From Sphingomonas sp. 67-36 (GTDB lineage: Bacteria; Pseudomonadota; Alphaproteobacteria; Sphingomonadales; Sphingomonadaceae), in the NCBI GenBank assembly GCA_001897375.1, contig MKSU01000003.1:95505-159504 (forward strand): a stretch of 64,000 nucleotides of DNA. Direction: 5' to 3'. The notes beneath the pieces were generated by a model. The model ran no database searches. It was not told where the DNA came from and saw nothing but the letters and a program-made list of their open reading frames with translations. Each line of letters begins with the position of its first letter. Position 1 is the stretch's first letter. The position numbers and the translations under genes were made by a program. Below, in pieces: positions 1 to 64,000 of this stretch.

Positions 1-1479
1 GACGAGGTGCGCTCCAAGGGGCTGCCCGACGAATATCCGACCGACACGGTCTACGCGGCATCGCTGGCCGGACCCGAATACACGCGCATCCGCATGCCCG
101 CCCGATCCGAGCGCGGAGGCAAGGGTTTCCATGACGATCAATGGCTGACGCCCGAGTTCATGGTGCGCGAGAGCCAGCTCTATCTCGAGCCGGTGCTCCG
201 CCAGCGTATGCTAGCCGAGAGCAACGTCGACTTCCGCCCGCGCACCGCCTTCGTCTCCTACCTCCAGGATGACGCCGGCGTGACCGTGACCGTGCGGGAT
301 GTCGACAGCGGCGCGGAGCGCCAGCTGCGCGCACGCTATCTCGTGGGGTGCGACGGCGGAGCCAGCCCGGTCCGCAAGGCCATGGGCGCCAAGCTGACCG
401 GCGATGCGGTCATCGGCAAGACGCGCACGACGCTGGTCAGGTCGGCCGCCATCCGGAAGCTGTTCGGTGACCGCCGGCCCGCGTGGATGACCTGGGTCGC
501 CAATCACAAGGTCCGGGGCAATGTCGTGGCCATCAACGGCACCGACCTCTGGCTCGTCCATCGCGGCGTCGGCCCGGCGGCCGAGTATGACAGCATCGAC
601 TTCGACCAGTCGATCCGCGACGTCCTGGGCGTCCGATCCGACTTTCCGTTCGAAGTGGTCGGTCATCAGGACTGGATCGGCCGCCGCCTCATCGCCGACC
701 GGCTGCGCGATGGCCGCGTGTTCATCGCGGGCGACGCCGCGCACCTGTGGGTGCCGATGGCAGGCTACGGCATGAACGCGGGCATCGCGGATGGCGTCAG
801 CATCTCCTGGCTGCTGTCCGCCGTCGTGAATGGCTGGGCGGACCCCCGCATCCTCGACGCCTACGAGGCCGAGCGCCATCCGATCACCGAGCAGGTGTCG
901 CGGTTCGCGATGGCGAGCGCGGTCGAGAACGCGCAGGTGATGAGCACAGCCAGCATCCCGGCCGCCCTCTCATGGCGCGGCCCCGTCGGCGCGTTCCTGC
1001 GGCGCAGGATCGGAAAGCGACTCTACGAGCTCAACGTCCCGCAGATGTCCCCGGAGGGGCTGAACTACGGCTATTACTACCTCGGCTCGCCGATCATCGC
1101 CTACGATGGCGAGGAGCCGCCGGCCTATGACATGGGCAGCCTGACGCCATCGACGGTGCCGGGATGCAGGCTTCCGCACTTCGCCATCGCTGGTCGATCG
1201 GTGATCGACCTCCTCGGCCCCGACTATACGCTCATCCGCTTCGACGAGCGCGTGGACGTCGGTCCGCTTCAGACGGCGGCCGCCGCGGCCGGCTTCCCGC
1301 TCAAGACGCTCGACGCGCGGCGACCCGCGATCGGAAACGCCTTCCGCCATGCGCTCGTCATCGCGCGGGTGGATCAGACGGTGGTGTGGCGCGGCGATCG
1401 CCTGCCCGGCGATCCGGCCGGCCTCCTCGACCTTCTGGCGGGCCGCGCGGATCGGCGCGCGGCCGCGAAGGCCGCCTGA
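1..1479 (+). CDS. FAD-dependent aromatic monooxygenase, 5' end cut by window
   Basis: Flavoprotein hydroxylase of the PheA/TfdB/MhpA superfamily, expected to hydroxylate a phenolic ring with NAD(P)H and O2 in the cytoplasm. The frame is open to the first base, so the true start and the N-terminal GxGxxG dinucleotide site lie upstream; 492 residues are visible. The second FAD motif (VGCDGG, visible residues about 115-120) and the GDAAH...GYGMNAGIAD motif (about 244-262) are present. The C-terminal thioredoxin-like tail of this superfamily is also visible. It is followed after 13 nt by an extradiol dioxygenase, so hydroxylation probably feeds ring cleavage directly. The substrate cannot be read from the sequence. 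Confidence 0.9.
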   Translation, partial: DEVRSKGLPDEYPTDTVYAASLAGPEYTRIRMPARSERGGKGFHDDQWLTPEFMVRESQLYLEPVLRQRMLAESNVDFRPRTAFVSYLQDDAGVTVTVRDVDSGAERQLRARYLVGCDGGASPVRKAMGAKLTGDAVIGKTRTTLVRSAAIRKLFGDRRPAWMTWVANHKVRGNVVAINGTDLWLVHRGVGPAAEYDSIDFDQSIRDVLGVRSDFPFEVVGHQDWIGRRLIADRLRDGRVFIAGDAAHLWVPMAGYGMNAGIADGVSISWLLSAVVNGWADPRILDAYEAERHPITEQVSRFAMASAVENAQVMSTASIPAALSWRGPVGAFLRRRIGKRLYELNVPQMSPEGLNYGYYYLGSPIIAYDGEEPPAYDMGSLTPSTVPGCRLPHFAIAGRSVIDLLGPDYTLIRFDERVDVGPLQTAAAAAGFPLKTLDARRPAIGNAFRHALVIARVDQTVVWRGDRLPGDPAGLLDLLAGRADRRAAAKAA

Positions 1480-1492
1480 GGGGAGACGCCAG

Positions 1493-2461
1493 ATGGCAAA
1501 CAATGTCTCTACGGGAATGCCGCCGCTCAAGGTGGGCTACATGGTCATCGAGACGGACCTGATGGACGATTGGCGTCGGTTCGCGGTCGAGGGGATCGGT
1601 ATCCATGCCGACGATCTTCCCGGCGGTGCGATGGCGCTTCGGATCGACGACTATCAGCGTCGCTTCCTCGTGCGCCCCGGGCCGGCCGAGGACGTGGTCG
1701 CGATAGGCTTCGAGGTCGAGGACATTGACGCCCTGGAACGTGCTTCGCGGCATCTTCTCAACGAGGGCGTCACGCCCGAGCCGCTGAGCCAGTCCGACGC
1801 GTCGGATCGTGGTGTCGACGCCGCCTTCGGATTTGCCGGCCCCAAGGGTCTGCGCTTCGAGATCGCGGCGGGCGCGGCCCGGACCAATGCGCCGCTCGAC
1901 ATGTCGACCAGCGGCTTTGTGACCGGTCCGGGCGGCCTGGGACATTTCGTCATCACCAGCCGACGCGCGACGGAGGTTGCCGCCGAGGTCGAGCGGCTGT
2001 TCGGCGCGAGGCTGTCGGACACGATCAGCCAGAAGGTCAGCGGCGTTCAGCTCGAACTCTCCTTCTACCATCTTAATCAGCGCCACCATTCGATCGCCGT
2101 GGGCGGGACGAAGGGCCTGAAGCTCGATCCGATCCGCAAGCGGGTGCAGCATGTGTCGATCGAGACCGCCAGACTGGAGGACGTCACCGCCGCATTCGGA
2201 CGTCTCCGTAAGCTCGGATACAAGATGGCGATGGGGATCGGCCAGCATCCCAACGACGAGGTGATCTCGTTCTACGTGATCACCCCGTCCGGCTTCGAGT
2301 TGGAGCTCGGCTGGAACTCGCTTCTGGTGGACGATGAAACCTGGAAAGTGGGCCATCACGACCGGATGTCCGCCTGGGGCCACTTCCCCGAGGACATCAC
2401 CGCCGGCGATCGCCTCCGCACCGCATGGGCGGCGCTGACATCCCCGCTTCGGGCGGGCTGA
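1493..2461 (+). CDS. Type I extradiol dioxygenase (VOC superfamily), BphC-like
   Basis: 322-residue two-domain vicinal-oxygen-chelate protein that should cleave a catechol meta to the hydroxyls using Fe(II). The metal ligands can be picked out as H151 (GGLGHFV), H220 (RVQHVS) and E271 (ELELGW); their spacing is close to BphC (146/210/260). The first VOC domain (about 10-130) lacks the ligands, as usual for the family. Start ATG 1493 was chosen because GGGGAGA lies 6-10 nt upstream and the preceding stop is at 1479; an upstream in-frame extension would overlap the hydroxylase. It is one of two extradiol dioxygenases in the locus (see 10657), so the two may act on different catechols. Confidence 0.92.
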   Translation: MANNVSTGMPPLKVGYMVIETDLMDDWRRFAVEGIGIHADDLPGGAMALRIDDYQRRFLVRPGPAEDVVAIGFEVEDIDALERASRHLLNEGVTPEPLSQSDASDRGVDAAFGFAGPKGLRFEIAAGAARTNAPLDMSTSGFVTGPGGLGHFVITSRRATEVAAEVERLFGARLSDTISQKVSGVQLELSFYHLNQRHHSIAVGGTKGLKLDPIRKRVQHVSIETARLEDVTAAFGRLRKLGYKMAMGIGQHPNDEVISFYVITPSGFELELGWNSLLVDDETWKVGHHDRMSAWGHFPEDITAGDRLRTAWAALTSPLRAG

Positions 2462-2476
2462 GGGGAGGGCGCGCGC

Positions 2477-3520
2477 GTGACCGATCGCATCGACGTTCAT
2501 CATCATCTGATCCCGCCGGCCTGGCGCGAAGAAGCGGAGCGCGTCGGTCTGTCGACCGTTGCGGGCGCACCGCTGCCCGACTGGTCGCCCGAGGCATCGC
2601 TCGCGGTCATGGACGCGAACGGGATCGGCACCGCCATCCTGTCGCTCTCCGCGCCGGGCATTCACCTGGGCGATCGAGCCCGCGCGCGGGATGTCGCGCG
2701 CGCTTCGAACGAATATGCGGCGGATCTGCGCGTTCGGCATCCCGGCCGGTTCGGCAGCTTCGCCGTCCTGCCGATGCCGAACGCGGAAGATTCCGCGAGG
2801 GAGGCGGAATACGCGCTCGACACGCTCGGCGCCGACGGGGTGGTGCTGCTCGGCAGCACCGATGGCGTCTTCCTCGGAGACCCGCGGCTGGACGAACTGA
2901 TGGCGGAACTCGACCGGCGGGACGCGGTGGTGTTCGTCCATCCCAACCTTCACGCGACCAGCGAGGCGCTGGGGCTGGACCTGCCGGGGTTCTTCGTCGA
3001 GTTCCTCTGCGACACCACCCGGGCGGCGGCGAACCTGATCTTCTCCGGCCGGCTGCACCGCTATCCGCGCATCCGCTTCATCCTCGCGCACGCGGGCGGC
3101 TTCCTGCCCTATATCACGTGGCGGCTGAGCCTCGCGAACGAGATACCGGCGCTGGCGGCAAAGGTGCCGGGCGGCGTGCTGGCGGCCGTGCGGTCCTTCT
3201 ACTTCGACACGGCGCTCTCGCCCGCGCCGTGGGTCTTGCGGCTGCTGAAGGATCTCGTCGGGATCGACCACGTCCTGTTCGGGAGCGACTTCCCCTTCGC
3301 TCCGGCCATAGCGGTCGGCATGGAGTGCAAGACCCTGACGACGGCGGACGCCATCGATGCCTCGGACCGCGCAGCGATCGATCGGGCGAACGCCGTCGCG
3401 CTTTTCGGCGGTGACCGATGGTCTGGCCAGGCGGGGCCACCGCACGGCGTCGCGGACCGCCTCCGCCGGGCGGCGCAAGGCCCCATCGTCGCGGTCGCCG
3501 ACAGACTGCGCGACCGGTGA
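2477..3520 (+). CDS. Amidohydrolase-2 family decarboxylase (ACMSD/LigW/gamma-resorcylate type)
   Basis: 347-residue TIM-barrel metal-dependent decarboxylase. Zn/Mn ligands are visible as H8/H10 in DVHHHL, H155 (FVHPN), H205 (LAHAGG) and D271 (FGSDFPF). Family members remove CO2 from aminocarboxymuconate semialdehyde, 5-carboxyvanillate, gamma-resorcylate or 6-methylsalicylate. GTG start with GAGGGGAGGG upstream, 15 nt after the dioxygenase stop. In this operon it could decarboxylate a hydroxybenzoate before hydroxylation, or a carboxylated ring-cleavage product; the sequence does not decide. The last 40 or so residues after the usual LF ending are Arg/Gly-rich and look unlike the family, so the 3' end may be an extension. 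Confidence 0.85.
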   Translation: MTDRIDVHHHLIPPAWREEAERVGLSTVAGAPLPDWSPEASLAVMDANGIGTAILSLSAPGIHLGDRARARDVARASNEYAADLRVRHPGRFGSFAVLPMPNAEDSAREAEYALDTLGADGVVLLGSTDGVFLGDPRLDELMAELDRRDAVVFVHPNLHATSEALGLDLPGFFVEFLCDTTRAAANLIFSGRLHRYPRIRFILAHAGGFLPYITWRLSLANEIPALAAKVPGGVLAAVRSFYFDTALSPAPWVLRLLKDLVGIDHVLFGSDFPFAPAIAVGMECKTLTTADAIDASDRAAIDRANAVALFGGDRWSGQAGPPHGVADRLRRAAQGPIVAVADRLRDR

Positions 3521-3604
3521 CCAGGGCGTGGCCGACCAGCTCAACCGCGCGCCAGGCCCAATCATGACGGCCGAACCTGCCCGTACGCGGAAGGAAGGAA
3601 TTCG

Positions 3605-4381
3605 ATGAACACGACCGATGCTGCAGCCCGGCGACTGCGCGACGCTTATCGCGGCGAGACGATCCCGCCGATGCGCGACGTGATGGAGCCGACCGACGGT
3701 GCGGCGGCCTATGCCGTCCAGGCCGCCAACACGCGCTTCTGGCAATCGCAGGGCCGCCGCATCGTCGGCCGCAAGATCGGTCTGACCGCGAAGGCCGTGC
3801 AGGCGCAGCTCGGCGTGGACCAGCCGGACTTCGGCGTGCTGTTCGACGACATGGCGGTGGCCGATGGCGGCGCCCTCGATCCCGCCCGCGTGATCCAGCC
3901 CAAGGCCGAGGCCGAGATCGCACTGCTCCTCGCCAGCGACCTGACCGACCCGTCGTGCGACGCTTCGGCGGTCGCCGCCGCGACCGCGAGCGCCGTGGCG
4001 GCGATCGAGATCGTCGACAGCCGCATCGCCGACTGGAAGATCACCTTTGCCGACACCGTGGCCGACAATGGCTCCTCGGCGTTCTACGTGCTGGGCTCGG
4101 ATCCCAAGCCGCTCGACGGACTCGATCTCTATACCTGCGGCATGGCGCTGGAGGTGAACGGCGTCCTTGCCTCGCTCGGTGCGGGCGCGGCCTGTCTCGG
4201 CCATCCGCTGGAGGCGGCCGCGTGGCTCGCCAGGACGCTCGCGGCGGCAGGCGATCCGCTGCGCGCGGGCGAAGTCATCCTGACCGGAGCCCTCGGGCCC
4301 ATGGTCGCTATCAGCCGCGGCGATCGCGTCGAGGCCAGGATCGGCGGCCTCGGCTCCGTATCCTTCACTTACGGGAGCTGA
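3605..4381 (+). CDS. mhpD: 2-oxopent-4-enoate (2-hydroxypentadienoate) hydratase
   Basis: 258 residues, normal length for the MhpD/DmpE/BphH hydratase, which adds water to 2-hydroxypenta-2,4-dienoate to give 4-hydroxy-2-oxovalerate. Recognisable family segments include GRKIGLT near residue 56, [10 protein letters not shown] near 98, [12 protein letters not shown] near 136 and [11 protein letters not shown] near 200. ATG start with AGGAAGGA about 5 nt upstream. There is an 85-nt gap from the decarboxylase, the only sizeable gap in the operon. The acetaldehyde dehydrogenase follows 4 nt after its stop and the aldolase next: the standard hydratase-dehydrogenase-aldolase module of meta-cleavage pathways. 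Confidence 0.93.
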
Positions 4382-4385
4382 AGCG

Positions 4386-5327
4386 ATGAAGACGAAGGCG
4401 GCGATTATCGGCTCCGGCAACATCGGCACCGACCTGATGATCAAGATCATGCGGCACTCCGACGTCCTCGAGATGGGCGCGATGGTCGGCATCGATCCGG
4501 CTTCCGACGGGCTTGCCCGGGCCGAGAGGCTCGGCGTCGCCACGACGCACGAGGGTTTGGAGGGACTCATATCGCTGCCGGTCTGGCCGGAGATCGGGAT
4601 CGTCTTCGACGCGACGTCCGCCGGCGCGCACAGGCGCCACAGCGAGGCTGTGACCGCCGCCGGCAAGCGGATGGTGGATCTGACGCCTGCAGCGATCGGG
4701 CCATACGTCATCCCGGTCGTGAACGGCGACGCGCATCTGGATGCGCCCAACGTCAACATGGTAACGTGCGGCGGGCAGGCGACGATCCCCATCGTCGCGG
4801 CGGTCTCGTCGGTCGCGATGGTCCACTATGCCGAGATCGTGGCGTCGATCGCCTCGAAGTCTGCTGGGCCCGGCACCCGCGCGAACATCGACGAGTTCAC
4901 CGAGACGACCAGCCGGGGGATCGAGCAGGTCGGCGGCGCCGCCAAGGGCAAGGCGATCATCATCCTCAATCCGGCCGAGCCGCCGATGCTGATGCGCGAC
5001 ACCGTGTTCACGCTGTCGTCGGGTGCGGACGAGGCGACGATCGAGGCCGCCGTCGAAGCCATGGTGGCGAAGGTGCAGGGCTACGTTCCCGGCTATCGGC
5101 TGAAGCAGCGCGTCCAGTTCGAGCGGTTCGGGTCCAACAATCCCGTCAAGATACCGGGGGTCGGAACCTTCGAGGGGATCAAGACCACGGTGTTCCTCGA
5201 GGTCGAAGGCGCCGCCCATTACCTGCCCGCTTATGCCGGCAACCTCGACATCATGACATCCGCTGCGCTCCGCACCGCCGAGAGGTTGGCGACGAGCGAA
5301 GCGGCCAAAGCTGGAGCACCGGCATGA
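4386..5327 (+). CDS. mhpF: Acetaldehyde dehydrogenase (CoA-acylating)
   Basis: 313 residues, matching MhpF/DmpF/BphJ. It converts acetaldehyde released by the partner aldolase to acetyl-CoA with NAD+ and CoA, normally in a channelled complex with that aldolase. N-terminal nucleotide-binding motif GSGNIGTD at residues 9-16; catalytic cysteine C128 in VTCGGQAT; the C-terminal half carries [11 protein letters not shown]. Its stop overlaps the start of the aldolase (ATGA), consistent with translational coupling of the two complex partners. Confidence 0.94.
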
Positions 5328-6355
5328 CATTCGACCCCGCGACTGACGAGCTATACATCCAGGACGTGACGCTGCGGGACGGGATGCACGCCATCCGCCA
5401 CCAATATGGCATCGGGCACGTCCAGGCGATCGCGCGGGCGCTGGATCGCGCCGGCGTCCACGCCATCGAGGTGGCTCATGGCGACGGGCTGAACGGCTCG
5501 TCCTTCAACTACGGCTTCGGCCGGCACACCGACTGGGAATGGATCGAGGCCGTCGCCGACGTGCTGGAGCGCTCCGTCCTGACGACGCTGCTGATACCGG
5601 GCATCGGGACGATCGAGGAGCTGAAACACGCCTACGATCTGGGCGTCCGCTCGGTGCGCATCGCGACGCACTGCACCGAGGCGGACATCTCCAGGCAGCA
5701 CATCGCGGCCGCACGCGACCTCGGCATGGACGTGTCGGGCTTCCTGATGATGAGCCACATGAGCGAGCCGGAGGCGCTCGCACAGCAGGCGAAGCTGATG
5801 GAGAGCTACGGGGCGCACTGCGTCTATGTGACGGATTCGGGCGGGGCGATGGACATGGACGACTACCGCGCCCGCTTCGACGCCTACGACCGCGTGCTCA
5901 AGCCCGAGACGCAGCGGGGCGTTCACGCGCACCACAACCTCTCGCTCGGCGTCGCCAACTCGCTGGTCGCGGCGCAGGCGGGAGCCGTCCGGGTGGACGC
6001 GAGCCTCGCGGGTATGGGTGCCGGCGCCGGCAACGCCCCGCTGGAGGTGTTCATCGCAGCCGCCGAGCGAAAGGGCTGGAACCACGGTTGCGATCTCTAC
6101 GCGCTGATGGACGCGGCCGAGGAACTGGTCCGTCCGCTGCAGGACCGGCCGGTTCGCGTCGACCGCGAGACGCTCAGCCTCGGCTATGCGGGCGTCTACT
6201 CGTCGTTTCTGCGCCACGCCGAGAAGGCGAGCGCCGACCACGGCGTCGACACGCGAGAGATCCTCGTCGAACTCGGACGCCGTCGGATGGTCGGCGGCCA
6301 GGAGGACATGATCGTTGATGTCGCTCTCGATCTGGCGGAAGGGCGTGCGGCATGA
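5324..6355 (+). CDS. mhpE: 4-hydroxy-2-oxovalerate aldolase
   Basis: 343-residue DmpG/BphI/MhpE aldolase that splits 4-hydroxy-2-oxovalerate into pyruvate and acetaldehyde. Signature residues: [15 protein letters not shown] near residues 14-28 (RDG binding site), VTDSGGAM near 170, and the metal-binding HAHHN near 200, followed by the GMGAGAGN loop. Start ATG 5324 overlaps the mhpF stop by 4 nt; the open frame extends upstream but only antiparallel to mhpF coding sense. The C-terminus overlaps the next hydroxylase by ATGA at 6352. Confidence 0.94.
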
Positions 6356-7929
6356 GCGAAGACAGCTTCGACGCCGACGTCGCGATCGTCGGTTACGGCC
6401 CGACGGGGGTTTCGGCCGCCAACTTCCTCGGCGCGCTCGGCGTCCGCACCATCGCGTTCGAGCGCGAGAAGGACATCTACCAGCGCGCCAGGGCGGTGAC
6501 GGTGAACGACTGGACGTTGCGCTGCTTCCAGTCGGTCGGACTGGATACGCTGCTGGTCAAGGACATGGACCCGCACACGCTCTATCGATGGAAGACCTTC
6601 GCGGGCAAGGAACTCATGCGGATGACGGTGCCGCCATCCGCGCTGGGCCAGCCGGCCGCCATGGCGATCTACCAGCCCGTGATGGAGCAGACGCTGCGGG
6701 ACGGCGCAGCCCGCTACGCCGACCACGTATCGGTGCGATACGGCGAAACGGTCACCGCGGTTTCGCAGGACGCCGAAAGCGCGACGGTGACGAGCGATCG
6801 AGGCTCGGTGCGCGTGCGCTACGTGCTCGCCTGCGACGGAGGTTCGAGCCCCGTGCGCGAGCGGCTCGGCATCCGGCTGCTCGGCGACACCAACGAGACG
6901 CTTTGGGTGGTGATCGACGCCAAGGTGAAGCGGTGGTGGCCCGACCGGCAGATCCTGACCTTCTGGTCCGATCCCCGGCGTCCGGTGGTCGACATCGCGC
7001 TCGGGATCGGGAACCATCGATGGGAGTTCCCGCTTGCCGCGCATGAGAGCGAGGCCGACTTCAGGACCACCGATCAGCTCTGGACGCTCCTCAACTCGAT
7101 GGGCGTGACCTCCGACGACGTCGAGATCCATCAGCACGCCTTCTACAAGCACCACGTCCGTCGGGCGGAGAGATGGCGTGACCGGCGCATCTTCCTGCTC
7201 GGCGATGCGGCGCACCTGATGCCGCCATGGGCGGGACAGGGGATGCAGTCGGGCGTGCGCGACGCCAACAACCTCGCCTGGAAGCTCGGACAAGTGCTGT
7301 CGGGCACGGTCGACAGCGCCGCTGCCGAGAGCCTGCTCGACAGCTACGAGGTCGAGCGCGCGCCGAACGTGGCGCGGATGACGGCGGAGTCGGAGCGGCT
7401 TGGGCGTCTCATCAAGATGCAGCTGAGCGGCCGGGAGAAGGCCGGCCTGATGATCGGTGCGGTGGTGGCGAAGCTGACCGGGCGCACTCCACCCCAGCCG
7501 CTCGCGCAGGGGCCCGCGATTGCCAAGGGATGGCAGAACGGTCGCTCGGCGAAGGGGTCGGCGATCGGGCGGATGCCCCCGCAGCCGTTCATGAGCACCG
7601 CCACCGGAAGGCGGGCGCGTCTCGACGATCATCTCGGCTCCGGCTTCGTCCTGCTCGGCGACGGCCGCGATCCGTCGACCCTGCTGTCCGCGGACCAGCG
7701 GGCCGCGTGGGACCGGCTGGGTGCGCGCTACGTCGCGGTGCGGCCGGTCGATGGCGGCAGCGAGGCGGCGACCGATCTGATCGACCTCGAGGGTGTGGTG
7801 CTCGACTGGATGCGCCGTCACGCTGCAACCGTCATCGCGTTGCGGCCAGACCGTTTCGTCTGCGCGGACCAGGGCGATCTGTCAGTGCCGACGGGTGACG
7901 GTACTAGTTACAACCAGGACGGAGATTGA
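6352..7929 (+). CDS. FAD-dependent hydroxylase, MhpA-like (3-(3-hydroxyphenyl)propionate hydroxylase family)
   Basis: 525 residues. The FAD site [14 protein letters not shown] is at about 13-26, CDGGSSPVR at about 162-170, and [30 protein letters not shown] at about 282-311, all typical of MhpA-type two-component-free phenolic hydroxylases. C-terminal thioredoxin-like domain about 390-510. ATGA overlap with the aldolase gene couples translation. This is the second flavin hydroxylase of the operon, so either two different substrates enter the pathway or two successive ring hydroxylations occur. Confidence 0.9.
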
Positions 7930-7941
7930 GGAGATCGGAGC

Positions 7942-8778
7942 ATGAGACTTTGCCGCTTCGCGCACGACGGGCACTCCCGCCTCGGTATCGTTTCGGGGGA
8001 TGTCGTCATTCCTGTCGATGGCTTTGTCGAGATGATCGACCTGATCGCGGCGTGGCCGACGCTGCGACCATGGCTTGAGGATGTCGAGCGCCAGCGGTTG
8101 GGCGCATTCGCGCTTGCCAGCGCCGAATTGCTGGCCCCCATCGCCCGGCCGGGCAAGATCATGGCCATCGGCCTCAACTACGCTGACCACGTGGCGGAGT
8201 CGGGAATGAAGACGCCGGAGCACCAGACATGGTTCGCGAAGGCGACGAGCGCCGTGGTGGGGCCGTTCCAGCCGGTGCAGCTCCCGCGCGTATCCTCGAG
8301 CGTTGACTACGAGGCTGAGCTGGTTGTGGTGATCGGCGGCGGAGGGCGACATATTCCGGAGGCCGGCGCACTCGATGCGGTCTTCGGCTACGCCTGTGGC
8401 AACGACGTCAGCGTCCGCGACTGGCAGCTGCGCACGCCGCAATGGATTCTGGGGAAGTCGTTCGACACGCACGCGCCGTTCGGCCCGTGGATCACGACCG
8501 CCGACGAGGTGGATCCGTCGCACCTCGGCATCCGCGCCCTGGTCAACGGCGAGGTCCGCCAATCGTCGAACACGCGTCACCTCGTCTTCGACGTCGCGGC
8601 ACAGATCGCGCATCTGAGCCAGGCGATGACGCTGGAGCCGGGCGATCTCATCTACACGGGAACGCCGGGCGGGGTCGGCATGGGCATGAAGCCACCGCGC
8701 TTCCTCGCACCCGAAGACGTTGTCAGGATCGAGATCGATGGCTTGGGCGCGATCGAAAACAGGTTTGTGCCCGAATAG
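7942..8778 (+). CDS. Fumarylacetoacetate hydrolase (FAH) family protein
   Basis: 278 residues, the two-part FAH fold: a short N-terminal region (1-65) followed by the catalytic domain beginning GKIMAIGLNYADHVAESG. Metal-binding acidic residues are in DYEAELVVVIG (around 110-120) and the ACGNDVSVRDWQ segment near 150. The family covers 2-hydroxyhepta-2,4-diene-1,7-dioate isomerase, oxaloacetate decarboxylase, acylpyruvase and 2,4-diketopentanoate hydrolase activities. The start is 12 nt after the hydroxylase stop with GAGGAGATCGGAG upstream. Its role is probably downstream processing or tautomerisation of a ring-cleavage product, but the exact substrate is unknown. Confidence 0.85.
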   Translation: MRLCRFAHDGHSRLGIVSGDVVIPVDGFVEMIDLIAAWPTLRPWLEDVERQRLGAFALASAELLAPIARPGKIMAIGLNYADHVAESGMKTPEHQTWFAKATSAVVGPFQPVQLPRVSSSVDYEAELVVVIGGGGRHIPEAGALDAVFGYACGNDVSVRDWQLRTPQWILGKSFDTHAPFGPWITTADEVDPSHLGIRALVNGEVRQSSNTRHLVFDVAAQIAHLSQAMTLEPGDLIYTGTPGGVGMGMKPPRFLAPEDVVRIEIDGLGAIENRFVPE

Positions 8779-8844
8779 CTGGCAGCGCACACGGCCCGAT
8801 CGCTGATAGTCCACTGCGGCGGCGACCAGAGCAACTCCGCGCCT

Positions 8845-9780
8845 TCAAGAAGGGGAGCGTCCTGCCATGAACGCCTCGGCCGTCTCAGCCAGCTGTTCGC
8901 GGAACCAGCGGTGTCCCGGGTCCCGGGTCCTGGCCTTGTTCCAGTACAGGTGGATGCGGACTTGAGGAAGCGGCCGCGTCGGAGAGACGAGGCGCACCGA
9001 CGCGGAACCGGCAAGCCGCACGGCCAGCGAGCGCTGGATGAGCGCCACGTTCGGCGTTCCTTCCACGAGAAAGGGCAGCAGCACGAAGTTCATGACCTGG
9101 ATCGCGTCGAAGCGGCGTGCGCCGAGCTGGTTCAGGACGACTCCCTCGAACGACGAGGCCTGGTCACCCCGTTCCGCGCAGAACGCCGCGAAGCGCGAGC
9201 TGAGCAGCCCCTTCTCCGATAGATCGGATTCCGGGCGGTCGGCATCGACCATGAACACAAGCTCGTCGTCGAACAGAAAGGCGTCGTCGAACTCCTCGGT
9301 GCGGATCGACCCGACGCCGAGCGGCGCGATGATCGCGTCGATCTCACCCAGCCGGAGCATCTTCGGTGAGGCCGCGGAGATGTCGACGAACTGCAGCGTG
9401 AGGCCGGGCGCGTGCTTGGCCAGGCGGCGAGCCAGCTCCGGCCCAATCGTCAGGACGACATAGTCGGCGGTCGCCACGACCATGTTTCCGCGCAGCTCGG
9501 CGGGGTCGAATGTCGGCGTGAGGAAGAGCGCCTCGAGACCCGCCAGCGATTCCTCGAGGGAGGCCTCAAGGCGGGCGGCATATGCCGTGAGCTCCAGACG
9601 CCGTCCCTGCGGAACCAGGATCTCGTCGTGAAGCAGTTCGCGGATGCGGCCGAGTGCTTCGCTCACCGTGGACTGGCGCATGTTCAGCGCCTCGGCCGCG
9701 CGCGTCACGTTCCGCTTCCGCAGCAGCTCGCGCAGCACCGGCAACAGGTTCAGGTTGATGGAGCGCAACGAGGAGGTCAC
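8845..9780 (-). CDS. LysR-type transcriptional regulator
   Basis: 311 residues from GTG 9780 (an upstream TTG at 9798 is also possible; neither has a clear ribosome site). N-terminal winged helix-turn-helix about 5-65 (LPVLRELLRKRNVTRAAEALNMRQSTVSEALGRIREL), then a periplasmic-binding-like effector domain similar to NodD/LinR/PcpR-type LysR proteins. It lies between the two catabolic operons, convergent with the first and divergent from the second. A perfect TTGTA-N4-TACAA repeat stands 29 bp from its start (9809-9822), so it likely controls itself and the SDR/dioxygenase/hydrolase operon in response to a pathway intermediate. Confidence 0.9.
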   Translation of the reverse strand: MTSSLRSINLNLLPVLRELLRKRNVTRAAEALNMRQSTVSEALGRIRELLHDEILVPQGRRLELTAYAARLEASLEESLAGLEALFLTPTFDPAELRGNMVVATADYVVLTIGPELARRLAKHAPGLTLQFVDISAASPKMLRLGEIDAIIAPLGVGSIRTEEFDDAFLFDDELVFMVDADRPESDLSEKGLLSSRFAAFCAERGDQASSFEGVVLNQLGARRFDAIQVMNFVLLPFLVEGTPNVALIQRSLAVRLAGSASVRLVSPTRPLPQVRIHLYWNKARTRDPGHRWFREQLAETAEAFMAGRSPS

Positions 9781-9808
9781 GCCGGATAGTATCGGCAATT
9801 CCGATGAC

Positions 9809-9822
9809 TTGTATAGTTACAA
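9809..9822. promoter_or_regulatory. Putative LysR box (TTGTA-N4-TACAA)
   Basis: Perfect 5-bp inverted repeat TTGTATAGTTACAA in the 107-bp divergent gap between the LysR gene and the SDR operon. It fits the T-N11-A rule for LysR-family sites (T9810 to A9822). The right half plus spacer (TAGTTACAA) recurs at 7905-7913 just before the FAH gene. Assignment is by position and symmetry only. Confidence 0.5.
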
Positions 9823-9887
9823 TCGACGCGCACGATGGTGATGGCGAGTCTAGGATGCGCCCAGCCAGGACAAGTGGGTGAGGAAGC

Positions 9888-10640
9888 ATGGGAGAGCAGG
9901 CAACGGCGAAGCCGCGATCCCTGGAGGGCAAGGTCGCGATCGTCACCGGCGGCGCACGCGGCATCGGTGCTGCGATCGCGCGCCGTCTCTCGCATGACGG
10001 CGCCTCGATCCTCATCACCTACAGCCGATCTGCCGGCGCCGCTGATGACCTGTGCGCCTCGCTGCCCGGCGATGCCTTCGCGATCGCGGCCGATGCGACG
10101 CTCCCTGCGAGCGCCAGGCAGGCCTTCGACGCGGCGACGGAACGGTTCGGCGGCGTCGATATCCTGATCGCCAACGCCGGCGTCGGCGCGCTGGCGCCCT
10201 TCGCCTCGACCACCGAGGAGATGTTCGACCGGCTCTTCGCCATCACCAAGGGGACGTTCTTCGCGATGCAGGAGGCTTCGTCGCGCCTGAGGGTTGGCGG
10301 CCGCATTGTCGGCATTTCAACGGGCCTGACGCGTAACTGGGCGCCGATGGGGGCGGCCTATGCGGGGTCGAAGGCGGCGGTGGAGCAGTTCGCCCGTTCG
10401 CTGTCGAAGGAGGTCGGCCCCCGAGGCATCACGGTCAACATGGTCCTGCCCGGCGTGGTGGAGACAGACATGACCAGCGCGATGCCGGACGCGATGCGGC
10501 AGGCCGCTGCGGCGCAGACGAGCTTCGGGCGGCTCGGCAGGCCCGATGACATCGCGGACGTGGTCGCCTTCCTCGCCAGCGATCAGGCGCGGTGGATCAC
10601 CGGCCAGATGATCGTGGCCAACGGAGGCAGCGCGCCGTGA
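9888..10640 (+). CDS. Short-chain dehydrogenase/reductase
   Basis: 250 residues, classical SDR size. NAD(P)-binding TGGARGIGAAIARRL at about 21-35, NAGVGA at about 98-103, active-site Ser in ISTGLTR and YAGSK (Tyr-x-x-x-Lys) near 162-166, then the usual PG...ET segment. GAGGAAG precedes the ATG by about 4 nt. First gene of an operon with an extradiol dioxygenase and a C-C hydrolase, so it may oxidise a dihydrodiol or an alcohol side chain to the substrate of the dioxygenase. The exact reaction is unknown. Confidence 0.88.
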   Translation: MGEQATAKPRSLEGKVAIVTGGARGIGAAIARRLSHDGASILITYSRSAGAADDLCASLPGDAFAIAADATLPASARQAFDAATERFGGVDILIANAGVGALAPFASTTEEMFDRLFAITKGTFFAMQEASSRLRVGGRIVGISTGLTRNWAPMGAAYAGSKAAVEQFARSLSKEVGPRGITVNMVLPGVVETDMTSAMPDAMRQAAAAQTSFGRLGRPDDIADVVAFLASDQARWITGQMIVANGGSAP

Positions 10641-10656
10641 CACCAGGAGGGACATT

Positions 10657-11538
10657 ATGATCGAGAGCCTCGGATACGTCGGCTTCGGAGTGGCCGATGC
10701 CGACGCCTGGACGCGCTTCGCCACCGACGTGCTGGGCCTGATGCCCGCGACCTCCCCCGCTGGCGCGACGCGGTTCCGCACCGACAGCATGGCATGGCGC
10801 ATTGCCCTCGAGGAAGGGCCGGACGACATCGTCTACGCTGGATACGAACTCGCCGATGCGGCCATGCTGGAGACGGCGAGGAGGAAGCTGGCCGATGCCG
10901 GCGTCGGGTTCGAGGAAGCGGATGCGGCGCTTCTGCGCGAGCGCGGCGTGACCGGACTGATCACGTGCAAGGATCCGGATGGTCTGCGCGTCGAACTCTA
11001 CTATGGACCGACCGAACGGCAGGAATCGCCGTTCACATCGTCGGTCGGTATCAGCGGGTTCGTCACGGCCCAGCAGGGCCTGGGCCACATCGTCCTCGGG
11101 ACGAAGGACGTGGCCGCTTCCAGGGCGTTCTACTGCGACCTGCTGGGATTCCGGCTGTCGGACATCATCCGCATGCAGGTCTCGCCCGAGCATGGGCTCG
11201 ACCTCGAATTCTACCATTGCAACGCACGGCATCACACGCTGGCTCTGATCCCGGCGCCGATGCCGAAACGCATGCACCACTTCATGCTTCAGGCGAACAC
11301 ACTGGACGAGGTGGGCTTCGCGTTGGACCGGGCCGCGAAAGCCGGGGCGCCGATCGCGCAGACGCTGGGGCGCCACACCAACGATCGCATGGTCTCCTTC
11401 TATGCGCAGACGCCGTCCGGCTTCGAGGTCGAGTTCGGCTGGGGCGCGGACGAGGTGGACGAGAGCACGTGGCGCGTGTCGCGGCACGAGAAGATGAGCA
11501 GCTGGGGTCACAAGCGACCGTCGGCGGCGAATGCCTGA
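10657..11538 (+). CDS. Type I extradiol dioxygenase, BphC-like (second copy)
   Basis: 293 residues, two VOC domains. Fe(II) ligands H144 (GLGHIVL), H208 (RMHHFML) and E259 (FEVEFGWG) almost coincide with BphC numbering (146/210/260). AGGAGGG lies 6 nt before the ATG. Similar in plan to the 1493 enzyme but clearly diverged from it, so this is not a recent tandem duplication. The downstream C-C hydrolase starts 12 nt after its stop; the pair is the classical BphC-BphD arrangement for catechols with a bulky side chain. Confidence 0.92.
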   Translation: MIESLGYVGFGVADADAWTRFATDVLGLMPATSPAGATRFRTDSMAWRIALEEGPDDIVYAGYELADAAMLETARRKLADAGVGFEEADAALLRERGVTGLITCKDPDGLRVELYYGPTERQESPFTSSVGISGFVTAQQGLGHIVLGTKDVAASRAFYCDLLGFRLSDIIRMQVSPEHGLDLEFYHCNARHHTLALIPAPMPKRMHHFMLQANTLDEVGFALDRAAKAGAPIAQTLGRHTNDRMVSFYAQTPSGFEVEFGWGADEVDESTWRVSRHEKMSSWGHKRPSAANA

Positions 11539-11550
11539 GGGGAGGGAACG

Positions 11551-12390
11551 ATGAGCGAACGCGAGATCACCAGCAACTTCGTCGACGTCGACGGACTGAG
11601 GCTGCACTGGAACGAAGTAGGCGAGGGGCCTGTGCTGATATTCCTCCACGGCGGCGGTCCAGGCTCGTTCGGACTGAGCAACTACAGCCGCAACATGCAG
11701 GCGTTCGCCGACCGCTACCGCGTGATCGCGCTCGACCTGCCCGGCTACGGCCAGTCCTCGAAGCCGCGCATCCGCGAGCCGCTGTGGGGCTTCATGGCAA
11801 AGGCGCTCGCAGGCTTCATCGACGCCATCGGCGTCGGCAAGGCGCACCTCGTCGGCAACTCGGCCGGCGGTGCCACCGCGCTGAAATGTGCGCTCGACTT
11901 CCCCGATAAGGTCGACCGGCTGGTCATGATGGGGCCGGGCGGCGGCTACGCCACCCTGTCGCCCAGCCCGAGCGAAGGCATCAAGCAGCTCGTCACCTTC
12001 TACATGCCGCCTGGCCCGTCGATGGAGCGGCTGAAGAGTTTCATCGGGCACCTCGTGTTCGATCCCTCGCAGATCACCGACGACGTGCTCGAGGAGCGGC
12101 TGCGCGTGGCCACCGACCCCGAGACCGCCGAGAACTTCCCGTTGCGTTTCCGTCCGGGAGATCCGACCCCGATCGAGGAGCTGTGGCGCGAGCGGATCGA
12201 CCGCCTGCCGCACGAGACGCTGATCATCTGGGGACGCGAGGATCGGGTGAATCCGCTCGATCAGGGCATGATCCTGATGCGCCAGATTCCCAATGCTCGG
12301 CTGCTCGTCTTCCCCAAGTGCGGGCACTGGGCTCAGTGGGAAAAGGCGGATGAGTTCAACCGCGCGGTCGGCGACTTCCTGGACGCCTGA
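11551..12390 (+). CDS. Meta-cleavage product hydrolase (MhpC/BphD-type alpha/beta hydrolase)
   Basis: 279 residues. It cleaves the C-C bond of the 2-hydroxy-6-oxo-dienoate ring-fission product, yielding 2-hydroxypentadienoate and a carboxylic acid. Oxyanion HGGGPGS at about 33-39, nucleophile S104 in VGNSAGG, D231 (GREDRVNP) and H259 (CGHWAQWE) form the triad. GGGGAGGG lies about 6 nt before the ATG. The hydroxypentadienoate product would be consumed by the hydratase, aldolase and dehydrogenase encoded at 3605-6355. Last gene of the operon; a strong hairpin follows at 12414. Confidence 0.93.
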   Translation: MSEREITSNFVDVDGLRLHWNEVGEGPVLIFLHGGGPGSFGLSNYSRNMQAFADRYRVIALDLPGYGQSSKPRIREPLWGFMAKALAGFIDAIGVGKAHLVGNSAGGATALKCALDFPDKVDRLVMMGPGGGYATLSPSPSEGIKQLVTFYMPPGPSMERLKSFIGHLVFDPSQITDDVLEERLRVATDPETAENFPLRFRPGDPTPIEELWRERIDRLPHETLIIWGREDRVNPLDQGMILMRQIPNARLLVFPKCGHWAQWEKADEFNRAVGDFLDA

Positions 12391-12413
12391 CCGCGCGCCC
12401 GGATGGGAAACAA

Positions 12414-12446
12414 TGCTCGCCGCGCTCGCTTCGCGGCGAGCAATTT
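12414..12446 (+). terminator. Hairpin terminator after the hydrolase operon
   Basis: Perfect 11-bp inverted repeat (TGCTCGCCGCG, 7-nt loop, CGCGGCGAGCA), 23 nt after the hydrolase stop and followed only by a short ATTT. Strong stem but a weak T tract, so it could stop transcription in either direction. Confidence 0.65.
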
Positions 12447-12582
12447 CGCGTGCGTTCAATGGGATTTCATCATCGGACATTCCGATATGTGACATTCATA
12501 CTATCGACGTGACCGAGCCGTCTGATCGATGACAGTCCTCCCCAAAATACGGCGGAAAGCCGTTATGTCGGGGAGGTTTGTC

Positions 12583-13882
<1,300 letters not shown>

Positions 13883-14046
13883 ATCCCGATATCTGGCACT
13901 CCGCTTCGAACGGTCTGTGCGTTCGCTTGCGGTTACCGTGTGGTTCGTGGCGCGCCGTCATGCGCCCACTGTTGGCCATCGTCGAACCTTTTACCGCGCC
14001 AGCGCATGACCTGTAACCATCGACCCGCGATTTGCTGTCGGCCGTA

Positions 14047-14844
14047 CTACCGGAATGGCCGCTCGATGAGGTCGGTTTCGGCGCGGCATTCGCGGGCATC
14101 TGTGGCCGGCAGAGCCGCAAGCTCTGTACGGGCGGCATCCATATCGGCGCGGAACGCCGCGGAGCCGTTGAGTGCGGCGACGGTCGCCGCCGCCACCCGC
14201 GCCCCGGCGTCGACCGCCGAGGCATTGTGCGCCCCGCAGATCATCCGGCTTTCGCCATAGGCCCGCCCACGCGCGAGGATCGGGGTCGCCCGTTCCGGCA
14301 GCAATTGCGTGAGGACATAGGCCCAACTCCATCCCCAGACGGTGTGGCCAGAGGGATAATCGAAGCTGGTGACGAGTTCCGATTTCGGCTGACAGATCTC
14401 GCCCTTGTCGATCTGGAACGGGCGCAGCCTGCGATAGCGGTTCTTGACCGCTTCATTGATCGTTTGCCCGTCGACCAGTACGCGCATCATCAGCCGGTTG
14501 AGCTTCGGCGCGGTCTCCGGCGTCAGCGACTTGCCCGCCGCGCAAGAGAAGTCGCGCATCAGGTCGGTCGGCGCCAGCTTCACGTCGCTGGTTGCCAGTG
14601 CCCAGCGCGGGGTGCCACGCAGTTTGCGCGTTTCCCTGAATATCTTCCGGTCGAGTTGATAACGTTCGTCTCCCTTTTTCGGCGCTGGCGAGACGACCGC
14701 GGTGGCGTCGATCGCGCCGGGTAAGAGATAGCCGGCCGGAAGGTTTCGCGCCCAATCCGGCCGGTGGCTACCGTCCTGCCGGGCGACGGCCGCCGCTCCC
14801 CCGCCGAGAATCAGGACGGCCGCGACGATCGTCACCCCGCGCAT
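14047..14844 (-). CDS. PAP2 superfamily phosphatase (class A acid phosphatase-like), secreted
   Basis: 265 residues with an N-terminal signal or anchor segment (about 5-22). The three PAP2 motifs are visible: K-x6-RP in KNRYRRLRPF, PSGH in YPSGHTVWG, and SR-x5-H in SRMICGAH. The Asp that normally follows the third-motif His by four residues (SRx5Hx3D) is Ala here (HNASAVDAG). Its ATG overlaps the stop of the upstream TBDR gene (TGATG), so the two are translationally coupled. Probably releases phosphate from periplasmic esters linked to whatever the receptor imports. Confidence 0.85.
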   Translation of the reverse strand: MRGVTIVAAVLILGGGAAAVARQDGSHRPDWARNLPAGYLLPGAIDATAVVSPAPKKGDERYQLDRKIFRETRKLRGTPRWALATSDVKLAPTDLMRDFSCAAGKSLTPETAPKLNRLMMRVLVDGQTINEAVKNRYRRLRPFQIDKGEICQPKSELVTSFDYPSGHTVWGWSWAYVLTQLLPERATPILARGRAYGESRMICGAHNASAVDAGARVAAATVAALNGSAAFRADMDAARTELAALPATDARECRAETDLIERPFR

Positions 14845-17072
14845 CAGAAGCGGAACCCCGCCTGCACGCCATAGGTCATCGGGTCGCTCGGCGTGACGAG
14901 CAATGTGCCGCTGGATAGCGAGATATTGGTGGCAACCACTTTGTTCTCCAGATTACGCCAGAAGCCTTGGACGTAATATTTGTCGCCCGGCGCTTGATAG
15001 CGCAACGTCAGATCGGTGCGGGTGTAGCCGGGCTGACGATATTGCGCACCGACCGCCTGCGCCGTCATGAAATATTCGCTGCTGAGGCGTGAGCGTACCG
15101 ACGCCATCAGGCTGCCGCCATTGGCGAGCGGCAGCGTGTAGCTATATCCGGCGGTGGCGACGACGCGCGGCGCGCGGTCGAGCGGGCGTCCCTTGAAGTC
15201 CGGCGCGTTGCCCACGCCGAGCGGGAAGTAGCTCGCATATTCGGCATCGAGCCACGTGAAGGAGGCATCGACGCGGTTGCGTGGCGATGGGGTGATCGTC
15301 GTCTCCAACTCGACACCCTTCACCCGCGCGCGGGCCGCATTGGTGGTGAACTGACGCGGCGCGCCATTGTCATTGATGATCGATGAGACCTGAAGGTTGT
15401 CGTAATCATAGTAGAAAGCGCTGGCGTTCAGCCGTACCTTGTTGTCGGCGAAACGGGTCTTCAGACCCACTTCATATGCGGTCAGCGTTTCCGGCGCGTA
15501 GAACAAGTAGGTGCGCGTGCGCGGATTGGGGCAGTTGGGCGCTGTGGCAAGACAGCCGCCGTTGAAGCCGCCGCCCTTGTAACCCGTCGCGACCGAGGCA
15601 TAGAGAAGCGTGCGGTTGTCCAGATCATAATCGACCCCGACGCGCCAGGTCACCTTCTCCGACGAGGTTTCGGCATTGTTGGGCGAAAAGACGTCGGTCG
15701 CCGGATTGAAGTTCAGCGTCTTCTGCATGTAGGAGCCGCCGATGCGAGACTTTTTGTCATGCGACCAGCGCACGCCGCCGGTCAGATGCAGGCTGTCGGT
15801 GAGGTTCCACGTCGCCTGGCCGAACACCCCAATGGTCTCCGATTTCGTCGGCCCCTGCAGGAAGGCGTAATAGGGATAGGCCGGCAGGAGATTGAACAAC
15901 TCCAGTGCATTGTGCGAATCCTCGCGGAAGTAGTAGCCACCCGCCTGCGCCTTGATCGGACCGGAGCCGTCGGTCGCGACCCGCAATTCCTGCGACACCT
16001 GTTTGTAGAGGCCGGTAGCCAGCGAACGATAGGAGATACCCTGGAAACCGGTGGTGTCGGTATATTGCCTGAACTCGCGATAGGAGCCGAGATAGGTGAC
16101 CGCGAGACCCGAGAAGGCCCAGTTCAGTTCCCCGTCCACGCCCCAGGTGCTGCCGCGCCCGGCCATGTCGCCGACGGTGGCGAAATTGATCTGGCGCAAT
16201 TGCTCGGAGGACATGCCCTCGCCGACATATAGGCGATTGGTATATCCCGGTTGGCCCGCGGCGAGCGGCGCATAGTAATTCTTGCCCAGTACCTGGCCGA
16301 AGCCGTTGCCGCGCATCGAATTGTAATCGGCCCGGATCAGCAGGGTCAGGTCCGGCGAGAACTTGAACAGGGCCTGCCCGCGACCGGACCAGTTGCGCTT
16401 GAACGGATCGATCTTGTGCGGCGTGCCGACATTCTGGATCAGATAGCTGTCTCGCCCGTCATATGCGCCCGCGAAACGCAGCGACAGCAGATCGCTGACC
16501 GGCAGGTTGATCATCGCGTCGGCCTGAAGCGAATTGTAATTGCCGTAGCCGATGTTGCCGGCCGCCTCGAAATGATCCGATGGTCGGTTGGTGATGACGT
16601 TGATCAGGCCGGCGGTGGTGTTGCGGCCGTAAAGCGTGCCCTGCGGCCCCCGCAGCACCTCGACGCGCGCGATGTCGTAGAAACTCACCTCCTGCGCTTG
16701 CGGCCGGGCAAGATAGACGCCGTCGAGCAGGAAGGCGGCGGAGGGGTCACCTTTTTCGGTATTGTCGCTGGAGGATACACCGCGAATGGTGATCTGAAGC
16801 CCGTTGTTGCGGACGATCGACAGGCTCGGCACCTGATCGTCGAGCCGCGTGGGGTTGGTGATACCGGAATTGCGCAGGGCATCGCCGTCGATAGCTGACA
16901 GCGCAATCGGTGTTTTGGAGGCCAGGCTGGTAACGCGCTGGGCAGTAACGACGATATCCCCATTCGCGACGGCATCGCCAGCTGTTCCGCCCGGCGCTTC
17001 CTGCGCAAGTGCCGGCGTTCCGATCACGATAGCGGTTACGAGAACGACGCGCGAGATTCCCTTCAGAGTCAT
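14844..17072 (-). CDS. TonB-dependent outer-membrane receptor
   Basis: 742 residues. Signal peptide 1-23 (ending ALAQEA), TonB-box-like DIVVTAQRV near 39-47, plug domain about 50-170 with VLRGPQGTLYGRNTTAGLINV, then a 22-strand barrel ending in the aromatic-terminated GVQAGFRF. GGGGGAGGAAG immediately before the ATG is a strong ribosome site. It shares a divergent 156-bp gap with the sulfatase gene, and a 16-bp LacI-type operator (17127-17142) sits 55 bp upstream of the start. By context it imports a sulfated or glycosidic oligomer; FecA/CirA-like Pfam architecture, not a SusC/SusD pair. Confidence 0.93.
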   Translation of the reverse strand: MTLKGISRVVLVTAIVIGTPALAQEAPGGTAGDAVANGDIVVTAQRVTSLASKTPIALSAIDGDALRNSGITNPTRLDDQVPSLSIVRNNGLQITIRGVSSSDNTEKGDPSAAFLLDGVYLARPQAQEVSFYDIARVEVLRGPQGTLYGRNTTAGLINVITNRPSDHFEAAGNIGYGNYNSLQADAMINLPVSDLLSLRFAGAYDGRDSYLIQNVGTPHKIDPFKRNWSGRGQALFKFSPDLTLLIRADYNSMRGNGFGQVLGKNYYAPLAAGQPGYTNRLYVGEGMSSEQLRQINFATVGDMAGRGSTWGVDGELNWAFSGLAVTYLGSYREFRQYTDTTGFQGISYRSLATGLYKQVSQELRVATDGSGPIKAQAGGYYFREDSHNALELFNLLPAYPYYAFLQGPTKSETIGVFGQATWNLTDSLHLTGGVRWSHDKKSRIGGSYMQKTLNFNPATDVFSPNNAETSSEKVTWRVGVDYDLDNRTLLYASVATGYKGGGFNGGCLATAPNCPNPRTRTYLFYAPETLTAYEVGLKTRFADNKVRLNASAFYYDYDNLQVSSIINDNGAPRQFTTNAARARVKGVELETTITPSPRNRVDASFTWLDAEYASYFPLGVGNAPDFKGRPLDRAPRVVATAGYSYTLPLANGGSLMASVRSRLSSEYFMTAQAVGAQYRQPGYTRTDLTLRYQAPGDKYYVQGFWRNLENKVVATNISLSSGTLLVTPSDPMTYGVQAGFRF

Positions 17073-17126
17073 CTTCCTCCCCCTTTTGGTATGTGATTCT
17101 TCCCGGCACGATTCCGTAAGCGAAAA

Positions 17127-17142
17127 TTGATAGCGTTGTCAA
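17127..17142. promoter_or_regulatory. LacI-type operator, site A
   Basis: TTGATAGCGTTGTCAA, an imperfect palindrome in the divergent TBDR/sulfatase gap. It matches two further copies at 20086 and 23580 (consensus close to TTGRCARCGYTGTCAA), each 52-63 bp upstream of a start codon in the same locus. The central CG step and symmetric halves are typical of LacI/GalR-family sites. Confidence 0.75.
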
Positions 17143-17228
17143 ATATACTGGACGCAGCCCTTGGTAACGCCGTAAACGAGTGGAAGACTGCGCCGGCAGC
17201 GAGGCGCGGGAATCAGGAGAGGAAATCA

Positions 17229-18599
17229 ATGGATCGCAGGCGGTTTCTGAGCGCGGCGGGCGGTGTCGCCGCTGCGGGTCTGGCGGCTCCGGCGCTGGCC
17301 CGGACGGGTGGACGGCCCAATTTCATCGTCATTTATGTCGACGACATGGGCTATGGCGATATCGGGCCCACCGGCGGGCGCACGATCCGCACCCCCAATA
17401 TCGATCGCATGGCGCGTCAGGGGATGACGCTCACCGATTATTACGCCCCGGCCAACCTCTGCACGCCGTCGCGCGCGGGCTTCCTCACCGGCCGCTATCC
17501 GATCCGCACCGGGCTCGGCAAAGGCGTGATCCTCCAGAACGACAAGCGCGGCCTGCCGCTGTCGGAGGTGACGATCGCGGAGGCGCTGAAGCCGGCCTAT
17601 GCCACGGCGCTGATCGGGAAATGGCATCTGGGCCATGTCGCGCCTTCCTGGCCCCCGATGCAGCATGGCTTCGACCTCTTCTATGGCTTGCCCTACAGTC
17701 ACGATATGCTGCCGCTCGCGCTCTATGAGGGGACAGCGCAGGGGATGACGCAGCAGCCAGTGGATTATCCGCAGCTCCAGCAGCAATTCTATGCCCGTGC
17801 CGAACGCTTCATCGACGACAATCGCGAGCGCCCGTTCTTCCTCGCGCTGACCCTGAGCGCGCCGCACCTGCCCAATTATCCCAACCCCGCCTTCGCCGGG
17901 AAATCGGCCGCCGGGGCCTATGGCGATTGCGTGATGGAGATCGACTCGATCGTGGGGCGGCTGATCGACAAGCTCGAATCGAGCGGGCTGGCGCGCAACA
18001 CTTTGGTGGTCTTCACCTCGGACAACGGGCCGTGGTTCGAGGGCTCGTCGGGCGGGCTGCGCCAGCGCAAGGGCGGGGGCGGCTATGATGGCGGCTCGCG
18101 CGTGCCGTTCGTCGCGTGGCGGCCGGGCGTGATCCCTGCCGGGCGGCGCTGCAACTCGATCGCGATGGGGATCGATTTTCTGCCGACGCTCTGCGCCATG
18201 GCTGGGCTGCCCAACCCGGCCGGGGTGGAACTGGACGGGCTGGACATCTCCGCCGTGCTGACGCGCGGCGCGGCCTCTCCGCACGACGAGTTGCTGCTGT
18301 TCAACAACGAGGACATCGCCGCAATCCGCACGCAGCAATGGTCCTATGTCGTCGCCGATTATTACCTCAGCTACTTCCTCTCGACCGAAAAGCGCGGCTA
18401 TCCCCAACTCTACGACACGCGTGACAAGTCGCAGGATTACAGCGTCGCCTCGCTCCATCCCGACGTGGTGAAGGCGATGGCCGCGCGGCTTGCGCGAGCG
18501 CAGGCGAAGTTCGACCCGATGCGCACCGGTCCCAAGAGCGGCATCATCCGCCTGCCGCCCGAATGGAAGGAGCACATCCCCGAAATGTGGCGGGATTGA
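17229..18599 (+). CDS. Sulfatase (type I, formylglycine-dependent), Tat-exported
   Basis: 456 residues from ATG 17229 (AGGAGAGGAAA upstream). Twin-arginine signal RRRFLSAAGG at 3-12 followed by an Ala-rich core. The sulfatase signature C78-T-P-S-R82-A-G carries the cysteine converted to formylglycine; metal ligands D38/D39 in VDDMGYGD and the later TSDNGPW segment are present. Hydrolyses an aryl or carbohydrate sulfate ester in the periplasm. It is divergent from the TBDR gene and shares operator site A, which links desulfation with uptake. The anaerobic or FGE maturase needed for the formylglycine is not encoded in the window. Confidence 0.92.
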   Translation: MDRRRFLSAAGGVAAAGLAAPALARTGGRPNFIVIYVDDMGYGDIGPTGGRTIRTPNIDRMARQGMTLTDYYAPANLCTPSRAGFLTGRYPIRTGLGKGVILQNDKRGLPLSEVTIAEALKPAYATALIGKWHLGHVAPSWPPMQHGFDLFYGLPYSHDMLPLALYEGTAQGMTQQPVDYPQLQQQFYARAERFIDDNRERPFFLALTLSAPHLPNYPNPAFAGKSAAGAYGDCVMEIDSIVGRLIDKLESSGLARNTLVVFTSDNGPWFEGSSGGLRQRKGGGGYDGGSRVPFVAWRPGVIPAGRRCNSIAMGIDFLPTLCAMAGLPNPAGVELDGLDISAVLTRGAASPHDELLLFNNEDIAAIRTQQWSYVVADYYLSYFLSTEKRGYPQLYDTRDKSQDYSVASLHPDVVKAMAARLARAQAKFDPMRTGPKSGIIRLPPEWKEHIPEMWRD

Positions 18600-18733
18600 C
18601 GCGGACAGAGCCGGTGCCAGCGGTCAGCCGCGCTCCCGCGTGAAGGCCACGGCGCGAATAGTGCGGGCGGGTGAGGGGGTGATCCCAAACCCGCCCTGTC
18701 TCGATCGATGCGATCGTGAGATGTGTGGGCCAT

Positions 18734-18753
18734 CCACCGTCAAATGACGGTGG
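18734..18753. terminator. Hairpin between convergent sulfatase and permease genes
   Basis: Near-perfect 9-bp inverted repeat (CCACCGTCA / TGACGGTGG) with almost no spacer, overlapping the permease stop codon in the convergent gap. No T tract on either side. Likely a bidirectional terminator or 3'-end-stabilising hairpin. Confidence 0.45.
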
Positions 18754-20023
18754 CGGCTTGGCCGGCGGGTTCTTCCGCCCCTTGCGGCAGGCGCGCGCGA
18801 CCAGCCAGGTACGCGAAACCGCACAGGGCGAGGTAGCATAGCGCCGGCAGGATGAAGGAATGGCGATAGCCAGCCGCATCGGAGATTGCGCCCGCCGCGA
18901 GCGGAAGAAGCGCGCCGCCGACAATGGCGGTGCATAACAGGCCGGAGGTCGCTTCGTCGCCCGCGCTGGATCGCTCGAGCGTCAGGGTGAAGATGGCGGG
19001 GAAAGCGATCGAGTTGCACAGCCCGACCGCAAGCGCCGCATAGCCGCCGATACCGCCGCCGACGAGAAAAACCGTGACGCATAGCAACGCCGCTGTCGCA
19101 GTAGCGATGGCGAGCAGACGGCTTGCCGGGAACGAGATCATCAGCCCGGCCCCCGCGAAGCGGCCGATCATCGCCCCAAGCCAGTAAAGAGTGACGAAAT
19201 AGCCCGCCTGCTGCAGCGGTATATTCCATATGTCGGGGGCGTGGAGGAACAACGCCATCTGCGTGCCGATCGACACTTCCGCGCCGACATAGAGAAAAAT
19301 CGCGGCAGCGCCGAGCATCGCCCAGCGCGAGGCCAGCGCGGTGCGTATCGTCATGGTGATCGAAAGCCCGGGCGCCGCGGGCGGCGCGGCCGTCTCGATC
19401 CGGCGGCGCATCGCCCAGATGAAAATACCGAGCAGTGCGATCAGCACGGCGATGAGCAGGAAAGCGCTGTCGATCGACGACAGGGCGTCGCGACGAGCGC
19501 CCGCGCTCAATGCCTCGCCCGGCGCCGCCTCCAGCCCGCGCAGCAGCAGGCTAGCGCCGACCAGCGGGCCGAGCACGGTGCCGAGTGAGTTGAACGCCTG
19601 CGCGAGCGTCAGACGGAAATGGCGGCGCTCCAGCGTGCCGAGCGCGGCGGCGAGCGGGTTGGCGGCCACCTGAAGTATGGTGATGCCGGTGGCGATGATG
19701 AACAGGCCAAGCAGCACGCCTTCATATCTCGCGAGATTACTCGCCAGCAAGATAACGATGCAGCCCGAAGCCATCAGTGCCAGCGCCATGATGATCGCGC
19801 GCACCTGACGCAGCCGGGCCACCAGCAGGCTCGCGGGAAGCGAGGTCAGAGCATAGGCGATGAAGAATGCGAAGGCGCTCAATTGCGCTTCAACATTGCT
19901 CAGGCTGAAGATGCTTTTCACCGCCGCGACGAGCGGGTCGACCAGTGACGTGATGAATCCCCAGCCGAAGAAAAGCGCTGTCACCGCCGCGAAGGCGCCG
20001 CTGGCGGATGCGGATTTGGACAT
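18740..20023 (-). CDS. MFS sugar permease, FucP-like
   Basis: 427 residues with about 12 hydrophobic segments. The N-terminus (FFGWGFITSLVDPLVAAVKSIFSLS) matches the FucP/GluP fucose-glucose/galactose:H+ symporter group, which imports monosaccharides across the inner membrane. ATG 20023 has GGGAGAG 6 nt upstream and starts just before the first helix; the open frame extends 26 codons further without hydrophobicity. Operator site B (20086-20101) lies 63 bp upstream. Gene order lacI-fucP on the same strand suggests partial co-transcription, with fucP also having its own promoter. Confidence 0.88.
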   Translation of the reverse strand: MSKSASASGAFAAVTALFFGWGFITSLVDPLVAAVKSIFSLSNVEAQLSAFAFFIAYALTSLPASLLVARLRQVRAIIMALALMASGCIVILLASNLARYEGVLLGLFIIATGITILQVAANPLAAALGTLERRHFRLTLAQAFNSLGTVLGPLVGASLLLRGLEAAPGEALSAGARRDALSSIDSAFLLIAVLIALLGIFIWAMRRRIETAAPPAAPGLSITMTIRTALASRWAMLGAAAIFLYVGAEVSIGTQMALFLHAPDIWNIPLQQAGYFVTLYWLGAMIGRFAGAGLMISFPASRLLAIATATAALLCVTVFLVGGGIGGYAALAVGLCNSIAFPAIFTLTLERSSAGDEATSGLLCTAIVGGALLPLAAGAISDAAGYRHSFILPALCYLALCGFAYLAGRARLPQGAEEPAGQAATVI

Positions 20024-20085
20024 GATCTCTCCCGCGCGGCGGACAATTCTGGAAGCGCACCGCTTTCCGACCGATATCTCCCGCG

Positions 20086-20101
20086 GTGGCAGCGCTGTCA
20101 A
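20086..20101. promoter_or_regulatory. LacI-type operator, site B
   Basis: GTGGCAGCGCTGTCAA, second copy of the locus palindrome, overlapping the lacI stop codon and 63 bp upstream of the permease ATG. Right half GCTGTCAA is identical to site C. Confidence 0.72.
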
Positions 20102-21084
20102 TCGGTATCGGGCACCGTTGACGCGCGTAGCAGCAGCTTGTGCTCGATGGCACGTGGATCGAGCTCGCCGTCCAGCAGCATGGCGGCGGCGGCGGCCCCG
20201 AGCAACTCGGTCGGCTGCCGCACGGTGGTAAGCGCGGGATATGCGAGGCGGCTGGCTGGGGAATCGTCGAAACCGGCGATGGCGATATCGCCCGGGATCG
20301 ACAGATGACGGGCATGCGCGACCTGAAGCGCACCAAGCGCCATGTCGTCGTTGGCCGCGAATATCGCGGTCGGCGGGTGAGGCAGGTCGAGCAGCGTGCG
20401 CGCGGCCTGCGCGCCAGATTCGACGTCGAAACGCCCCGGGCGGATAAGGCTGGCCTCCGGTGCGATCCCGGCCTCCTCCAGCCCGTCGAGATAGCCGCGA
20501 TAGCGCGATTGCGCGAGCGCGTGATCGGGGTGGGGCAGGATGAAGCCGATCCGGCGGTGTCCCTGTTCCACCAGATGCGCCACCATGTCGCGCGAGATCG
20601 AGCGGTCATCGATCGCTATGCTCTTGCCGTAGAGGTCCAGTCCGCCCGCGATGCGGACCAGCGGCACCTTAAAACGCGAAATATGCTCCACCAAAGAAGC
20701 CATGTCGCACAGCGGCGGGATGAGGATCATGCCGTCCGGCCGCAGCGTCTGGATGAGGCGCTCGATGGTCTGGAGCATCTGGTCGTCAAGCTCGACCGGT
20801 TCGGAAACGAGGTGGTAGCCGTGATCGCGGCAGGTCCGCGCCGCGCCCATCAACACGTCGGTGATATAGGCCGCGCTGGGATTGTTGAACGGATAGGCGA
20901 TGATGAACGATTTCTGCCCCGCAAGCTGCCGCGCAGCGAGATTGGGCCGATAGCCCAGCGCCTGGACGGCGGCCATGACCTTCTCGCGCAATTGCGGGCG
21001 CACGTGCGCCTCCTGGTTGAGCACACGTGAAACAGTCTTCATCGACACCCCGGCATGTTGCGCCACATCGAGAATGGTCGGCAC
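20098..21084 (-). CDS. LacI/GalR-family transcriptional repressor
   Basis: 328 residues, GTG start (a stop codon two codons upstream excludes a longer form; GGAGAA about 9 nt before). N-terminal LacI helix-turn-helix TILDVAQHAGVSMKTVSRVLN at 3-23 with the hinge helix near 45-58, then a periplasmic-binding-protein-like sugar sensor domain to the C-terminus. It lies inside the sulfatase/TBDR/permease/GH3 locus, and three copies of a LacI-like palindrome stand before the other transcription units, so it is very likely the local regulator. No copy is seen before lacI itself. Confidence 0.93.
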   Translation of the reverse strand: MPTILDVAQHAGVSMKTVSRVLNQEAHVRPQLREKVMAAVQALGYRPNLAARQLAGQKSFIIAYPFNNPSAAYITDVLMGAARTCRDHGYHLVSEPVELDDQMLQTIERLIQTLRPDGMILIPPLCDMASLVEHISRFKVPLVRIAGGLDLYGKSIAIDDRSISRDMVAHLVEQGHRRIGFILPHPDHALAQSRYRGYLDGLEEAGIAPEASLIRPGRFDVESGAQAARTLLDLPHPPTAIFAANDDMALGALQVAHARHLSIPGDIAIAGFDDSPASRLAYPALTTVRQPTELLGAAAAAMLLDGELDPRAIEHKLLLRASTVPDTD

Positions 21085-21317
21085 TAGTCAGTTCTCCGTC
21101 GAGGCTTGCGGGTGCTGTGGTCGATATCCGCCGAGAAACATGTGCTTGAACCCGCACGCAACCTGGATGGCTGGCGCGGCATCATGGGTATCCGTCGCGA
21201 GCTTGCTTGTCACACAAAGACGGCTGCCCCGCCGGCGATGTGCCGGAAAGCGCGCGACCGACGGGTAGCCGCGTCGCCTTCCCCCGACAGATTCCACCCT
21301 TGGCGGAGTGGGGACCG

Positions 21318-23528
21318 CTATTTCCAGCGCCGTTCGGACAATTTGACGGAAACCTCATTGCCCAGATCGGTCGCCGATGCGCCGAGCGCGAAGCGATAGA
21401 GGCCGCCGACGAGGTGCCAACCGTTCCCGCTCCATTCGGCGAGCACGCGCGGATCGATCGTCACCTCCGCGATCTTGCTCTCGCCAGGTTGCAATTCGAC
21501 GCGGGCGAAGCCGGCGAGGCGCTGCGTCGCGCCATTCGGCGTGGCGACCAGATAGAGCTGCCCGACGTCGGCGCCCGCGCGCTTGCCGGTGTTGGTGATG
21601 TTGAAGCGCGCGACGGGCGCGTTTCCGCCGGTCAGCTTCAGCCCGTCCCGCTTGAAACTGGTGTAACTGAGGCCGAAGCCGAACGGGAACAAGGGGATTT
21701 TCTTCGTCCTGGCGAACCAGCGATAGCCGACGTCCGCGCCCTCGATATCGTAATCGACCTTGAGAGTCTGGCCCGGCTTGCCGGCGCCGGCGAAGTTAGG
21801 CTCCACCGTGGCCGCGCCCGGCAATTCGGGCCGCGGAAGCTGATCTACCGAGGTCGGGAAGGTGACGGGCAGGCGGCCCGACGGGTTCACGTCACCGAAC
21901 AGCACACGGGCGATTGCCTCGCCGCCCCGCGCGCCCGGATACCATGCCTCGATCACCGCCGCCGTCCGGTCCAGCCACGGCATGGCGACCGGGCTTCCGC
22001 TTTCCAGCACGACGATCGTGTTGGGATTGGCTGCCGTGACCGCTTCGATCAATGCGTCCTGTCCCTGTGGCAAGCTGAGATCTGGCTGATCGAAGCCTTC
22101 GCTCGTCCATTGCGTGGCGAACACGATCACGACGTCGGCATTCTTTGCCGCCAGCGCCGCCTCGCTGGCGTAGCGGCCGTTGCGGTAGATCACTTCGGCC
22201 TGCGGCGCGCGCGCCCTGATCGCGGCGAGCGGCGACGAGCGCTGGTAATTTTCCGCCATAAGTGAGGCGAACATGCCCTCCGCGGTCAGCGGCAAGGAGA
22301 TCGCCGGCCCGCCTTCGCCCTGCGTTTGCGACGAGCCGCCGCCGGACAGGACGCCGGAATCTGCATAGCCGCCGATCACCGCGATCCGCCTCGCGGTGGC
22401 TGCCAGCGGCAGCGCATCGTCCTTGTTACGCAGCAGGACGATGCTTTTCTCGGCCACTTCCTGCGCCACTTTCGCATTGGCCGCGAAATCGATCGGGGTG
22501 ACCTTCGGCGGGTTGGTGTCGACGCCGACCGCGAACATCGAGCGCAGGATGCGGCGGTTCATATCGCTCAGGCGGGCACGATAATTCCCGTTGCCTTTCG
22601 CTGCCGCCAGCAACCTGTCGCCGAAAAAAATCTTCGGATCGAGCTGCTCGCCCGATTGCTGGTCAAGCCCCTTGAGCGCGAAATCCAGATCGTGGACCGC
22701 GCCCCAATCCGACATGACGAAGCCCGGATATTTCCAGTCCTGCTTGAGCACGCGATTGAGCAGGTAATCGCTGCCGCACGCCTGCGTGCCGTTGACCTTG
22801 TTGTAAGCGCACATCACCGCGCCGGGCTTTCCCTGCTCGATCGCGATCGGGAAGGCGAGCAGGTCGCTCATTCGCAGCGCTGCGTCGCTGATTTGCGAAT
22901 CGCTGAAATGGCGGCCTGTTTCGGTCGCGTTGATCGCGAAATGCTTGATCGTCGAAATGACGTTGCGCGATTGCACGCCCGCGATCGCGGCGCCACCGAG
23001 CAAGCCAGAATGCAATGGATCTTCGCCGAGATATTCGAAATTGCGACCGTTTCGCGGATCGCGGACCAGGTTGATGCCGCCGGCAAGCAGGGTGTTGAAG
23101 CCCTTGGCATGGGCTTCACCGGCGATCATCGCGCCGCCGCGATGCATCAACTCGGGACTCCACGTCGCGCCCATCGCGAGCCCTGAGGGGAGCGCGGTCG
23201 CACCGTCCCTGCGCAGGCCGCCGATATAGGCCACTCCGAGACTGGCATCGGTTTCGGTCAGCGCGGGGACGTTGAGGCGCTCGATGCCCTCAATATAGCC
23301 CGCGCCGAATGGCACGCCGGCCGGCACATTGGTTCCGTCGAGCGGCAGCGCCATGATGCCATGGGTGAGATGGGTGCGCTCCTCATCGGTCATCCGCGCC
23401 TCGATCACGCGCGCGCGCGCATCAGCCTCTTCGGCCGGGCCGGCCTTCGCGCCGGACTCCGATTGCGCGAAAGCGGTAGCCGGCAGCGTCATGGTAAGCA
23501 GCAGAAGCGCCTTGTGTGCCTTCATCAT
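21318..23528 (-). CDS. Glycoside hydrolase family 3 beta-glucosidase (BglX-like), secreted
   Basis: 736 residues. Signal peptide 1-22 (AFAQ), GH3 N-terminal TIM barrel with nucleophile Asp in VMSDWGAVHD near residue 265, GH3 C-terminal domain from about 390, and a fibronectin-III-like domain at the C-terminus (from about 650). Releases terminal glucose or similar units from beta-linked oligosaccharides in the periplasm. ATG preceded by GGAGGGAG. Operator site C lies 52 bp upstream, so it belongs to the same regulon as the TBDR, sulfatase and permease. Confidence 0.92.
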   Translation of the reverse strand: MMKAHKALLLLTMTLPATAFAQSESGAKAGPAEEADARARVIEARMTDEERTHLTHGIMALPLDGTNVPAGVPFGAGYIEGIERLNVPALTETDASLGVAYIGGLRRDGATALPSGLAMGATWSPELMHRGGAMIAGEAHAKGFNTLLAGGINLVRDPRNGRNFEYLGEDPLHSGLLGGAAIAGVQSRNVISTIKHFAINATETGRHFSDSQISDAALRMSDLLAFPIAIEQGKPGAVMCAYNKVNGTQACGSDYLLNRVLKQDWKYPGFVMSDWGAVHDLDFALKGLDQQSGEQLDPKIFFGDRLLAAAKGNGNYRARLSDMNRRILRSMFAVGVDTNPPKVTPIDFAANAKVAQEVAEKSIVLLRNKDDALPLAATARRIAVIGGYADSGVLSGGGSSQTQGEGGPAISLPLTAEGMFASLMAENYQRSSPLAAIRARAPQAEVIYRNGRYASEAALAAKNADVVIVFATQWTSEGFDQPDLSLPQGQDALIEAVTAANPNTIVVLESGSPVAMPWLDRTAAVIEAWYPGARGGEAIARVLFGDVNPSGRLPVTFPTSVDQLPRPELPGAATVEPNFAGAGKPGQTLKVDYDIEGADVGYRWFARTKKIPLFPFGFGLSYTSFKRDGLKLTGGNAPVARFNITNTGKRAGADVGQLYLVATPNGATQRLAGFARVELQPGESKIAEVTIDPRVLAEWSGNGWHLVGGLYRFALGASATDLGNEVSVKLSERRWK

Positions 23529-23579
23529 CTCCCTCCCGGATCGAACTATGCTTCGGTTCTTGCATCGGCATGATCCACG

Positions 23580-23595
23580 TTGGCAACGCTGTCAA
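23580..23595. promoter_or_regulatory. LacI-type operator, site C
   Basis: TTGGCAACGCTGTCAA, third copy of the palindrome, 52 bp upstream of the GH3 start codon. Confidence 0.73.
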
Positions 23596-23752
23596 TGATC
23601 ATTGGGCCAAACGATGCTAGCGCGCCGAAAACGCACGGCGTCCCGAGCGTTCGTGCCGCTGATCTGCTTCCCGAATCCCGGACTATTTATTCAGTTATGA
23701 TCGGAGGGCGAGGAGAGAACGGGGTTGGCCCGACTGCGCTTACATCGGGGGC

Positions 23753-24511
23753 TTAAAGCTCCCAGGCGACGATGGAGCCGGGAAAGAAGAACCGGATGCC
23801 ATCGGGCGCCCGCCATGCCTGCACGCCGATACGATCTTCGCCGCTTGCGATATCCTCCTCGAACATGGCGGTGAGGGCGGGCATGTCTTCCGGGTCGGCC
23901 AGCGTGTCGAGACGGGCTTCTAGACGCAACGCCTCGAAGACGACCTCGCGCAACCCCGCGTCCGCCCCGAGACGGCGCAATTGGTCCGGCGTCAGCGCGC
24001 TGGCGTGGGACGGATCGCGCAGCCGCTCCATGGTGTCGAAGGCGGCCTGCTTTTCGGGCGCAGGTGTCGCGTCGATCACGACGATCCGACCGTCCTTCCG
24101 GCAAACCCGCTTCATCTCCGCCAGCACGGCCGCCGGATTGAGCAGGTGATGGAAGCTGTAGCGTGTGGTCACGCGATCGAAGCTGTCGTCCGCGAACGGC
24201 AGCGCGGTGGCATCACCGGTCCGCCAGCCAAGATTGTCCAGCCCCAGCCTCGATTGCCGCGCCTTCGCTTCGTCGATCATGGCGGGTGTGAGGTCGAACC
24301 CCGTCACATGACGCATATGAGGCGCGAGCGCGCAGGCGAGGATGCCGGGGCCGCACGCGACGTCCAGCATCTCCCCGTCCGGCGCTGGCGCGCAGGCTTC
24401 GATCGTCCGCGCCATCATCGCGTCCTCGGAATGGATCGGCAGGTCGGCGAAGGGCTTCGCCCAGCGGGTGAATTGATCGACAATCCGGGCGTTGTGCTGC
24501 GTCATGCTCAT
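23753..24511 (-). CDS. Class I SAM-dependent methyltransferase
   Basis: 252 residues, Rossmann-like methyltransferase of the UbiE/COQ5-like (Methyltransf_11) type. SAM motif I DVACGPGILA near 49-58, motif II FDLTP near 72, GDATALPFADDSFDRV near 98-113 (post-I region). The acceptor is unknown. It is divergently arranged with an AraC-type regulator 84 bp away, which suggests inducible expression by that regulator. Confidence 0.85.
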   Translation of the reverse strand: MSMTQHNARIVDQFTRWAKPFADLPIHSEDAMMARTIEACAPAPDGEMLDVACGPGILACALAPHMRHVTGFDLTPAMIDEAKARQSRLGLDNLGWRTGDATALPFADDSFDRVTTRYSFHHLLNPAAVLAEMKRVCRKDGRIVVIDATPAPEKQAAFDTMERLRDPSHASALTPDQLRRLGADAGLREVVFEALRLEARLDTLADPEDMPALTAMFEEDIASGEDRIGVQAWRAPDGIRFFFPGSIVAWEL

Positions 24512-24595
24512 GGCGGTCTCCTGATGCGCCGCACAATAGCGTTCGACGTTCTGGCCTGCTAACGACCAGTGGACAATTTTGAACGATTTTCGGCC

Positions 24596-25417
24596 ATGAA
24601 GATACTGACACCCGATGAAACGCGTGCGGCGCTACACGGCTTCGGTCTCGACCAGCCGAGCGGCGTCGGCTTCGCGTTCCTCGATCCGTCCCGCAACACA
24701 TTCTACGATTGGCACGCGCACGACTATCACCAGCTCGTCTATGCGATCGATGGGCCGAGCCAGATCGAGACGCGCGCCGGCCGCTATGTGCTGCCTGCCG
24801 GGCGCGCGGCATGGACTCCCGCCGGCCTGGAGCATCGCACGCTCATCTCGACCTCGCGTGGCGCGGCGCTGTATTTCTCCCCCGAGATGGTGACCGATAC
24901 GTCCGAGCGAATTCGCATCCTCGTCGCCGAGCCGCTGATGCGCGAGATGATCCTCCATGCGACCCGCTGGCCGCGCGGAGCGAGCGAGGTCGATCCGTTG
25001 GCCTCCAGCTTTTTCCGCACGCTGGCGCTGCTGTGCAGGGAATGGCTGGAGGCCGAACTGCCGTTGTTCCTGCCCGGCGCCACGCATCCGGCGATCGCCC
25101 GCGCCATGGATTTCGCCGCCGGCGACCTCGCTTCGGCCAGTCAGGCCGGCGCTGCTGCCGCGGCCGGCATGTCGGAGCGATCGTTCCGCAGGGCGTTCAC
25201 GAGAGAGACCGGAATGAGCTGGCAGGCATGGCTGGGGCAGGCCCGCATCCTCACCGCCATGGGTTTGCTCACGGAAGGGCGCCGGGTGACTGACGTCGCG
25301 GCGGAGGTCGGCTATGCATCGCTCAGCGCCTTCGCGCATGCATTCCATAAACTCACAGGCGAGCAGCCGGCTTCGTTTCGTCGTCATCACCTGCCAGCCG
25401 CTCGCGCAGTTCAATAG
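24596..25417 (+). CDS. AraC-family transcriptional regulator with cupin domain
   Basis: 273 residues from ATG 24596 (a GTG 27 nt upstream is also in frame; neither has a clear ribosome site). N-terminal cupin sensor about 15-95 (FYDWHAHDYHQLVYAIDG) and C-terminal AraC double helix-turn-helix about 175-265 (GMSERSFRRAFTRETGMS and VTDVAAEVGYASLSAFAHAF). Similar in plan to the NimR-type regulators that control a divergent gene, here the methyltransferase. Confidence 0.88.
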   Translation: MKILTPDETRAALHGFGLDQPSGVGFAFLDPSRNTFYDWHAHDYHQLVYAIDGPSQIETRAGRYVLPAGRAAWTPAGLEHRTLISTSRGAALYFSPEMVTDTSERIRILVAEPLMREMILHATRWPRGASEVDPLASSFFRTLALLCREWLEAELPLFLPGATHPAIARAMDFAAGDLASASQAGAAAAAGMSERSFRRAFTRETGMSWQAWLGQARILTAMGLLTEGRRVTDVAAEVGYASLSAFAHAFHKLTGEQPASFRRHHLPAARAVQ

Positions 25418-25487
25418 CTTGGCCGCGCCCTCGACAAATCGTGGCGACCGCTCCAGCATCGCGGGACTTCGATCGGGTTGATGCGAG

Positions 25488-25913
25488 ATGAGACCGTTCA
25501 AGTTCAAGATGCAATTGCTTTGCGGCGACGAGATCGCGTTCGGGCCGGGCAAGGCGGATCTGGTCGAGGCGATCGCGCGCGAGGGATCGATCTCGGCGGC
25601 GGGTCGGGCGCTCGGCATGAGCTACCGGCGCACCTGGCAATTGGTCGATGTGATGAACCGCTGCTGGTCGGAGCGCCTCGTCGAGACGCTTCACGGCGGT
25701 GGCCGCGAGCGCGGTGCGCGGGTGACGCCGCTGGGCAGGCGCGTGCTCGCGCAATATCGCGCGATAGAGGCGCATTTGGCGGTTGAGGCGACGGTCAGCC
25801 TTGCCGCGTTGCTCGGCGATCTGCGTGCGACGCCGCTCCCGGCAAGGAGCGACGCGGACAGCCCGGCGGCTGCAGCGACAAGCGCGGATTCTTCAGAAAA
25901 ACCGGGTCGGTAA
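25488..25913 (+). CDS. ModE-type winged-helix regulator (DNA-binding domain only)
   Basis: 141 residues. The segment LVEAIAREGSISAAGRALGMSYRRTWQLVDVMNR (about 24-57) is the LysR-like winged helix of ModE, followed by the basic wing. The two molybdate-binding MOP domains of full ModE are absent; such single-domain forms are common in alphaproteobacteria. The last 30 residues are Ala/Ser/Asp-rich, and the gene's final 119 nt overlap the 3' end of the convergent peroxidase gene. A ModE-box-like palindrome lies 1.5 kb away at 27389-27412, between the peroxidase operon and a TBDR gene. Confidence 0.82.
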   Translation: MRPFKFKMQLLCGDEIAFGPGKADLVEAIAREGSISAAGRALGMSYRRTWQLVDVMNRCWSERLVETLHGGGRERGARVTPLGRRVLAQYRAIEAHLAVEATVSLAALLGDLRATPLPARSDADSPAAAATSADSSEKPGR

Positions 25914-26814
25914 GGCTCCCGAGGAACAGCGTGATCGATGCGATGGTCGCATCGCTCAATTTATGTGCCGTGGTGTGTCGCCGGATCGCGTCGGCGAGGG
26001 AGCGTGCGCTGCCATTGTGAAGGTAAGGCGCGGATACCGCGACGTTTCGCAGGCTGGGCGTGCGAAACTTCCCCACGTCTACGGCCAGTCCGGTGATCTC
26101 GGCGAGGCCCGTGTCGGTGGCGTTGGCGGATGCCGGGGCGATCGCGTGGAAGCGGTCGTCGGTCAGGTTCGCGCCCGAATGGCAATCGGCGCAGCCGCCG
26201 GCGTTGAATGCGCGGAGGCCGGTTTTTGCATCGACCGGGAGCGCGTTCCGATCCCCGGCGCGATAACGGTCATATGGCGCGCTTGTAGAAATCATGCTGC
26301 GCTCGAACGCCCCGAGCGCCCGGGCGATATGAGCGGGATCGATCTTGCCGCCCGCCTCCGGGAAGGCGGCACGGAACTGCGCGCGATAACAGGCGTCCGC
26401 GCCGAGCCGCTTCGCGAAAGCCGCCTCATGCCCGGCCATGCCCATTTCGACCGGATGATCGCCATAAAGCGGGATAGCGCTTTGTGCTTCGAGCGTCCGC
26501 ACGCGCGGATCGCCCCAGGTCAGCGAGGCGCGCGCCGCGACATTGGCCAGCCCCGGCGCGTTGCGGCGTCCCGGCTCCCCCGTAACGCCGGGGTGGGTCG
26601 CATTGCCGTCGGTGAAGCCGTGGCGCTGCTCGTGGCAGGTCGCGCACGACATGGTGCCGTCGATCGACAGATCGGCGTCATAGAACAGCCGCCGGCCCAG
26701 CTCGATCTGCGCCGCCGCGCTATCCGCCGCGCCATGCTGGCGCGAAACCGCGACCGACGCGGTCACGGCGCTCGCGGCAAGCGCAAGCGTCGCCAGAGCC
26801 GGCCGGACCCGCAC
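25795..26814 (-). CDS. Di-haem cytochrome c peroxidase (CcpA/MauG family)
   Basis: 339 residues, exported (hydrophobic segment about 6-22). Two haem c sites: C-A-T-C-H near residue 59 (MSCATCHEQRHGF) and C-A-D-C-H near 215 (GCADCHSGANLTDDRFH). These enzymes reduce H2O2 or oxidise a protein partner in the periplasm. GTG start, 6 nt after the stop of the upstream secreted-protein gene, so the two form an operon. The C-terminal tail overlaps the ModE gene antisense by 119 nt. Confidence 0.9.
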   Translation of the reverse strand: MRVRPALATLALAASAVTASVAVSRQHGAADSAAAQIELGRRLFYDADLSIDGTMSCATCHEQRHGFTDGNATHPGVTGEPGRRNAPGLANVAARASLTWGDPRVRTLEAQSAIPLYGDHPVEMGMAGHEAAFAKRLGADACYRAQFRAAFPEAGGKIDPAHIARALGAFERSMISTSAPYDRYRAGDRNALPVDAKTGLRAFNAGGCADCHSGANLTDDRFHAIAPASANATDTGLAEITGLAVDVGKFRTPSLRNVAVSAPYLHNGSARSLADAIRRHTTAHKLSDATIASITLFLGSLTDPVFLKNPRLSLQPPGCPRRSLPGAASHADRRATRQG

Positions 26815-26820
26815 GCGCCG

Positions 26821-27369
26821 TCAGCGCAGCCGCGTGACGAGAACCGGAAGCCCGGCCCCGGCGTTCGCCGACACCTGAAGGATATAGCGCCCCGGCATGA
26901 GCGGAAAATCCACCATCTTGCGGATCGTGGAGCAGGCCGGGCCGTGGCCATGAGCGGTCGAGGTCACCGGCTTCCCGCCGCGCACCACGTCGATCCACGC
27001 CGCCGAGCCCAACGCGATGCGATAGGTTCCCGCCTCGGTGATGGTGAAGCCGAGCAACCCGCCGTGGCTGACGCTGCCGCCGGGCTTTTCGGGCTGGAGC
27101 GGATAATGGACCGAGGGCGTCGGCAGCAACGACACCATCGCGGCCTTGCCGGGCGCCAGCGATGCGCGATCCAGACCGCGTGCATTCCCGGCGGCGGCAA
27201 CCGGCGACGGGCTTGCCCAACCCGCGAGTTCCGCTGGCAGCGCGGGCAGGGCGCTCGTATCGCAAGCTGGCGGGCTTGCGGACGCGGACTGCGCCGACGC
27301 CGACCCGGCGGACAACGCCATCGTCAGCGCGGCGGCGGCCAGACAGCGTTTCGCGCGATAGCCCATCAT
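26821..27369 (-). CDS. Uncharacterised secreted protein, 182 aa
   Basis: Signal peptide 1-26 (SASAQ), one cysteine pair (C37 and C146 or so), then a beta-rich domain with the phrase PEKPGGSVSHGGLLGFTITEAGTYRIALGS and HGHGPACSTIRKMVDF. The family is not assigned here; the layout resembles a small periplasmic beta-sandwich, and the HGHGPAC segment could bind metal. GAGGAAGGGAA precedes the double ATG. It is co-transcribed with the di-haem peroxidase and divergent from a TBDR, a combination that suggests a metal or metallophore role. Confidence 0.72.
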   Translation of the reverse strand: MMGYRAKRCLAAAALTMALSAGSASAQSASASPPACDTSALPALPAELAGWASPSPVAAAGNARGLDRASLAPGKAAMVSLLPTPSVHYPLQPEKPGGSVSHGGLLGFTITEAGTYRIALGSAAWIDVVRGGKPVTSTAHGHGPACSTIRKMVDFPLMPGRYILQVSANAGAGLPVLVTRLR

Positions 27370-27388
27370 TTCCCTTCCTCATCCCGAT

Positions 27389-27412
27389 CTCTATATTTCG
27401 CAATATACAGAG
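27389..27412. promoter_or_regulatory. ModE-box-like palindrome
   Basis: Inverted repeat with core TATATT-TCGC-AATATA and flanks CTC/GAG, in the 93-bp divergent gap between the secreted-protein/peroxidase operon and the TBDR gene. AT-rich TATATx arms about 4-7 bp apart resemble the E. coli ModE site, and a ModE-type gene is at 25488. It could alternatively be overlapping -10 elements. Confidence 0.5.
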
Positions 27413-27462
27413 TATGGAATGCCGTCTATCGGCTCCCGTCGAACGGGAACGACGGGGTGGAC

Positions 27463-29541
27463 ATGCAATCGAAGCTATTGTCTCTGGCAATGTCGGGCGT
27501 CGCTTTCTGGGCCATGCCAGCGCCGGCGCAGACAAATGCTTCCGGCACGGCCGCGAGCGATGACACCACCTTTGGGCTGGGGCAGATCGTGGTCACCGCG
27601 CCCAGGGTGGACGGAGTGGCGATCGGTGGGGATACGCTGTCGTCCAACGCGATCTTCGCCTTCGATCGCCAGCGGCTCGACGATGCGGTGAACCTCATCC
27701 CCGGTGTCAACGCCTCCAACACCGGTGGGTCGCGCAATGAGCGGCTGATCCTCGTGCGCGGGTTCAATCGTTTCCAGGTGCCGCTGCTGATCGACGGCAT
27801 CCGCGTGTTCCTCCCCGCCGACAACCGGCTCGATTACGGCCGCTTCCTGACCAGCGACATCGCCGAGGTGCAGGTGGCCAAGGGCTATGCCTCGGTGCTC
27901 GACGGGCCGGACGGGATGGGCGGCGCGATCAATCTGGTGACGCGCAAGCCCGCCAAGCCGTTCGAGGCGCAGGTGCAGGGCACGCTCAACCTCGGCCGCG
28001 CGGTCGAATATGGCGGCTATAATGTCGCCGGCCTGATCGGCACCCGGCAGGACAAATGGTATGCTCAGGCGAGCTACGCGCGCAACTATACCGATCATTG
28101 GGATCTCGCGGGCGGCTTCGTGCCGACCGCGAGCGAGGACGGCGGGCATCGCGGCCTGTCGCAATCGCGCGACTGGCGCGCGAACGTGAAGGCGGGCTTC
28201 ACGCCAAATGACACCGACGAATATTCGATCAACTACACGCGGCAGGAGGGCGAGAAGCTCGCCCCGCTCAGCACCACCGATCCGGTGAGCATCCAGCGCA
28301 ACTGGTCGTGGCCCTATTGGAACCTGTCGAGCGTCTATTTCCTCTCCACCACCGCGCTGGGCGAGCAGGCGGCGCTCAAGACCAAGATCTATTACAATCA
28401 GTTCGACAATTTGCTCAGCGCATGGGACGATGCGACGCTGACGACGCAGACCAAGCCGCGCGCGTTCAACAGCTTCTATCATGACGAGGCATGGGGCGGC
28501 TCGGCGCAGCTCGACGTGCGCCCGGTCACCGGCGACACGCTGAGCCTCGCCTTCTTCTATCGCCGCGACCGGCACGTCGAATATCAGCAGGGCTATCCCG
28601 GCGGCGCGTTCGAGCCGCCGCAGACCTCGATCGAGGACGGCTATAGCATCGCGGCGCAGAATGTCGCGGAACTGGCGCCCGCGCTGACGCTCAGCGCCGG
28701 CGTCAGCTATGACTGGAAGGACCTTCGCCGCGCGGAGGATTATGCCAATGGCGCCTATGTCTATTATCCGCTGGTCAACCATGCGGCGCTGAACGGCCAG
28801 GCGCGGCTGTCGTGGAAGCCCGATGAGCGCAGCGAATTATACGCCAGCGTCTCCGATCGCACGCGCTTCCCGACATTGTTCGAGCGGTTCAGCTCGCGCT
28901 TCGGCGGCGCGGTCTCCAATGCCGATCTGAAACCCGAGCGCGCGGTCAATTACGAGATCGGCGCCTCGCATCGCTTCGGCATCTGGCGGGCGGAGGGGGC
29001 GCTATTCTACTCGCATGTCACCGACGCGATCGTCTCCGAGCCGTTCATCTATACGAGCTGCACGCCGGGCGGGGTCTGCACCCCCAATGCTGTCACCAAG
29101 AGCTTCAACCTCGGCCACGGCAATTTCTACGGCGGCGAATTGTCGCTGACCGCCCAGATCCTCCCGAGCCTCGCGATCGGCGGCAATTATACCTACACCC
29201 ACCGCGACCTGCGCGATCCGGGCGTCCCGATCTTCCGCCCGACCGACGTGCCGACGCACAAGGCGTTCGTCTATGCCGACTGGTCGCCGCTGACGCCGCT
29301 GCATATCCGCCCGAGCGCCGATATCGCCTCGGACCGCTGGACGGTGAACACGGCGGGGACCGCCTATTTCCGCACGGGCCATTATGACGATGTCGGCCTG
29401 GCGGTGGATTACGATATCAGCGACCGGCTCACCGTGGGGCTGGGCGCGCGCAACCTGCTCGACCAGAACTACCAGCTGGCGGCCGGTTTTCCGGAGCCGG
29501 GGCGCAGCTTCTTCGCGCGGATATCGGCGCGCTACGGATGA
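27463..29541 (+). CDS. TonB-dependent outer-membrane receptor
   Basis: 692 residues from ATG 27463. Signal peptide 1-23 (APAQT), TonB-box-like QIVVTAPRV near 37-45, plug domain to about 165 (LILVRGFNRFQVPLLIDGIRV, VQVAKGYASVLDGPDGMGGAINLVTRKP), barrel ending ARISARYG. An open frame runs 1.7 kb upstream, but that part is antisense to the peroxidase operon and not coding. Compact size and the plug type fit siderophore or metal receptors more than glycan receptors. Divergent from the peroxidase/secreted-protein operon, with a ModE-like site between. Confidence 0.92.
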   Translation: MQSKLLSLAMSGVAFWAMPAPAQTNASGTAASDDTTFGLGQIVVTAPRVDGVAIGGDTLSSNAIFAFDRQRLDDAVNLIPGVNASNTGGSRNERLILVRGFNRFQVPLLIDGIRVFLPADNRLDYGRFLTSDIAEVQVAKGYASVLDGPDGMGGAINLVTRKPAKPFEAQVQGTLNLGRAVEYGGYNVAGLIGTRQDKWYAQASYARNYTDHWDLAGGFVPTASEDGGHRGLSQSRDWRANVKAGFTPNDTDEYSINYTRQEGEKLAPLSTTDPVSIQRNWSWPYWNLSSVYFLSTTALGEQAALKTKIYYNQFDNLLSAWDDATLTTQTKPRAFNSFYHDEAWGGSAQLDVRPVTGDTLSLAFFYRRDRHVEYQQGYPGGAFEPPQTSIEDGYSIAAQNVAELAPALTLSAGVSYDWKDLRRAEDYANGAYVYYPLVNHAALNGQARLSWKPDERSELYASVSDRTRFPTLFERFSSRFGGAVSNADLKPERAVNYEIGASHRFGIWRAEGALFYSHVTDAIVSEPFIYTSCTPGGVCTPNAVTKSFNLGHGNFYGGELSLTAQILPSLAIGGNYTYTHRDLRDPGVPIFRPTDVPTHKAFVYADWSPLTPLHIRPSADIASDRWTVNTAGTAYFRTGHYDDVGLAVDYDISDRLTVGLGARNLLDQNYQLAAGFPEPGRSFFARISARYG

Positions 29542-30154
29542 TAGCTGGATAATAATACAACGACTTGGCAATAATCGGCGAAAGCTTGAGATCGCGCCTG
29601 CGTCGCATCCACGCAGCCCCCGGCCGACGCATTGTGGGACGGGTAGCTATCGCGGACTTGAACTGGTGGGCATGCTGGGGCGAATGAGTTCGGTTGATGG
29701 CGGCGCCGACGGGGGTGAAGAAGCGGACCGGGCGCCGGGTCGGGCTTGGGCTGACCGCTTACCCGTGGCGCGCGCAATCGTTGGCGCACAGCGACTCACG
29801 GATTTCGGGTATGACGAGGATGATCTGCGCCGGCGCGTAGAAGCCCATCGACTGCACATTGAGCAGTGCGGCGCGGATGACGATGCTTCATTCACCATTA
29901 CGCGTAGGCGATCTTGGCGAAGCTGGCGGCATGGCTCTCGGGGAATCCGCAGCTTCCGAACATCTCGATCTGCTTGAAGACGCACTCAGCGAAATCCCTA
30001 GAATAACCTCCGCTGCTGGAGCCAATTACCGACGCGGTTTCATCGGAGTGCAGTCCAGCTTCGTCGCAGGATATTTGGTTATCAAGGCATTATCCGGCCC
30101 TGCTGCAGGCAACGTCCATGATAGCGAAGATCGCTGCTAAAAAGGTAAGAGAAG
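29542..30154. other. 613-bp stretch without a supported gene
   Basis: Only short, low-quality frames on both strands; none has a convincing start or recognisable domain. From about 29,880 onward the base composition becomes visibly richer in A+T than the flanking genes, continuing through the PEP-CTERM gene. May be degenerate remnants; nothing specific is recognised. Confidence 0.5.
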
Positions 30155-30871
30155 ATGGAAAAACTGTTCATTGTAGCGACTGCGTTGGTGTGCGCAATCG
30201 TAGGGCAAAATGCGATGGCAGCCACAATTGTCATAAAAAATGCAAGCTTCGAGGATCAAGCTCTGCCCGATGGTGGATTTATCAACGGCTTCGGGCCAAA
30301 GGACTGGTCTGGCGGACTGGCGTCGCCCACAGGCCCGCTAAACCCGTTGTCATCAACCTTCGCCAGCATCCCTGATGGCGAAAACATCATGTTCTCCGCC
30401 ACTGGTACGCTTGGCTCGGTGTATCAAGGAGTAAATTATCAGCAGATTTCGGAATCATTGGCAGCCAACACGCTCTATACGCTCCTCGTTGATGTGGGCC
30501 ACGCGCTCGACGCAGACATGGCAGATTTTGTTATCGAATTTACTGACGGCTTCGGCGAAGATTCAACGGTGTTCGCAAGCCAAACTCTGGCACGCGACAG
30601 TATCGCAGCAGGAAGTTTCAAGACCGTCTCATTGACATTTGATTCTGTACTCGAACGAAATAGCCCGTTTGGCATTAGATTTCGTACTTTTTACGATCCG
30701 GCCCAGGGCAATGATCAGCGCCTCACATTTTTCGATAATGTTCGCCTCGATGCATCTCCGATTTCCGCCGGGGCGGTGCCAGAACCCGCGACGTGGACGA
30801 TGATGATTGGCGGTTTCGGCCTGGTCGGTTCGGTTATGCGTCGGCGGAGGCAAGCTATCAAACTTGCTTGA
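30155..30871 (+). CDS. PEP-CTERM sorting domain protein
   Basis: 238 residues. Signal peptide 1-22 (AMA-A), a beta-sandwich body beginning with the NASFEDQALPDGG segment common to this family, and a C-terminal sorting tag: VPEPATWTMMIGGFGLVGSVMRRRR (tag at about 209-233). The tag directs exosortase/EpsH processing and anchoring or secretion of extracellular matrix proteins. AGGTAAGAGA precedes the ATG. The gene is clearly lower in GC than its neighbours, suggesting a different history. No exosortase gene is in the window. Confidence 0.88.
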   Translation: MEKLFIVATALVCAIVGQNAMAATIVIKNASFEDQALPDGGFINGFGPKDWSGGLASPTGPLNPLSSTFASIPDGENIMFSATGTLGSVYQGVNYQQISESLAANTLYTLLVDVGHALDADMADFVIEFTDGFGEDSTVFASQTLARDSIAAGSFKTVSLTFDSVLERNSPFGIRFRTFYDPAQGNDQRLTFFDNVRLDASPISAGAVPEPATWTMMIGGFGLVGSVMRRRRQAIKLA

Positions 30872-31040
30872 TGCAAGATGGAAGGCAGACCGCAAAGACT
30901 CTGTCATGGTCGACCACCGCGAGCGGCGGCGCACCGGGATGAGAGCGATCAAGCGGCACCTCGAAACCCAAGGTCAACATCAGCGTTTCCTGCAATGATC
31001 GGCCCTGCGAGGGGCTGGCAAGGGATTTCCTGGAGCAGGT

Positions 31041-31229
31041 ATGGCTAAACTGCACGATGAACCCTCAGCGGTAGAGGCTTTCGACGGACACGTCCTGGTC
31101 GATGGTCCCGGTGGGGTGGCAATCACCCTCACACCGGAGGCGGCCGCGAAAACCGGGGAACAGCTGCTCGAGCACGCAGCCGTGGCACAGGAGCGGCCCA
31201 CACCTGCCGACGACGAACCAAATGACTGA
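31041..31229 (+). CDS. Small acidic hypothetical protein, 62 aa
   Basis: ATG with GGAGCAGG upstream; sequence has a coherent hydrophilic composition with a short beta-like centre (GHVLVDGPGGVAITLTPEAA) and an acidic tail. No domain recognised. The phrase resembles small conserved proteins found beside stress genes in sphingomonads, but this is memory-level similarity only. Confidence 0.55.
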   Translation: MAKLHDEPSAVEAFDGHVLVDGPGGVAITLTPEAAAKTGEQLLEHAAVAQERPTPADDEPND

Positions 31230-31484
31230 CAACATCGGGGACGCGGAGGTGCGCGGGGAGGCTATGCGGTGAGATCACCGTCGCCGCAGGGTTCACCACA
31301 ACGCGTCCCCCGCTTCGCGCCGAGCTATGAATGCTGGATAATCCGCGGGGAGGGGCGGCTGCCGGCGTTCCCGCTCCGAAATCATTACGATCACGACCGG
31401 AAATCGGCCCGGTGGACCGACCTTTTATGCGCGAAGCGGCGCGCCAGGCTATTTTGCCCCGCGAGCCGCTTCACGCCGCCGTCA

Positions 31485-31895
31485 TCAGTGCCGCAGGCTG
31501 TCCGGCACGACGCCACCGTTCTCCGCCAGCTTGTCCATGACCGCCTTGTGCAGCGCGATGTTCTCCTCGGCGCTTCCCGCGTCACCTTCGTGGACGTTGA
31601 GCTCTTCCGCCAGTTCCTTCCGGGCGGACAGGCTCGCGTCGAGGTCGAGCAGCTTCAGGAGGTCGACGATCGACGTCTGGTAGTTGCCGCCGCCGCCCTT
31701 CATCGACGCCATCTCGGACAGGACCGCGCCGACGTCGACACCGGTCGAAGAGGGCGTGAGTGACGCCGGGGCGGCGGTCGGGGGTGTTGATGGTGTCGAC
31801 GGCGGCACTGCCGGAGCCGTGGCGTTGGGCTGCGCCGTTGATGCATCCGCGCCATGGTGAAAAATCTTGTTCATGATGCTGCCGAAGATACCCAT
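31485..31895 (-). CDS. DUF3597 domain protein
   Basis: 136 residues from ATG 31895. N-terminal MGIFGSIMNKIF, a Pro/Ala/Thr-rich linker (about 18-52), then the conserved helical DUF3597 core (VDVGAVLSEMASMKGGGGNYQTSIVDLLKLLDLDASLSARKELAEEL, about 53-100). The fold is a LysM-like or helical envelope-associated domain of unknown function. The open frame extends 750 nt upstream, but that part is antisense to the DUF4142 gene. It sits back-to-back with that gene, sharing a 126-bp divergent gap. Confidence 0.85.
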   Translation of the reverse strand: MGIFGSIMNKIFHHGADASTAQPNATAPAVPPSTPSTPPTAAPASLTPSSTGVDVGAVLSEMASMKGGGGNYQTSIVDLLKLLDLDASLSARKELAEELNVHEGDAGSAEENIALHKAVMDKLAENGGVVPDSLRH

Positions 31896-32021
31896 GACGA
31901 CGCTCCTGATGTTGGGGTTGGACAGGCCGGTAAACGGCGGAGGGGCGCGAAAGCTCCGGCTCGTGGAACGGGCACTGCCACCACGGGTTGTGCGACATGT
32001 GTGTTCAACGGGAGAGAAACG

Positions 32022-32582
32022 ATGAAGTTGGCAGCGATGACCATGACCGCCGCAGCGCTCGCGCTGACGGCATGCGGTCATAAGGAGACGACGACCACCA
32101 TGACGACCGACAACACGGTCGTGGCCACGAACGACATCGCCGCCGTGCCGACCCCCAGTGGTGGCCAGAGCTTCGCAAACACCGCCGCAGCGAGCGACGC
32201 GTTCGAAATCGCTACCTCGAAGCTGGCGTTGGACAAATCCGGTTCGGCCGCCGTGAAGAAGTTCGCGCAGAAGATGATCGACGCGCACACGGGTTCCACC
32301 GCCAGGCTGAAGGCGATCGCCGCCGGCGCCGTTCCCGCGATAACCCCCGACCCCACGCTGACCGCCGGCCAGCAGGCGACGGTGGATTCGCTCAAGAACC
32401 TGACCGGACCAGACTTCGACAAGGCCTATGCCGCCGCTCAGGTCGATGGCCATCAGAAGACGCTCGACGCTCTCAAGGCCTATGCCGCGACCGGCGACGT
32501 CCCGGCCTTCAAGGACTTCGCGACCAACCTCGTGCCGACCGTGACGGCGCACCTCAACATGGCGAAGTCGCTGAAACCCTGA
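32022..32582 (+). CDS. DUF4142 lipoprotein
   Basis: 186 residues. Lipoprotein signal with lipobox LTAC at about 15-18, Thr-rich linker, then the ferritin-like four-helix DUF4142 domain (about 48-185, AASDAFEIATSKLALDKSGSAAVKKFAQKMIDAHTGS and AQVDGHQKTLDALKAYAATG). DUF4142 proteins are induced by stress in many proteobacteria; the activity is unknown. GGAGAGAA precedes the ATG. A long GC-rich hairpin follows the stop. Confidence 0.88.
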   Translation: MKLAAMTMTAAALALTACGHKETTTTMTTDNTVVATNDIAAVPTPSGGQSFANTAAASDAFEIATSKLALDKSGSAAVKKFAQKMIDAHTGSTARLKAIAAGAVPAITPDPTLTAGQQATVDSLKNLTGPDFDKAYAAAQVDGHQKTLDALKAYAATGDVPAFKDFATNLVPTVTAHLNMAKSLKP

Positions 32583-32588
32583 CGGGCC

Positions 32589-32625
32589 GCGCGGTGCCGG
32601 GAAAAGCTCCGTCCCGGCGCCGCGC
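32589..32625 (+). terminator. Hairpin terminator after DUF4142 gene
   Basis: 14-bp stem with one G-T wobble (GCGCGGTGCCGGGA / TCCCGGCGCCGCGC) and a 9-nt loop, starting 7 nt after the stop. No T tract. Confidence 0.6.
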
Positions 32626-32774
32626 AGCCACTTCGGGGTCCGGCGCAAATTGCTGACGGCGGGGACCTGCTCGATCCGAGCGGACTACCGCAGCGGCGTA
32701 TACCTGCACATGAACTTCGGATCGATCGACGCCAGCAGCGTTCACGATCGGAACAGGCTTGGGTGGAGGACGAT

Positions 32775-34874
32775 TCAGCCGGACGATAGAATCTCGCGAA
32801 CGCGTGCCGCGAGCGTGTCGACCGGGAATGGCTTGGTGATGACCGCCATTCCCGGTTCGAGCTGGCCGTTCCCAACCGCGGCATTCTCGGCGAAGCCCGT
32901 GATGAAGAGCACCTTCAGATCGGGTCGTGATACGCGCGCCGCGTCAGCCATCTGCCGCCCGTTCATGCCGCCGGGGAGACCGACGTCGCTGACCAGAAGA
33001 TCGATCCGCACATCGGACTCGAGTATCTTGAGGCCGGAGACGCTATCGCCCGCCTCGATCGCGCTGTAGCCGAGATCGTGCAGGACATCGGCAACCAGCA
33101 TGCGGACGGTCGGTTCGTCATCGACCACCAGCACCGTTTCACCCTGTTCGGATCGCGAGGGCACCCGCACCGCGATCGTTGTTTCCTCGATATCGTCGTC
33201 GCGATGGTGTCGAGGCAGATAGATGCACACCGTCGTCCCCTCGCCGACTTCCGAATAGATGCGAACCTGTCCGCCCGACTGTTTCGCGAAACCGTAGATC
33301 ATCGACAGGCCGAGCCCCGTGCCTTCGCCGAGGGGCTTGGTGGTGAAGAACGGCTCGAATACCTTGTCGCGGATTTCCGGCGCGATGCCGACGCCGGTAT
33401 CCGTCACGCAAAGCGAAAGATATTGCCCCTCGGGCAGGTCGTGGGTGACGGAGCCGTGACGGTCGATCCATTTGTTGGCCGTCTCGATCGTGATTCTTCC
33501 GCCATCCGGCATCGCATCGCGGGCATTGATGCAGAGGTTCAGGATCGCGTTCTCCAACTGCGAAGGATCGACCAGCGCCGGCCAGAGCCCCGCCGCGCCC
33601 ACGACTTCGAGCTGGATCGAAGGCCCCACGGTGCGGCGGATCAATTCTTCCAGACCGGCGACGAGCTGGTTCACGGCGGTCGGCTTGGGGTCGAGCGTCT
33701 GCCGCCGTGCGAAGGCCAGCAGGCGATGCGTCAGGGCAGCGGCGCGCCTGGTCGCGCCCTGCGCGGCCGCCAGATACCGCTCGACATCATGTGTTCGCCC
33801 CTGCGCCTGCCGGATGCCGATCAGCTCAAGGCTTCCCGAGATGCCCGCCAGCAGGTTGTTGAAATCATGCGCAAGACCGCCGGTAAGCTGACCGACCGCC
33901 TCCATTTTCTGCGATTGACGTAGCGCTTCCTCGGCCTTGAGCAGTTCGGAGGTGCGCGCAGACACACGCTCCTCGAGCTCATCGTTCAAGGCCCTGAGCT
34001 GGGCCAGTGCGCGGTCGCGCTCCTCCTCGACCGCGCGCCGCGCCTCGACATCGAGAAGAACGCCTGGAAAGCTGCGCGGCGTCCCGTCGGAATCGTGATC
34101 GACGCGACCGTTCGCCTCGATCCAATAGTAACGCCCGTCGCCTCGCTTGACCCGATATTGATGCGCATAGGCGCCGCCGCGCGCGATGGCCTGGTCCATC
34201 GCCGCCGCAAGGCCCTCCTGATCGTCGGGATGGACCGTCGCCACAACCTGCGCGCGGCTCAGGTCGCTCAGGCCGAGCGCGGAATCGATGCCGAAGCTGC
34301 GCGCGAAGCCTTCGTCGATCGTGAAGCGATCCGTCCGCAAGTCCCATAGCCATGTTCCGATGATCGCGCCGGCCGCCAGCGCAAGCTGCACGCGTTCGAT
34401 ATTCTCGCGCGCGAGCGCCTCGCTGTTGCGAAGCGCATCCTCCGCCTTCTTGCGCGCGTCGATATCCCGGAACAGCACCGAGACCTGGCGTCGTTCGGGT
34501 GGCTCGATCCGCGACGCCGAGACCTCGATATGGCGTCCGGCGGCCGCGAAATAACTCTCGAACCGTACCGACTCCCCGGTATTCAGCACCTTGCCGTAGA
34601 ATTCGACCCAGCGGTCCGCTGCCTCGGGCGGTTCGAGATCGCGCACCGTCCTTCCGACGATGTCGGGGATGCCCGACTGGCGTTCATAGCCGGCGTTCGC
34701 CTCGACATGGACATAGTCGCTCAAGGCGCCGTGCGGACCGTCGAAAAACTCGATGATGCAGAAGCCGTCATCGATAGCTTCGAACAGGGCGCGATAGCGT
34801 TCTTCGGAGCGGACAGGATTCTCTGGCGTTTTCCGCTCCTGGGTTGGCGCTGTCGATTCTTTCGAGTCGGTCAT
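32775..34874 (-). CDS. PAS-domain hybrid sensor histidine kinase
   Basis: 699 residues, cytosolic (no membrane helix seen). PAS domain about 25-140 ([21 protein letters not shown]), a second PAS about 155-280 ([10 protein letters not shown]...[14 protein letters not shown]), coiled coil, HisKA with phosphorylated H336 ([13 protein letters not shown]), HATPase with [12 protein letters not shown] near 495, and a receiver domain from about 580 with phospho-acceptor D630 ([10 protein letters not shown]). Belongs to the large family of hybrid kinases with HDFNNLL boxes. No separate response regulator is next to it, and its signal is unknown. Confidence 0.9.
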
Positions 34875-34984
34875 GTCAAAACCTGACCCTATCGCGATAC
34901 CCGGCGAGGTGCCATCTGAACGCTGCTACGTCTCGCCGGCCGGTCGGCGCCGCGGGCAGCCCCGATCGCATTCGTAATGGAGGA

Positions 34985-35009
34985 GGCGGGGCGATTCCGT
35001 TGCCCCGCC
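34985..35009 (-). terminator. Hairpin after the stress-protein gene
   Basis: 8-bp GC stem (GGCGGGGC / GCCCCGCC) with a 9-nt loop, 5 nt beyond the minus-strand gene's stop codon. No T tract. Confidence 0.5.
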
Positions 35010-35014
35010 CGGGA

Positions 35015-35629
35015 TCAAAATCGGTCGGTAACCGTGCCGTATGTCGCGCGCTCGCGTTCGATCTCTTCCGAACTATAGGCCGGAGCGGACGCATCGAAGC
35101 GGGTCCACCCCGAATTTCGATAAGCGGTCACGCGTGTCTCCCTGTCGACAGCCTTGTGTCGCCGGAGAATGGCCTCTGCTTCGGCGATCCTGTCCTCCGG
35201 CGCCTTGGCGCTCACGAGCGTGCCGCCTCTCCGGATGCCCTCGGCATAGAAGTTCGCATCCTCGTCGCTATGGCCGGCGTTTTTGAGCGCGTCGACGATG
35301 CCGCCGGTCGCCGCGCCGGCGGCCGCCCCGACTCCCGCGCCTACCGCGGTGGCGGCGAGCCACCCGGCCGCCACGACGGGGCCGAGACCGGGAATGGCGA
35401 GCAGGCCGAGGCCGGCAAGCAGCCCGCCGGCTCCTCCGATCGCCGCGCCGGCCGCGGTGCCGCTGCCGAGGCCGGTATGATCGGACCTTGCTTCCGCATG
35501 GTGTTGCCCATGTGCGTTGCTCGCGACGATGCTGATCTCATCGCGGCCGATGCCGATGGCTTCGAGATCCTTCACAGCGGCGGAAGCTTCCGAATAATGA
35601 TCGAACAAGGCGCTGACCGTCTTGGACAT
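35015..35629 (-). CDS. General-stress 17M-like / glycine-zipper protein
   Basis: 204 residues. N-terminal YflT/GSP17M-like fold (VSALFDHYSEASAAVKDLEAIGIGRDEISIVASN), then a Gly/Ala-rich glycine-zipper membrane segment (about 55-110, GSGTAAGAAIGGAGGLLAGLG), then a hydrophilic C-terminus. Such proteins are common in general-stress regulons of alphaproteobacteria (EcfG type). AGGAGAG lies 4 nt before the ATG. Confidence 0.82.
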   Translation of the reverse strand: MSKTVSALFDHYSEASAAVKDLEAIGIGRDEISIVASNAHGQHHAEARSDHTGLGSGTAAGAAIGGAGGLLAGLGLLAIPGLGPVVAAGWLAATAVGAGVGAAAGAATGGIVDALKNAGHSDEDANFYAEGIRRGGTLVSAKAPEDRIAEAEAILRRHKAVDRETRVTAYRNSGWTRFDASAPAYSSEEIERERATYGTVTDRF

Positions 35630-35656
35630 GATACTCTCCTGAATTATCTGACAGGT

Positions 35657-35950
35657 TTAACGGAGGATTACATTGCCTTTGTAGTCAAGGCCGAGCTTTA
35701 CGGTCTTGCCGTCTTTCATAGCTGTTCCTTGCCAGATTCCGTTGCTGTTCTTCGTAAGTTTACTCACGTCGGCGTAACCGGCTTTTTCGATGCGGCCGCG
35801 CGCTTGTGCTTCGGTAAAGGAGTTGTGCCCTTTGGCCGCGACACGGGTTGCAACGGGTTTGGTGGATTTGACAGCCGGATTGTGGGAATTGGCATAAGCC
35901 GCATTCGCAAGAAGGGCAGCCGCAATGGCGCCCAGAATCGGGAGTTTCAT
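35657..35950 (-). CDS. PepSY-like small secreted protein
   Basis: 97 residues from ATG 35950 with AGGAGCAGGA upstream. Signal peptide 1-20 (AAYA-N), then a PepSY-type fold (FTEAQARGRIEKAGYADVSKLTKNSNGIWQGTAMKDGKTVKLGLDYKGNV). Likely a periplasmic protein of unknown partner. It lies immediately upstream of the GSP17M-like gene on the same strand (27-nt gap) and may be co-expressed with it. More A+T-rich than its neighbours. Confidence 0.8.
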   Translation of the reverse strand: MKLPILGAIAAALLANAAYANSHNPAVKSTKPVATRVAAKGHNSFTEAQARGRIEKAGYADVSKLTKNSNGIWQGTAMKDGKTVKLGLDYKGNVILR

Positions 35951-36069
35951 TTGTCCTGCTCCTTTGCAAGCGATAATGATAACTGCTGTTGTTGAAAGCC
36001 TCGCTTTGCGCGGAGTATAACTTGAATGCGACGCGTCGGTTCCTTTGGTGTAATCTTTGGTAAGACCCG

Positions 36070-37320
36070 CTATCCCGGAAACACGATCATCGCGATGGCA
36101 GCCGCAGCCATCACGGCGGTTGCGAGCCAGCCGAAGAATTTCAGCGAAGGTGACGCCACGAACTCGCCCATGATGCTGCTCCTGGATACGACAAGCATCA
36201 GGCCGATGAGGACCGGCACCGCCGCCACGCCGTTGATGACCGCGCTCCAGAAGAGCGCCTTCATCGGATTGATCGGTGACCAGTCGATGGCGAGGCCGAA
36301 AGCCATGCCCAGCGCGATAACGAGATAGAATGCCTTGGCGCGCCACGGCTGGTGTTCGAGGCTGGCGGTCCAGCCGCCGAGTTCGCAGATGGCGTAGGCT
36401 GACGAACCGGCCAGAACGGGGACGGCCAGCAAGCCGGTGCCGATGATGCCGAGGCTGAAGATTGCGAAGGCGAGGTTGCCGGCCACTGGCTTCAATGCCT
36501 GCGCAGCGTCGGCCGCGCTCTGGATGTCGGTCTTGCCGGCGGCGTGCAGCGTCGTGGCGGTGCCCAGAATGATTGCGAGTGCGACGATATTGGACACCGC
36601 CATGCCGGCGAATGTGTCCCAGCGGATTCGGCTGAAGGCATCTGGCGCCTGTGCGCGCTTGTGGTTGAGGGGCTGCCGCTCGTCGACCTGATCAATATCC
36701 TCCACTTCCTGCGCGGCCTGCCAGAAGAAGAGATAAGGACTGATCGTCGTTCCGAAGACCGCGACGATGGTGGTCACGGCGCCAGCCCCGGCGATCCTCG
36801 GCACCACCAGTCCTCGCAGGGCGGCCGGCCAGTCGACCTTCACGATGAACAACAGGGCGATGTACGCGAAAAGAACCAGCGTCAGCCATTTGAGGAAGTT
36901 CACATAGCGATGATACGGAACGAACAACTGCAGAAGCAGCGACACAATAGCGAAGAGCACGGTGAACAGATGGGGTGCACCGCCAGCGACCAGCGCGGAA
37001 GCTTCACCCATCGCGGCGAGATCGGCGCCGATGTTGATCGTATTCGCGACGAATAAGAGCGCAATCAGACCGAGCACCAGCCATCGCGGCATGACTTTGT
37101 CGAGGCTGTCGCCGAGGCCCTTGCCGGTCACGCGCCCGACCTGCGCGCTGGCGAGTTGCACCGCCACCATCAACGGGTAGCAGAGCGTCATCGTCCACAT
37201 CAGCATGGGGCCGAATTGCGCGCCGGTTTGTGAATAGGTGGCGATGCCGCTGGGATCGTCGTCGGCGGCGCCTGTCACCAGACCCGGTCCAAGACGCTTG
37301 AGCTTGTAGGTTATCGCCAT
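36070..37320 (-). CDS. Nramp-family divalent metal transporter
   Basis: 416 residues from ATG 37320 (GGAGG 6 nt upstream). About 11 hydrophobic segments. The helix-1 metal site reads DDPSG rather than the canonical DPGN of MntH, and the helix-6 region (FGTTISPYLFFWQA) lacks the MPH motif. These changes place it in the Nramp-related group whose substrates differ (some move Mg2+ or Al3+ rather than Mn2+/Fe2+). Divergent from the porin gene, 158 bp away. Confidence 0.85.
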   Translation of the reverse strand: MAITYKLKRLGPGLVTGAADDDPSGIATYSQTGAQFGPMLMWTMTLCYPLMVAVQLASAQVGRVTGKGLGDSLDKVMPRWLVLGLIALLFVANTINIGADLAAMGEASALVAGGAPHLFTVLFAIVSLLLQLFVPYHRYVNFLKWLTLVLFAYIALLFIVKVDWPAALRGLVVPRIAGAGAVTTIVAVFGTTISPYLFFWQAAQEVEDIDQVDERQPLNHKRAQAPDAFSRIRWDTFAGMAVSNIVALAIILGTATTLHAAGKTDIQSAADAAQALKPVAGNLAFAIFSLGIIGTGLLAVPVLAGSSAYAICELGGWTASLEHQPWRAKAFYLVIALGMAFGLAIDWSPINPMKALFWSAVINGVAAVPVLIGLMLVVSRSSIMGEFVASPSLKFFGWLATAVMAAAAIAMIVFPG

Positions 37321-37478
37321 CCGCATCCTCCGTGGCGATAGTGCCGCTCGCGTCGAACGCATTCCCGCGCCAATCGTTCACTGAATTGTCGCTGTTTGTT
37401 TCGCCGGCATGGATGTACTGACCGCCTGAACATCGGAACGATATCCGCCGCACCCTGTTTCATGCCGAGCCGCAGGGG

Positions 37479-38615
37479 ATGTCGGAGATGATGAGGCTCG
37501 CGAGCTTGCGGATCGTGACGCTGGCCGGCGCGTGCCTGGGCGTTGGCTACGCCCCTCCCGCGTGGGCGGATGATCCGCCTCCGGTCGTTTCGGTTGCCAT
37601 CCGCAATACACTCGACGCCTGGACGATTCTCCAGGGCGAACGAAGCCAGCCTGTCGTGCTCGACCGTCTGCAGGTATCCGGCACGATCGCTTTCGATCGC
37701 ATCGGCGTCGATGGCCTGAGCATCCACGCCCAGGTGTTCCGTTTTTCAGGATCGAGCCTGAGCGAGCGCATCGGCGACGTTCAGACGGCGGATGCGATCG
37801 ATACATTGCCGGTGACGCGGCTGTTCGAGGCCTGGGTCGAGAAGAAGTGGGGGACCAGGGATCGCAGTGTCGCGGTCCGGCTGGGGCTTATGGACCTCAA
37901 TGCCGACTTCGATTCAATCGCCGCCGGGAGCCTGTTCATCAATTCGTCCCATGGGGTTGGTGCCGATCTCGCACGCAGTGGCCTGAACGGGCCGTCTATT
38001 TATCCGGTTTCGGCATTGGGCGCGCGCCTCAACGTCGCTCCTTCCAAAAGGTTCGCCATCCGATATGCGTTGCTCGATGGCGTGGCTGGCGATTCGGCAC
38101 GCCCACGGGCCTTCGTCATTGCACGCCTTGCGCCGCGTGACGGCACGCTGTCGATCGGGCAAATGGATTGGCGACCAAGCGAGCAAATCCATCTTGCGCT
38201 TGGCGCCTGGCGTTACAGTCGGTCCGCGCCGACGCTCGACGGTCGCGGTCGCGGTTTTCGGCAAGGCTTGTTCGTGGAGGTCGAGAAATCGCTGACCAGG
38301 CGTTTGGGCGCGTGGGTCCGTGTGGGCGCGGACGATAGTGCCGTCGAGCCGGTGAGCGGATATCTGGGAGCGGGCTTCGTTTTGAAGAACCCGTTCGCCG
38401 GGCGCTCCGACGACAGCGTCGGACTCGCGGTGGCGCGCGCCTTCAATAGTTCGGAAGCGCGTCGACTCAAAGGTGTTGAAGCGGCCGAGACAGGTCTCGA
38501 ACTCACCTATCGGTTGGCTGGGGCGGCAGGATTCGAACCTGCGTATGACGGTACCAAAAACCGTTGCCTTACCGCTTGGCGACGCCCCAGCATCCGTGGC
38601 GGAGGCGCCCCTTAG
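37479..38615 (+). CDS. OprB-like carbohydrate porin, 3' end overlapping tRNA-Gln
   Basis: 378 residues as an open frame. Signal peptide about 1-30 (AWADD), then beta-strands typical of OprB-type porins (AFDRIGVDGLSIHAQVFRFSG, LFEAWVEKKW, GLMDLNADFDSI). Similarity ends near residue 347 (GLELTYRLA); the remaining 30 residues are translated antisense tRNA-Gln plus flank and cannot be native. OprB proteins normally have one or two more strands with a terminal aromatic, so the 3' end appears to have been removed at the tRNA. The start among several nearby ATGs (37479, 37488, 37491) is uncertain. Confidence 0.75.
   Translation: MSEMMRLASLRIVTLAGACLGVGYAPPAWADDPPPVVSVAIRNTLDAWTILQGERSQPVVLDRLQVSGTIAFDRIGVDGLSIHAQVFRFSGSSLSERIGDVQTADAIDTLPVTRLFEAWVEKKWGTRDRSVAVRLGLMDLNADFDSIAAGSLFINSSHGVGADLARSGLNGPSIYPVSALGARLNVAPSKRFAIRYALLDGVAGDSARPRAFVIARLAPRDGTLSIGQMDWRPSEQIHLALGAWRYSRSAPTLDGRGRGFRQGLFVEVEKSLTRRLGAWVRVGADDSAVEPVSGYLGAGFVLKNPFAGRSDDSVGLAVARAFNSSEARRLKGVEAAETGLELTYRLAGAAGFEPAYDGTKNRCLTAWRRPSIRGGGAP
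38515..38589 (-). tRNA. tRNA-Gln (anticodon TTG)
   Basis: 75-nt cloverleaf on the minus strand: acceptor TGGGGCG paired with CGCCCCA, anticodon stem ACGGT/ACCGT with loop TTTTGGT (anticodon TTG), T-arm CAGG-TTCGAAT-CCTG, discriminator G and encoded CCA. Fully intact. Its 3' end faces the truncated porin gene and lies antisense within the end of that open frame. Confidence 0.95.
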
Positions 38616-38690
38616 CGCGCGTCGGGCGCGACCGCAATTGCCGTGATCGCCGGACGCCGCGTTCGCACACGACGCCCGGCCCGCACAATG

Positions 38691-40757
38691 CTATTCGGCG
38701 CGCGCCTTGGCCGCGCCGGCGCGATAGCGATCGAACCACGCGATGATTGCCGAAGCCTTGGCCGCGCTCTGCGAGGGACGGGCGGCAAGCCCGCCGTGGC
38801 TGGCGCCGGGCACCTTGACCAGCGCGGTCGGCACGCCGCGGATCTGGAGCGCGGCATAATATTGCTCGCTCTCGCTGACGGGCGTGCGATAATCCGCGCC
38901 GCCGACCACGACCAGCGTGGGTGTCTTGACGTTGCCGACGAGGCTCAGCGGCGAGCGGTTCCAGTAGCTCATCGGGTCTTCCCACGGCTTCTTGGCGAAC
39001 CAGTAGCGTGAGGTGAAAACGGTGTTGTCCATCGTCAGCGCCTCGCTCGTCCAGTTGATGACAGGCTTCTGCGTCGCGGCCGCCTTGAAGCGATCGGTCT
39101 TGCCGACGATCCAGGCGGTGAGCACGCCGCCGCCGGAGCCGCCCGTGACGAACAGGTTGTCCGGGTCCGCCGTGCCATCCGCGATCGCCGCGTCGACCGA
39201 CGCCATCAGGTCGTCATAGTCCTGACTGGGATAGTTCTTGTCGATCAGGTTGGCGAATTCCGCGCCATAGGAGGTCGATCCGCGCGGATTGGTCCACAGC
39301 ACGGCATAGCCGGCGGCGGCATAGAGTTGCACGTCGGTGGAGAAACCGGGGCCGTAAGCGCTGTTCGGCCCGCCGTGGATTTCGAGGATCAGCGGCACCT
39401 TCTGTCCCGGCTGGCGGCCGGGCGGTGTGGCGAGCCACGCATCGATCGCGCGGCCGTCCGGCGCGGTGACGGCGATCTTGCGCACCGGTGCGAGCGCCTT
39501 CGCCTCCAGCAGATTGGCGTTGAGGTCGGTCAGCCGCCGCGCCTTGCCGCCGGACCACGCCCATATGTCGGCGGGCGCGCTGGCATCGCCGCCGGTATAG
39601 GCGACCACGCCGCCGCGCGAGACGGAGAAATCGCCGCCGGTATAGGGCCGGTCGATCCCGCCGCCGGTGATATTGTCGGCGATCGGCGTCAGATGCCCGT
39701 CGAGCGTCACGCGCGCCAGCTTGCGCTTCCCGTGATCGTCATAGCTGGCGTAGAGGCTCTTGCCGTCCGCGCTCCACGCCGCATCCTCGATCGCGCGGTC
39801 GAGCGAGGCGGTCAGCGAGCGCGGCGCGTCGGCGGTGCGGCCGCCGACATAGAGTTGCGTGTTCTCATAGCTGCGGTGGTGGTCATCGAAGCCGAGCCAC
39901 GCGATGCGCGCGCCATCGGGGGAAAAGACCGGCGCATTGTCCGGCCCGTCGCGCGTGGTGAGCGTGCGCAGCTCGCCGCTCGCTGCATCGACGGCATAGA
40001 CGTCGCTGTTCATCACCTGCCGCTCGGCATCGGGGGTGCGGATCGCCGAGAACAGGATGGTGCGGCCGTCCGGGCTCCACGAAAGCGGGCCGCTGTCGTC
40101 GAACTTGCCGAAGGTGAGCTGGCGCGCGCCGCCACCATCGGCCGAGACGACGAAGACATGGTCGTTGCCCGGCTTGATATAGCCGCCGCCGTCCGCGCGA
40201 TAGTTGACGCGGTCGATCACCTCCAGCGGCTCGGCCCATTTCGCCCCCTCGGGCTTGGCGGGGGCCTTGCCGAGCCTGGTCGGCTCGCCCGCGACCGTCG
40301 CGATATAGGCGAGGCGGTGGCCGTCCGGCGACCACGCGAGCGCGTTGGGATCGTTCGGCAGCGTCGTCACCCGCGTCGCCGCCTCGCTGCCCAGCCAGCG
40401 GACGAACAATTGCGGGTTGGTTCCATCCGACGCGACATAGGCGATGCGCGTGCCGTCGGGCGACCAGCGCGGGCTGGAGCCGCTCGCCGCGAACGGCGTC
40501 TGCCGCCCGGTGGCGACGTCGATCAGCCACAGCGAGGACTGCATCCGGTCGGTCATCACGTCGCCCGAACGGCGGACATAGACGATGGTGCGGCCGTCCG
40601 GGCTGATCCGCGGATCGGCGGCGATCGAAAGCTGAAACAGGTCGCTGCCGGTGAAGACACGGGTGGGCGCGTCGACGGGCGCGGCATTCGGCTGGATCTC
40701 CGCCAGCGCGGGCACGGCGGCCGTGGCGAGAAGAAGGGCGGCGATTAGGCGCATCAT
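38691..40757 (-). CDS. S9 family prolyl oligopeptidase-like peptidase (DPP4/acylaminoacyl-peptidase type)
   Basis: 688 residues from the first of two ATGs at 40757. Signal peptide 1-19 (ALAE), a WD40-like beta-propeller (about 40-410, repeated SPDGR/WSPDG units), and a C-terminal alpha/beta hydrolase domain with S541 in TGGSGGG, Asp in VVGGADYRTP and His in VPGASHGG. Cleaves short peptides in the periplasm, usually acyl- or dipeptides from the N-terminus. The open frame extends upstream over the uracil-glycosylase gene in another sense and is not coding. A 16-bp perfect palindrome lies 33 bp upstream of the start. Confidence 0.92.
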   Translation of the reverse strand: MMRLIAALLLATAAVPALAEIQPNAAPVDAPTRVFTGSDLFQLSIAADPRISPDGRTIVYVRRSGDVMTDRMQSSLWLIDVATGRQTPFAASGSSPRWSPDGTRIAYVASDGTNPQLFVRWLGSEAATRVTTLPNDPNALAWSPDGHRLAYIATVAGEPTRLGKAPAKPEGAKWAEPLEVIDRVNYRADGGGYIKPGNDHVFVVSADGGGARQLTFGKFDDSGPLSWSPDGRTILFSAIRTPDAERQVMNSDVYAVDAASGELRTLTTRDGPDNAPVFSPDGARIAWLGFDDHHRSYENTQLYVGGRTADAPRSLTASLDRAIEDAAWSADGKSLYASYDDHGKRKLARVTLDGHLTPIADNITGGGIDRPYTGGDFSVSRGGVVAYTGGDASAPADIWAWSGGKARRLTDLNANLLEAKALAPVRKIAVTAPDGRAIDAWLATPPGRQPGQKVPLILEIHGGPNSAYGPGFSTDVQLYAAAGYAVLWTNPRGSTSYGAEFANLIDKNYPSQDYDDLMASVDAAIADGTADPDNLFVTGGSGGGVLTAWIVGKTDRFKAAATQKPVINWTSEALTMDNTVFTSRYWFAKKPWEDPMSYWNRSPLSLVGNVKTPTLVVVGGADYRTPVSESEQYYAALQIRGVPTALVKVPGASHGGLAARPSQSAAKASAIIAWFDRYRAGAAKARAE

Positions 40758-40789
40758 GATTCCCCCGAATTCGTTCTGATGGGACGAGG

Positions 40790-40805
40790 GATGCTGCGCA
40801 GCATC
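40790..40805. promoter_or_regulatory. Perfect 16-bp palindrome upstream of the S9 peptidase
   Basis: GATGCTGCGCAGCATC, in the 89-bp gap between the uracil-glycosylase stop and the peptidase start. Could be an operator or, on the minus strand, a short hairpin ending the upstream operon. Confidence 0.4.
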
Positions 40806-40846
40806 GGCGCTGGCAAGGGCGATATGCCTGATCTGCTCGTGTTTTT

Positions 40847-41473
40847 TCAGGAAAGGGGGTGGATGGACCGATCGGTCAGCGCCGCGCGGACGGCGGCTTG
40901 CAGGTCCGGCAGCATCTCCCCCTCGAACCACGGATTGCGTGCGAGCCACGGCTGGTTGCGCGGCGAGGGGTGGGGAAGGGGCAGCACGCCCCGCGGCAGA
41001 TATTCGCGCCACGCCCGGACGGTATCGCCGAGCGTCGCCTTGCGCGCCGCGCCGAGATAGCTTGCCAGCGCATATTGGCCGATCAGCAGCGTCAGCCCGA
41101 TATCCGGCAGCAGCGCGGCGAGCCGGGCGTGCCAGCGCGGCGCGCATTCCGGCCGGGGTGGATTGTCGCCCGACGCGGCCTTGCCGGGATAGCAGAGGCC
41201 CATCGGAATGATCGCGACCTTTTCCGCATCGTAGAACTCGGCCGGCGTGAGGCCGATCCACGCGCGCAGCCGGTTGCCGGAGGCGTCGTCCCACGGGATG
41301 CCGCTCTGATGCACCTTGCGGCCGGGGGCTTGCCCGACAATGCGCAGCCGCGCGTTCCGGCCAGCCTGCACCACCGGGCGCGGCTCATGCGGCAGGTGGG
41401 GCGCGCACAGGCGGCAGCGGCCTATCTCGTCAAGCAGATCGGCCAGCGGTTTCTCATCGGGGGCAATCGGCAT
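40847..41473 (-). CDS. Uracil-DNA glycosylase family protein
   Basis: 208 residues, single-domain UDG superfamily. N-terminal CRLCAPHLPHEPRPVVQ and the active-site region IVGQAPGRKVHQSGIPWDDASGNRLRAWIG (about 44-73) resemble the MUG/family-4-like groups; HPSPRN near 168 is the C-terminal motif. Only the C-x2-C pair at 20-23 is seen, so a complete Fe-S cluster as in family 4 is doubtful. Likely excises uracil or another deaminated base. Second-last gene of a minus-strand cluster, 6 nt after DUF488. Confidence 0.85.
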   Translation of the reverse strand: MPIAPDEKPLADLLDEIGRCRLCAPHLPHEPRPVVQAGRNARLRIVGQAPGRKVHQSGIPWDDASGNRLRAWIGLTPAEFYDAEKVAIIPMGLCYPGKAASGDNPPRPECAPRWHARLAALLPDIGLTLLIGQYALASYLGAARKATLGDTVRAWREYLPRGVLPLPHPSPRNQPWLARNPWFEGEMLPDLQAAVRAALTDRSIHPLS

Positions 41474-41479
41474 GGCGTG

Positions 41480-42040
41480 TCAGAACAGGCTGGCCTGCGC
41501 CGGCGGGTAGGTGATCGCGGTTCCCTCGACATGCGCAAAGGGCGTCAGCCGATGTGGGCGCCAGTCCGTCTCCGAGAGTATCTCGATCACCGGCACGTCG
41601 CGGACGACCAGCGCGTCCGCGATCAGCGAGCGGTGGCAGCGCCACGGCACCGCCTCCGCGCACATGATGGCAGTCCGCCGCTCCCTGCCGAGCGCGATCA
41701 GCTCCTCGACGGCCTCACGGAACGCTGCTGTCTGCATATGGTCGGCATAGCCGCGAAAGCTCTCGTTGCGCCAACCCTTATTGGGCGAGTCCGCATCGGG
41801 ATGCCGCAGCCCGCCGAGCGCCGGCATCGCCGCATAGGCGATGTGCGCCGTCGCGAGGCTCGCGGCGAGCGCGTCCGCGTTGAACTGCGGATTGTGTCGC
41901 GAGCGCGGCACCGTCCGCACGTCGATGAGCCGGGCGACGGCATAGGCGCCGAGCAGCGCCAGGAAGCGTTCGATTGGCAGCGTCGAATGGCCGACGGTGA
42001 AGACCGTCCCCGGCGGCCATGTGTCGCGCTCTTGCGTCAT
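41480..42040 (-). CDS. DUF488 domain protein
   Basis: 186 residues. Begins TVFTVGHSTLPIERFLALLGAYAVARLIDVRTVPRSRHNPQFN, the DUF488 signature, with CAEAVPWRCHRSLIADAL near 142-159. DUF488 proteins are small, cysteine-containing and uncharacterised, often beside DNA-repair genes. ATGA overlap with the upstream histidine kinase stop and a 6-nt gap to the uracil-glycosylase gene indicate co-translation. Confidence 0.88.
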   Translation of the reverse strand: MTQERDTWPPGTVFTVGHSTLPIERFLALLGAYAVARLIDVRTVPRSRHNPQFNADALAASLATAHIAYAAMPALGGLRHPDADSPNKGWRNESFRGYADHMQTAAFREAVEELIALGRERRTAIMCAEAVPWRCHRSLIADALVVRDVPVIEILSETDWRPHRLTPFAHVEGTAITYPPAQASLF

Positions 42041-44667
42041 CCCGCCGCCTGCATCACCGCGCGGTTCAGCGCCAGCTGGGTGAAGGGCTTATTGAGGCGG
42101 CGGATTTCCGGGCCCAGTTCACTTGGCACCTCGCCATAGCCGGTCGCGAGGATGATCGGCAGCATCGGCCGGCGCGCCCGCACCTGCGCGACAAGCTCGC
42201 TACCCGTCATGCCCGGCATGACCTGATCGGTGATGAGCAGGTCGATATCCTCGCGCTGTTCGATCAGCGCGAGCGCCTCGTCACCCGAAGGCGCGATCAG
42301 CACCTGGTGGCCGAGGTCCTCCAGCAGGGCGGCGGTGTTCTTCAGGATGAGCGCATCGTCGTCCACGACCAGGATATTGTGCGGCGTCCCGGCGGGCATC
42401 GCTTCGGCATTCCCGTCCGATGTCGGTTGCCCCACTCCGCCCTTCCTCACCGGCAGCCAGATATGCGCGCGCGTGCCCTTGCTGACCTCGCTCTCCAGCT
42501 CGAACGCACCGCCGAGCTGGTGGAGATAGCCATGCACCATCGACAGTCCCAGCCCGGTGCCCTTGCCTACTCCCTTGGTGGTGAAGAACGGGTCGCTGGC
42601 GCGCGCGAGCGTGGCGGCGTCCATGCCGCTGCCGTTGTCGGTCACCGTCAGGCGCACGTAGCGGCCGGTCCGCAGCCCCGCGACCTCGCCGTCCGCGACG
42701 TTGCGGTGGATCGCGTCGATGGTGATGGTGCCGCCCTCCGGCATCGCGTCGCGCGCGTTCACGGCGAGGTTGAGCAGCGCCATCTCAAGCTGGTTCACGT
42801 CGGCCGATACGGTCGGCAGGTCGGCGCGGAAGCGGGTTTCGAGGATGAAGGTCGGCCCGAGCGAGCGTTGCAGCAATTCCATCATGTCGGCGACCAGCGC
42901 CGGGATATGGACGATCTCGGCGGTAAGCTCCTGCCGCCGTGCGAAAGCCAGCATCCTCTGGGTGAGCGCCGCGCCGCGCTCCGCCGCCTTGACCGAATTG
43001 TCGAGCAGCGAGGTGATCTGCGGATTGGCCGGCACGCGCTTGCGCAGCAGCTCGAGGCCCGACAGCACCGCCGCCAGCAGATTGTTGAAATCATGCGCGA
43101 TGCCGCCGGTAAGTTGCCCGATCGCCTCCATCTTCTGCGACTGGAACAGCGCCTCGCGCGCCAGTTCCAGCTCGCGATGGGCCTGATCGCGCTCGGTGAC
43201 GTCGCGGGTGATCTTGGCGAAGCCGATCAGGTCCCCCGCATCGTCATGGATCGCATCGATCACCACGCTGGCGCGGAAGCGGGTGCCGTCCTTGCGCTGG
43301 CGCCACCCCTCCGCGAGGTAGCGGCCCTCCCGCCGGGCGGTTTCCAGCGTGCGCGCCGGCTCGCCGCGCTCGCGATCCTCGTCGGTGTAGAAGGTGGAGA
43401 AATGGCGCCCGACGATCTCCTGCGGCGTGTATCCCTTGATCCGCTCCGCGCCGGCGTTCCAGCTCGATACCCTTCCGTCGGTGTCGAGCATGAAGATCGC
43501 ATAATCGGTGACGCCCTGCACGAGCAGGCGGAACTGCGTCTGGCTCCGCTCCAGCGCGGTCGAGCGTTCCTCGACGCGCTGCTCCAGCGTCTCGTTCAGC
43601 TCGCGCAGACGATCGGCGGTGGCGCGCAGCTCCGCCTCGATCCCGGCGCGCTCGACGTGCGCCCAGCTCCGCTCCGCCACCTCGCGGATCAGCGTGAGGT
43701 CGCTGGCCGACCATTGACGCGGCTCGGCATCATGGACGGCCATCACCGCGATCAGGCGCTGCTGCTTGACGAGCGGGATGCAGATCGTCGCGCGGGCGCC
43801 GAGCCGGTCGAATCCCGCTCTTTCGCCTGCTGGCAGATCGCAGTGGCTGTCGCGAATGATAAGCGGCTGGCCCGCGTTGAGCCGCTCGACCGCCATGCCG
43901 CCGAAATCGGCGAGCCGGTAGTGGCCGACGATCGAGGTGGTTCCCGCCCGCGTCCAGTCGCCCCGGATGGTGAAGCCGTCGCCGTCCTCGTCCATGTCGG
44001 CATAGGCGCAGATCGCCACGTCCAGCTTCTCGCCCAGCATCCGGGTGGTGATCGCAAGGATCTCGTCGGCATTGGTGGTGGAAGCGGTCCGCCTGCCGAG
44101 CGTGTCGAGGAAACGGAGCGTCTCCTCGCTTTCCCGCAGCGCGGCGGCGGCTTTCACCATCGCCGTGGTTTCCACCACCACCGCCAGCACGCCCGCCGGG
44201 CGGCCGTCGTCGTCATAGACCGGCGAATAATCGAGGTTCATCCACACGTCCTCGAACCTGCCGGTGCGGTTCAGGCTGAGCAGGTGGTCCCTGTAGGCGA
44301 GCGTGCCGCCGGCCAGCCCGACCTTCATCACATTGTCGTTGAAGTCGGCCACCTCCGGCCACCCCTCGCGCACCCGGCAGCCCAGGATGCGGGGATGATT
44401 GGCGCCGGCGAACACCGAATAGCCGTCGTTGTAGAGCATGATGCCGTCCTCGCCCCACAGCATCACCATCGGCACCGGCGAATGGACGATGAAGGCGACG
44501 ATCGCGCGCAGGCTCTGCGACCAGCAGCGGATCGGGCCGAGCGGCGTGTCGCTCCAGTCATGGTCGACGATGCGGCGCCCCATCTCGCCGCCGGTTTCGA
44601 GCAGGGCGCCGTATGCGGCAGGTTCCGTCACGACTTCCAGCACACCGCTCCCCTCGTCTTGCGACAT
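42037..44667 (-). CDS. PAS-GAF-PAS hybrid sensor histidine kinase
   Basis: 876 residues from ATG 44667; 50 upstream in-frame codons are not family-like. Order: PAS (about 45-165, PVPMVMLWGEDGIMLYNDGYSVFAG), GAF (about 185-335), coiled coil (about 345-385), PAS/PAC (about 390-500, YAIFMLDTDGRVSSWNAGAERIKGY), HisKA with H525 ([14 protein letters not shown]), HATPase ([13 protein letters not shown]) and a receiver domain from about 758 with D814 (LLITDQVMPG). No membrane helices. The N-terminal PAS type is shared with phytochrome-like and light/redox kinases. Leads an operon with DUF488 and uracil-glycosylase. Confidence 0.9.
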   Translation of the reverse strand: MSQDEGSGVLEVVTEPAAYGALLETGGEMGRRIVDHDWSDTPLGPIRCWSQSLRAIVAFIVHSPVPMVMLWGEDGIMLYNDGYSVFAGANHPRILGCRVREGWPEVADFNDNVMKVGLAGGTLAYRDHLLSLNRTGRFEDVWMNLDYSPVYDDDGRPAGVLAVVVETTAMVKAAAALRESEETLRFLDTLGRRTASTTNADEILAITTRMLGEKLDVAICAYADMDEDGDGFTIRGDWTRAGTTSIVGHYRLADFGGMAVERLNAGQPLIIRDSHCDLPAGERAGFDRLGARATICIPLVKQQRLIAVMAVHDAEPRQWSASDLTLIREVAERSWAHVERAGIEAELRATADRLRELNETLEQRVEERSTALERSQTQFRLLVQGVTDYAIFMLDTDGRVSSWNAGAERIKGYTPQEIVGRHFSTFYTDEDRERGEPARTLETARREGRYLAEGWRQRKDGTRFRASVVIDAIHDDAGDLIGFAKITRDVTERDQAHRELELAREALFQSQKMEAIGQLTGGIAHDFNNLLAAVLSGLELLRKRVPANPQITSLLDNSVKAAERGAALTQRMLAFARRQELTAEIVHIPALVADMMELLQRSLGPTFILETRFRADLPTVSADVNQLEMALLNLAVNARDAMPEGGTITIDAIHRNVADGEVAGLRTGRYVRLTVTDNGSGMDAATLARASDPFFTTKGVGKGTGLGLSMVHGYLHQLGGAFELESEVSKGTRAHIWLPVRKGGVGQPTSDGNAEAMPAGTPHNILVVDDDALILKNTAALLEDLGHQVLIAPSGDEALALIEQREDIDLLITDQVMPGMTGSELVAQVRARRPMLPIILATGYGEVPSELGPEIRRLNKPFTQLALNRAVMQAAG

Positions 44668-44705
44668 ATCTATACGCAAATAGCGGAGAAGCGGTTCCGC
44701 TGCGA

Positions 44706-46112
44706 TTATTCCAGCGGCGGGCGGCGGGTATGCCAGTCGGTCATCGTCTGGAAACGATGCGCGGCCCGCAGCAACACGGCTTCGGCGAAATGCCGGCCGA
44801 CGAGCTGCGCGCCGCACGGCAGGCCGTCATCGCTGAACCCGGCGGGGAAGGTGATCGTCGGATGGCGCGAGACGTTGAACGGCAGCGTCCAGGCGAAGAA
44901 ACGCTCGAACTCCTCGCCGCCCGCCGCCATCGCCGCGTCCAGTTCGGCCACCGGACGCGCCGGATGGGGCAGGGCGGGTGCGAGCAGCAGGTCGATTTCC
45001 CCGAACAGCGCGTTCATCTCCCCCGTGAAGCGATCCGCCGCGTTGATCGCCGCGGCGACGTCGCGCGCGGTGGTTTCCGGCGCGCCGTCGAGCATCGCGG
45101 CCAGCCCCGGGCCATAAGCGCTCGCGTGCGCCGGATAGCTGTCACGGTGCGCGTCGGCGACCCCGGCGGTGAGCAACGGGGAGAAAGCGGCGGTCTGGCC
45201 GACGGGGGTGGAGATCGTCCTGATCCGTGCGCCCGCCGCCGCCAGCGTCTCCGCGACATGTCGCAGCGCGCTGACGATCGCGGCATCGCTATCCCGCTCG
45301 ATGCGCTCCCAATCCACGCCGATCGTCATGCCGCTGACCGGCTCCGCCAGGCCGCCCGCATAATCGGGAACGCGGGCGGGCGCGGCGGTGGGGTCGCGCG
45401 GATCGGGGCCGGCGATGGCGCCGATCATCGCCGCCACGTCGACCGCGCTCCGCGCCATCGGCCCGATCGTGTCGAGCGATTCCACCAGCGGCCACACGCC
45501 GTCGCGGCTGACGCGACCCCAGGTGGTCTTCAGCCCGGTTATCCCGTTGAAGGCGGAGGGGATGCGCACGGAACCGCCGGTATCCGATCCCAGCGCGGCG
45601 ACGCACAGGCTCGCGGCGACCGCCACGCCCGAGCCGCTTGACGAGAAGCCGGAGGAATAGCCCGTGCGCCAGGGATTGTCCGGCACCGCCACGTCCGGAT
45701 GGTGGAGGATCGTGGCGCCCTCGGTCATCGCCAGCTTGCCGAGGATGATCGCGCCTGCGCCGCGCAGACGCTCGACGATGGTGGCGTCGCGCACCGCGAC
45801 ATGGCCGGCTCGGCACGGCATCCCCGCCAGCGTCGGTTCCCCGCCGATGTCGATCAGATCCTTGACCGCGATCGGGATGCCGTGGAGCGGGCCGCGATCG
45901 AAGCCGGCGGCAAGCTCGCGATCCGCCCGCGCCGCATCCTCGCGCGCCCGGTCGCGCAGGGGGAGGGCGAAGCTGTGCAACCGGCCGTCGAGGCGATCGA
46001 TGCGATCGAGGAACGATTCGGCCAATGCGCGCGCGCTGATCCTTCCGCCACGCAGATCGGCGCCGAGCGCGCGCACGTCCTTCACCAGGTACGGGTCATC
46101 CAGCGACGCCAT
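44706..46112 (-). CDS. Amidase (amidase signature family)
   Basis: 468 residues. Ser-cisSer-Lys triad signatures: Lys in AVKDLIDIGG near 81, cis-Ser region SSGFSSSGSGVAVAASL near 150-165, and GSDTGGSVRIPSAFNG near 174-189 carrying the nucleophile. Hydrolyses a carboxamide (GatA/AtzF/6-aminohexanoate-type group). No N-terminal signal. GAGGTGAT precedes the ATG. Divergent from a TBDR-Rieske oxygenase operon across 167 bp, so it might act on the same imported compound; it may also lead the kinase operon (38-nt gap). Confidence 0.9.
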   Translation of the reverse strand: MASLDDPYLVKDVRALGADLRGGRISARALAESFLDRIDRLDGRLHSFALPLRDRAREDAARADRELAAGFDRGPLHGIPIAVKDLIDIGGEPTLAGMPCRAGHVAVRDATIVERLRGAGAIILGKLAMTEGATILHHPDVAVPDNPWRTGYSSGFSSSGSGVAVAASLCVAALGSDTGGSVRIPSAFNGITGLKTTWGRVSRDGVWPLVESLDTIGPMARSAVDVAAMIGAIAGPDPRDPTAAPARVPDYAGGLAEPVSGMTIGVDWERIERDSDAAIVSALRHVAETLAAAGARIRTISTPVGQTAAFSPLLTAGVADAHRDSYPAHASAYGPGLAAMLDGAPETTARDVAAAINAADRFTGEMNALFGEIDLLLAPALPHPARPVAELDAAMAAGGEEFERFFAWTLPFNVSRHPTITFPAGFSDDGLPCGAQLVGRHFAEAVLLRAAHRFQTMTDWHTRRPPLE

Positions 46113-46279
46113 ATCACCTCTCCATCCCGAATTTTTTCAGGAAAGTTAGTAAACTACATATTGCGGATAGGGCAACCTCCTCCGGCCGATACCCTTAGTA
46201 GTTGAAGTATTTTTCCGAACGCTGTAGGAGCCGCCCCGATTGTGACCGCGCAAGGGCGCGCAAGGGGAGGGGACACGTG

Positions 46280-48547
46280 ATGCGGCACCAGCATTTGGGG
46301 ATTTTTCTGGCCGGCGGCGCGATGCTGGCGATGGCCGCCACGGCACATGCGCAGACCGCTCCGGCGGGTGCCGCGCAGGAAGCCGATCCGTCCGAGATCA
46401 TCGTGACGGCCACCAAGGAGAAGCAGACGCTTCAGCAGGTTCCGATCTCCGTCGGCGTTGTCAACGGCAAGGCGATGGCGGATCAGGGCGTGCGCCTGTT
46501 CACCGATCTCCAGTCGTCGGTGCCCAATCTCCAGATCGACAACACCAACGGCAATTACGCGATCACCATCCGCGGCCTCGGCTCCGGCTCCAGCAACCTG
46601 GCGTTCGAGCAGTCGGTCGGCCTGTTCGTCGACGGCGTCTATTCCAGCCGTGCGCGCTCGCTCCAGGTGCCGTTCCTCGACATCGAACGGGTCGAGGTGG
46701 TGCGCGGCCCGCAGGGCGCGCTGTTCGGCAAGAACACCAATGCTGGCGCGATCAGCATCATCACCCGCCGCCCGACGCGCGATTTCCAGGCGGAAGCGCG
46801 GATCGGCGGCGAGATGGAGCATGGCGGCTTCAACGCCAGCACCTATGTCTCCGCGCCGATCAGCAACACGCTCAGCCTGCGCCTCAGCGGCGAGGCGGGC
46901 CGGGCGGACGGCTATATCGACAACCGCCTGACCGGGCAGAAGGACAACAGCTCGAAATATCTCGCCGGCCGCGCGCAATTGCTGTGGCAGCCGACCAGCG
47001 ATTTCGAGGCGCTGCTGAAGGTCGAGGCGTTCCGCAACGAGATCGACGGATCGAATGCCGTCTATAACAACCTCGGCTCGGCGAGCTGCGCGCTGTGCAA
47101 CCTCGTCCGCAATGCCAGCGGCGGCGTGAATGCACAGCAATATCCGGGCTTCTGGCGCACCAGCCGCGGCAACCCGGCGGAGCTCGACTTCACCAAGTCG
47201 CGCACCGGCGAACTGACGATGACGTGGACGCCGGACGACTGGAATATCACCTCGATCACCGCGTTCCAGAAGATCAACGCGTCGCGAACCTTCAACACGA
47301 TTCCGGGCGGCCTGCCGCTGCTCAACACGTTGCAGGCAGAGCGCACCACGCAATTCTCGCAGGAGGTACGCGCGGCGAAGAACATCGTCGACGGGATCAA
47401 GGCGACGGTCGGCGTTACCTATACCCACGCCGATTCCAGCATCCTCCAGGACGTTTACTACACCGGAAACGCCGCCGGTCTGGCGACGGTGCCGGACGGC
47501 CTCGCACACCGGCCGTTCGATCAGAAAAGCTGGTCGCTGTCGCCCTATGCGATCATCGACGCCGATCTCACCAGCCAGCTCAAGTTCAACGGCAGCCTGC
47601 GCTACAGCTATGAGGACAAGACGGCGCGCGCGCAGAGCGTCTTCACCGGCGCGCGGCGGCCCGCGAACAACCTCGACTACGACCTGAGCGGGGAGCGGCG
47701 CGAGAAGCTGTGGGATTATTCGGCCCGCCTGCGCTACGAATTCAACCGGGACATCTACGCCTATGTGAGCTACGCCACCGGCACGAAGGGCGGCGGCTTC
47801 ATCTCGAACGACGGCCTGCTGCTCTACAACATCATCAACAACAAGGGCCGCTTCGATTTCGATTCGGAGCGCGCGCGGTCGTGGGAACTGGGCGCCAAGA
47901 TGCGGCTGCTCGACCGGCGGCTGGATATCGACGTGGCGTTGTTCCGCACCAAGTTCCACAATCTGCAGGTCTCGTCGTACAACGGCACCGCGTTCATCAC
48001 CGGCAATGCGGCCGAGGCGAAATCGCAGGGCGTCGAGCTGGATACGCGCTTCCGCCCCAACCACGTCCTGTCGATGGGTCTTTCGGGCGCCTATCTCGAT
48101 GCGAAGTACATCGATTATCCGGGCGGCCCGTGCGTCTATAACGCGCCGTCGACCTGCTCTCCGCTCACCAACAACCTCGCCGGCTCGCCGCTGGTGCGCG
48201 CGCCGAAGTGGAAGGGATCGGGCTATGTGCAGGTCGACGTGCCGGTCAGCACCGATCTCGTCCTGACCGCTCGCGGCTCGGCGGACCATACCACGCGTTC
48301 ATACATGCAGGGCGATCTCAACCCGCTGAACAGCCAGGCGCCCTATACGCGCTACGACGCGCGTATCGCGATCCACAACAGCAGCGATAAATGGGAGATC
48401 GCGCTGGTCGGCCGCAACCTGTCGAACGAGGTGATCGTGACGCAGGCGTTCAACACGCCGCTGCTCTATACGGCGGCTAGCAACAGCCATGTCGTGATGG
48501 TCGCGCCGCCGCGCACGATCTCGATCGAGGCGATGATCCGGTACTGA
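46280..48547 (+). CDS. TonB-dependent outer-membrane receptor
   Basis: 755 residues from ATG 46280 with GGGGAGGGG upstream. Signal peptide 1-27 (AHAQT), EIIVTATKEKQTLQQVPISV (TonB box and plug start, 40-59), VVRGPQGALFGKNTNAGAISIITRRP near 150, barrel ending TISIEAMIRY. This plug type is typical of the large sphingomonad receptor set for aromatics and plant compounds. Followed 49 nt later by a Rieske oxygenase, which suggests it imports that enzyme's substrate. Confidence 0.93.
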   Translation: MRHQHLGIFLAGGAMLAMAATAHAQTAPAGAAQEADPSEIIVTATKEKQTLQQVPISVGVVNGKAMADQGVRLFTDLQSSVPNLQIDNTNGNYAITIRGLGSGSSNLAFEQSVGLFVDGVYSSRARSLQVPFLDIERVEVVRGPQGALFGKNTNAGAISIITRRPTRDFQAEARIGGEMEHGGFNASTYVSAPISNTLSLRLSGEAGRADGYIDNRLTGQKDNSSKYLAGRAQLLWQPTSDFEALLKVEAFRNEIDGSNAVYNNLGSASCALCNLVRNASGGVNAQQYPGFWRTSRGNPAELDFTKSRTGELTMTWTPDDWNITSITAFQKINASRTFNTIPGGLPLLNTLQAERTTQFSQEVRAAKNIVDGIKATVGVTYTHADSSILQDVYYTGNAAGLATVPDGLAHRPFDQKSWSLSPYAIIDADLTSQLKFNGSLRYSYEDKTARAQSVFTGARRPANNLDYDLSGERREKLWDYSARLRYEFNRDIYAYVSYATGTKGGGFISNDGLLLYNIINNKGRFDFDSERARSWELGAKMRLLDRRLDIDVALFRTKFHNLQVSSYNGTAFITGNAAEAKSQGVELDTRFRPNHVLSMGLSGAYLDAKYIDYPGGPCVYNAPSTCSPLTNNLAGSPLVRAPKWKGSGYVQVDVPVSTDLVLTARGSADHTTRSYMQGDLNPLNSQAPYTRYDARIAIHNSSDKWEIALVGRNLSNEVIVTQAFNTPLLYTAASNSHVVMVAPPRTISIEAMIRY

Positions 48548-48596
48548 GGGCTGCGGCTCTCGAAGGATCGAAGGAGACGACGCTAGAGGAGGGCGC

Positions 48597-49715
48597 ATGG
48601 GCGAGGATCAACTGTCGGCCGAAGCCGGTTCGCCGATCGAGAGCAGGTCGATCGGCGGGCGCGGATCGGACATGGCCAATCGCGCCACGCCTTTCCTCGA
48701 AAATCACTGGTACGTCGCGGCGTGGGCCGGGGAGATCGGCGCGGCGCCGCTTGCCCGGACGATCCTCGGCCGGCGGATCGTGCTCTATCGCGACGCGGCC
48801 GGCGCGGTGGCCGCGCTCGCGGATCGCTGCCCGCATCGCTCCTATCCCTTGTCTCGTGGCGAGGTGAAGGGAGACAGGATCGTCTGCGGCTATCACGGGA
48901 TAGAGTTCGGCCGCGACGGGCGGTGCGCGCTCGTCCCCTCGACGGGAACCGCGCCCGGCGCGCTTCGGGTGCGCGCCTATCCGGTGGTGGAGCAAGGTCC
49001 GTTCGTGTGGATCTGGATGGGCGATCCCACCGCGCCGCGCCATGACCGGCTGGTCGACCAGCCGTGGTTCACCGAGCCGGGCTGGGCGCACGTCACCGGC
49101 TATTTCCCGATGGGCGCGCATTATCTCGGCCTGCACGAGAACCTGATGGACCTCTCCCACTTCCCGTTCCTGCACGGCGCGGCGGTGGGCAAGCCGGAGC
49201 ACGCCTCGGCGCGGCCGAAGGTGACGGTCGCGGGCAATGTCGTGCAATCGGTGGTGGAGCATCGCGACGTCACGGTGATGCCCGCCTACGGGCGGCGCGC
49301 CGGTTTCGCCGGGCCGGTCGATCGCGTCAGCGAATCCGTGGTGCCGACGCCGGCGATTCATCTCGGCAAGGTGGTGATGCGGGAAGCATCGGGGCGCGGC
49401 GAGGCGCATGTCCGCTACATCGTCCATTGCCCGACACCGGAGACGGAGCACAGCACGCATTATTTCTGGGCGATGGCGCGCAGCCATTTCATCGACGACA
49501 AGGATATCGACGCGGAGATGCGCGCGGTCGGCGAGAAGGCGTTCCGCGAGGACAAGGATGCGCTGGAGGCGATCGAGGAACTTGTCGTCGCCGAGCGCGA
49601 CCCGGCCTTCCGCGAGCGGCTGATCGCCAGCGACGAGGCGGGCGTGCAACTCCTGCGCGCGCTCGCCCGGATGGAGCGCGAGGATCGCGCGGAGTTCTCG
49701 CGGAGCGGAGCGTAA
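48597..49715 (+). CDS. Rieske non-haem iron oxygenase (VanA-like O-demethylase/ring hydroxylase)
   Basis: 372 residues from ATG 48597 (GAGGAGGG 4 nt upstream); an alternative ATG at 48672 matches the usual family start (NRATPFLENHWYVAAW). Rieske cluster C-P-H-R and C-G-Y-H near residues 77-101; mononuclear iron site around HENLMDLSHFPFLH near 181-194. Families with this plan include vanillate and dicamba O-demethylases. They need a separate ferredoxin/reductase, and none is found nearby. Together with the upstream TBDR and divergent amidase, it probably attacks a methoxylated or amide-containing aromatic. Confidence 0.9.
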   Translation: MGEDQLSAEAGSPIESRSIGGRGSDMANRATPFLENHWYVAAWAGEIGAAPLARTILGRRIVLYRDAAGAVAALADRCPHRSYPLSRGEVKGDRIVCGYHGIEFGRDGRCALVPSTGTAPGALRVRAYPVVEQGPFVWIWMGDPTAPRHDRLVDQPWFTEPGWAHVTGYFPMGAHYLGLHENLMDLSHFPFLHGAAVGKPEHASARPKVTVAGNVVQSVVEHRDVTVMPAYGRRAGFAGPVDRVSESVVPTPAIHLGKVVMREASGRGEAHVRYIVHCPTPETEHSTHYFWAMARSHFIDDKDIDAEMRAVGEKAFREDKDALEAIEELVVAERDPAFRERLIASDEAGVQLLRALARMEREDRAEFSRSGA

Positions 49716-49759
49716 CGCCGCCTGCCGCGTTGACCTTCCTCGATAGCGGGGAGAAGCGG

Positions 49760-51190
49760 GTGCGCGTTGGTTCGATCGGTTCGTCTTTGGCGGTGCTGTT
49801 GCTTCTCTCCGCCTGCGGTTCGAATGGGAAGGGTGTCGAGCAGACGAGCGGCGAGACGGCCGCCGCCAGATGGAGCGAAACCACCGCCCGCCAGTTGCAC
49901 GAGGCGATCGCCGGCCGCGCCGCCCATGGCCTCGATCGGCTGCGTTTCGAGGACATCGCGCCCGGCGCGCCGCTGGACGACGCCGCGCTGACCCGCGCCG
50001 CGCTCGCTTATGCCGCAGCGCTGGCGGGAGGGGCGAGCGATCCGGCGAAGCTCTATCGTGTCTATACCTTGCCGCGATCGAAGCCGGACCTGCCGCGCGG
50101 CCTCGCCGCCGCGCTCGCCGCAGGGAGGGTTGGTGAATGGCTGGCGAGCCTCGCGCCGCAGGACGACGGCTATCGCACGCTCTCGCGCGCCTATCTCGCA
50201 TTGCGCGGGCATGACGATGCGGTGCCGGCGATCCCGCAGGCGAAGGCTGCGTTGAAGCCCGGTGCGACCGACCCGCGCATTCCGGCGATCGCGCGGCAGC
50301 TCGCCGCATTCGACTATCTCGACGCATCGGCCGCGCAAGGCGAACGCTACACCCCCGCGATGGTCGCGGCGGTGCGGCGGATGCAGGCCGATTACGGGAT
50401 CAGGCCGGACGGGACGATCGGCGACGAGACGATCGCGATCCTCAACCTCTCCGACGCCGATCGCGCCCGCGCCATCGCCGTCGACATGGAGCGGATGCGC
50501 TGGCTGGAGCGTACGCCGCCGGCCACGCGGATCGACGTGAACCTCGCCGCCGCCCGCCTGACCTATTGGCGCGACGGCAAGATCGCCGACACGCGCAAGG
50601 TAGTCATCGGCAAGCCCGATACGGAAACGCCGCAGATCGGATCGCCGATCTTCCGCCTCGTCGCCAATCCGACATGGACGGTGCCGCGCTCAATCGAGCG
50701 CAAGGAGATCGCGGGCAAGGGGGCCGCCTATCTGCGCCGCAACGACATGATGTGGAAGGACGGGCGGGTCGTGCAGCGGTCCGGCCCGCGCAACGCGCTC
50801 GGCCTCGTCAAGTTCGACATGCGCAACCCCTATGCGATCTACCTGCACGATACGCCCGCGAAGCAGCTTTTCGCGGTGGTGCAGCGCGAGCGCAGCCACG
50901 GCTGCGTCCGCGTCGAGGACGCGCTGGGCTTCGCGGAGATGCTCGCGCGCGACGAAGGCGTGCTCGATCGCTGGAACGAGGCGCGCGCGAGCGGCAAGGA
51001 GGCGTTCGTCGGCCTGCCACGGGAAATTCCGGTGCGGCTGCTGTACCAGACGGTGCTGCTCGACAAGGACGGCGATCCGATCGTGCGCGGCGACCCTTAT
51101 GAGTGGAATGACCGGATCGCGGCGGCGCTGGGCTTTGGGGGCGCCAACGGCCATCACCTGCGTGCTGGTTCCGGCGATCTGGGTCCGTGA
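49760..51190 (+). CDS. L,D-transpeptidase (YkuD), lipoprotein
   Basis: 476 residues from GTG 49760 (GGGGAGAAG upstream). Lipoprotein signal with LSAC lipobox at about 15-19, a helical N-terminal region, a peptidoglycan-binding domain (AAVRRMQADYGIRPDGTIGDETIAILN near 200), and a C-terminal YkuD domain with catalytic SHGCVRVEDA near 380. Same arrangement as E. coli LdtD (YcbB); makes 3-3 crosslinks or anchors outer-membrane proteins. The open frame extends to 49064 but that overlaps the oxygenase. Confidence 0.9.
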   Translation: MRVGSIGSSLAVLLLLSACGSNGKGVEQTSGETAAARWSETTARQLHEAIAGRAAHGLDRLRFEDIAPGAPLDDAALTRAALAYAAALAGGASDPAKLYRVYTLPRSKPDLPRGLAAALAAGRVGEWLASLAPQDDGYRTLSRAYLALRGHDDAVPAIPQAKAALKPGATDPRIPAIARQLAAFDYLDASAAQGERYTPAMVAAVRRMQADYGIRPDGTIGDETIAILNLSDADRARAIAVDMERMRWLERTPPATRIDVNLAAARLTYWRDGKIADTRKVVIGKPDTETPQIGSPIFRLVANPTWTVPRSIERKEIAGKGAAYLRRNDMMWKDGRVVQRSGPRNALGLVKFDMRNPYAIYLHDTPAKQLFAVVQRERSHGCVRVEDALGFAEMLARDEGVLDRWNEARASGKEAFVGLPREIPVRLLYQTVLLDKDGDPIVRGDPYEWNDRIAAALGFGGANGHHLRAGSGDLGP

Positions 51191-51252
51191 TCCACGCCTT
51201 CGGTTTTCCGTGCGGAGGAGGTAGAGGAATATCGCTCCCACTGATCGGAAGG

Positions 51253-51741
51253 ATGTCGTCCGATGGATTTCCCGCCTGCTGTTCCGGTGCCGGCCGCATG
51301 AGCGCGCGCGACGATCTGCTCGCCTCGCTCAACGAGTTGCTGGAGGCGGAGCGCGCCGGTGCCCGCGTCGCGCTCGATGCGCTGAAGGACGCGGTGTCGC
51401 CCGAGGCGGAGCATCTGCTGCGTGATGTCCGCGCCGACGAATCGCGCTGGTGCGCGAGGCTCTCGCACCATATCGCCCGGCTGGAGGGGCAGCCCTCGCG
51501 GCAGACGGGGGCGTTTCACGGCAAGGCGATGGCGATCGCCGATCCTGTCGCGCGGCTGGCGTTCCTCAATCGCGGGCAGGCATGGGTGGTGCGCAAGCTG
51601 GAGGCGCTGATGCCCGGCGTCGCGGATGACGATGCGTTGCGCGGCGATCTTCAGGCGATGTGGGACAGCTATCGCGTCAATATCGGCCGGACCGAGGACT
51701 TCCTCGCGACGCTGGAACAGCCGGCGGATCAATCAAAATAA
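51253..51741 (+). CDS. DUF6306-like ferritin-like helical protein
   Basis: 162 residues from ATG 51253; ATG 51298 (147 residues) is an alternative and an earlier ATG at 51187 overlaps the transpeptidase stop. The core DLLASLNELLEAERAGARVALDALKDAV followed by EHLLRDVRADESRWCARLSHHIARL has regularly spaced Glu/His residues of a ferritin-like four-helix bundle, resembling DUF6306. Likely binds metal; function unknown. Last gene before the genomic island. Confidence 0.72.
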   Translation: MSSDGFPACCSGAGRMSARDDLLASLNELLEAERAGARVALDALKDAVSPEAEHLLRDVRADESRWCARLSHHIARLEGQPSRQTGAFHGKAMAIADPVARLAFLNRGQAWVVRKLEALMPGVADDDALRGDLQAMWDSYRVNIGRTEDFLATLEQPADQSK

Positions 51742-51830
51742 TTGCATTCTCGACATTAAAATATGGATTGCGGGGCGTCGCGTCCAAAGCCGGTGAGTTT
51801 CGGGATCGGCGAGCCCGGAACGGGAGAGGC

Positions 51831-51857
51831 AACATCCTCTCAATCCGATGTTTTTTT
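51831..51857 (+). terminator. Rho-independent terminator
   Basis: 6-bp stem AACATC/GATGTT with a 10-nt loop ending in a run of seven T residues (51851-51857). Stem is AT-rich and therefore weak, but the T tract is the clearest in the window. Confidence 0.55.
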
Positions 51858-51868
51858 ATTATTGATTT

Positions 51869-51915
51869 TGGCGCACCCAAGAGGATTCGAACCTCTGGCC
51901 TCTGCCTTCGGAGGG
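51869..51915 (-). other. tRNA-Arg(CCG) 3' half: integration scar (att site)
   Basis: On the minus strand the anticodon loop CTCCGAA, the 3' anticodon stem GGCAG, the variable loop, a perfect T-arm (AGAGG-TTCGAAT-CCTCT), the 3' acceptor strand and CCA are all present. The 5' half of the tRNA (acceptor GCACCCA, D-arm) is absent to the right. This is what an integrative element leaves when it inserts into a tRNA 3' end. The intact tRNA-Arg should lie at the other island boundary, to the right of the window. Confidence 0.88.
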
Positions 51916-52042
51916 AATATCGCTGGCTCCGCCAAAAAGCGCAAGGAGCCGCCGATGACCGCCTATCCTACTGTAAAGCCTAAACAATTTGCATTCAGTC
52001 TCCGCCGAACTTACTCTTCTGTCCGCCACAGTTTTCGCCCGC

Positions 52043-52062
52043 GTGCTTACGTGGTGCTTACG
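52043..52062 (+). repeat. Tandem direct repeat GTGCTTACG (two copies, 11-bp period)
   Basis: Copies at 52043-52051 and 52054-52062, 32 bp before the integrase ATG. Helically phased repeats near an integrase gene can be arm-type or excisionase sites. Confidence 0.4.
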
Positions 52063-52093
52063 CGAGAGGAAGCAGTAGGGTCGGAGGAAGCCC

Positions 52094-53455
52094 ATGTCTA
52101 AGCTCACAAAACGCGTCGTCGATGCCGCAGAAAGTCGCGCAAAAGATTACGTCATATGGGACGACGAACTGCCCGGCTTCGGCCTCCGCGTGTTCGCGTC
52201 CGGCAAGCGCAGCTACGTGATCCAGTATCGTCTCGGCAAGCGGTCGCGTCGCTTCACAATCGGATTGCACGGCGTCTGGACGCCTGAGCGCGCGCGCCAG
52301 GAGGCAAAGGTGCAGTTGGGGCGGATCGCGCAGGGCGAAGATCCGGCCGAAGAGAAGCAGCTCGACAGCAAGGCGATCACCGTCAAGGAGCTGTGTGACC
52401 TCTACGTTGCCGACCTAAAAGCCGGCCTCATCCTCGGCAAGGGAGGCCGCCCCAAGAAAGCCAGCACCATTCTCTCCGACACGGGGCGCATCGAGCGTCA
52501 CATCATCCCCTTGCTTGGTACGCGCAGGGTCAAGGATCTGGTGAAGGCGGATATCACGAAGGCCCTGAAGGACATCATGGCCGGCAAGACTCGTTGCAGC
52601 GTCAAGACGAAGAAGCTTCGCGGCCGTGCTATCGTGCGTGGTGGAGCGGGTACGGCGACGCGCACGATCGGGCTCTTCGGCGGAATACTGACCTACGCGG
52701 TCGAAGCTGGGATCATCGATCTGAACCCGGCGCATGGTGTCAGGCGGCCGAAGGACAACGTCCGTGCGCGGCGTCTGACCGAGGCAGAATATCGGTTGCT
52801 CGGCGAAATCCTGGGCAAGGCGGCCAAGACAGAGAAATACGAGCTATCAGTTGAAATCATACGCCAGCTCGCGCTCACCGGATGCCGGCGGACTGAGATG
52901 GTGACGCTCGCGTGGGCGGAGGCGGACACGAGCGCGAGTTGCTTGCGTCTGGTTGACAGTAAGGAGGGAAGCTCCATCCGCCCGATCGGACTCCCTGTCG
53001 TCGAATACCTCGAAGCAAGTCGGAAAGCTCGCACAGGCACGTACGTGTTTCCCGGACACGGAGACGACAACGCGTTCGGAAGCCTTCCGAACCATTGGGA
53101 GCAGATATTCAGAGATACTCCGCTGGCCGACATCACACCCCATGTCTTGCGGCACAGCTTTGCCAGCATCGCAAACGATCTCGGCTTCACAGAGGTGACG
53201 ATCGCTGCTCTGGTTGGCCACTCAAAGGGCTCAGTCACCAGCAACTACATACACACGCTCGATACAGCGCTTATCATGGCCGCCGACACGATCGCCGGTT
53301 ACATCCAGGGCTTGCTCGACGGCATCGAGTTCAAGCAAACGGCCTACGCCGTGGACCGCGACTCTCGCCGCGCTGCACTCGCTCGCTTCCTTCAACAAGC
53401 CTCGGCGCCGGATGCCGCTGAGGCGCAAAACGAGCAGCAACGCGCCGCTGCGTAG
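52094..53455 (+). CDS. Tyrosine recombinase/integrase (P4-type, DUF4102 N-terminus)
   Basis: 453 residues. N-terminal arm-binding domain (1-90, IWDDELPGFGLRVFASGKRSYVIQYRLGKRSRRFTIG), SAM-like core-binding domain (about 95-225) and catalytic domain with R265 (TGCRRTEM), H350/R353 (HVLRHSF), H376 (GHSK) and nucleophile Y385 (NYIH): the full set is intact. ATG preceded by GGAGGAAG. Positioned 180 bp inside the tRNA-Arg scar, as expected for the enzyme that inserted the island. Confidence 0.95.
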   Translation: MSKLTKRVVDAAESRAKDYVIWDDELPGFGLRVFASGKRSYVIQYRLGKRSRRFTIGLHGVWTPERARQEAKVQLGRIAQGEDPAEEKQLDSKAITVKELCDLYVADLKAGLILGKGGRPKKASTILSDTGRIERHIIPLLGTRRVKDLVKADITKALKDIMAGKTRCSVKTKKLRGRAIVRGGAGTATRTIGLFGGILTYAVEAGIIDLNPAHGVRRPKDNVRARRLTEAEYRLLGEILGKAAKTEKYELSVEIIRQLALTGCRRTEMVTLAWAEADTSASCLRLVDSKEGSSIRPIGLPVVEYLEASRKARTGTYVFPGHGDDNAFGSLPNHWEQIFRDTPLADITPHVLRHSFASIANDLGFTEVTIAALVGHSKGSVTSNYIHTLDTALIMAADTIAGYIQGLLDGIEFKQTAYAVDRDSRRAALARFLQQASAPDAAEAQNEQQRAAA

Positions 53456-53502
53456 AAGGCAAGGTGGCGGCGCTGCCAACCTAGACACGCCGCTACTTGC
53501 AA

Positions 53503-53530
53503 GTCAGAAAAACATGCCTTATTTTCTGAC
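53503..53530. promoter_or_regulatory. Perfect inverted repeat at the AbiE-antitoxin start (likely operator)
   Basis: GTCAGAAAA-N10-TTTTCTGAC, 9-bp perfect arms; the right arm ends 2 nt before the antitoxin ATG, leaving no room for a ribosome site and suggesting a leaderless or very short-leader mRNA. AbiEi proteins are known to bind inverted repeats at their own promoters and repress transcription. Confidence 0.75.
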
Positions 53531-53532
53531 AT

Positions 53533-54162
53533 ATGAAGACGGTAAGCGCCTCCGTTCCGGATCGGGTCATGAAACGCGTTCGCGCTAGCGGACGCGGCAG
53601 TGTCTTCACGCCCAGCGACTTTCTCTCTGTCGCCACTCGCTCCTCGGTCGATCAGGCCCTTTCGCGGTTGGTAAAGGGCGGACACCTCCGTCGGCTTGCG
53701 CGCGGGCTCTACGACTTTCCAAAGCTGCATCCGAAGCTCGGGCCACTGTCTCCTGCGCCGGACGATGTAGCACACGCGCTTGCTAGGGAGACCGGCTCCC
53801 AGGTGCAGATCGCCGGCGCGCGGGCAGCAAACGCGCTCGGCCTGTCGGCGCAAGTCCCGGCACAAAGCACTTATCTGACCGATGGTCCGTCGCGTCGTGT
53901 CGTGCTGGGAAAGCGCGTCGTAGATCTTCGCCACGCCTCGCCCAAGCATCTGATCGCACCGGGCAGCCCCGCCGGGACGGTCGTGCAGGCGCTTCGCCAT
54001 GTTGGCCCCGTTCGGGCGGCTGATGTCGCGCAGGTTGCGGCGCGCCAGCTGTCGGCCAACGACAAGAAGACGTTGGCCTCAACCGCCCTTCAAGCGCCTG
54101 CCTGGATGAGGCCAACGCTCGTTTCGATCGCCAACGCATCGATGGCCGATATCGATGGATGA
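53533..54162 (+). CDS. AbiEi-like antitoxin (DUF6088-type winged helix)
   Basis: 209 residues. N-terminal winged helix (about 18-62, GSVFTPSDFLSVATRSSVDQALSRLVKGGHLRRLARGLYDFP) followed by the AbiEi-type C-terminal domain (DDVAHALARETGSQVQIAGARAANALGLS). AbiEi proteins silence the type IV toxin AbiEii and autorepress. Its stop overlaps the toxin gene by 8 nt. The perfect inverted repeat at 53503-53530 is the probable autoregulatory site. Confidence 0.87.
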   Translation: MKTVSASVPDRVMKRVRASGRGSVFTPSDFLSVATRSSVDQALSRLVKGGHLRRLARGLYDFPKLHPKLGPLSPAPDDVAHALARETGSQVQIAGARAANALGLSAQVPAQSTYLTDGPSRRVVLGKRVVDLRHASPKHLIAPGSPAGTVVQALRHVGPVRAADVAQVAARQLSANDKKTLASTALQAPAWMRPTLVSIANASMADIDG

Positions 54163-55234
54163 TGTCGCCCGCCTTCCCAGCGCCGATCGCGCAGCTCTCT
54201 TCGGGGAGACCGGCGCCGGCCGAGGCGTCGCCGACACGATCATCGAAAAGGACTTCTGGGTCTGCTGGAGCCTGAAGCGCCTGTTCGGCATGCCGAAGGG
54301 CACCACGGCAAGCCTCGTCTTCAAGGGCGGCACATCGCTCTCCAAGGCGTTCAACGCCATCCGTCGGTTCTCCGAGGACATCGACCTATCGTTCGACCGG
54401 GCCGAACTCGGATACACCGGCGAGCGCGACCCCGAGAAGAAGGGGATCAGCAGGAAGCAGGCGGCCCGACTTATCGACGACCTGGTGGGCGACGTCGAGC
54501 GGCACATCACCGAGAAATTTCTCCCGGCGCTTCGTGCCGCGATCGTAGAACAACTTGGCGAGCCAACCAACGGCGAGTGGTCGCTGGAGGTAGACGCCAA
54601 CGACGCCCAAACCGTCAACTTCCATTATCCGACCGCGCTGCCTGCTGCCGAATACGACGGCATGGCTTACATCACCCCGCGGGTAAAATTCGAGCTCGGC
54701 GCGCGGGGCGATCCCTGGCCGACCGAGGAGAAAGTCATCCGCCCCTATGCGGCCGACGACTATCCGGACTTCTTCACCGATCCCGACGCCAGCGTGACCG
54801 TGCTGTCAGCGCGGCGGACCTTCTGGGAAAAGGCGACCGCGCTCCATGCGGAGGCGCACCGCCCCGCCGAGTCACCGACGCCGCCCTATTTCTCGCGGCA
54901 CTATTACGATCTCGCGATGATCCTCGACACGGACGAGGGCCGAGCCGCCGTTGCCGATCTCGACCTGCTAGCGCAGGTGGCGCAACACAAAGCCACCTTC
55001 TTCCGTTCAGGCTGGGCCAGCTACGAAACGGCTCGGCCAGGCACGCTCCGGCTGATGCCGGATGACAGTCGGGTCAAAGACCTGCGAGCCGACTATCGGG
55101 CGATGGCGCCGATGATGTTTGATCAGTCACCGCCGTCATTCGACGATTTGCTCAAGCAGATGATTGCTCTGCAGGAGGCCATCAACAATGGAAGAGGCGC
55201 GAGACAGAAGCGAGCCGTGACTGCCTTCGACTGA
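54155..55234 (+). CDS. AbiEii/AbiGii-family nucleotidyltransferase toxin
   Basis: 359 residues. Nucleotidyltransferase motifs are visible: EKDFWVCWSLKRLF at 31-44, K57-G-G-T-S-L62 and S73-E-D75-I-D77-L. AbiEii toxins (for example MenT-type) add nucleotides to tRNA acceptor ends and block translation during phage infection. It overlaps the antitoxin gene by 8 nt, as in known abiE operons. A 38-nt gap separates it from the Abi-C-like gene downstream. Confidence 0.9.
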   Translation: MDDVARLPSADRAALFGETGAGRGVADTIIEKDFWVCWSLKRLFGMPKGTTASLVFKGGTSLSKAFNAIRRFSEDIDLSFDRAELGYTGERDPEKKGISRKQAARLIDDLVGDVERHITEKFLPALRAAIVEQLGEPTNGEWSLEVDANDAQTVNFHYPTALPAAEYDGMAYITPRVKFELGARGDPWPTEEKVIRPYAADDYPDFFTDPDASVTVLSARRTFWEKATALHAEAHRPAESPTPPYFSRHYYDLAMILDTDEGRAAVADLDLLAQVAQHKATFFRSGWASYETARPGTLRLMPDDSRVKDLRADYRAMAPMMFDQSPPSFDDLLKQMIALQEAINNGRGARQKRAVTAFD

Positions 55235-55272
55235 CACGTCGCCGCGAGACTCGGGAGGCAATATGAGGTACG

Positions 55273-56121
55273 ATGCTTGAGTTCGACGGCGCATGGCGTT
55301 TCGACGGCCCCGGCCCACTCGAGCCCGATGCGGTACGAGGATTTCGTGAGTTGATTGACCGCATCTGCGGGCAGGCAACACGCAAGTGGGTTCTTGAACA
55401 CTTCAAATCTCATTTCGCCGCTGCCGCGGGAGTCCCGCACTACACCAGCAGCGATGAGAGCTGGGCGTCGTCTGACCTCGACACGAAGATGAATGAGGCC
55501 GGTGAAAACGCGCCCCTCTTTATCGAGGCGTTCTACAATGCCTGCGAAGAGTTGCGCATCCAGCGGCCAGACGTCGCGCTGCCTGACGTAGACCGCTTAA
55601 ATCGAATTCTGAGCAATGCTGGCGCTGGGTATCAGCTCGACCCGCCCAAACTTGTCGCAACACGTGTCCATATTCCAATCAGCGTTCCCGATGCACCGCC
55701 ATCGCTCGATGAGCAAGCCCGACAGGTGATCAGCCAGGCTCTAGATGTATCTGAACGCGCTCTGGCCCAGGGTAACGGAAGACAAGCGGTCCAAGAGGTG
55801 CTGTGGCTGCTGGAAACGATCGCCACCGCCTTCAGAGGCCTCGATGCAGACGATGGCAGTATCCAAGGTCGCTACTTCAACAAGATCATCTGCGAACTGC
55901 GACAGCGTGGCCGCGGACATCAGGAGCAGATCCTGCAGTGGATGATGACTCTCCACGGCTATCTGTCGTCGCCGACAGGCGGTGGCGTGCGCCATGGCGT
56001 GGATCTCAAAGACGGGCTTGCCTTGGGCATCGACGAGGCGCGTCTCTATTGTAATCTCGTTCGCAGTTATCTTACCTTCCTCATCGCAGAACACGAGCGG
56101 ATAGCCAGGCGGTCCGCGTGA
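55273..56121 (+). CDS. Abortive-infection (Abi-C-like) protein
   Basis: 282 residues, soluble. The last 100 residues contain GVRHG and a following amphipathic helix pair (DEARLYCNLVRSYLTFLIAEHERIA) that resemble the C-terminal domain of abortive-infection proteins of the Abi-C type; the N-terminal half (1-140) is not recognised. The start is 38 nt after the toxin stop, and its stop overlaps the next gene (GTGA). Probable partner of the GIY-YIG fusion protein that follows. Similarity is judged by eye and should be treated as tentative. Confidence 0.65.
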   Translation: MLEFDGAWRFDGPGPLEPDAVRGFRELIDRICGQATRKWVLEHFKSHFAAAAGVPHYTSSDESWASSDLDTKMNEAGENAPLFIEAFYNACEELRIQRPDVALPDVDRLNRILSNAGAGYQLDPPKLVATRVHIPISVPDAPPSLDEQARQVISQALDVSERALAQGNGRQAVQEVLWLLETIATAFRGLDADDGSIQGRYFNKIICELRQRGRGHQEQILQWMMTLHGYLSSPTGGGVRHGVDLKDGLALGIDEARLYCNLVRSYLTFLIAEHERIARRSA

Positions 56122-56987
56122 CAACCTACATTACAAAGACATGGGGATTTGGAACGCCGTCCGGCCCCCTCCAGTTCAGTCACCGTGGCTGGCGGGAGCG
56201 TGCCCGCGACATGCTTCGCCCCGGCGACCTGGTAGTCATCGTCGGCACGATGGGAGACGAAACACTGCCCGAGGAGCGCGGCATGATCCTCGGCCTGATG
56301 GAGCCGACGACATCGATCGTCAGCTCACTCGACTATGACCTAGCGCGCGGTCCCCGCGATTTTGACGAAACCGGAAGGTATCGCTGGCCGTACGGGCTCG
56401 AATTGCAGCGAGCGTGGCGCTTCAGTGAGCCCCGCACAGCGTTAGCCGTCATCTCCTCGAGACGGTTCAGCATGGACTCGGCGCAAGGCATCGTCCCACT
56501 TCTACCAGAAGAAGCCGAAGCAACGATGCTACTGCCGCGAGAGCCAGTCGCTCTGCTCAGGCCAGCACGCACCGAAGCTCGGATATCCGGCATCGAAGCC
56601 GCGCGGCGGCGCGGAGCGCCGCCGCCGACCACAACGCGCTCTGGCGTTATGCACATGCGACGCGCGCCAGCCTTCACCTACGCAATGAGCATCGAGGGCG
56701 CAGCGACGCCCTGCTGCAAGATCGGTTGGTCTTTCGACTGGAGAAGTCGAGAAAGGCACTTCAACCAAGTGGCCATGCCAAACGTTGGTGGTTTGCGCTA
56801 TCGGACAATCCTGCATGAACTCTGGGATACTGCGGGCGAAGCCTTCCGAATGGAGCAGGCACTCCTAAGCAAGTTTGACGCTCTGCGGCATCCGCAAAAC
56901 CGCGAAATCCTGGAACGCACGGATGCGGTCACCATTCAAGGAGCTTGGATCGACTACCTAGTGGATGCTCGCCGCCGCCACCGGTAA
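56118..56987 (+). CDS. EVE/PUA-like domain fused to GIY-YIG (T5orf172-like) nuclease
   Basis: 289 residues, GTG start overlapping the preceding stop. N-terminal half (about 1-140) has DMLRPGDLVVIVGTMGDETLPEERGMILGLMEPTT and later RWPYGLELQRAWRF, the pattern of EVE/PUA-like base-reading domains that sense modified nucleotides. C-terminal half (about 180-289) matches T5orf172/GIY-YIG: FTYAMSIEG (Y188), K201-I-G203, R near 210 and catalytic E246 (RMEQALLSKF). A modification reader joined to a nuclease is the logic of type IV restriction. Both domain calls are by pattern, the nuclease more secure than the reader. Confidence 0.7.
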   Translation: MTTYITKTWGFGTPSGPLQFSHRGWRERARDMLRPGDLVVIVGTMGDETLPEERGMILGLMEPTTSIVSSLDYDLARGPRDFDETGRYRWPYGLELQRAWRFSEPRTALAVISSRRFSMDSAQGIVPLLPEEAEATMLLPREPVALLRPARTEARISGIEAARRRGAPPPTTTRSGVMHMRRAPAFTYAMSIEGAATPCCKIGWSFDWRSRERHFNQVAMPNVGGLRYRTILHELWDTAGEAFRMEQALLSKFDALRHPQNREILERTDAVTIQGAWIDYLVDARRRHR

Positions 56988-57121
56988 CCCTGCAGCTCAC
57001 TCCTATCGTCCGCGCACATATGACGCATGGCCTGTCCTCTTGGCCGATGATCGCCTCCGAAAACAGTCTCTTGTTTCTCTCTCCTAAATGGCTCATAAGG
57101 GGTGAGTTTTCGGAGGATCCT

Positions 57122-57703
57122 TTGTTAATAGGCTATGCGCGGCCCTCATTGCGGGATCAATCGCCAGAAACCCAACTCGCGGCTCTTGAAGAGGCGGGTT
57201 GCGAAAGGATTGTCATCGAGACGCTAACAGGCGCCCAACGAGACCGGCCTCAGCTGAGATGGGCGCTTGGCGGAATTTCCCAAGGCGATACTCTGGTAGT
57301 TTGGAAGCTCGATCGTCTGGCGCGGTCGCTTCGGCAACTCACGGAGACCATTGCTGAACTGCAGCAGAGGCATGTCAGCCTGCGGATATTAGATCCGGAT
57401 TTGTCTTTGGAAATGACGTCGGGAGACATGGGGCTTCGCTTTTTTGCAGCCATTGCCGAATTTGATCGGGAGTTAGCGCTCGAAAAGTCCAGCAAAGGTC
57501 TAGCTGCGGCTAAGGCGCTTGGTCGCCGAGGAGGGCGCAAGCCAGCAATGGGGCCCACCGATATCAGCCGTGCAAAGCGCCTGCTGATGGACACCAATGT
57601 GACGGTGGAAGAGGTTGCCAAGCAGATGGGAGTTCAGCCTTCCACTTTATATCGGCACATCCCTGGTGGGCGCAGCTCGCTTGCGCACGTCTCAGACGGG
57701 TGA
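57122..57703 (+). CDS. Small serine recombinase (resolvase/invertase family)
   Basis: 193 residues from TTG 57122: GGAGG lies 5 nt upstream and the protein then starts MLIGYARPS exactly as resolvases do. Catalytic Ser in YARPS (residue 9) and the arginines in KLDRLARS near 62-69 are present; C-terminal Hin-type helix-turn-helix (VEEVAKQMGVQPSTLYRHIPGG). Size and layout fit Tn3-type resolvases or Gin/Hin invertases. Placed 50 bp before hsdR, it may act at sites in or near the restriction operon or be a transposon remnant. Confidence 0.85.
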   Translation: MLIGYARPSLRDQSPETQLAALEEAGCERIVIETLTGAQRDRPQLRWALGGISQGDTLVVWKLDRLARSLRQLTETIAELQQRHVSLRILDPDLSLEMTSGDMGLRFFAAIAEFDRELALEKSSKGLAAAKALGRRGGRKPAMGPTDISRAKRLLMDTNVTVEEVAKQMGVQPSTLYRHIPGGRSSLAHVSDG

Positions 57704-57753
57704 CGGCGCTCTCAGGTTGAAGGCGGAAAATACGGGGGCATGGGAAGTTGGGC

Positions 57754-60075
57754 TTGAGCGAGAGAGACATTTGCACGAAGCTGATCACGCCGGCGGTGGT
57801 GGCTGCAGGGTGGGACGTTAACGCCCAACTGCGCGAAGAAGTTACACTTACCGATGGTCGAGTCATTGTACGGGGCAAACTCTCAACTCGTGGTCGACAG
57901 CTACGGGCTGACTACGTCCTGTATCATCGCCCAAACGTGCCGCTAGCTGTCATCGAGGCGAAGGATGGAAGCCACTCTCCTTCAGCCGGTCTCCAGCAAG
58001 CGCTGGGCTATGGCGAGATGCTGGACGTGCCGTTCGTTTTTTCTTCGAACGGCAGCCGTTTCGTCTTCCACGACAAGACATCTCAGGGCGCCCTAGAGCG
58101 TGAAATTGAGATGTCGGAATTCCCGAGCCCTGCCGAGCTTTGGCGCAAGTTTCAGGTTTGGAAGGGACTCGACGAACCTGCGTCGCAAATCGTCGAGCAG
58201 GGATACTATGCCGCTCCAGATGGAAAGGCTCCGCGCTACTACCAGGCGACGGCGGTTAACCGCGCTGTCGCTGCCGTAGCAAACGGTCAAGATCGCATTC
58301 TGCTGGTAATGGCAACCGGCACTGGCAAAACTTATACTGCTTTTCAGATTATCTGGCGGCTGTGGAAAGCCCGAGCAAAAAAGCGCATCCTTTTCCTGGC
58401 AGATCGCAACATTCTTGTCGATCAAACCAAGAGTAACGATTTCGCGCCGTTTGGCGGAGCGATGACAAAAATCGCGAACCGCCAAGTTGATAAGTCATAC
58501 GAGATTTACCTTGCGCTCTACCAAGCGGTGTCCGGCACGACAGACGAGCAGGATATATACAAGCAGTTTTCGCCTGATTTCTTTGACCTGATTATTGTCG
58601 ACGAATGTCACCGGGGAAGCGCGGCGGCAGACTCTGCTTGGCGCGATATTCTGGCATACTACAGCAGCGCTACACAAATCGGAATGACGGCGACACCCAA
58701 GGAGACGGCTGAGGTTTCTAGCACCGACTACTTTGGCGAGCCGCTATACACATATTCGCTAAGGCAGGGCATCGAGGACGGTTTTCTCGCTCCGTACAAA
58801 GTTATTCGATACGATTTAGATCTCGATCTAATCGGATATCGGCCGCATGTCGGTGACGTTGACCGCTACGGTCACGCCGTTGAAGATCGCATTTACGGGC
58901 AAAGCGATGTTGACACGAAGGTGGTTTTTGACCCGCGCACCAAACTCGTCGCCGCGAAGGTGACGGAGTTTCTCAAGGGAAATGATCGCTTCGGAAAGAC
59001 AATCGTGTTTTGCGAAGACACCGAGCATGCAGATCGCATGCGTAAGGAACTAGCCAACGCAAACGCCGACCTTGTTGCCGATAATTACCGATACGTGGTT
59101 CGCATGACCGGCGACGACGCGGCGGGTGCCGCGGAATTAGATAATTTCATTGATCCCTTCTCATCCCACCCCGTCATTGCAACCACATCGAAGCTTCTTA
59201 CGACGGGAGTGGACGTAAAAACCTGTAAGCTGATCGTTCTCGATCAGCGCATCCAGTCGATGACGGAGTTCAAGCAGATAATTGGTCGTGGCACGCGCAT
59301 TGATGAGGCGAACGGCAAGCGCTTCTTCACGATCATGGATTTCAAGCGGGCCACCGAGCTTTTCGCTGATCCGGCCTTCGATGGAGATCCCGTCCAGATC
59401 TTCGAACCTCCACTCGGAGCAGACCTCGAAGAGCTTGAGAGCACCATTGAAAGTGATCAGGTTGCAGCATCGGCGGATGAGCAACTCACAGATAGCTCCA
59501 GACCAAGAAAATACTACATCGACGGCGTCGAGGTGGAGGTCGCAGCGCGCCGCGTTCAATATCTAGACGCCGAGGGAAAGCTAATCACTGAGGCGCTGAG
59601 CGCGTACGTGAAGCGCAAACTTCAGGACAAGTACCTCACCTTGGGAAACTTTCTCGCCCGATGGACAGAGGCTGATCGGAAGCAGGCGATCCTTGCCGAG
59701 GTCGAAGAGCTTGGCATTCCACTAGATGCTCTGCGCGAAGAGGCGCCGAATGGAGCCGGCTACGACACGTTCGACTTGGTATGCCACATTGCGTTCGACC
59801 GCCCGCTCTTGACGCGTCGTGAGCGGGCTGCTCGCGTTCGCGACCGCCAGCCGTTCGGAGCCTATAGCGAGCGGGCGAGAACGGTCTTGTATGCGTTGCT
59901 CGACAAATACGCCGACGACGACGGTGCAACGTTGGAGAGCGGCAAGATCCTCCACCTAAAGCCATTCGACCAAATCGGTACGCCGGTTGAGATCATAAAG
60001 CGCGTCTTCGGTGGAAAGGATCAATACCAAGCCGCTGTCCGTGAACTCGAAACCCAAATTTACGCGGAGGCCTGA
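57754..60075 (+). CDS. hsdR: Type I restriction enzyme, R subunit
   Basis: 773 residues from TTG 57754 (GGGAAG 6 nt upstream; TTG 57748 is the alternative). N-terminal PD-(D/E)xK nuclease with D53 and E68-A-K70 (RADYVLY...VIEAKDGS), then the SF2 translocase: Walker A MATGTGKT near 186-193, D283-E-C-H286, GRGTRI (motif VI) near 510, and the EcoEI-type R C-terminal domain. Cleaves DNA after ATP-driven translocation when the site is unmethylated. Shorter than EcoKI HsdR (about 1,170 aa) but normal for the EcoEI-like group. One nt separates it from hsdM. Confidence 0.94.
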   Translation: MSERDICTKLITPAVVAAGWDVNAQLREEVTLTDGRVIVRGKLSTRGRQLRADYVLYHRPNVPLAVIEAKDGSHSPSAGLQQALGYGEMLDVPFVFSSNGSRFVFHDKTSQGALEREIEMSEFPSPAELWRKFQVWKGLDEPASQIVEQGYYAAPDGKAPRYYQATAVNRAVAAVANGQDRILLVMATGTGKTYTAFQIIWRLWKARAKKRILFLADRNILVDQTKSNDFAPFGGAMTKIANRQVDKSYEIYLALYQAVSGTTDEQDIYKQFSPDFFDLIIVDECHRGSAAADSAWRDILAYYSSATQIGMTATPKETAEVSSTDYFGEPLYTYSLRQGIEDGFLAPYKVIRYDLDLDLIGYRPHVGDVDRYGHAVEDRIYGQSDVDTKVVFDPRTKLVAAKVTEFLKGNDRFGKTIVFCEDTEHADRMRKELANANADLVADNYRYVVRMTGDDAAGAAELDNFIDPFSSHPVIATTSKLLTTGVDVKTCKLIVLDQRIQSMTEFKQIIGRGTRIDEANGKRFFTIMDFKRATELFADPAFDGDPVQIFEPPLGADLEELESTIESDQVAASADEQLTDSSRPRKYYIDGVEVEVAARRVQYLDAEGKLITEALSAYVKRKLQDKYLTLGNFLARWTEADRKQAILAEVEELGIPLDALREEAPNGAGYDTFDLVCHIAFDRPLLTRRERAARVRDRQPFGAYSERARTVLYALLDKYADDDGATLESGKILHLKPFDQIGTPVEIIKRVFGGKDQYQAAVRELETQIYAEA

Positions 60076-60076
60076 G

Positions 60077-61552
60077 ATGGCGGATGTAACGAACGCTCTT
60101 AAGGCTATCCAGGACACTATGCGTAAGGACGCAGGGGTTGATGGCGATGCACAGCGCATCGGCCAACTCGTCTGGATGTTTTTTCTCAAGATTTTTGACG
60201 ACCGCGAAGAGGAGCTAGCGCTCCTTGATGACGAGTACCAATCGCCTATGCCGCTAACGTTGCGGTGGTCAGCATGGGCGGCGGACCCTGAGGGGATTAC
60301 TGGCGACGAGTTGCTAGCCTTCGTTAACAACAAGCTGTTCCCTGGCTTGAAGGGGTTGAATCTCGACGTGGCGGAGCGGTCGCGCGCTCAAGTTATCTAC
60401 AGCGTATTTCAAGACGCGATAAACTATATGAAGTCCGGCACATTGCTCCGGCAGGTTATCAATAAGATCAATGACATAGACTTTAACAACCTTGGCGATC
60501 GCCACACGTTTGGTGATGTTTACGAGCAAATACTCCGTGACTTACAAAGCGCTGGAAATGCAGGCGAATTCTATACGCCGCGGGCGCTTACGCAATTTAT
60601 GGTAGAGATGGTGGATCCGAAGCTCGGCGATATCGTCTTTGATCCTGCGTGCGGAACCGGCGGCTTTTTGGCGTGCGCGGTCGACCATAAGACAGATCTC
60701 TACGTCACGGGCGAGAACGACTACGAGGTACTGCAATCGTCTATCCGCGGTGTGGAAAAGAAGGCACTTCCGCACCTTCTCTGCACTACCAACATGATGC
60801 TCCACGGCATCGAGAGCCCCACGAACATAGTTCGAGGCAACACGCTGAGCAGTCCAATCAAGGATCATCCTCTTCGAAAAAAGGTAGATGTGGTCCTTAC
60901 CAATCCCCCTTTTGGAGGGATCGAAGAGGATGGGATCGAGCGCAATGTTCCGCAGCTATATCAGACTCGCGAAACCGCAGATCTGTTTCTCGTCCTCATA
61001 ATCGAACTTCTCAGAGATGGTGGTCGCGCTGCAGTCGTGTTGCCTGATGGCACCCTCTTCGGCGAGGGTACCAAGACCCGTATCAAGGAGAAGCTGCTCA
61101 CGGAGTGCAACCTCCACACGATTGTTCGACTGCCCAATGGGGTTTTCAATCCCTACACAGGCATCAAGACCAACCTTCTGTTCTTCGAAAAGAATGGACC
61201 AACCAAAGAGGTTTGGTTTTACGAGCATCCATATCCGCCAGGCTACAAAAACTATTCCAAGTCGCGGCCGATCCGATTTGAGGAGTTCGAGGCAGAAAAG
61301 GCTTGGTGGGGCGACGCATCGCGCCAGGGTCGCAAGCAGACGCCTCTTAGCTGGAAGGTTGATATCCAAGAAATCAAAGACCGTAATTACAACTTGGATT
61401 TAGCGAACCCGTTCAAGCCCGATGGCGACAACAGGAGCGTAGACGAACTCATCCGGGCTTATGACCAAAGCGAGCGCGAGATGCGAGCGGCCAATGCTGC
61501 ACTTATCAGCGCCCTCCAGACTGCCCTCGGACACGCGGGACAACTAAGCTGA
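60077..61552 (+). CDS. hsdM: Type I restriction-modification, DNA adenine methyltransferase subunit
   Basis: 491 residues. HsdM N-terminal helical domain (1-150, LVWMFFLKIFDDREEELALLDDEYQSP), SAM motif I D189-PACGTGGFL and the catalytic N276-PPF279 of N6-adenine methyltransferases. GCGGAGG upstream. Start one nt after the hsdR stop; its TGA overlaps the hsdS ATG by one base (TGATG), so all three subunits are made from one coupled message. Confidence 0.95.
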   Translation: MADVTNALKAIQDTMRKDAGVDGDAQRIGQLVWMFFLKIFDDREEELALLDDEYQSPMPLTLRWSAWAADPEGITGDELLAFVNNKLFPGLKGLNLDVAERSRAQVIYSVFQDAINYMKSGTLLRQVINKINDIDFNNLGDRHTFGDVYEQILRDLQSAGNAGEFYTPRALTQFMVEMVDPKLGDIVFDPACGTGGFLACAVDHKTDLYVTGENDYEVLQSSIRGVEKKALPHLLCTTNMMLHGIESPTNIVRGNTLSSPIKDHPLRKKVDVVLTNPPFGGIEEDGIERNVPQLYQTRETADLFLVLIIELLRDGGRAAVVLPDGTLFGEGTKTRIKEKLLTECNLHTIVRLPNGVFNPYTGIKTNLLFFEKNGPTKEVWFYEHPYPPGYKNYSKSRPIRFEEFEAEKAWWGDASRQGRKQTPLSWKVDIQEIKDRNYNLDLANPFKPDGDNRSVDELIRAYDQSEREMRAANAALISALQTALGHAGQLS

Positions 61553-63741
61553 TGTTGGGCGTTTTGTATGACCGCCTAGCGGACCTTAGCGAGCTTCCCG
61601 ATGCCCATCTGCACCTGCGGCGCCTCGTCCTCGAACTCGCCGTCCAGGGTGCTTTTGTACCCGGTGCTGACACCTCTCCAGCGCCACTGGTGCGCGTGGG
61701 CGATGTAAGCGAGATCCTGACCGGTACGAGCGTGAACGCTGCCGAGAAGGAGCTTCGCTACGCAGGGCTGACAGATGGGTTCCCCTACATCGCGACGAAG
61801 GACGTCGCGCTAAACTCCGGCGTGATTGACTACGAAAACGGCGTGAAAATTCCGTGCGATGAGATCGGCTTTAAGGTTGCCCCGGCCGGCTCGGTCTTGG
61901 TCTGCGCGGAAGGCGGCAGCGCGGGCAAAAAGATCGGGCTGACAGATCGACCTGTATGCTTCGGCAACAAGCTCTACGCTATAGTGCCCAATGATGGCCT
62001 GATCCCACTTTACCTTAATCAAGTTATCCGCAGCAACTCCTTCTACGAGCAATTTAAAAGCCAAATAACTGGCATAATCGGGGGCGTCTCGATTAAGAAG
62101 TTCAAAGATATTCTCATCCCCGTTCCATCTCTTGTCGAACAGCAGTGCACCATTGATGCGCTCTCTAATCTCGAGGGACACTTAGCGAATTTAGAGAGAT
62201 GTCGCCTGTCTGAGCAATTAGCGCGAATGAGTGCCGTGGACGGCGCCTTAGCTGCGCTTCGCGACTCGGCGGATTCTGCGTCTTTGAAGTTGGTATGGGA
62301 AAGAGTGTCCAGCCGTTTCGGAGGGTGGTTCACTGATCTCGCGTCACTAAAGCGTCTCCGACAAGCAATCATTGACGTCGCGGTCCGTGGCCTGCTCCTC
62401 GATGAGGACGCTTCGCTTGTGAAAGAAACAACCCTTTCGGCTCTCACTGCCTTCGGCCCGAAGAATGGCTTCTCGCCGAGGCCTGTATCAGGGCCGACGC
62501 CTACCAAAACGATGTCGCTTTCCGCAATTACCAAAGGGATTTTTGATCCGACCGCTTTCAAGTACGTCCAGGAGACGCCCCCTCAAGACTCCGACTTATG
62601 GGTCGAACCAGGCGACATATTACTGCAGCGCGCGAACACGATCGAATATGTGGGCGTATCTGCAGTCTATACTGGAGAAATAGGCGACTTCATTTATCCC
62701 GACCTCATAATGCGCATTACGCCGAAGCCGGGCGTCGATAGCAGATTCCTCCATTTGGCGCTCTCTTGCTCGAAGGCCAGGGCCTTCATGCGAGAGCGCG
62801 CGAGCGGCACGTCCGGAACGATGCCGAAGGTCAATCAAGCAACCGTCAAGGCGGTCCCGGTGCGCTTGCCCTCAATAGAGCAACAGCGCCGGGTCGTCGC
62901 GGCGACCGAGGAGCTGTTGAGTTTCTGCTCAACGCTAGAGCGCGGCATCGAAGCAAGGCAGCGCGACGGGCTTGCACTATTAGAGGCGTTGGCGCGCAGG
63001 CCTGCTGATGGCGGCCCAAGCGCTGGCGGCAAAGATGCTGGCGCGATTGACGAGCAGGAAGGCCAGGGAAACTCGACTGAAGCAGCCGTTGGGTCTGGCT
63101 TCGCTCAAAAGACTCCCTCCTCGGCAAAGCCGGTAGATCTCGGACATAAGCACGACGATGATCGCGTTTTCGAAGCTGTATTGGTCACTGCGGTGGTCGA
63201 TGCCTTTTTTGAAAGGTCACCCGAGCCGCTGGGAAACTTTCGGCTTCAGAAGGCTGTTTATTTCGCTCGTCGTCGGATAGGCGACACACAAGTCAATAGC
63301 GATTACCTCAAAAAGGTCGCGGGCCCATACAATCCAAAGATGCGCTATTCCGGTGGGATTGCAGTCGCAAAATCGCAAGGCTGGATAAGAGAAGCACGCG
63401 GCCGATTTGGGTTCGGCCACATCAGAGGCGCTAATGCTGAGTTCGCTCAATCCAGTCTAGAACTGAGATCTGTCGCATCTTGGGTTCGAGATACGTTCGT
63501 TCTGCGCAAGAACGATGAATGGGAGCGGCTTGCAACGATCGATTACGCGACGTGCGCTTTGGGCAAACGCAATGACGCTGTCACGCCGAAGTCCGTCCTC
63601 GACTACATCCGTAACTTGGACGTCTGGCAGCACAAAGTCGCAAAGTTGGGCCTGAACGAGTTTAGCATCGAGTCGGCGATGCTGGAATTGTCTCTGCTGT
63701 TCCCCACCGATCTGAGGGCCTCTGCGCGTGTCCTCGGGTAG
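61552..63741 (+). CDS. hsdS: Type I specificity subunit with C-terminal extra domain
   Basis: 729 residues, against 400-450 for usual HsdS. First target-recognition domain about 45-205 (RVGDVSEILTGTSVN...KKFKDILIPVPSLVEQQ), central conserved helix about 205-285, second TRD about 290-450, helix about 455-500, then a linker rich in Gly/Ala/Asp (500-535) and a folded domain 536-729 (DRVFEAVLVTAVVDAFFERSPEPLGNFRLQKAVYFARRRIGD...KVAGPYNPKMRYSGG). The GNFRLQKAVYFARR phrase resembles Panacea/SocA-like (DUF4065) proteins, but this is tentative. DNA specificity is set by the two TRDs. Confidence 0.9.
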   Translation: MLGVLYDRLADLSELPDAHLHLRRLVLELAVQGAFVPGADTSPAPLVRVGDVSEILTGTSVNAAEKELRYAGLTDGFPYIATKDVALNSGVIDYENGVKIPCDEIGFKVAPAGSVLVCAEGGSAGKKIGLTDRPVCFGNKLYAIVPNDGLIPLYLNQVIRSNSFYEQFKSQITGIIGGVSIKKFKDILIPVPSLVEQQCTIDALSNLEGHLANLERCRLSEQLARMSAVDGALAALRDSADSASLKLVWERVSSRFGGWFTDLASLKRLRQAIIDVAVRGLLLDEDASLVKETTLSALTAFGPKNGFSPRPVSGPTPTKTMSLSAITKGIFDPTAFKYVQETPPQDSDLWVEPGDILLQRANTIEYVGVSAVYTGEIGDFIYPDLIMRITPKPGVDSRFLHLALSCSKARAFMRERASGTSGTMPKVNQATVKAVPVRLPSIEQQRRVVAATEELLSFCSTLERGIEARQRDGLALLEALARRPADGGPSAGGKDAGAIDEQEGQGNSTEAAVGSGFAQKTPSSAKPVDLGHKHDDDRVFEAVLVTAVVDAFFERSPEPLGNFRLQKAVYFARRRIGDTQVNSDYLKKVAGPYNPKMRYSGGIAVAKSQGWIREARGRFGFGHIRGANAEFAQSSLELRSVASWVRDTFVLRKNDEWERLATIDYATCALGKRNDAVTPKSVLDYIRNLDVWQHKVAKLGLNEFSIESAMLELSLLFPTDLRASARVLG

Positions 63742-63958
63742 ATGGTGCGTACACGACGATCACGCCGCATATGAGATCCGCCAGTCATTCAATGAGTGGT
63801 TGGATAGCGACGACGATGAGGCGTCGACCCTCCTCAAAGCCTTGGGAATGGGGCGCTTCGCGACCCCTAGTAAAGCCCTGTTCGCTGGAGATCGTGTCGC
63901 ATATGGCGTAAGCGCCAAAACCTCCCCACATTCCGGAGCTGATCGGTATCGGCGATAA
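63728..63958 (+). CDS. Small hypothetical protein, 76 aa
   Basis: GTG start overlapping the hsdS stop by 14 nt, with GAGGG about 9 nt upstream. Residues 9-55 (HDDHAAYEIRQSFNEWLDSDDDEASTLLKALGMGRFATPSKALFAGDRVAYG) have a plausible helical composition; the last 20 residues are Ser/Arg-rich. No family recognised. It could be an accessory subunit or a truncated start of a larger gene. Confidence 0.4.
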   Translation: MSSGRWCVHDDHAAYEIRQSFNEWLDSDDDEASTLLKALGMGRFATPSKALFAGDRVAYGVSAKTSPHSGADRYRR

Positions 63959-63987
63959 CGCCCGCGCGGTTAGCGAGGGTAAGATAG

Positions 63988-64000
63988 ATGCTTGATGACG
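63988..64000 (+). CDS. Possible start of the next gene (cut by window)
   Basis: ATG at 63988 with GAGGG-TAAG about 6 nt upstream, reading MLDD to the window edge. Only four codons visible, so no product can be assigned. Confidence 0.25.

Follow-up and report, generated by a model that had tools for sequence, protein, structure and literature searches.

The window analysed here, a 64,000-nucleotide stretch of Sphingomonas sp. 67-36 DNA, encodes a protein of 289 amino acids (56118-56987, plus strand) in which an EVE-like reader is joined to a T5orf172-type GIY-YIG nuclease, as derived from the ORF list, a 33-row alignment, AlphaFold2 modelling and Foldseek searches. The open reading frame lies exactly where the original prediction had placed it, opens with a GTG codon, and has a start position that agrees in the alignment with the starts of its homologues. 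With moderate confidence, the protein is a candidate modification-dependent (type IV) restriction enzyme; this assignment, already put forward in the original prediction, remains the best reading and is supported by an EVE fold in one half and by a T5orf172 GIY-YIG fold and profile in the other. The reader-plus-nuclease layout of a type IV restriction enzyme is thus present as judged by fold and profile only. Mechanistically, the EVE half would flip a modified base of incoming (phage) DNA into a pocket, as the EVE domain of VcaM4I does, while the GIY-YIG half of the same or a paired molecule would cut the DNA nearby. Host DNA would be spared because it is without that modification.

Domain architecture of the EVE/GIY-YIG protein

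The full-length AlphaFold2 model (pLDDT 85.5, pTM 0.52) resolves two domains with a helix and a low-confidence linker between them. This linker region (56565-56669, plus strand), delimited by the pLDDT of the full model, comprises a helix at residues 150-166 and a low-confidence part extending up to residue 184, with pLDDT below 50 at residues 159-164 and 166-178.

Residues 1-147 (56118-56558, plus strand) are predicted to adopt an EVE fold within the PUA superfamily, as delineated by the domain model, by ranks 1-8 of the Foldseek PDB search and by hhalign against 21 canonical EVE proteins. The motif RPGDLVVIVGT...GMILGLMEPTT, named in the original prediction, is present and aligns in hhalign with the canonical EVE core, GD...FYHS...VVGIVEV. 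Comparison of a reader profile built from 46 reader sequences (45 used) with an EVE profile of 21 canonical proteins, kept by pattern from 23 loci, yields an hhalign P of 1.2e-4 and a score of 31.6, the best of 100 column shuffles reaching 20.9. A reader profile with 34 rows gives P 0.0016 against the same family, and the cross-controls score 10.7 for reader against T5orf172 (a set of 16 sequences, one row mis-framed) and 11.0 for nuclease against EVE. The AlphaFold2 model of the domain, covering residues 1-151 and based on the 34-row alignment, reaches a pLDDT of 92.4 and a pTM of 0.88. Its first eight PDB matches in Foldseek are 1wmm, 2p5d, 2hd9, 6yex (VcaM4I), 2ar1, 1zce, 2gbs and 2eve, with E-values from 5.7e-4 to 7.2e-3, of which only the rank-1 match (5.7e-4) falls below 0.001, and with moderate TM-scores of 0.42-0.53. 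Five of these structures (2p5d, 2ar1, 1zce, 2gbs and 2eve) are also recovered by sequence when eight canonical EVE proteins serve as the profile, and 1wmm and 2hd9 (PH1033) are presumably EVE proteins as well. The remaining match, 6yex, is an EVE domain according to its published description (PMC7897488). Beyond these eight EVE structures, the next fold neighbours of the reader in the PDB are YTH domains and THYN1. The original prediction had named beforehand the lack of any EVE or PUA fold at the N-terminus as the outcome that would count against it; the model and Foldseek find an EVE fold, predicted for residues 1-147, and the fold part of its refutation test is therefore passed.

At the level of single-sequence family matches, Pfam EVE (PF01878) recognises 0 of the 33 aligned proteins at E<=0.5, the window protein included; the sole PF01878 match is to a relative outside this set (L041, E 0.052, below the cut-off). 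Among columns considered as possible base-pocket residues, three are mostly or entirely aromatic across the 33 proteins, namely position 9 (W 29, Y 3, H 1), position 90 (W 24, F 7, Y 1, H 1) and position 100 (W 33), as counted in the alignment.

Residues 185-289 (56670-56984, plus strand) constitute a predicted GIY-YIG nuclease domain of the T5orf172 type with conserved putative catalytic residues, delineated by Pfam T5orf172, hhalign and column counts. T5orf172 (PF10544) matches 31 of the 33 aligned proteins at E<=0.5, with a best value of 9.1e-5, and MUG113 matches 18 of them; the window protein itself scores 12.4 bits against PF10544 (E 0.24, below the cut-off of 20), and the distant relative L049 exceeds the curated T5orf172 cut-off. 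Compared with 15 T5orf172 domains, the nuclease profile gives an hhalign P of 2.3e-6 and a score of 38.2, with 100 shuffles at or below 14.6. Structurally, the full model weakly matches the GIY-YIG structures of UPF0213, Slx1 and UvrC in the PDB (Foldseek E 0.7-3), and in the Foldseek viral library 26 models are matched at E<=0.001, many of them named T5orf172 or Bro; the first model so named stands at E 1.2e-4, and many such names occur among the 50 matches listed. Fold and profile therefore agree on the C-terminal half as originally described. In GIY-YIG enzymes the catalytic residues are a tyrosine, an arginine and a glutamate, with Y188, R211 and E246 as their counterparts here. To our knowledge, GIY-YIG enzymes of known activity cut DNA. 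Residues Y188, K201, G203, R211, N216 and E246 are invariant in 33/33 aligned proteins, so that all four of the invariant positions named in advance (Y188, K201, G203 and E246) are found as described, while the adjoining I202, likewise named, is isoleucine in 27 and valine in 6. As a whole, the window protein lies above no Pfam cut-off and finds no match in PADLOC or NCBIfam (E<=1) or in PHROGs (E<=0.01).

Distribution and conservation of the family

Among 199 related genomes, ten have a match; minus one, dropped as a homologue since it is a carboxylase (G162), nine carry both halves, the host among them. Matches spanning the nuclease half alone were set aside. Further homologues come from five plasmid records, from six viral-contig loci, three of them with one same protein, and from 37 loci of a genome collection, including one truncated gene (L072, cut short at 8001-8516), one with an HNH-like tail (L090) and one fragment (L092). 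We take 35 of these 37 loci to be alphaproteobacterial, the others being L069 (Thiohalocapsa), presumably a gammaproteobacterium, and L090, labelled Proteobacteria without finer assignment. Presence is patchy: with the reader profile at E<=1e-5, 6 of the 398 phylum genomes have a match, every one of them within the host's class, and so do 11 of 346 genomes of the order, the host being counted in both. Searches of 50,697 phage records return no match to the target at E<=0.01, and PDB sequences searched with phmmer and with profiles give only weak, unrelated matches. Individual loci depart from the common form: in L048 (9941-10894) the reader and nuclease parts fall into different frames or ORFs, and in L032 (10001-10858) the middle is divergent relative to L031.

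Of 65 distinct reader-bearing proteins, the window's excluded, 58 carry a GIY-YIG half by pattern and 2 more by eye, 3 end in an HNH-like tail, assigned by motif with one sub-cut-off Pfam match among the three, and 2 are truncated. In the tree, which labels the truncated L048 and L072 as GIY, HNH-fused readers appear at two places, the joining of L046/L047 with L036/L039 being flagged as a possible long-branch effect. Both halves are conserved jointly across homologues at 21-79% identity, which, like the dN/dS values below, speaks against a chance reading frame. Within the window's group of 18 proteins, identity is 60.9% for the reader vs 56.4% for the nuclease; within the second group of 15 proteins the values are 46.5% vs 45.3%, and between the two groups 32.4% vs 26.8%. 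By these sequence comparisons, average conservation of the reader equals or exceeds that of the nuclease. In many enzymes it is the specificity domain that evolves fastest. Fast evolution of defence EVE domains is described by Bell 2020 (PMC7641849); for the present family, the group identities of the 33-protein alignment show no fast-evolving reader, which counts against the type IV reading. Whole-gene dN/dS ranges from 0.06 to 0.22 in four homologue pairs, the window being in none, and one pair reaches 0.49 in its nuclease half; synonymous sites are near or at saturation in pairs that include the window.

Genomic context and the roles it suggests

The target sits in a defence island whose tRNA, AbiE and type I restriction genes, all expected from the original prediction, are located as follows. 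A tRNA-Arg (ccg; 51869-51942, minus strand; ARAGORN) precedes the phage-type integrase of the island (52094-53455, plus strand; Pfam Phage_integrase), the AbiEi antitoxin with DUF6088 (53533-54162, plus strand; PADLOC, Pfam) and the AbiEii toxin (54155-55234, plus strand; PADLOC, Pfam). These are followed by a gene of 282 amino acids without a family name, termed U282 (55273-56121, plus strand; ORF list), which has no Pfam family above cut-off, and then by the target. Downstream lie a resolvase-family recombinase (56945-57703, plus strand; Pfam Resolvase at residues 62-194 of the ORF), whose TTG start overlaps the target so that its true start is probably downstream, and the type I restriction genes hsdR (57748-60075; PADLOC), hsdM (60011-61552; PADLOC) and hsdS (61552-63741; PADLOC, Pfam), all on the plus strand. 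The HsdS protein (729 aa) bears a C-terminal extension of ~190 residues past its specificity domains that matches no Pfam family. A direct repeat of at least 12 bases of the tRNA-Arg, as expected of an att site, is absent elsewhere in the window, except for a 12-13-base match in tRNA-Gln, and since the contig stops at the window end, the island cannot be followed to its right border.

Across the family, a seed gene lies within 8 kb of the homologue in 23 of 52 non-redundant loci vs 1 of 37 control stretches (Fisher 4.2e-6), the 20 seeds being defence or restriction genes plus U282, drawn from the same loci as counted, one of them (nSTAND3) below its Pfam cut-off. Removal of the U282 seed leaves 22/52 loci, and a hand count using seeds from other loci only, again without U282, leaves 18/52 (Fisher 1.5e-4). 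Ten redundant loci were removed before counting, and short-flank loci, among them L001-L029, L050 and L121-L134, were left out. The controls derive from 40 stretches of ten homologue-bearing contigs, of which 37 were used, some of them overlapping, and three near-repeats left out; controls and test loci share seeds and E-value and differ in their ORF lists.

Four loci hold Zorya I genes. In L078, L082 and L086, from Methylobacterium and Bradyrhizobium, the homologue overlaps zorD (L078:4997-8867) or follows it by 2 bases (L082:4999-8837 and L086:4999-8852), with zorA to zorD identified by PADLOC in L078 and L082 and zorD in L086. In L037, L038 and L041, the homologue has a type IIG-like methylase on one side and a DEAD helicase on the other. 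After the DEAD helicase comes another GIY-YIG protein, 422-451 aa long (L041:6410-14160, L037, L038; T5orf172 match in the genome of L041), and the EVE/GIY-YIG protein is N-extended in L037 and L038. Such arrangements suggest an alternative, namely that the protein is an accessory nuclease of larger systems (Zorya, methylase-helicase modules) instead of a stand-alone type IV enzyme, its EVE-like half binding to a DNA structure, to a partner or to sites without modification, and its GIY-YIG half doing the cutting for the neighbouring systems. Adjacency to or overlap with zorD in three of four Zorya I loci, the position between methylase and helicase, and the strong conservation of the reader across contexts all speak for it; however, 29 of the 52 loci lack any seed match inside the 8-kb range, partners vary by locus, three loci examined sit in phage structural-gene regions, and in the fourth Zorya I locus (L049) a distance of 4.5 kb, occupied by type I restriction genes, separates zorD from the homologue. 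We regard this role as rather unlikely.

Other neighbourhoods involve cytosine modification and further nucleases. A C5-cytosine methylase lies within 4 kb of the homologue in L039, L056, L073, L089 and L093, accompanied by an SNF2 helicase in L056, L073 and L089 and by Vsr in L056, L073 and L093. In L073 (2880-8852) and L056 the array reads cytosine methylase, a familyless gene of ~430 aa, SNF2 helicase, Vsr, a 208-aa protein and the EVE/GIY-YIG protein, while L089 and L093 (8001-10929) hold parts of this set or a different order. A Mrr-type gene occurs within 1 kb of the homologue in L032, L085 and L087. AbiEii lies directly upstream of the homologue in L030 and L077, and upstream of U282 in the window. 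AbiE was rejected as an obligate partner, being present on plasmids without the target: by megablast, 19 plasmid records match the region, 18 along the AbiEi-AbiEii stretch and one along a shorter piece of it, and among the matches listed none of the 19 reaches the target. Their accessions show no overlap with the five homologue-bearing plasmid records. A tentative synthesis, to which we assign a low probability, is that one conserved EVE/GIY-YIG nuclease serves as an add-on second line behind many defence systems that are otherwise unrelated (Zorya I, cytosine-methylase/Vsr/SNF2, type IIG-like methylase/helicase, Mrr-type, AbiE and U282), its reader recognising one modification shared by the phages that evade ordinary restriction, with alphaproteobacteria pairing the nuclease with whichever first line they carried.

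The stop codon of U282 overlaps the start of the target by 4 bases, and the same gene pair occurs in five other loci (L057-L061), in whose available flanks AbiE finds no match. This coupling, together with a C-terminal half of U282 that is nearly invariant in five aligned proteins, is consistent with a two-gene system in which U282 acts as effector or regulator while its partner, the EVE/GIY-YIG protein, senses DNA. Among the 52 loci, however, U282 is matched only in the window, L057, L058, L060 and L061 (L059 having been dropped as redundant), and its Pfam matches, AbiJ_NTD4 at E 0.26 among them, are all below cut-off and give it no function; we consider this arrangement improbable.

In L053 (8001-8852), L067 (8001-8864) and L081 (2890-3750), the homologue lies amid phage genes for tail, lysis or terminase functions, and runs on the strand opposite to those checked. 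Three further records, from Sandaracinobacter, Qipengyuania and Roseomonas (L074-L076), carry identical proteins, which points to recent transfer. Copies among phage genes, identical copies in three genera, and the T5orf172 domains that phage ICP1 carries in its putative homing enzymes (PMC8263062) would suit a nuclease of mobile or homing type whose other half binds DNA, spreading for its own sake, but enrichment beside defence genes and a gene start that in several loci touches or overlaps the gene upstream make this very unlikely. Least probable of all is an RNA-directed role, in which the EVE/YTH-like half would read modified RNA and the nuclease would act on RNA or tRNA, as YTH domains among the fold neighbours and RNA roles in the EVE literature (PMC7641849) might suggest, given that CMoRE, a GIY-YIG enzyme of known activity, cuts DNA (PMC12923530).

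Returning to the type IV reading, the domain order and size shared with VcaM4I, the joining of the same reader to an HNH-like nuclease in three relatives, the seed enrichment, the patchy distribution and the identical proteins in three genera favour it, while the moderate TM-scores to EVE structures and the sub-cut-off T5orf172 score of the window protein weigh against it. The methylases of the host and of the family constrain what the reader may recognise. The host genome has no match to C5-cytosine methylase (PF00145), which allows C5-modified cytosine as the target there. It does encode a CcrM-like methylase, which scores 607.6 bits (E 5.7e-183) against the NCBIfam CcrM model with its cut-off of 830, in addition to two more N6/N4-methylase matches besides the HsdM of the window; N6-methyladenine at CcrM sites is therefore probably not the target, as the nuclease would attack its own host. 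Across the family, the C5-cytosine methylases near five relatives make plain 5-methylcytosine less likely as a common target, and, together with the type IIG-like methylase beside three, would render a simple anti-methyl role self-harming at those loci unless sequence context spares the host. A bulkier, phage-specific mark (hydroxymethyl-cytosine, glucosyl-cytosine or another) would fit the whole family better than plain 5-methylcytosine, with the caveat that sequence context could indeed spare the host and that readers may differ between subfamilies.

Comparison with known systems

The original prediction had regarded EVE with GIY-YIG as not a standard pairing, a claim that does not hold, the pairing having already been published as a prediction (Bell 2020, PMC7641849). 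Alongside EVE-PD(D/E)XK and EVE-HNH enzymes, that work describes fusions of EVE to PLDc or GIY-YIG nucleases as 'numerous'; its EVE/GIY-YIG class combines both of the target's domain types within a single chain and is predicted to act in type IV restriction, section 9 being without experimental data on these fusions (PMC7641849). A term search of the main text finds no AbiE, Vsr or Zorya (PMC7641849). A limited literature search, covering parts of the sources, found no experimentally tested EVE plus GIY-YIG member. The freshest aspect of the present family is therefore its pairings with defence genes, the Zorya link not being claimed as unreported; recurrence behind Zorya I and near cytosine methylase/Vsr provides concrete gene combinations. 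For the predicted EVE plus GIY-YIG class as a whole, the alignment supplies a defined, conserved family with intact putative catalytic residues.

Among characterised proteins with a GIY-YIG nuclease, CMoRE, an experimentally tested type IV enzyme for 5hmC/5ghmC, likewise combines the nuclease and a modification sensor in one chain, but places the nuclease first, whereas that of the target is C-terminal (PMC12923530). Its GIYxY-YIG motif also differs from the target's TYA...KIG: Y-x-Y is found in 11 of the 33 aligned proteins, the window's not among them, and in 33/33 a lysine (K201) replaces the tyrosine of the second motif. Odn (ICP1 Gp88) shares a T5orf172 GIY-YIG domain and an N-terminal targeting domain with the target, yet its N-terminus is RepA-like, targets an origin sequence and contains no EVE domain (PMC8263062). 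SNIPE, a defence protein, likewise has a C-terminal GIY-YIG nuclease, but is membrane-anchored and carries DUF4041 where the target has EVE (PMC13190303).

A close architectural counterpart is VcaM4I, an EVE-HNH modification-dependent endonuclease composed of an EVE domain (residues 1-147), linker helices (148-178) and an HNH domain (179-309) (PMC7897488, PDB 6yex). Profiles of the target's family do not recover VcaM4I by sequence; at the structural level it ranks fourth among the matches of the target reader, and the two proteins share an N-terminal EVE domain of ~147 residues, a helical linker, a C-terminal nuclease and a similar size, differing in that the nuclease is HNH in VcaM4I and GIY-YIG in the target. 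If the protein is active, it would offer a possible tool for the detection of modified bases and would mean that EVE readers work with GIY-YIG nucleases as they do with HNH.
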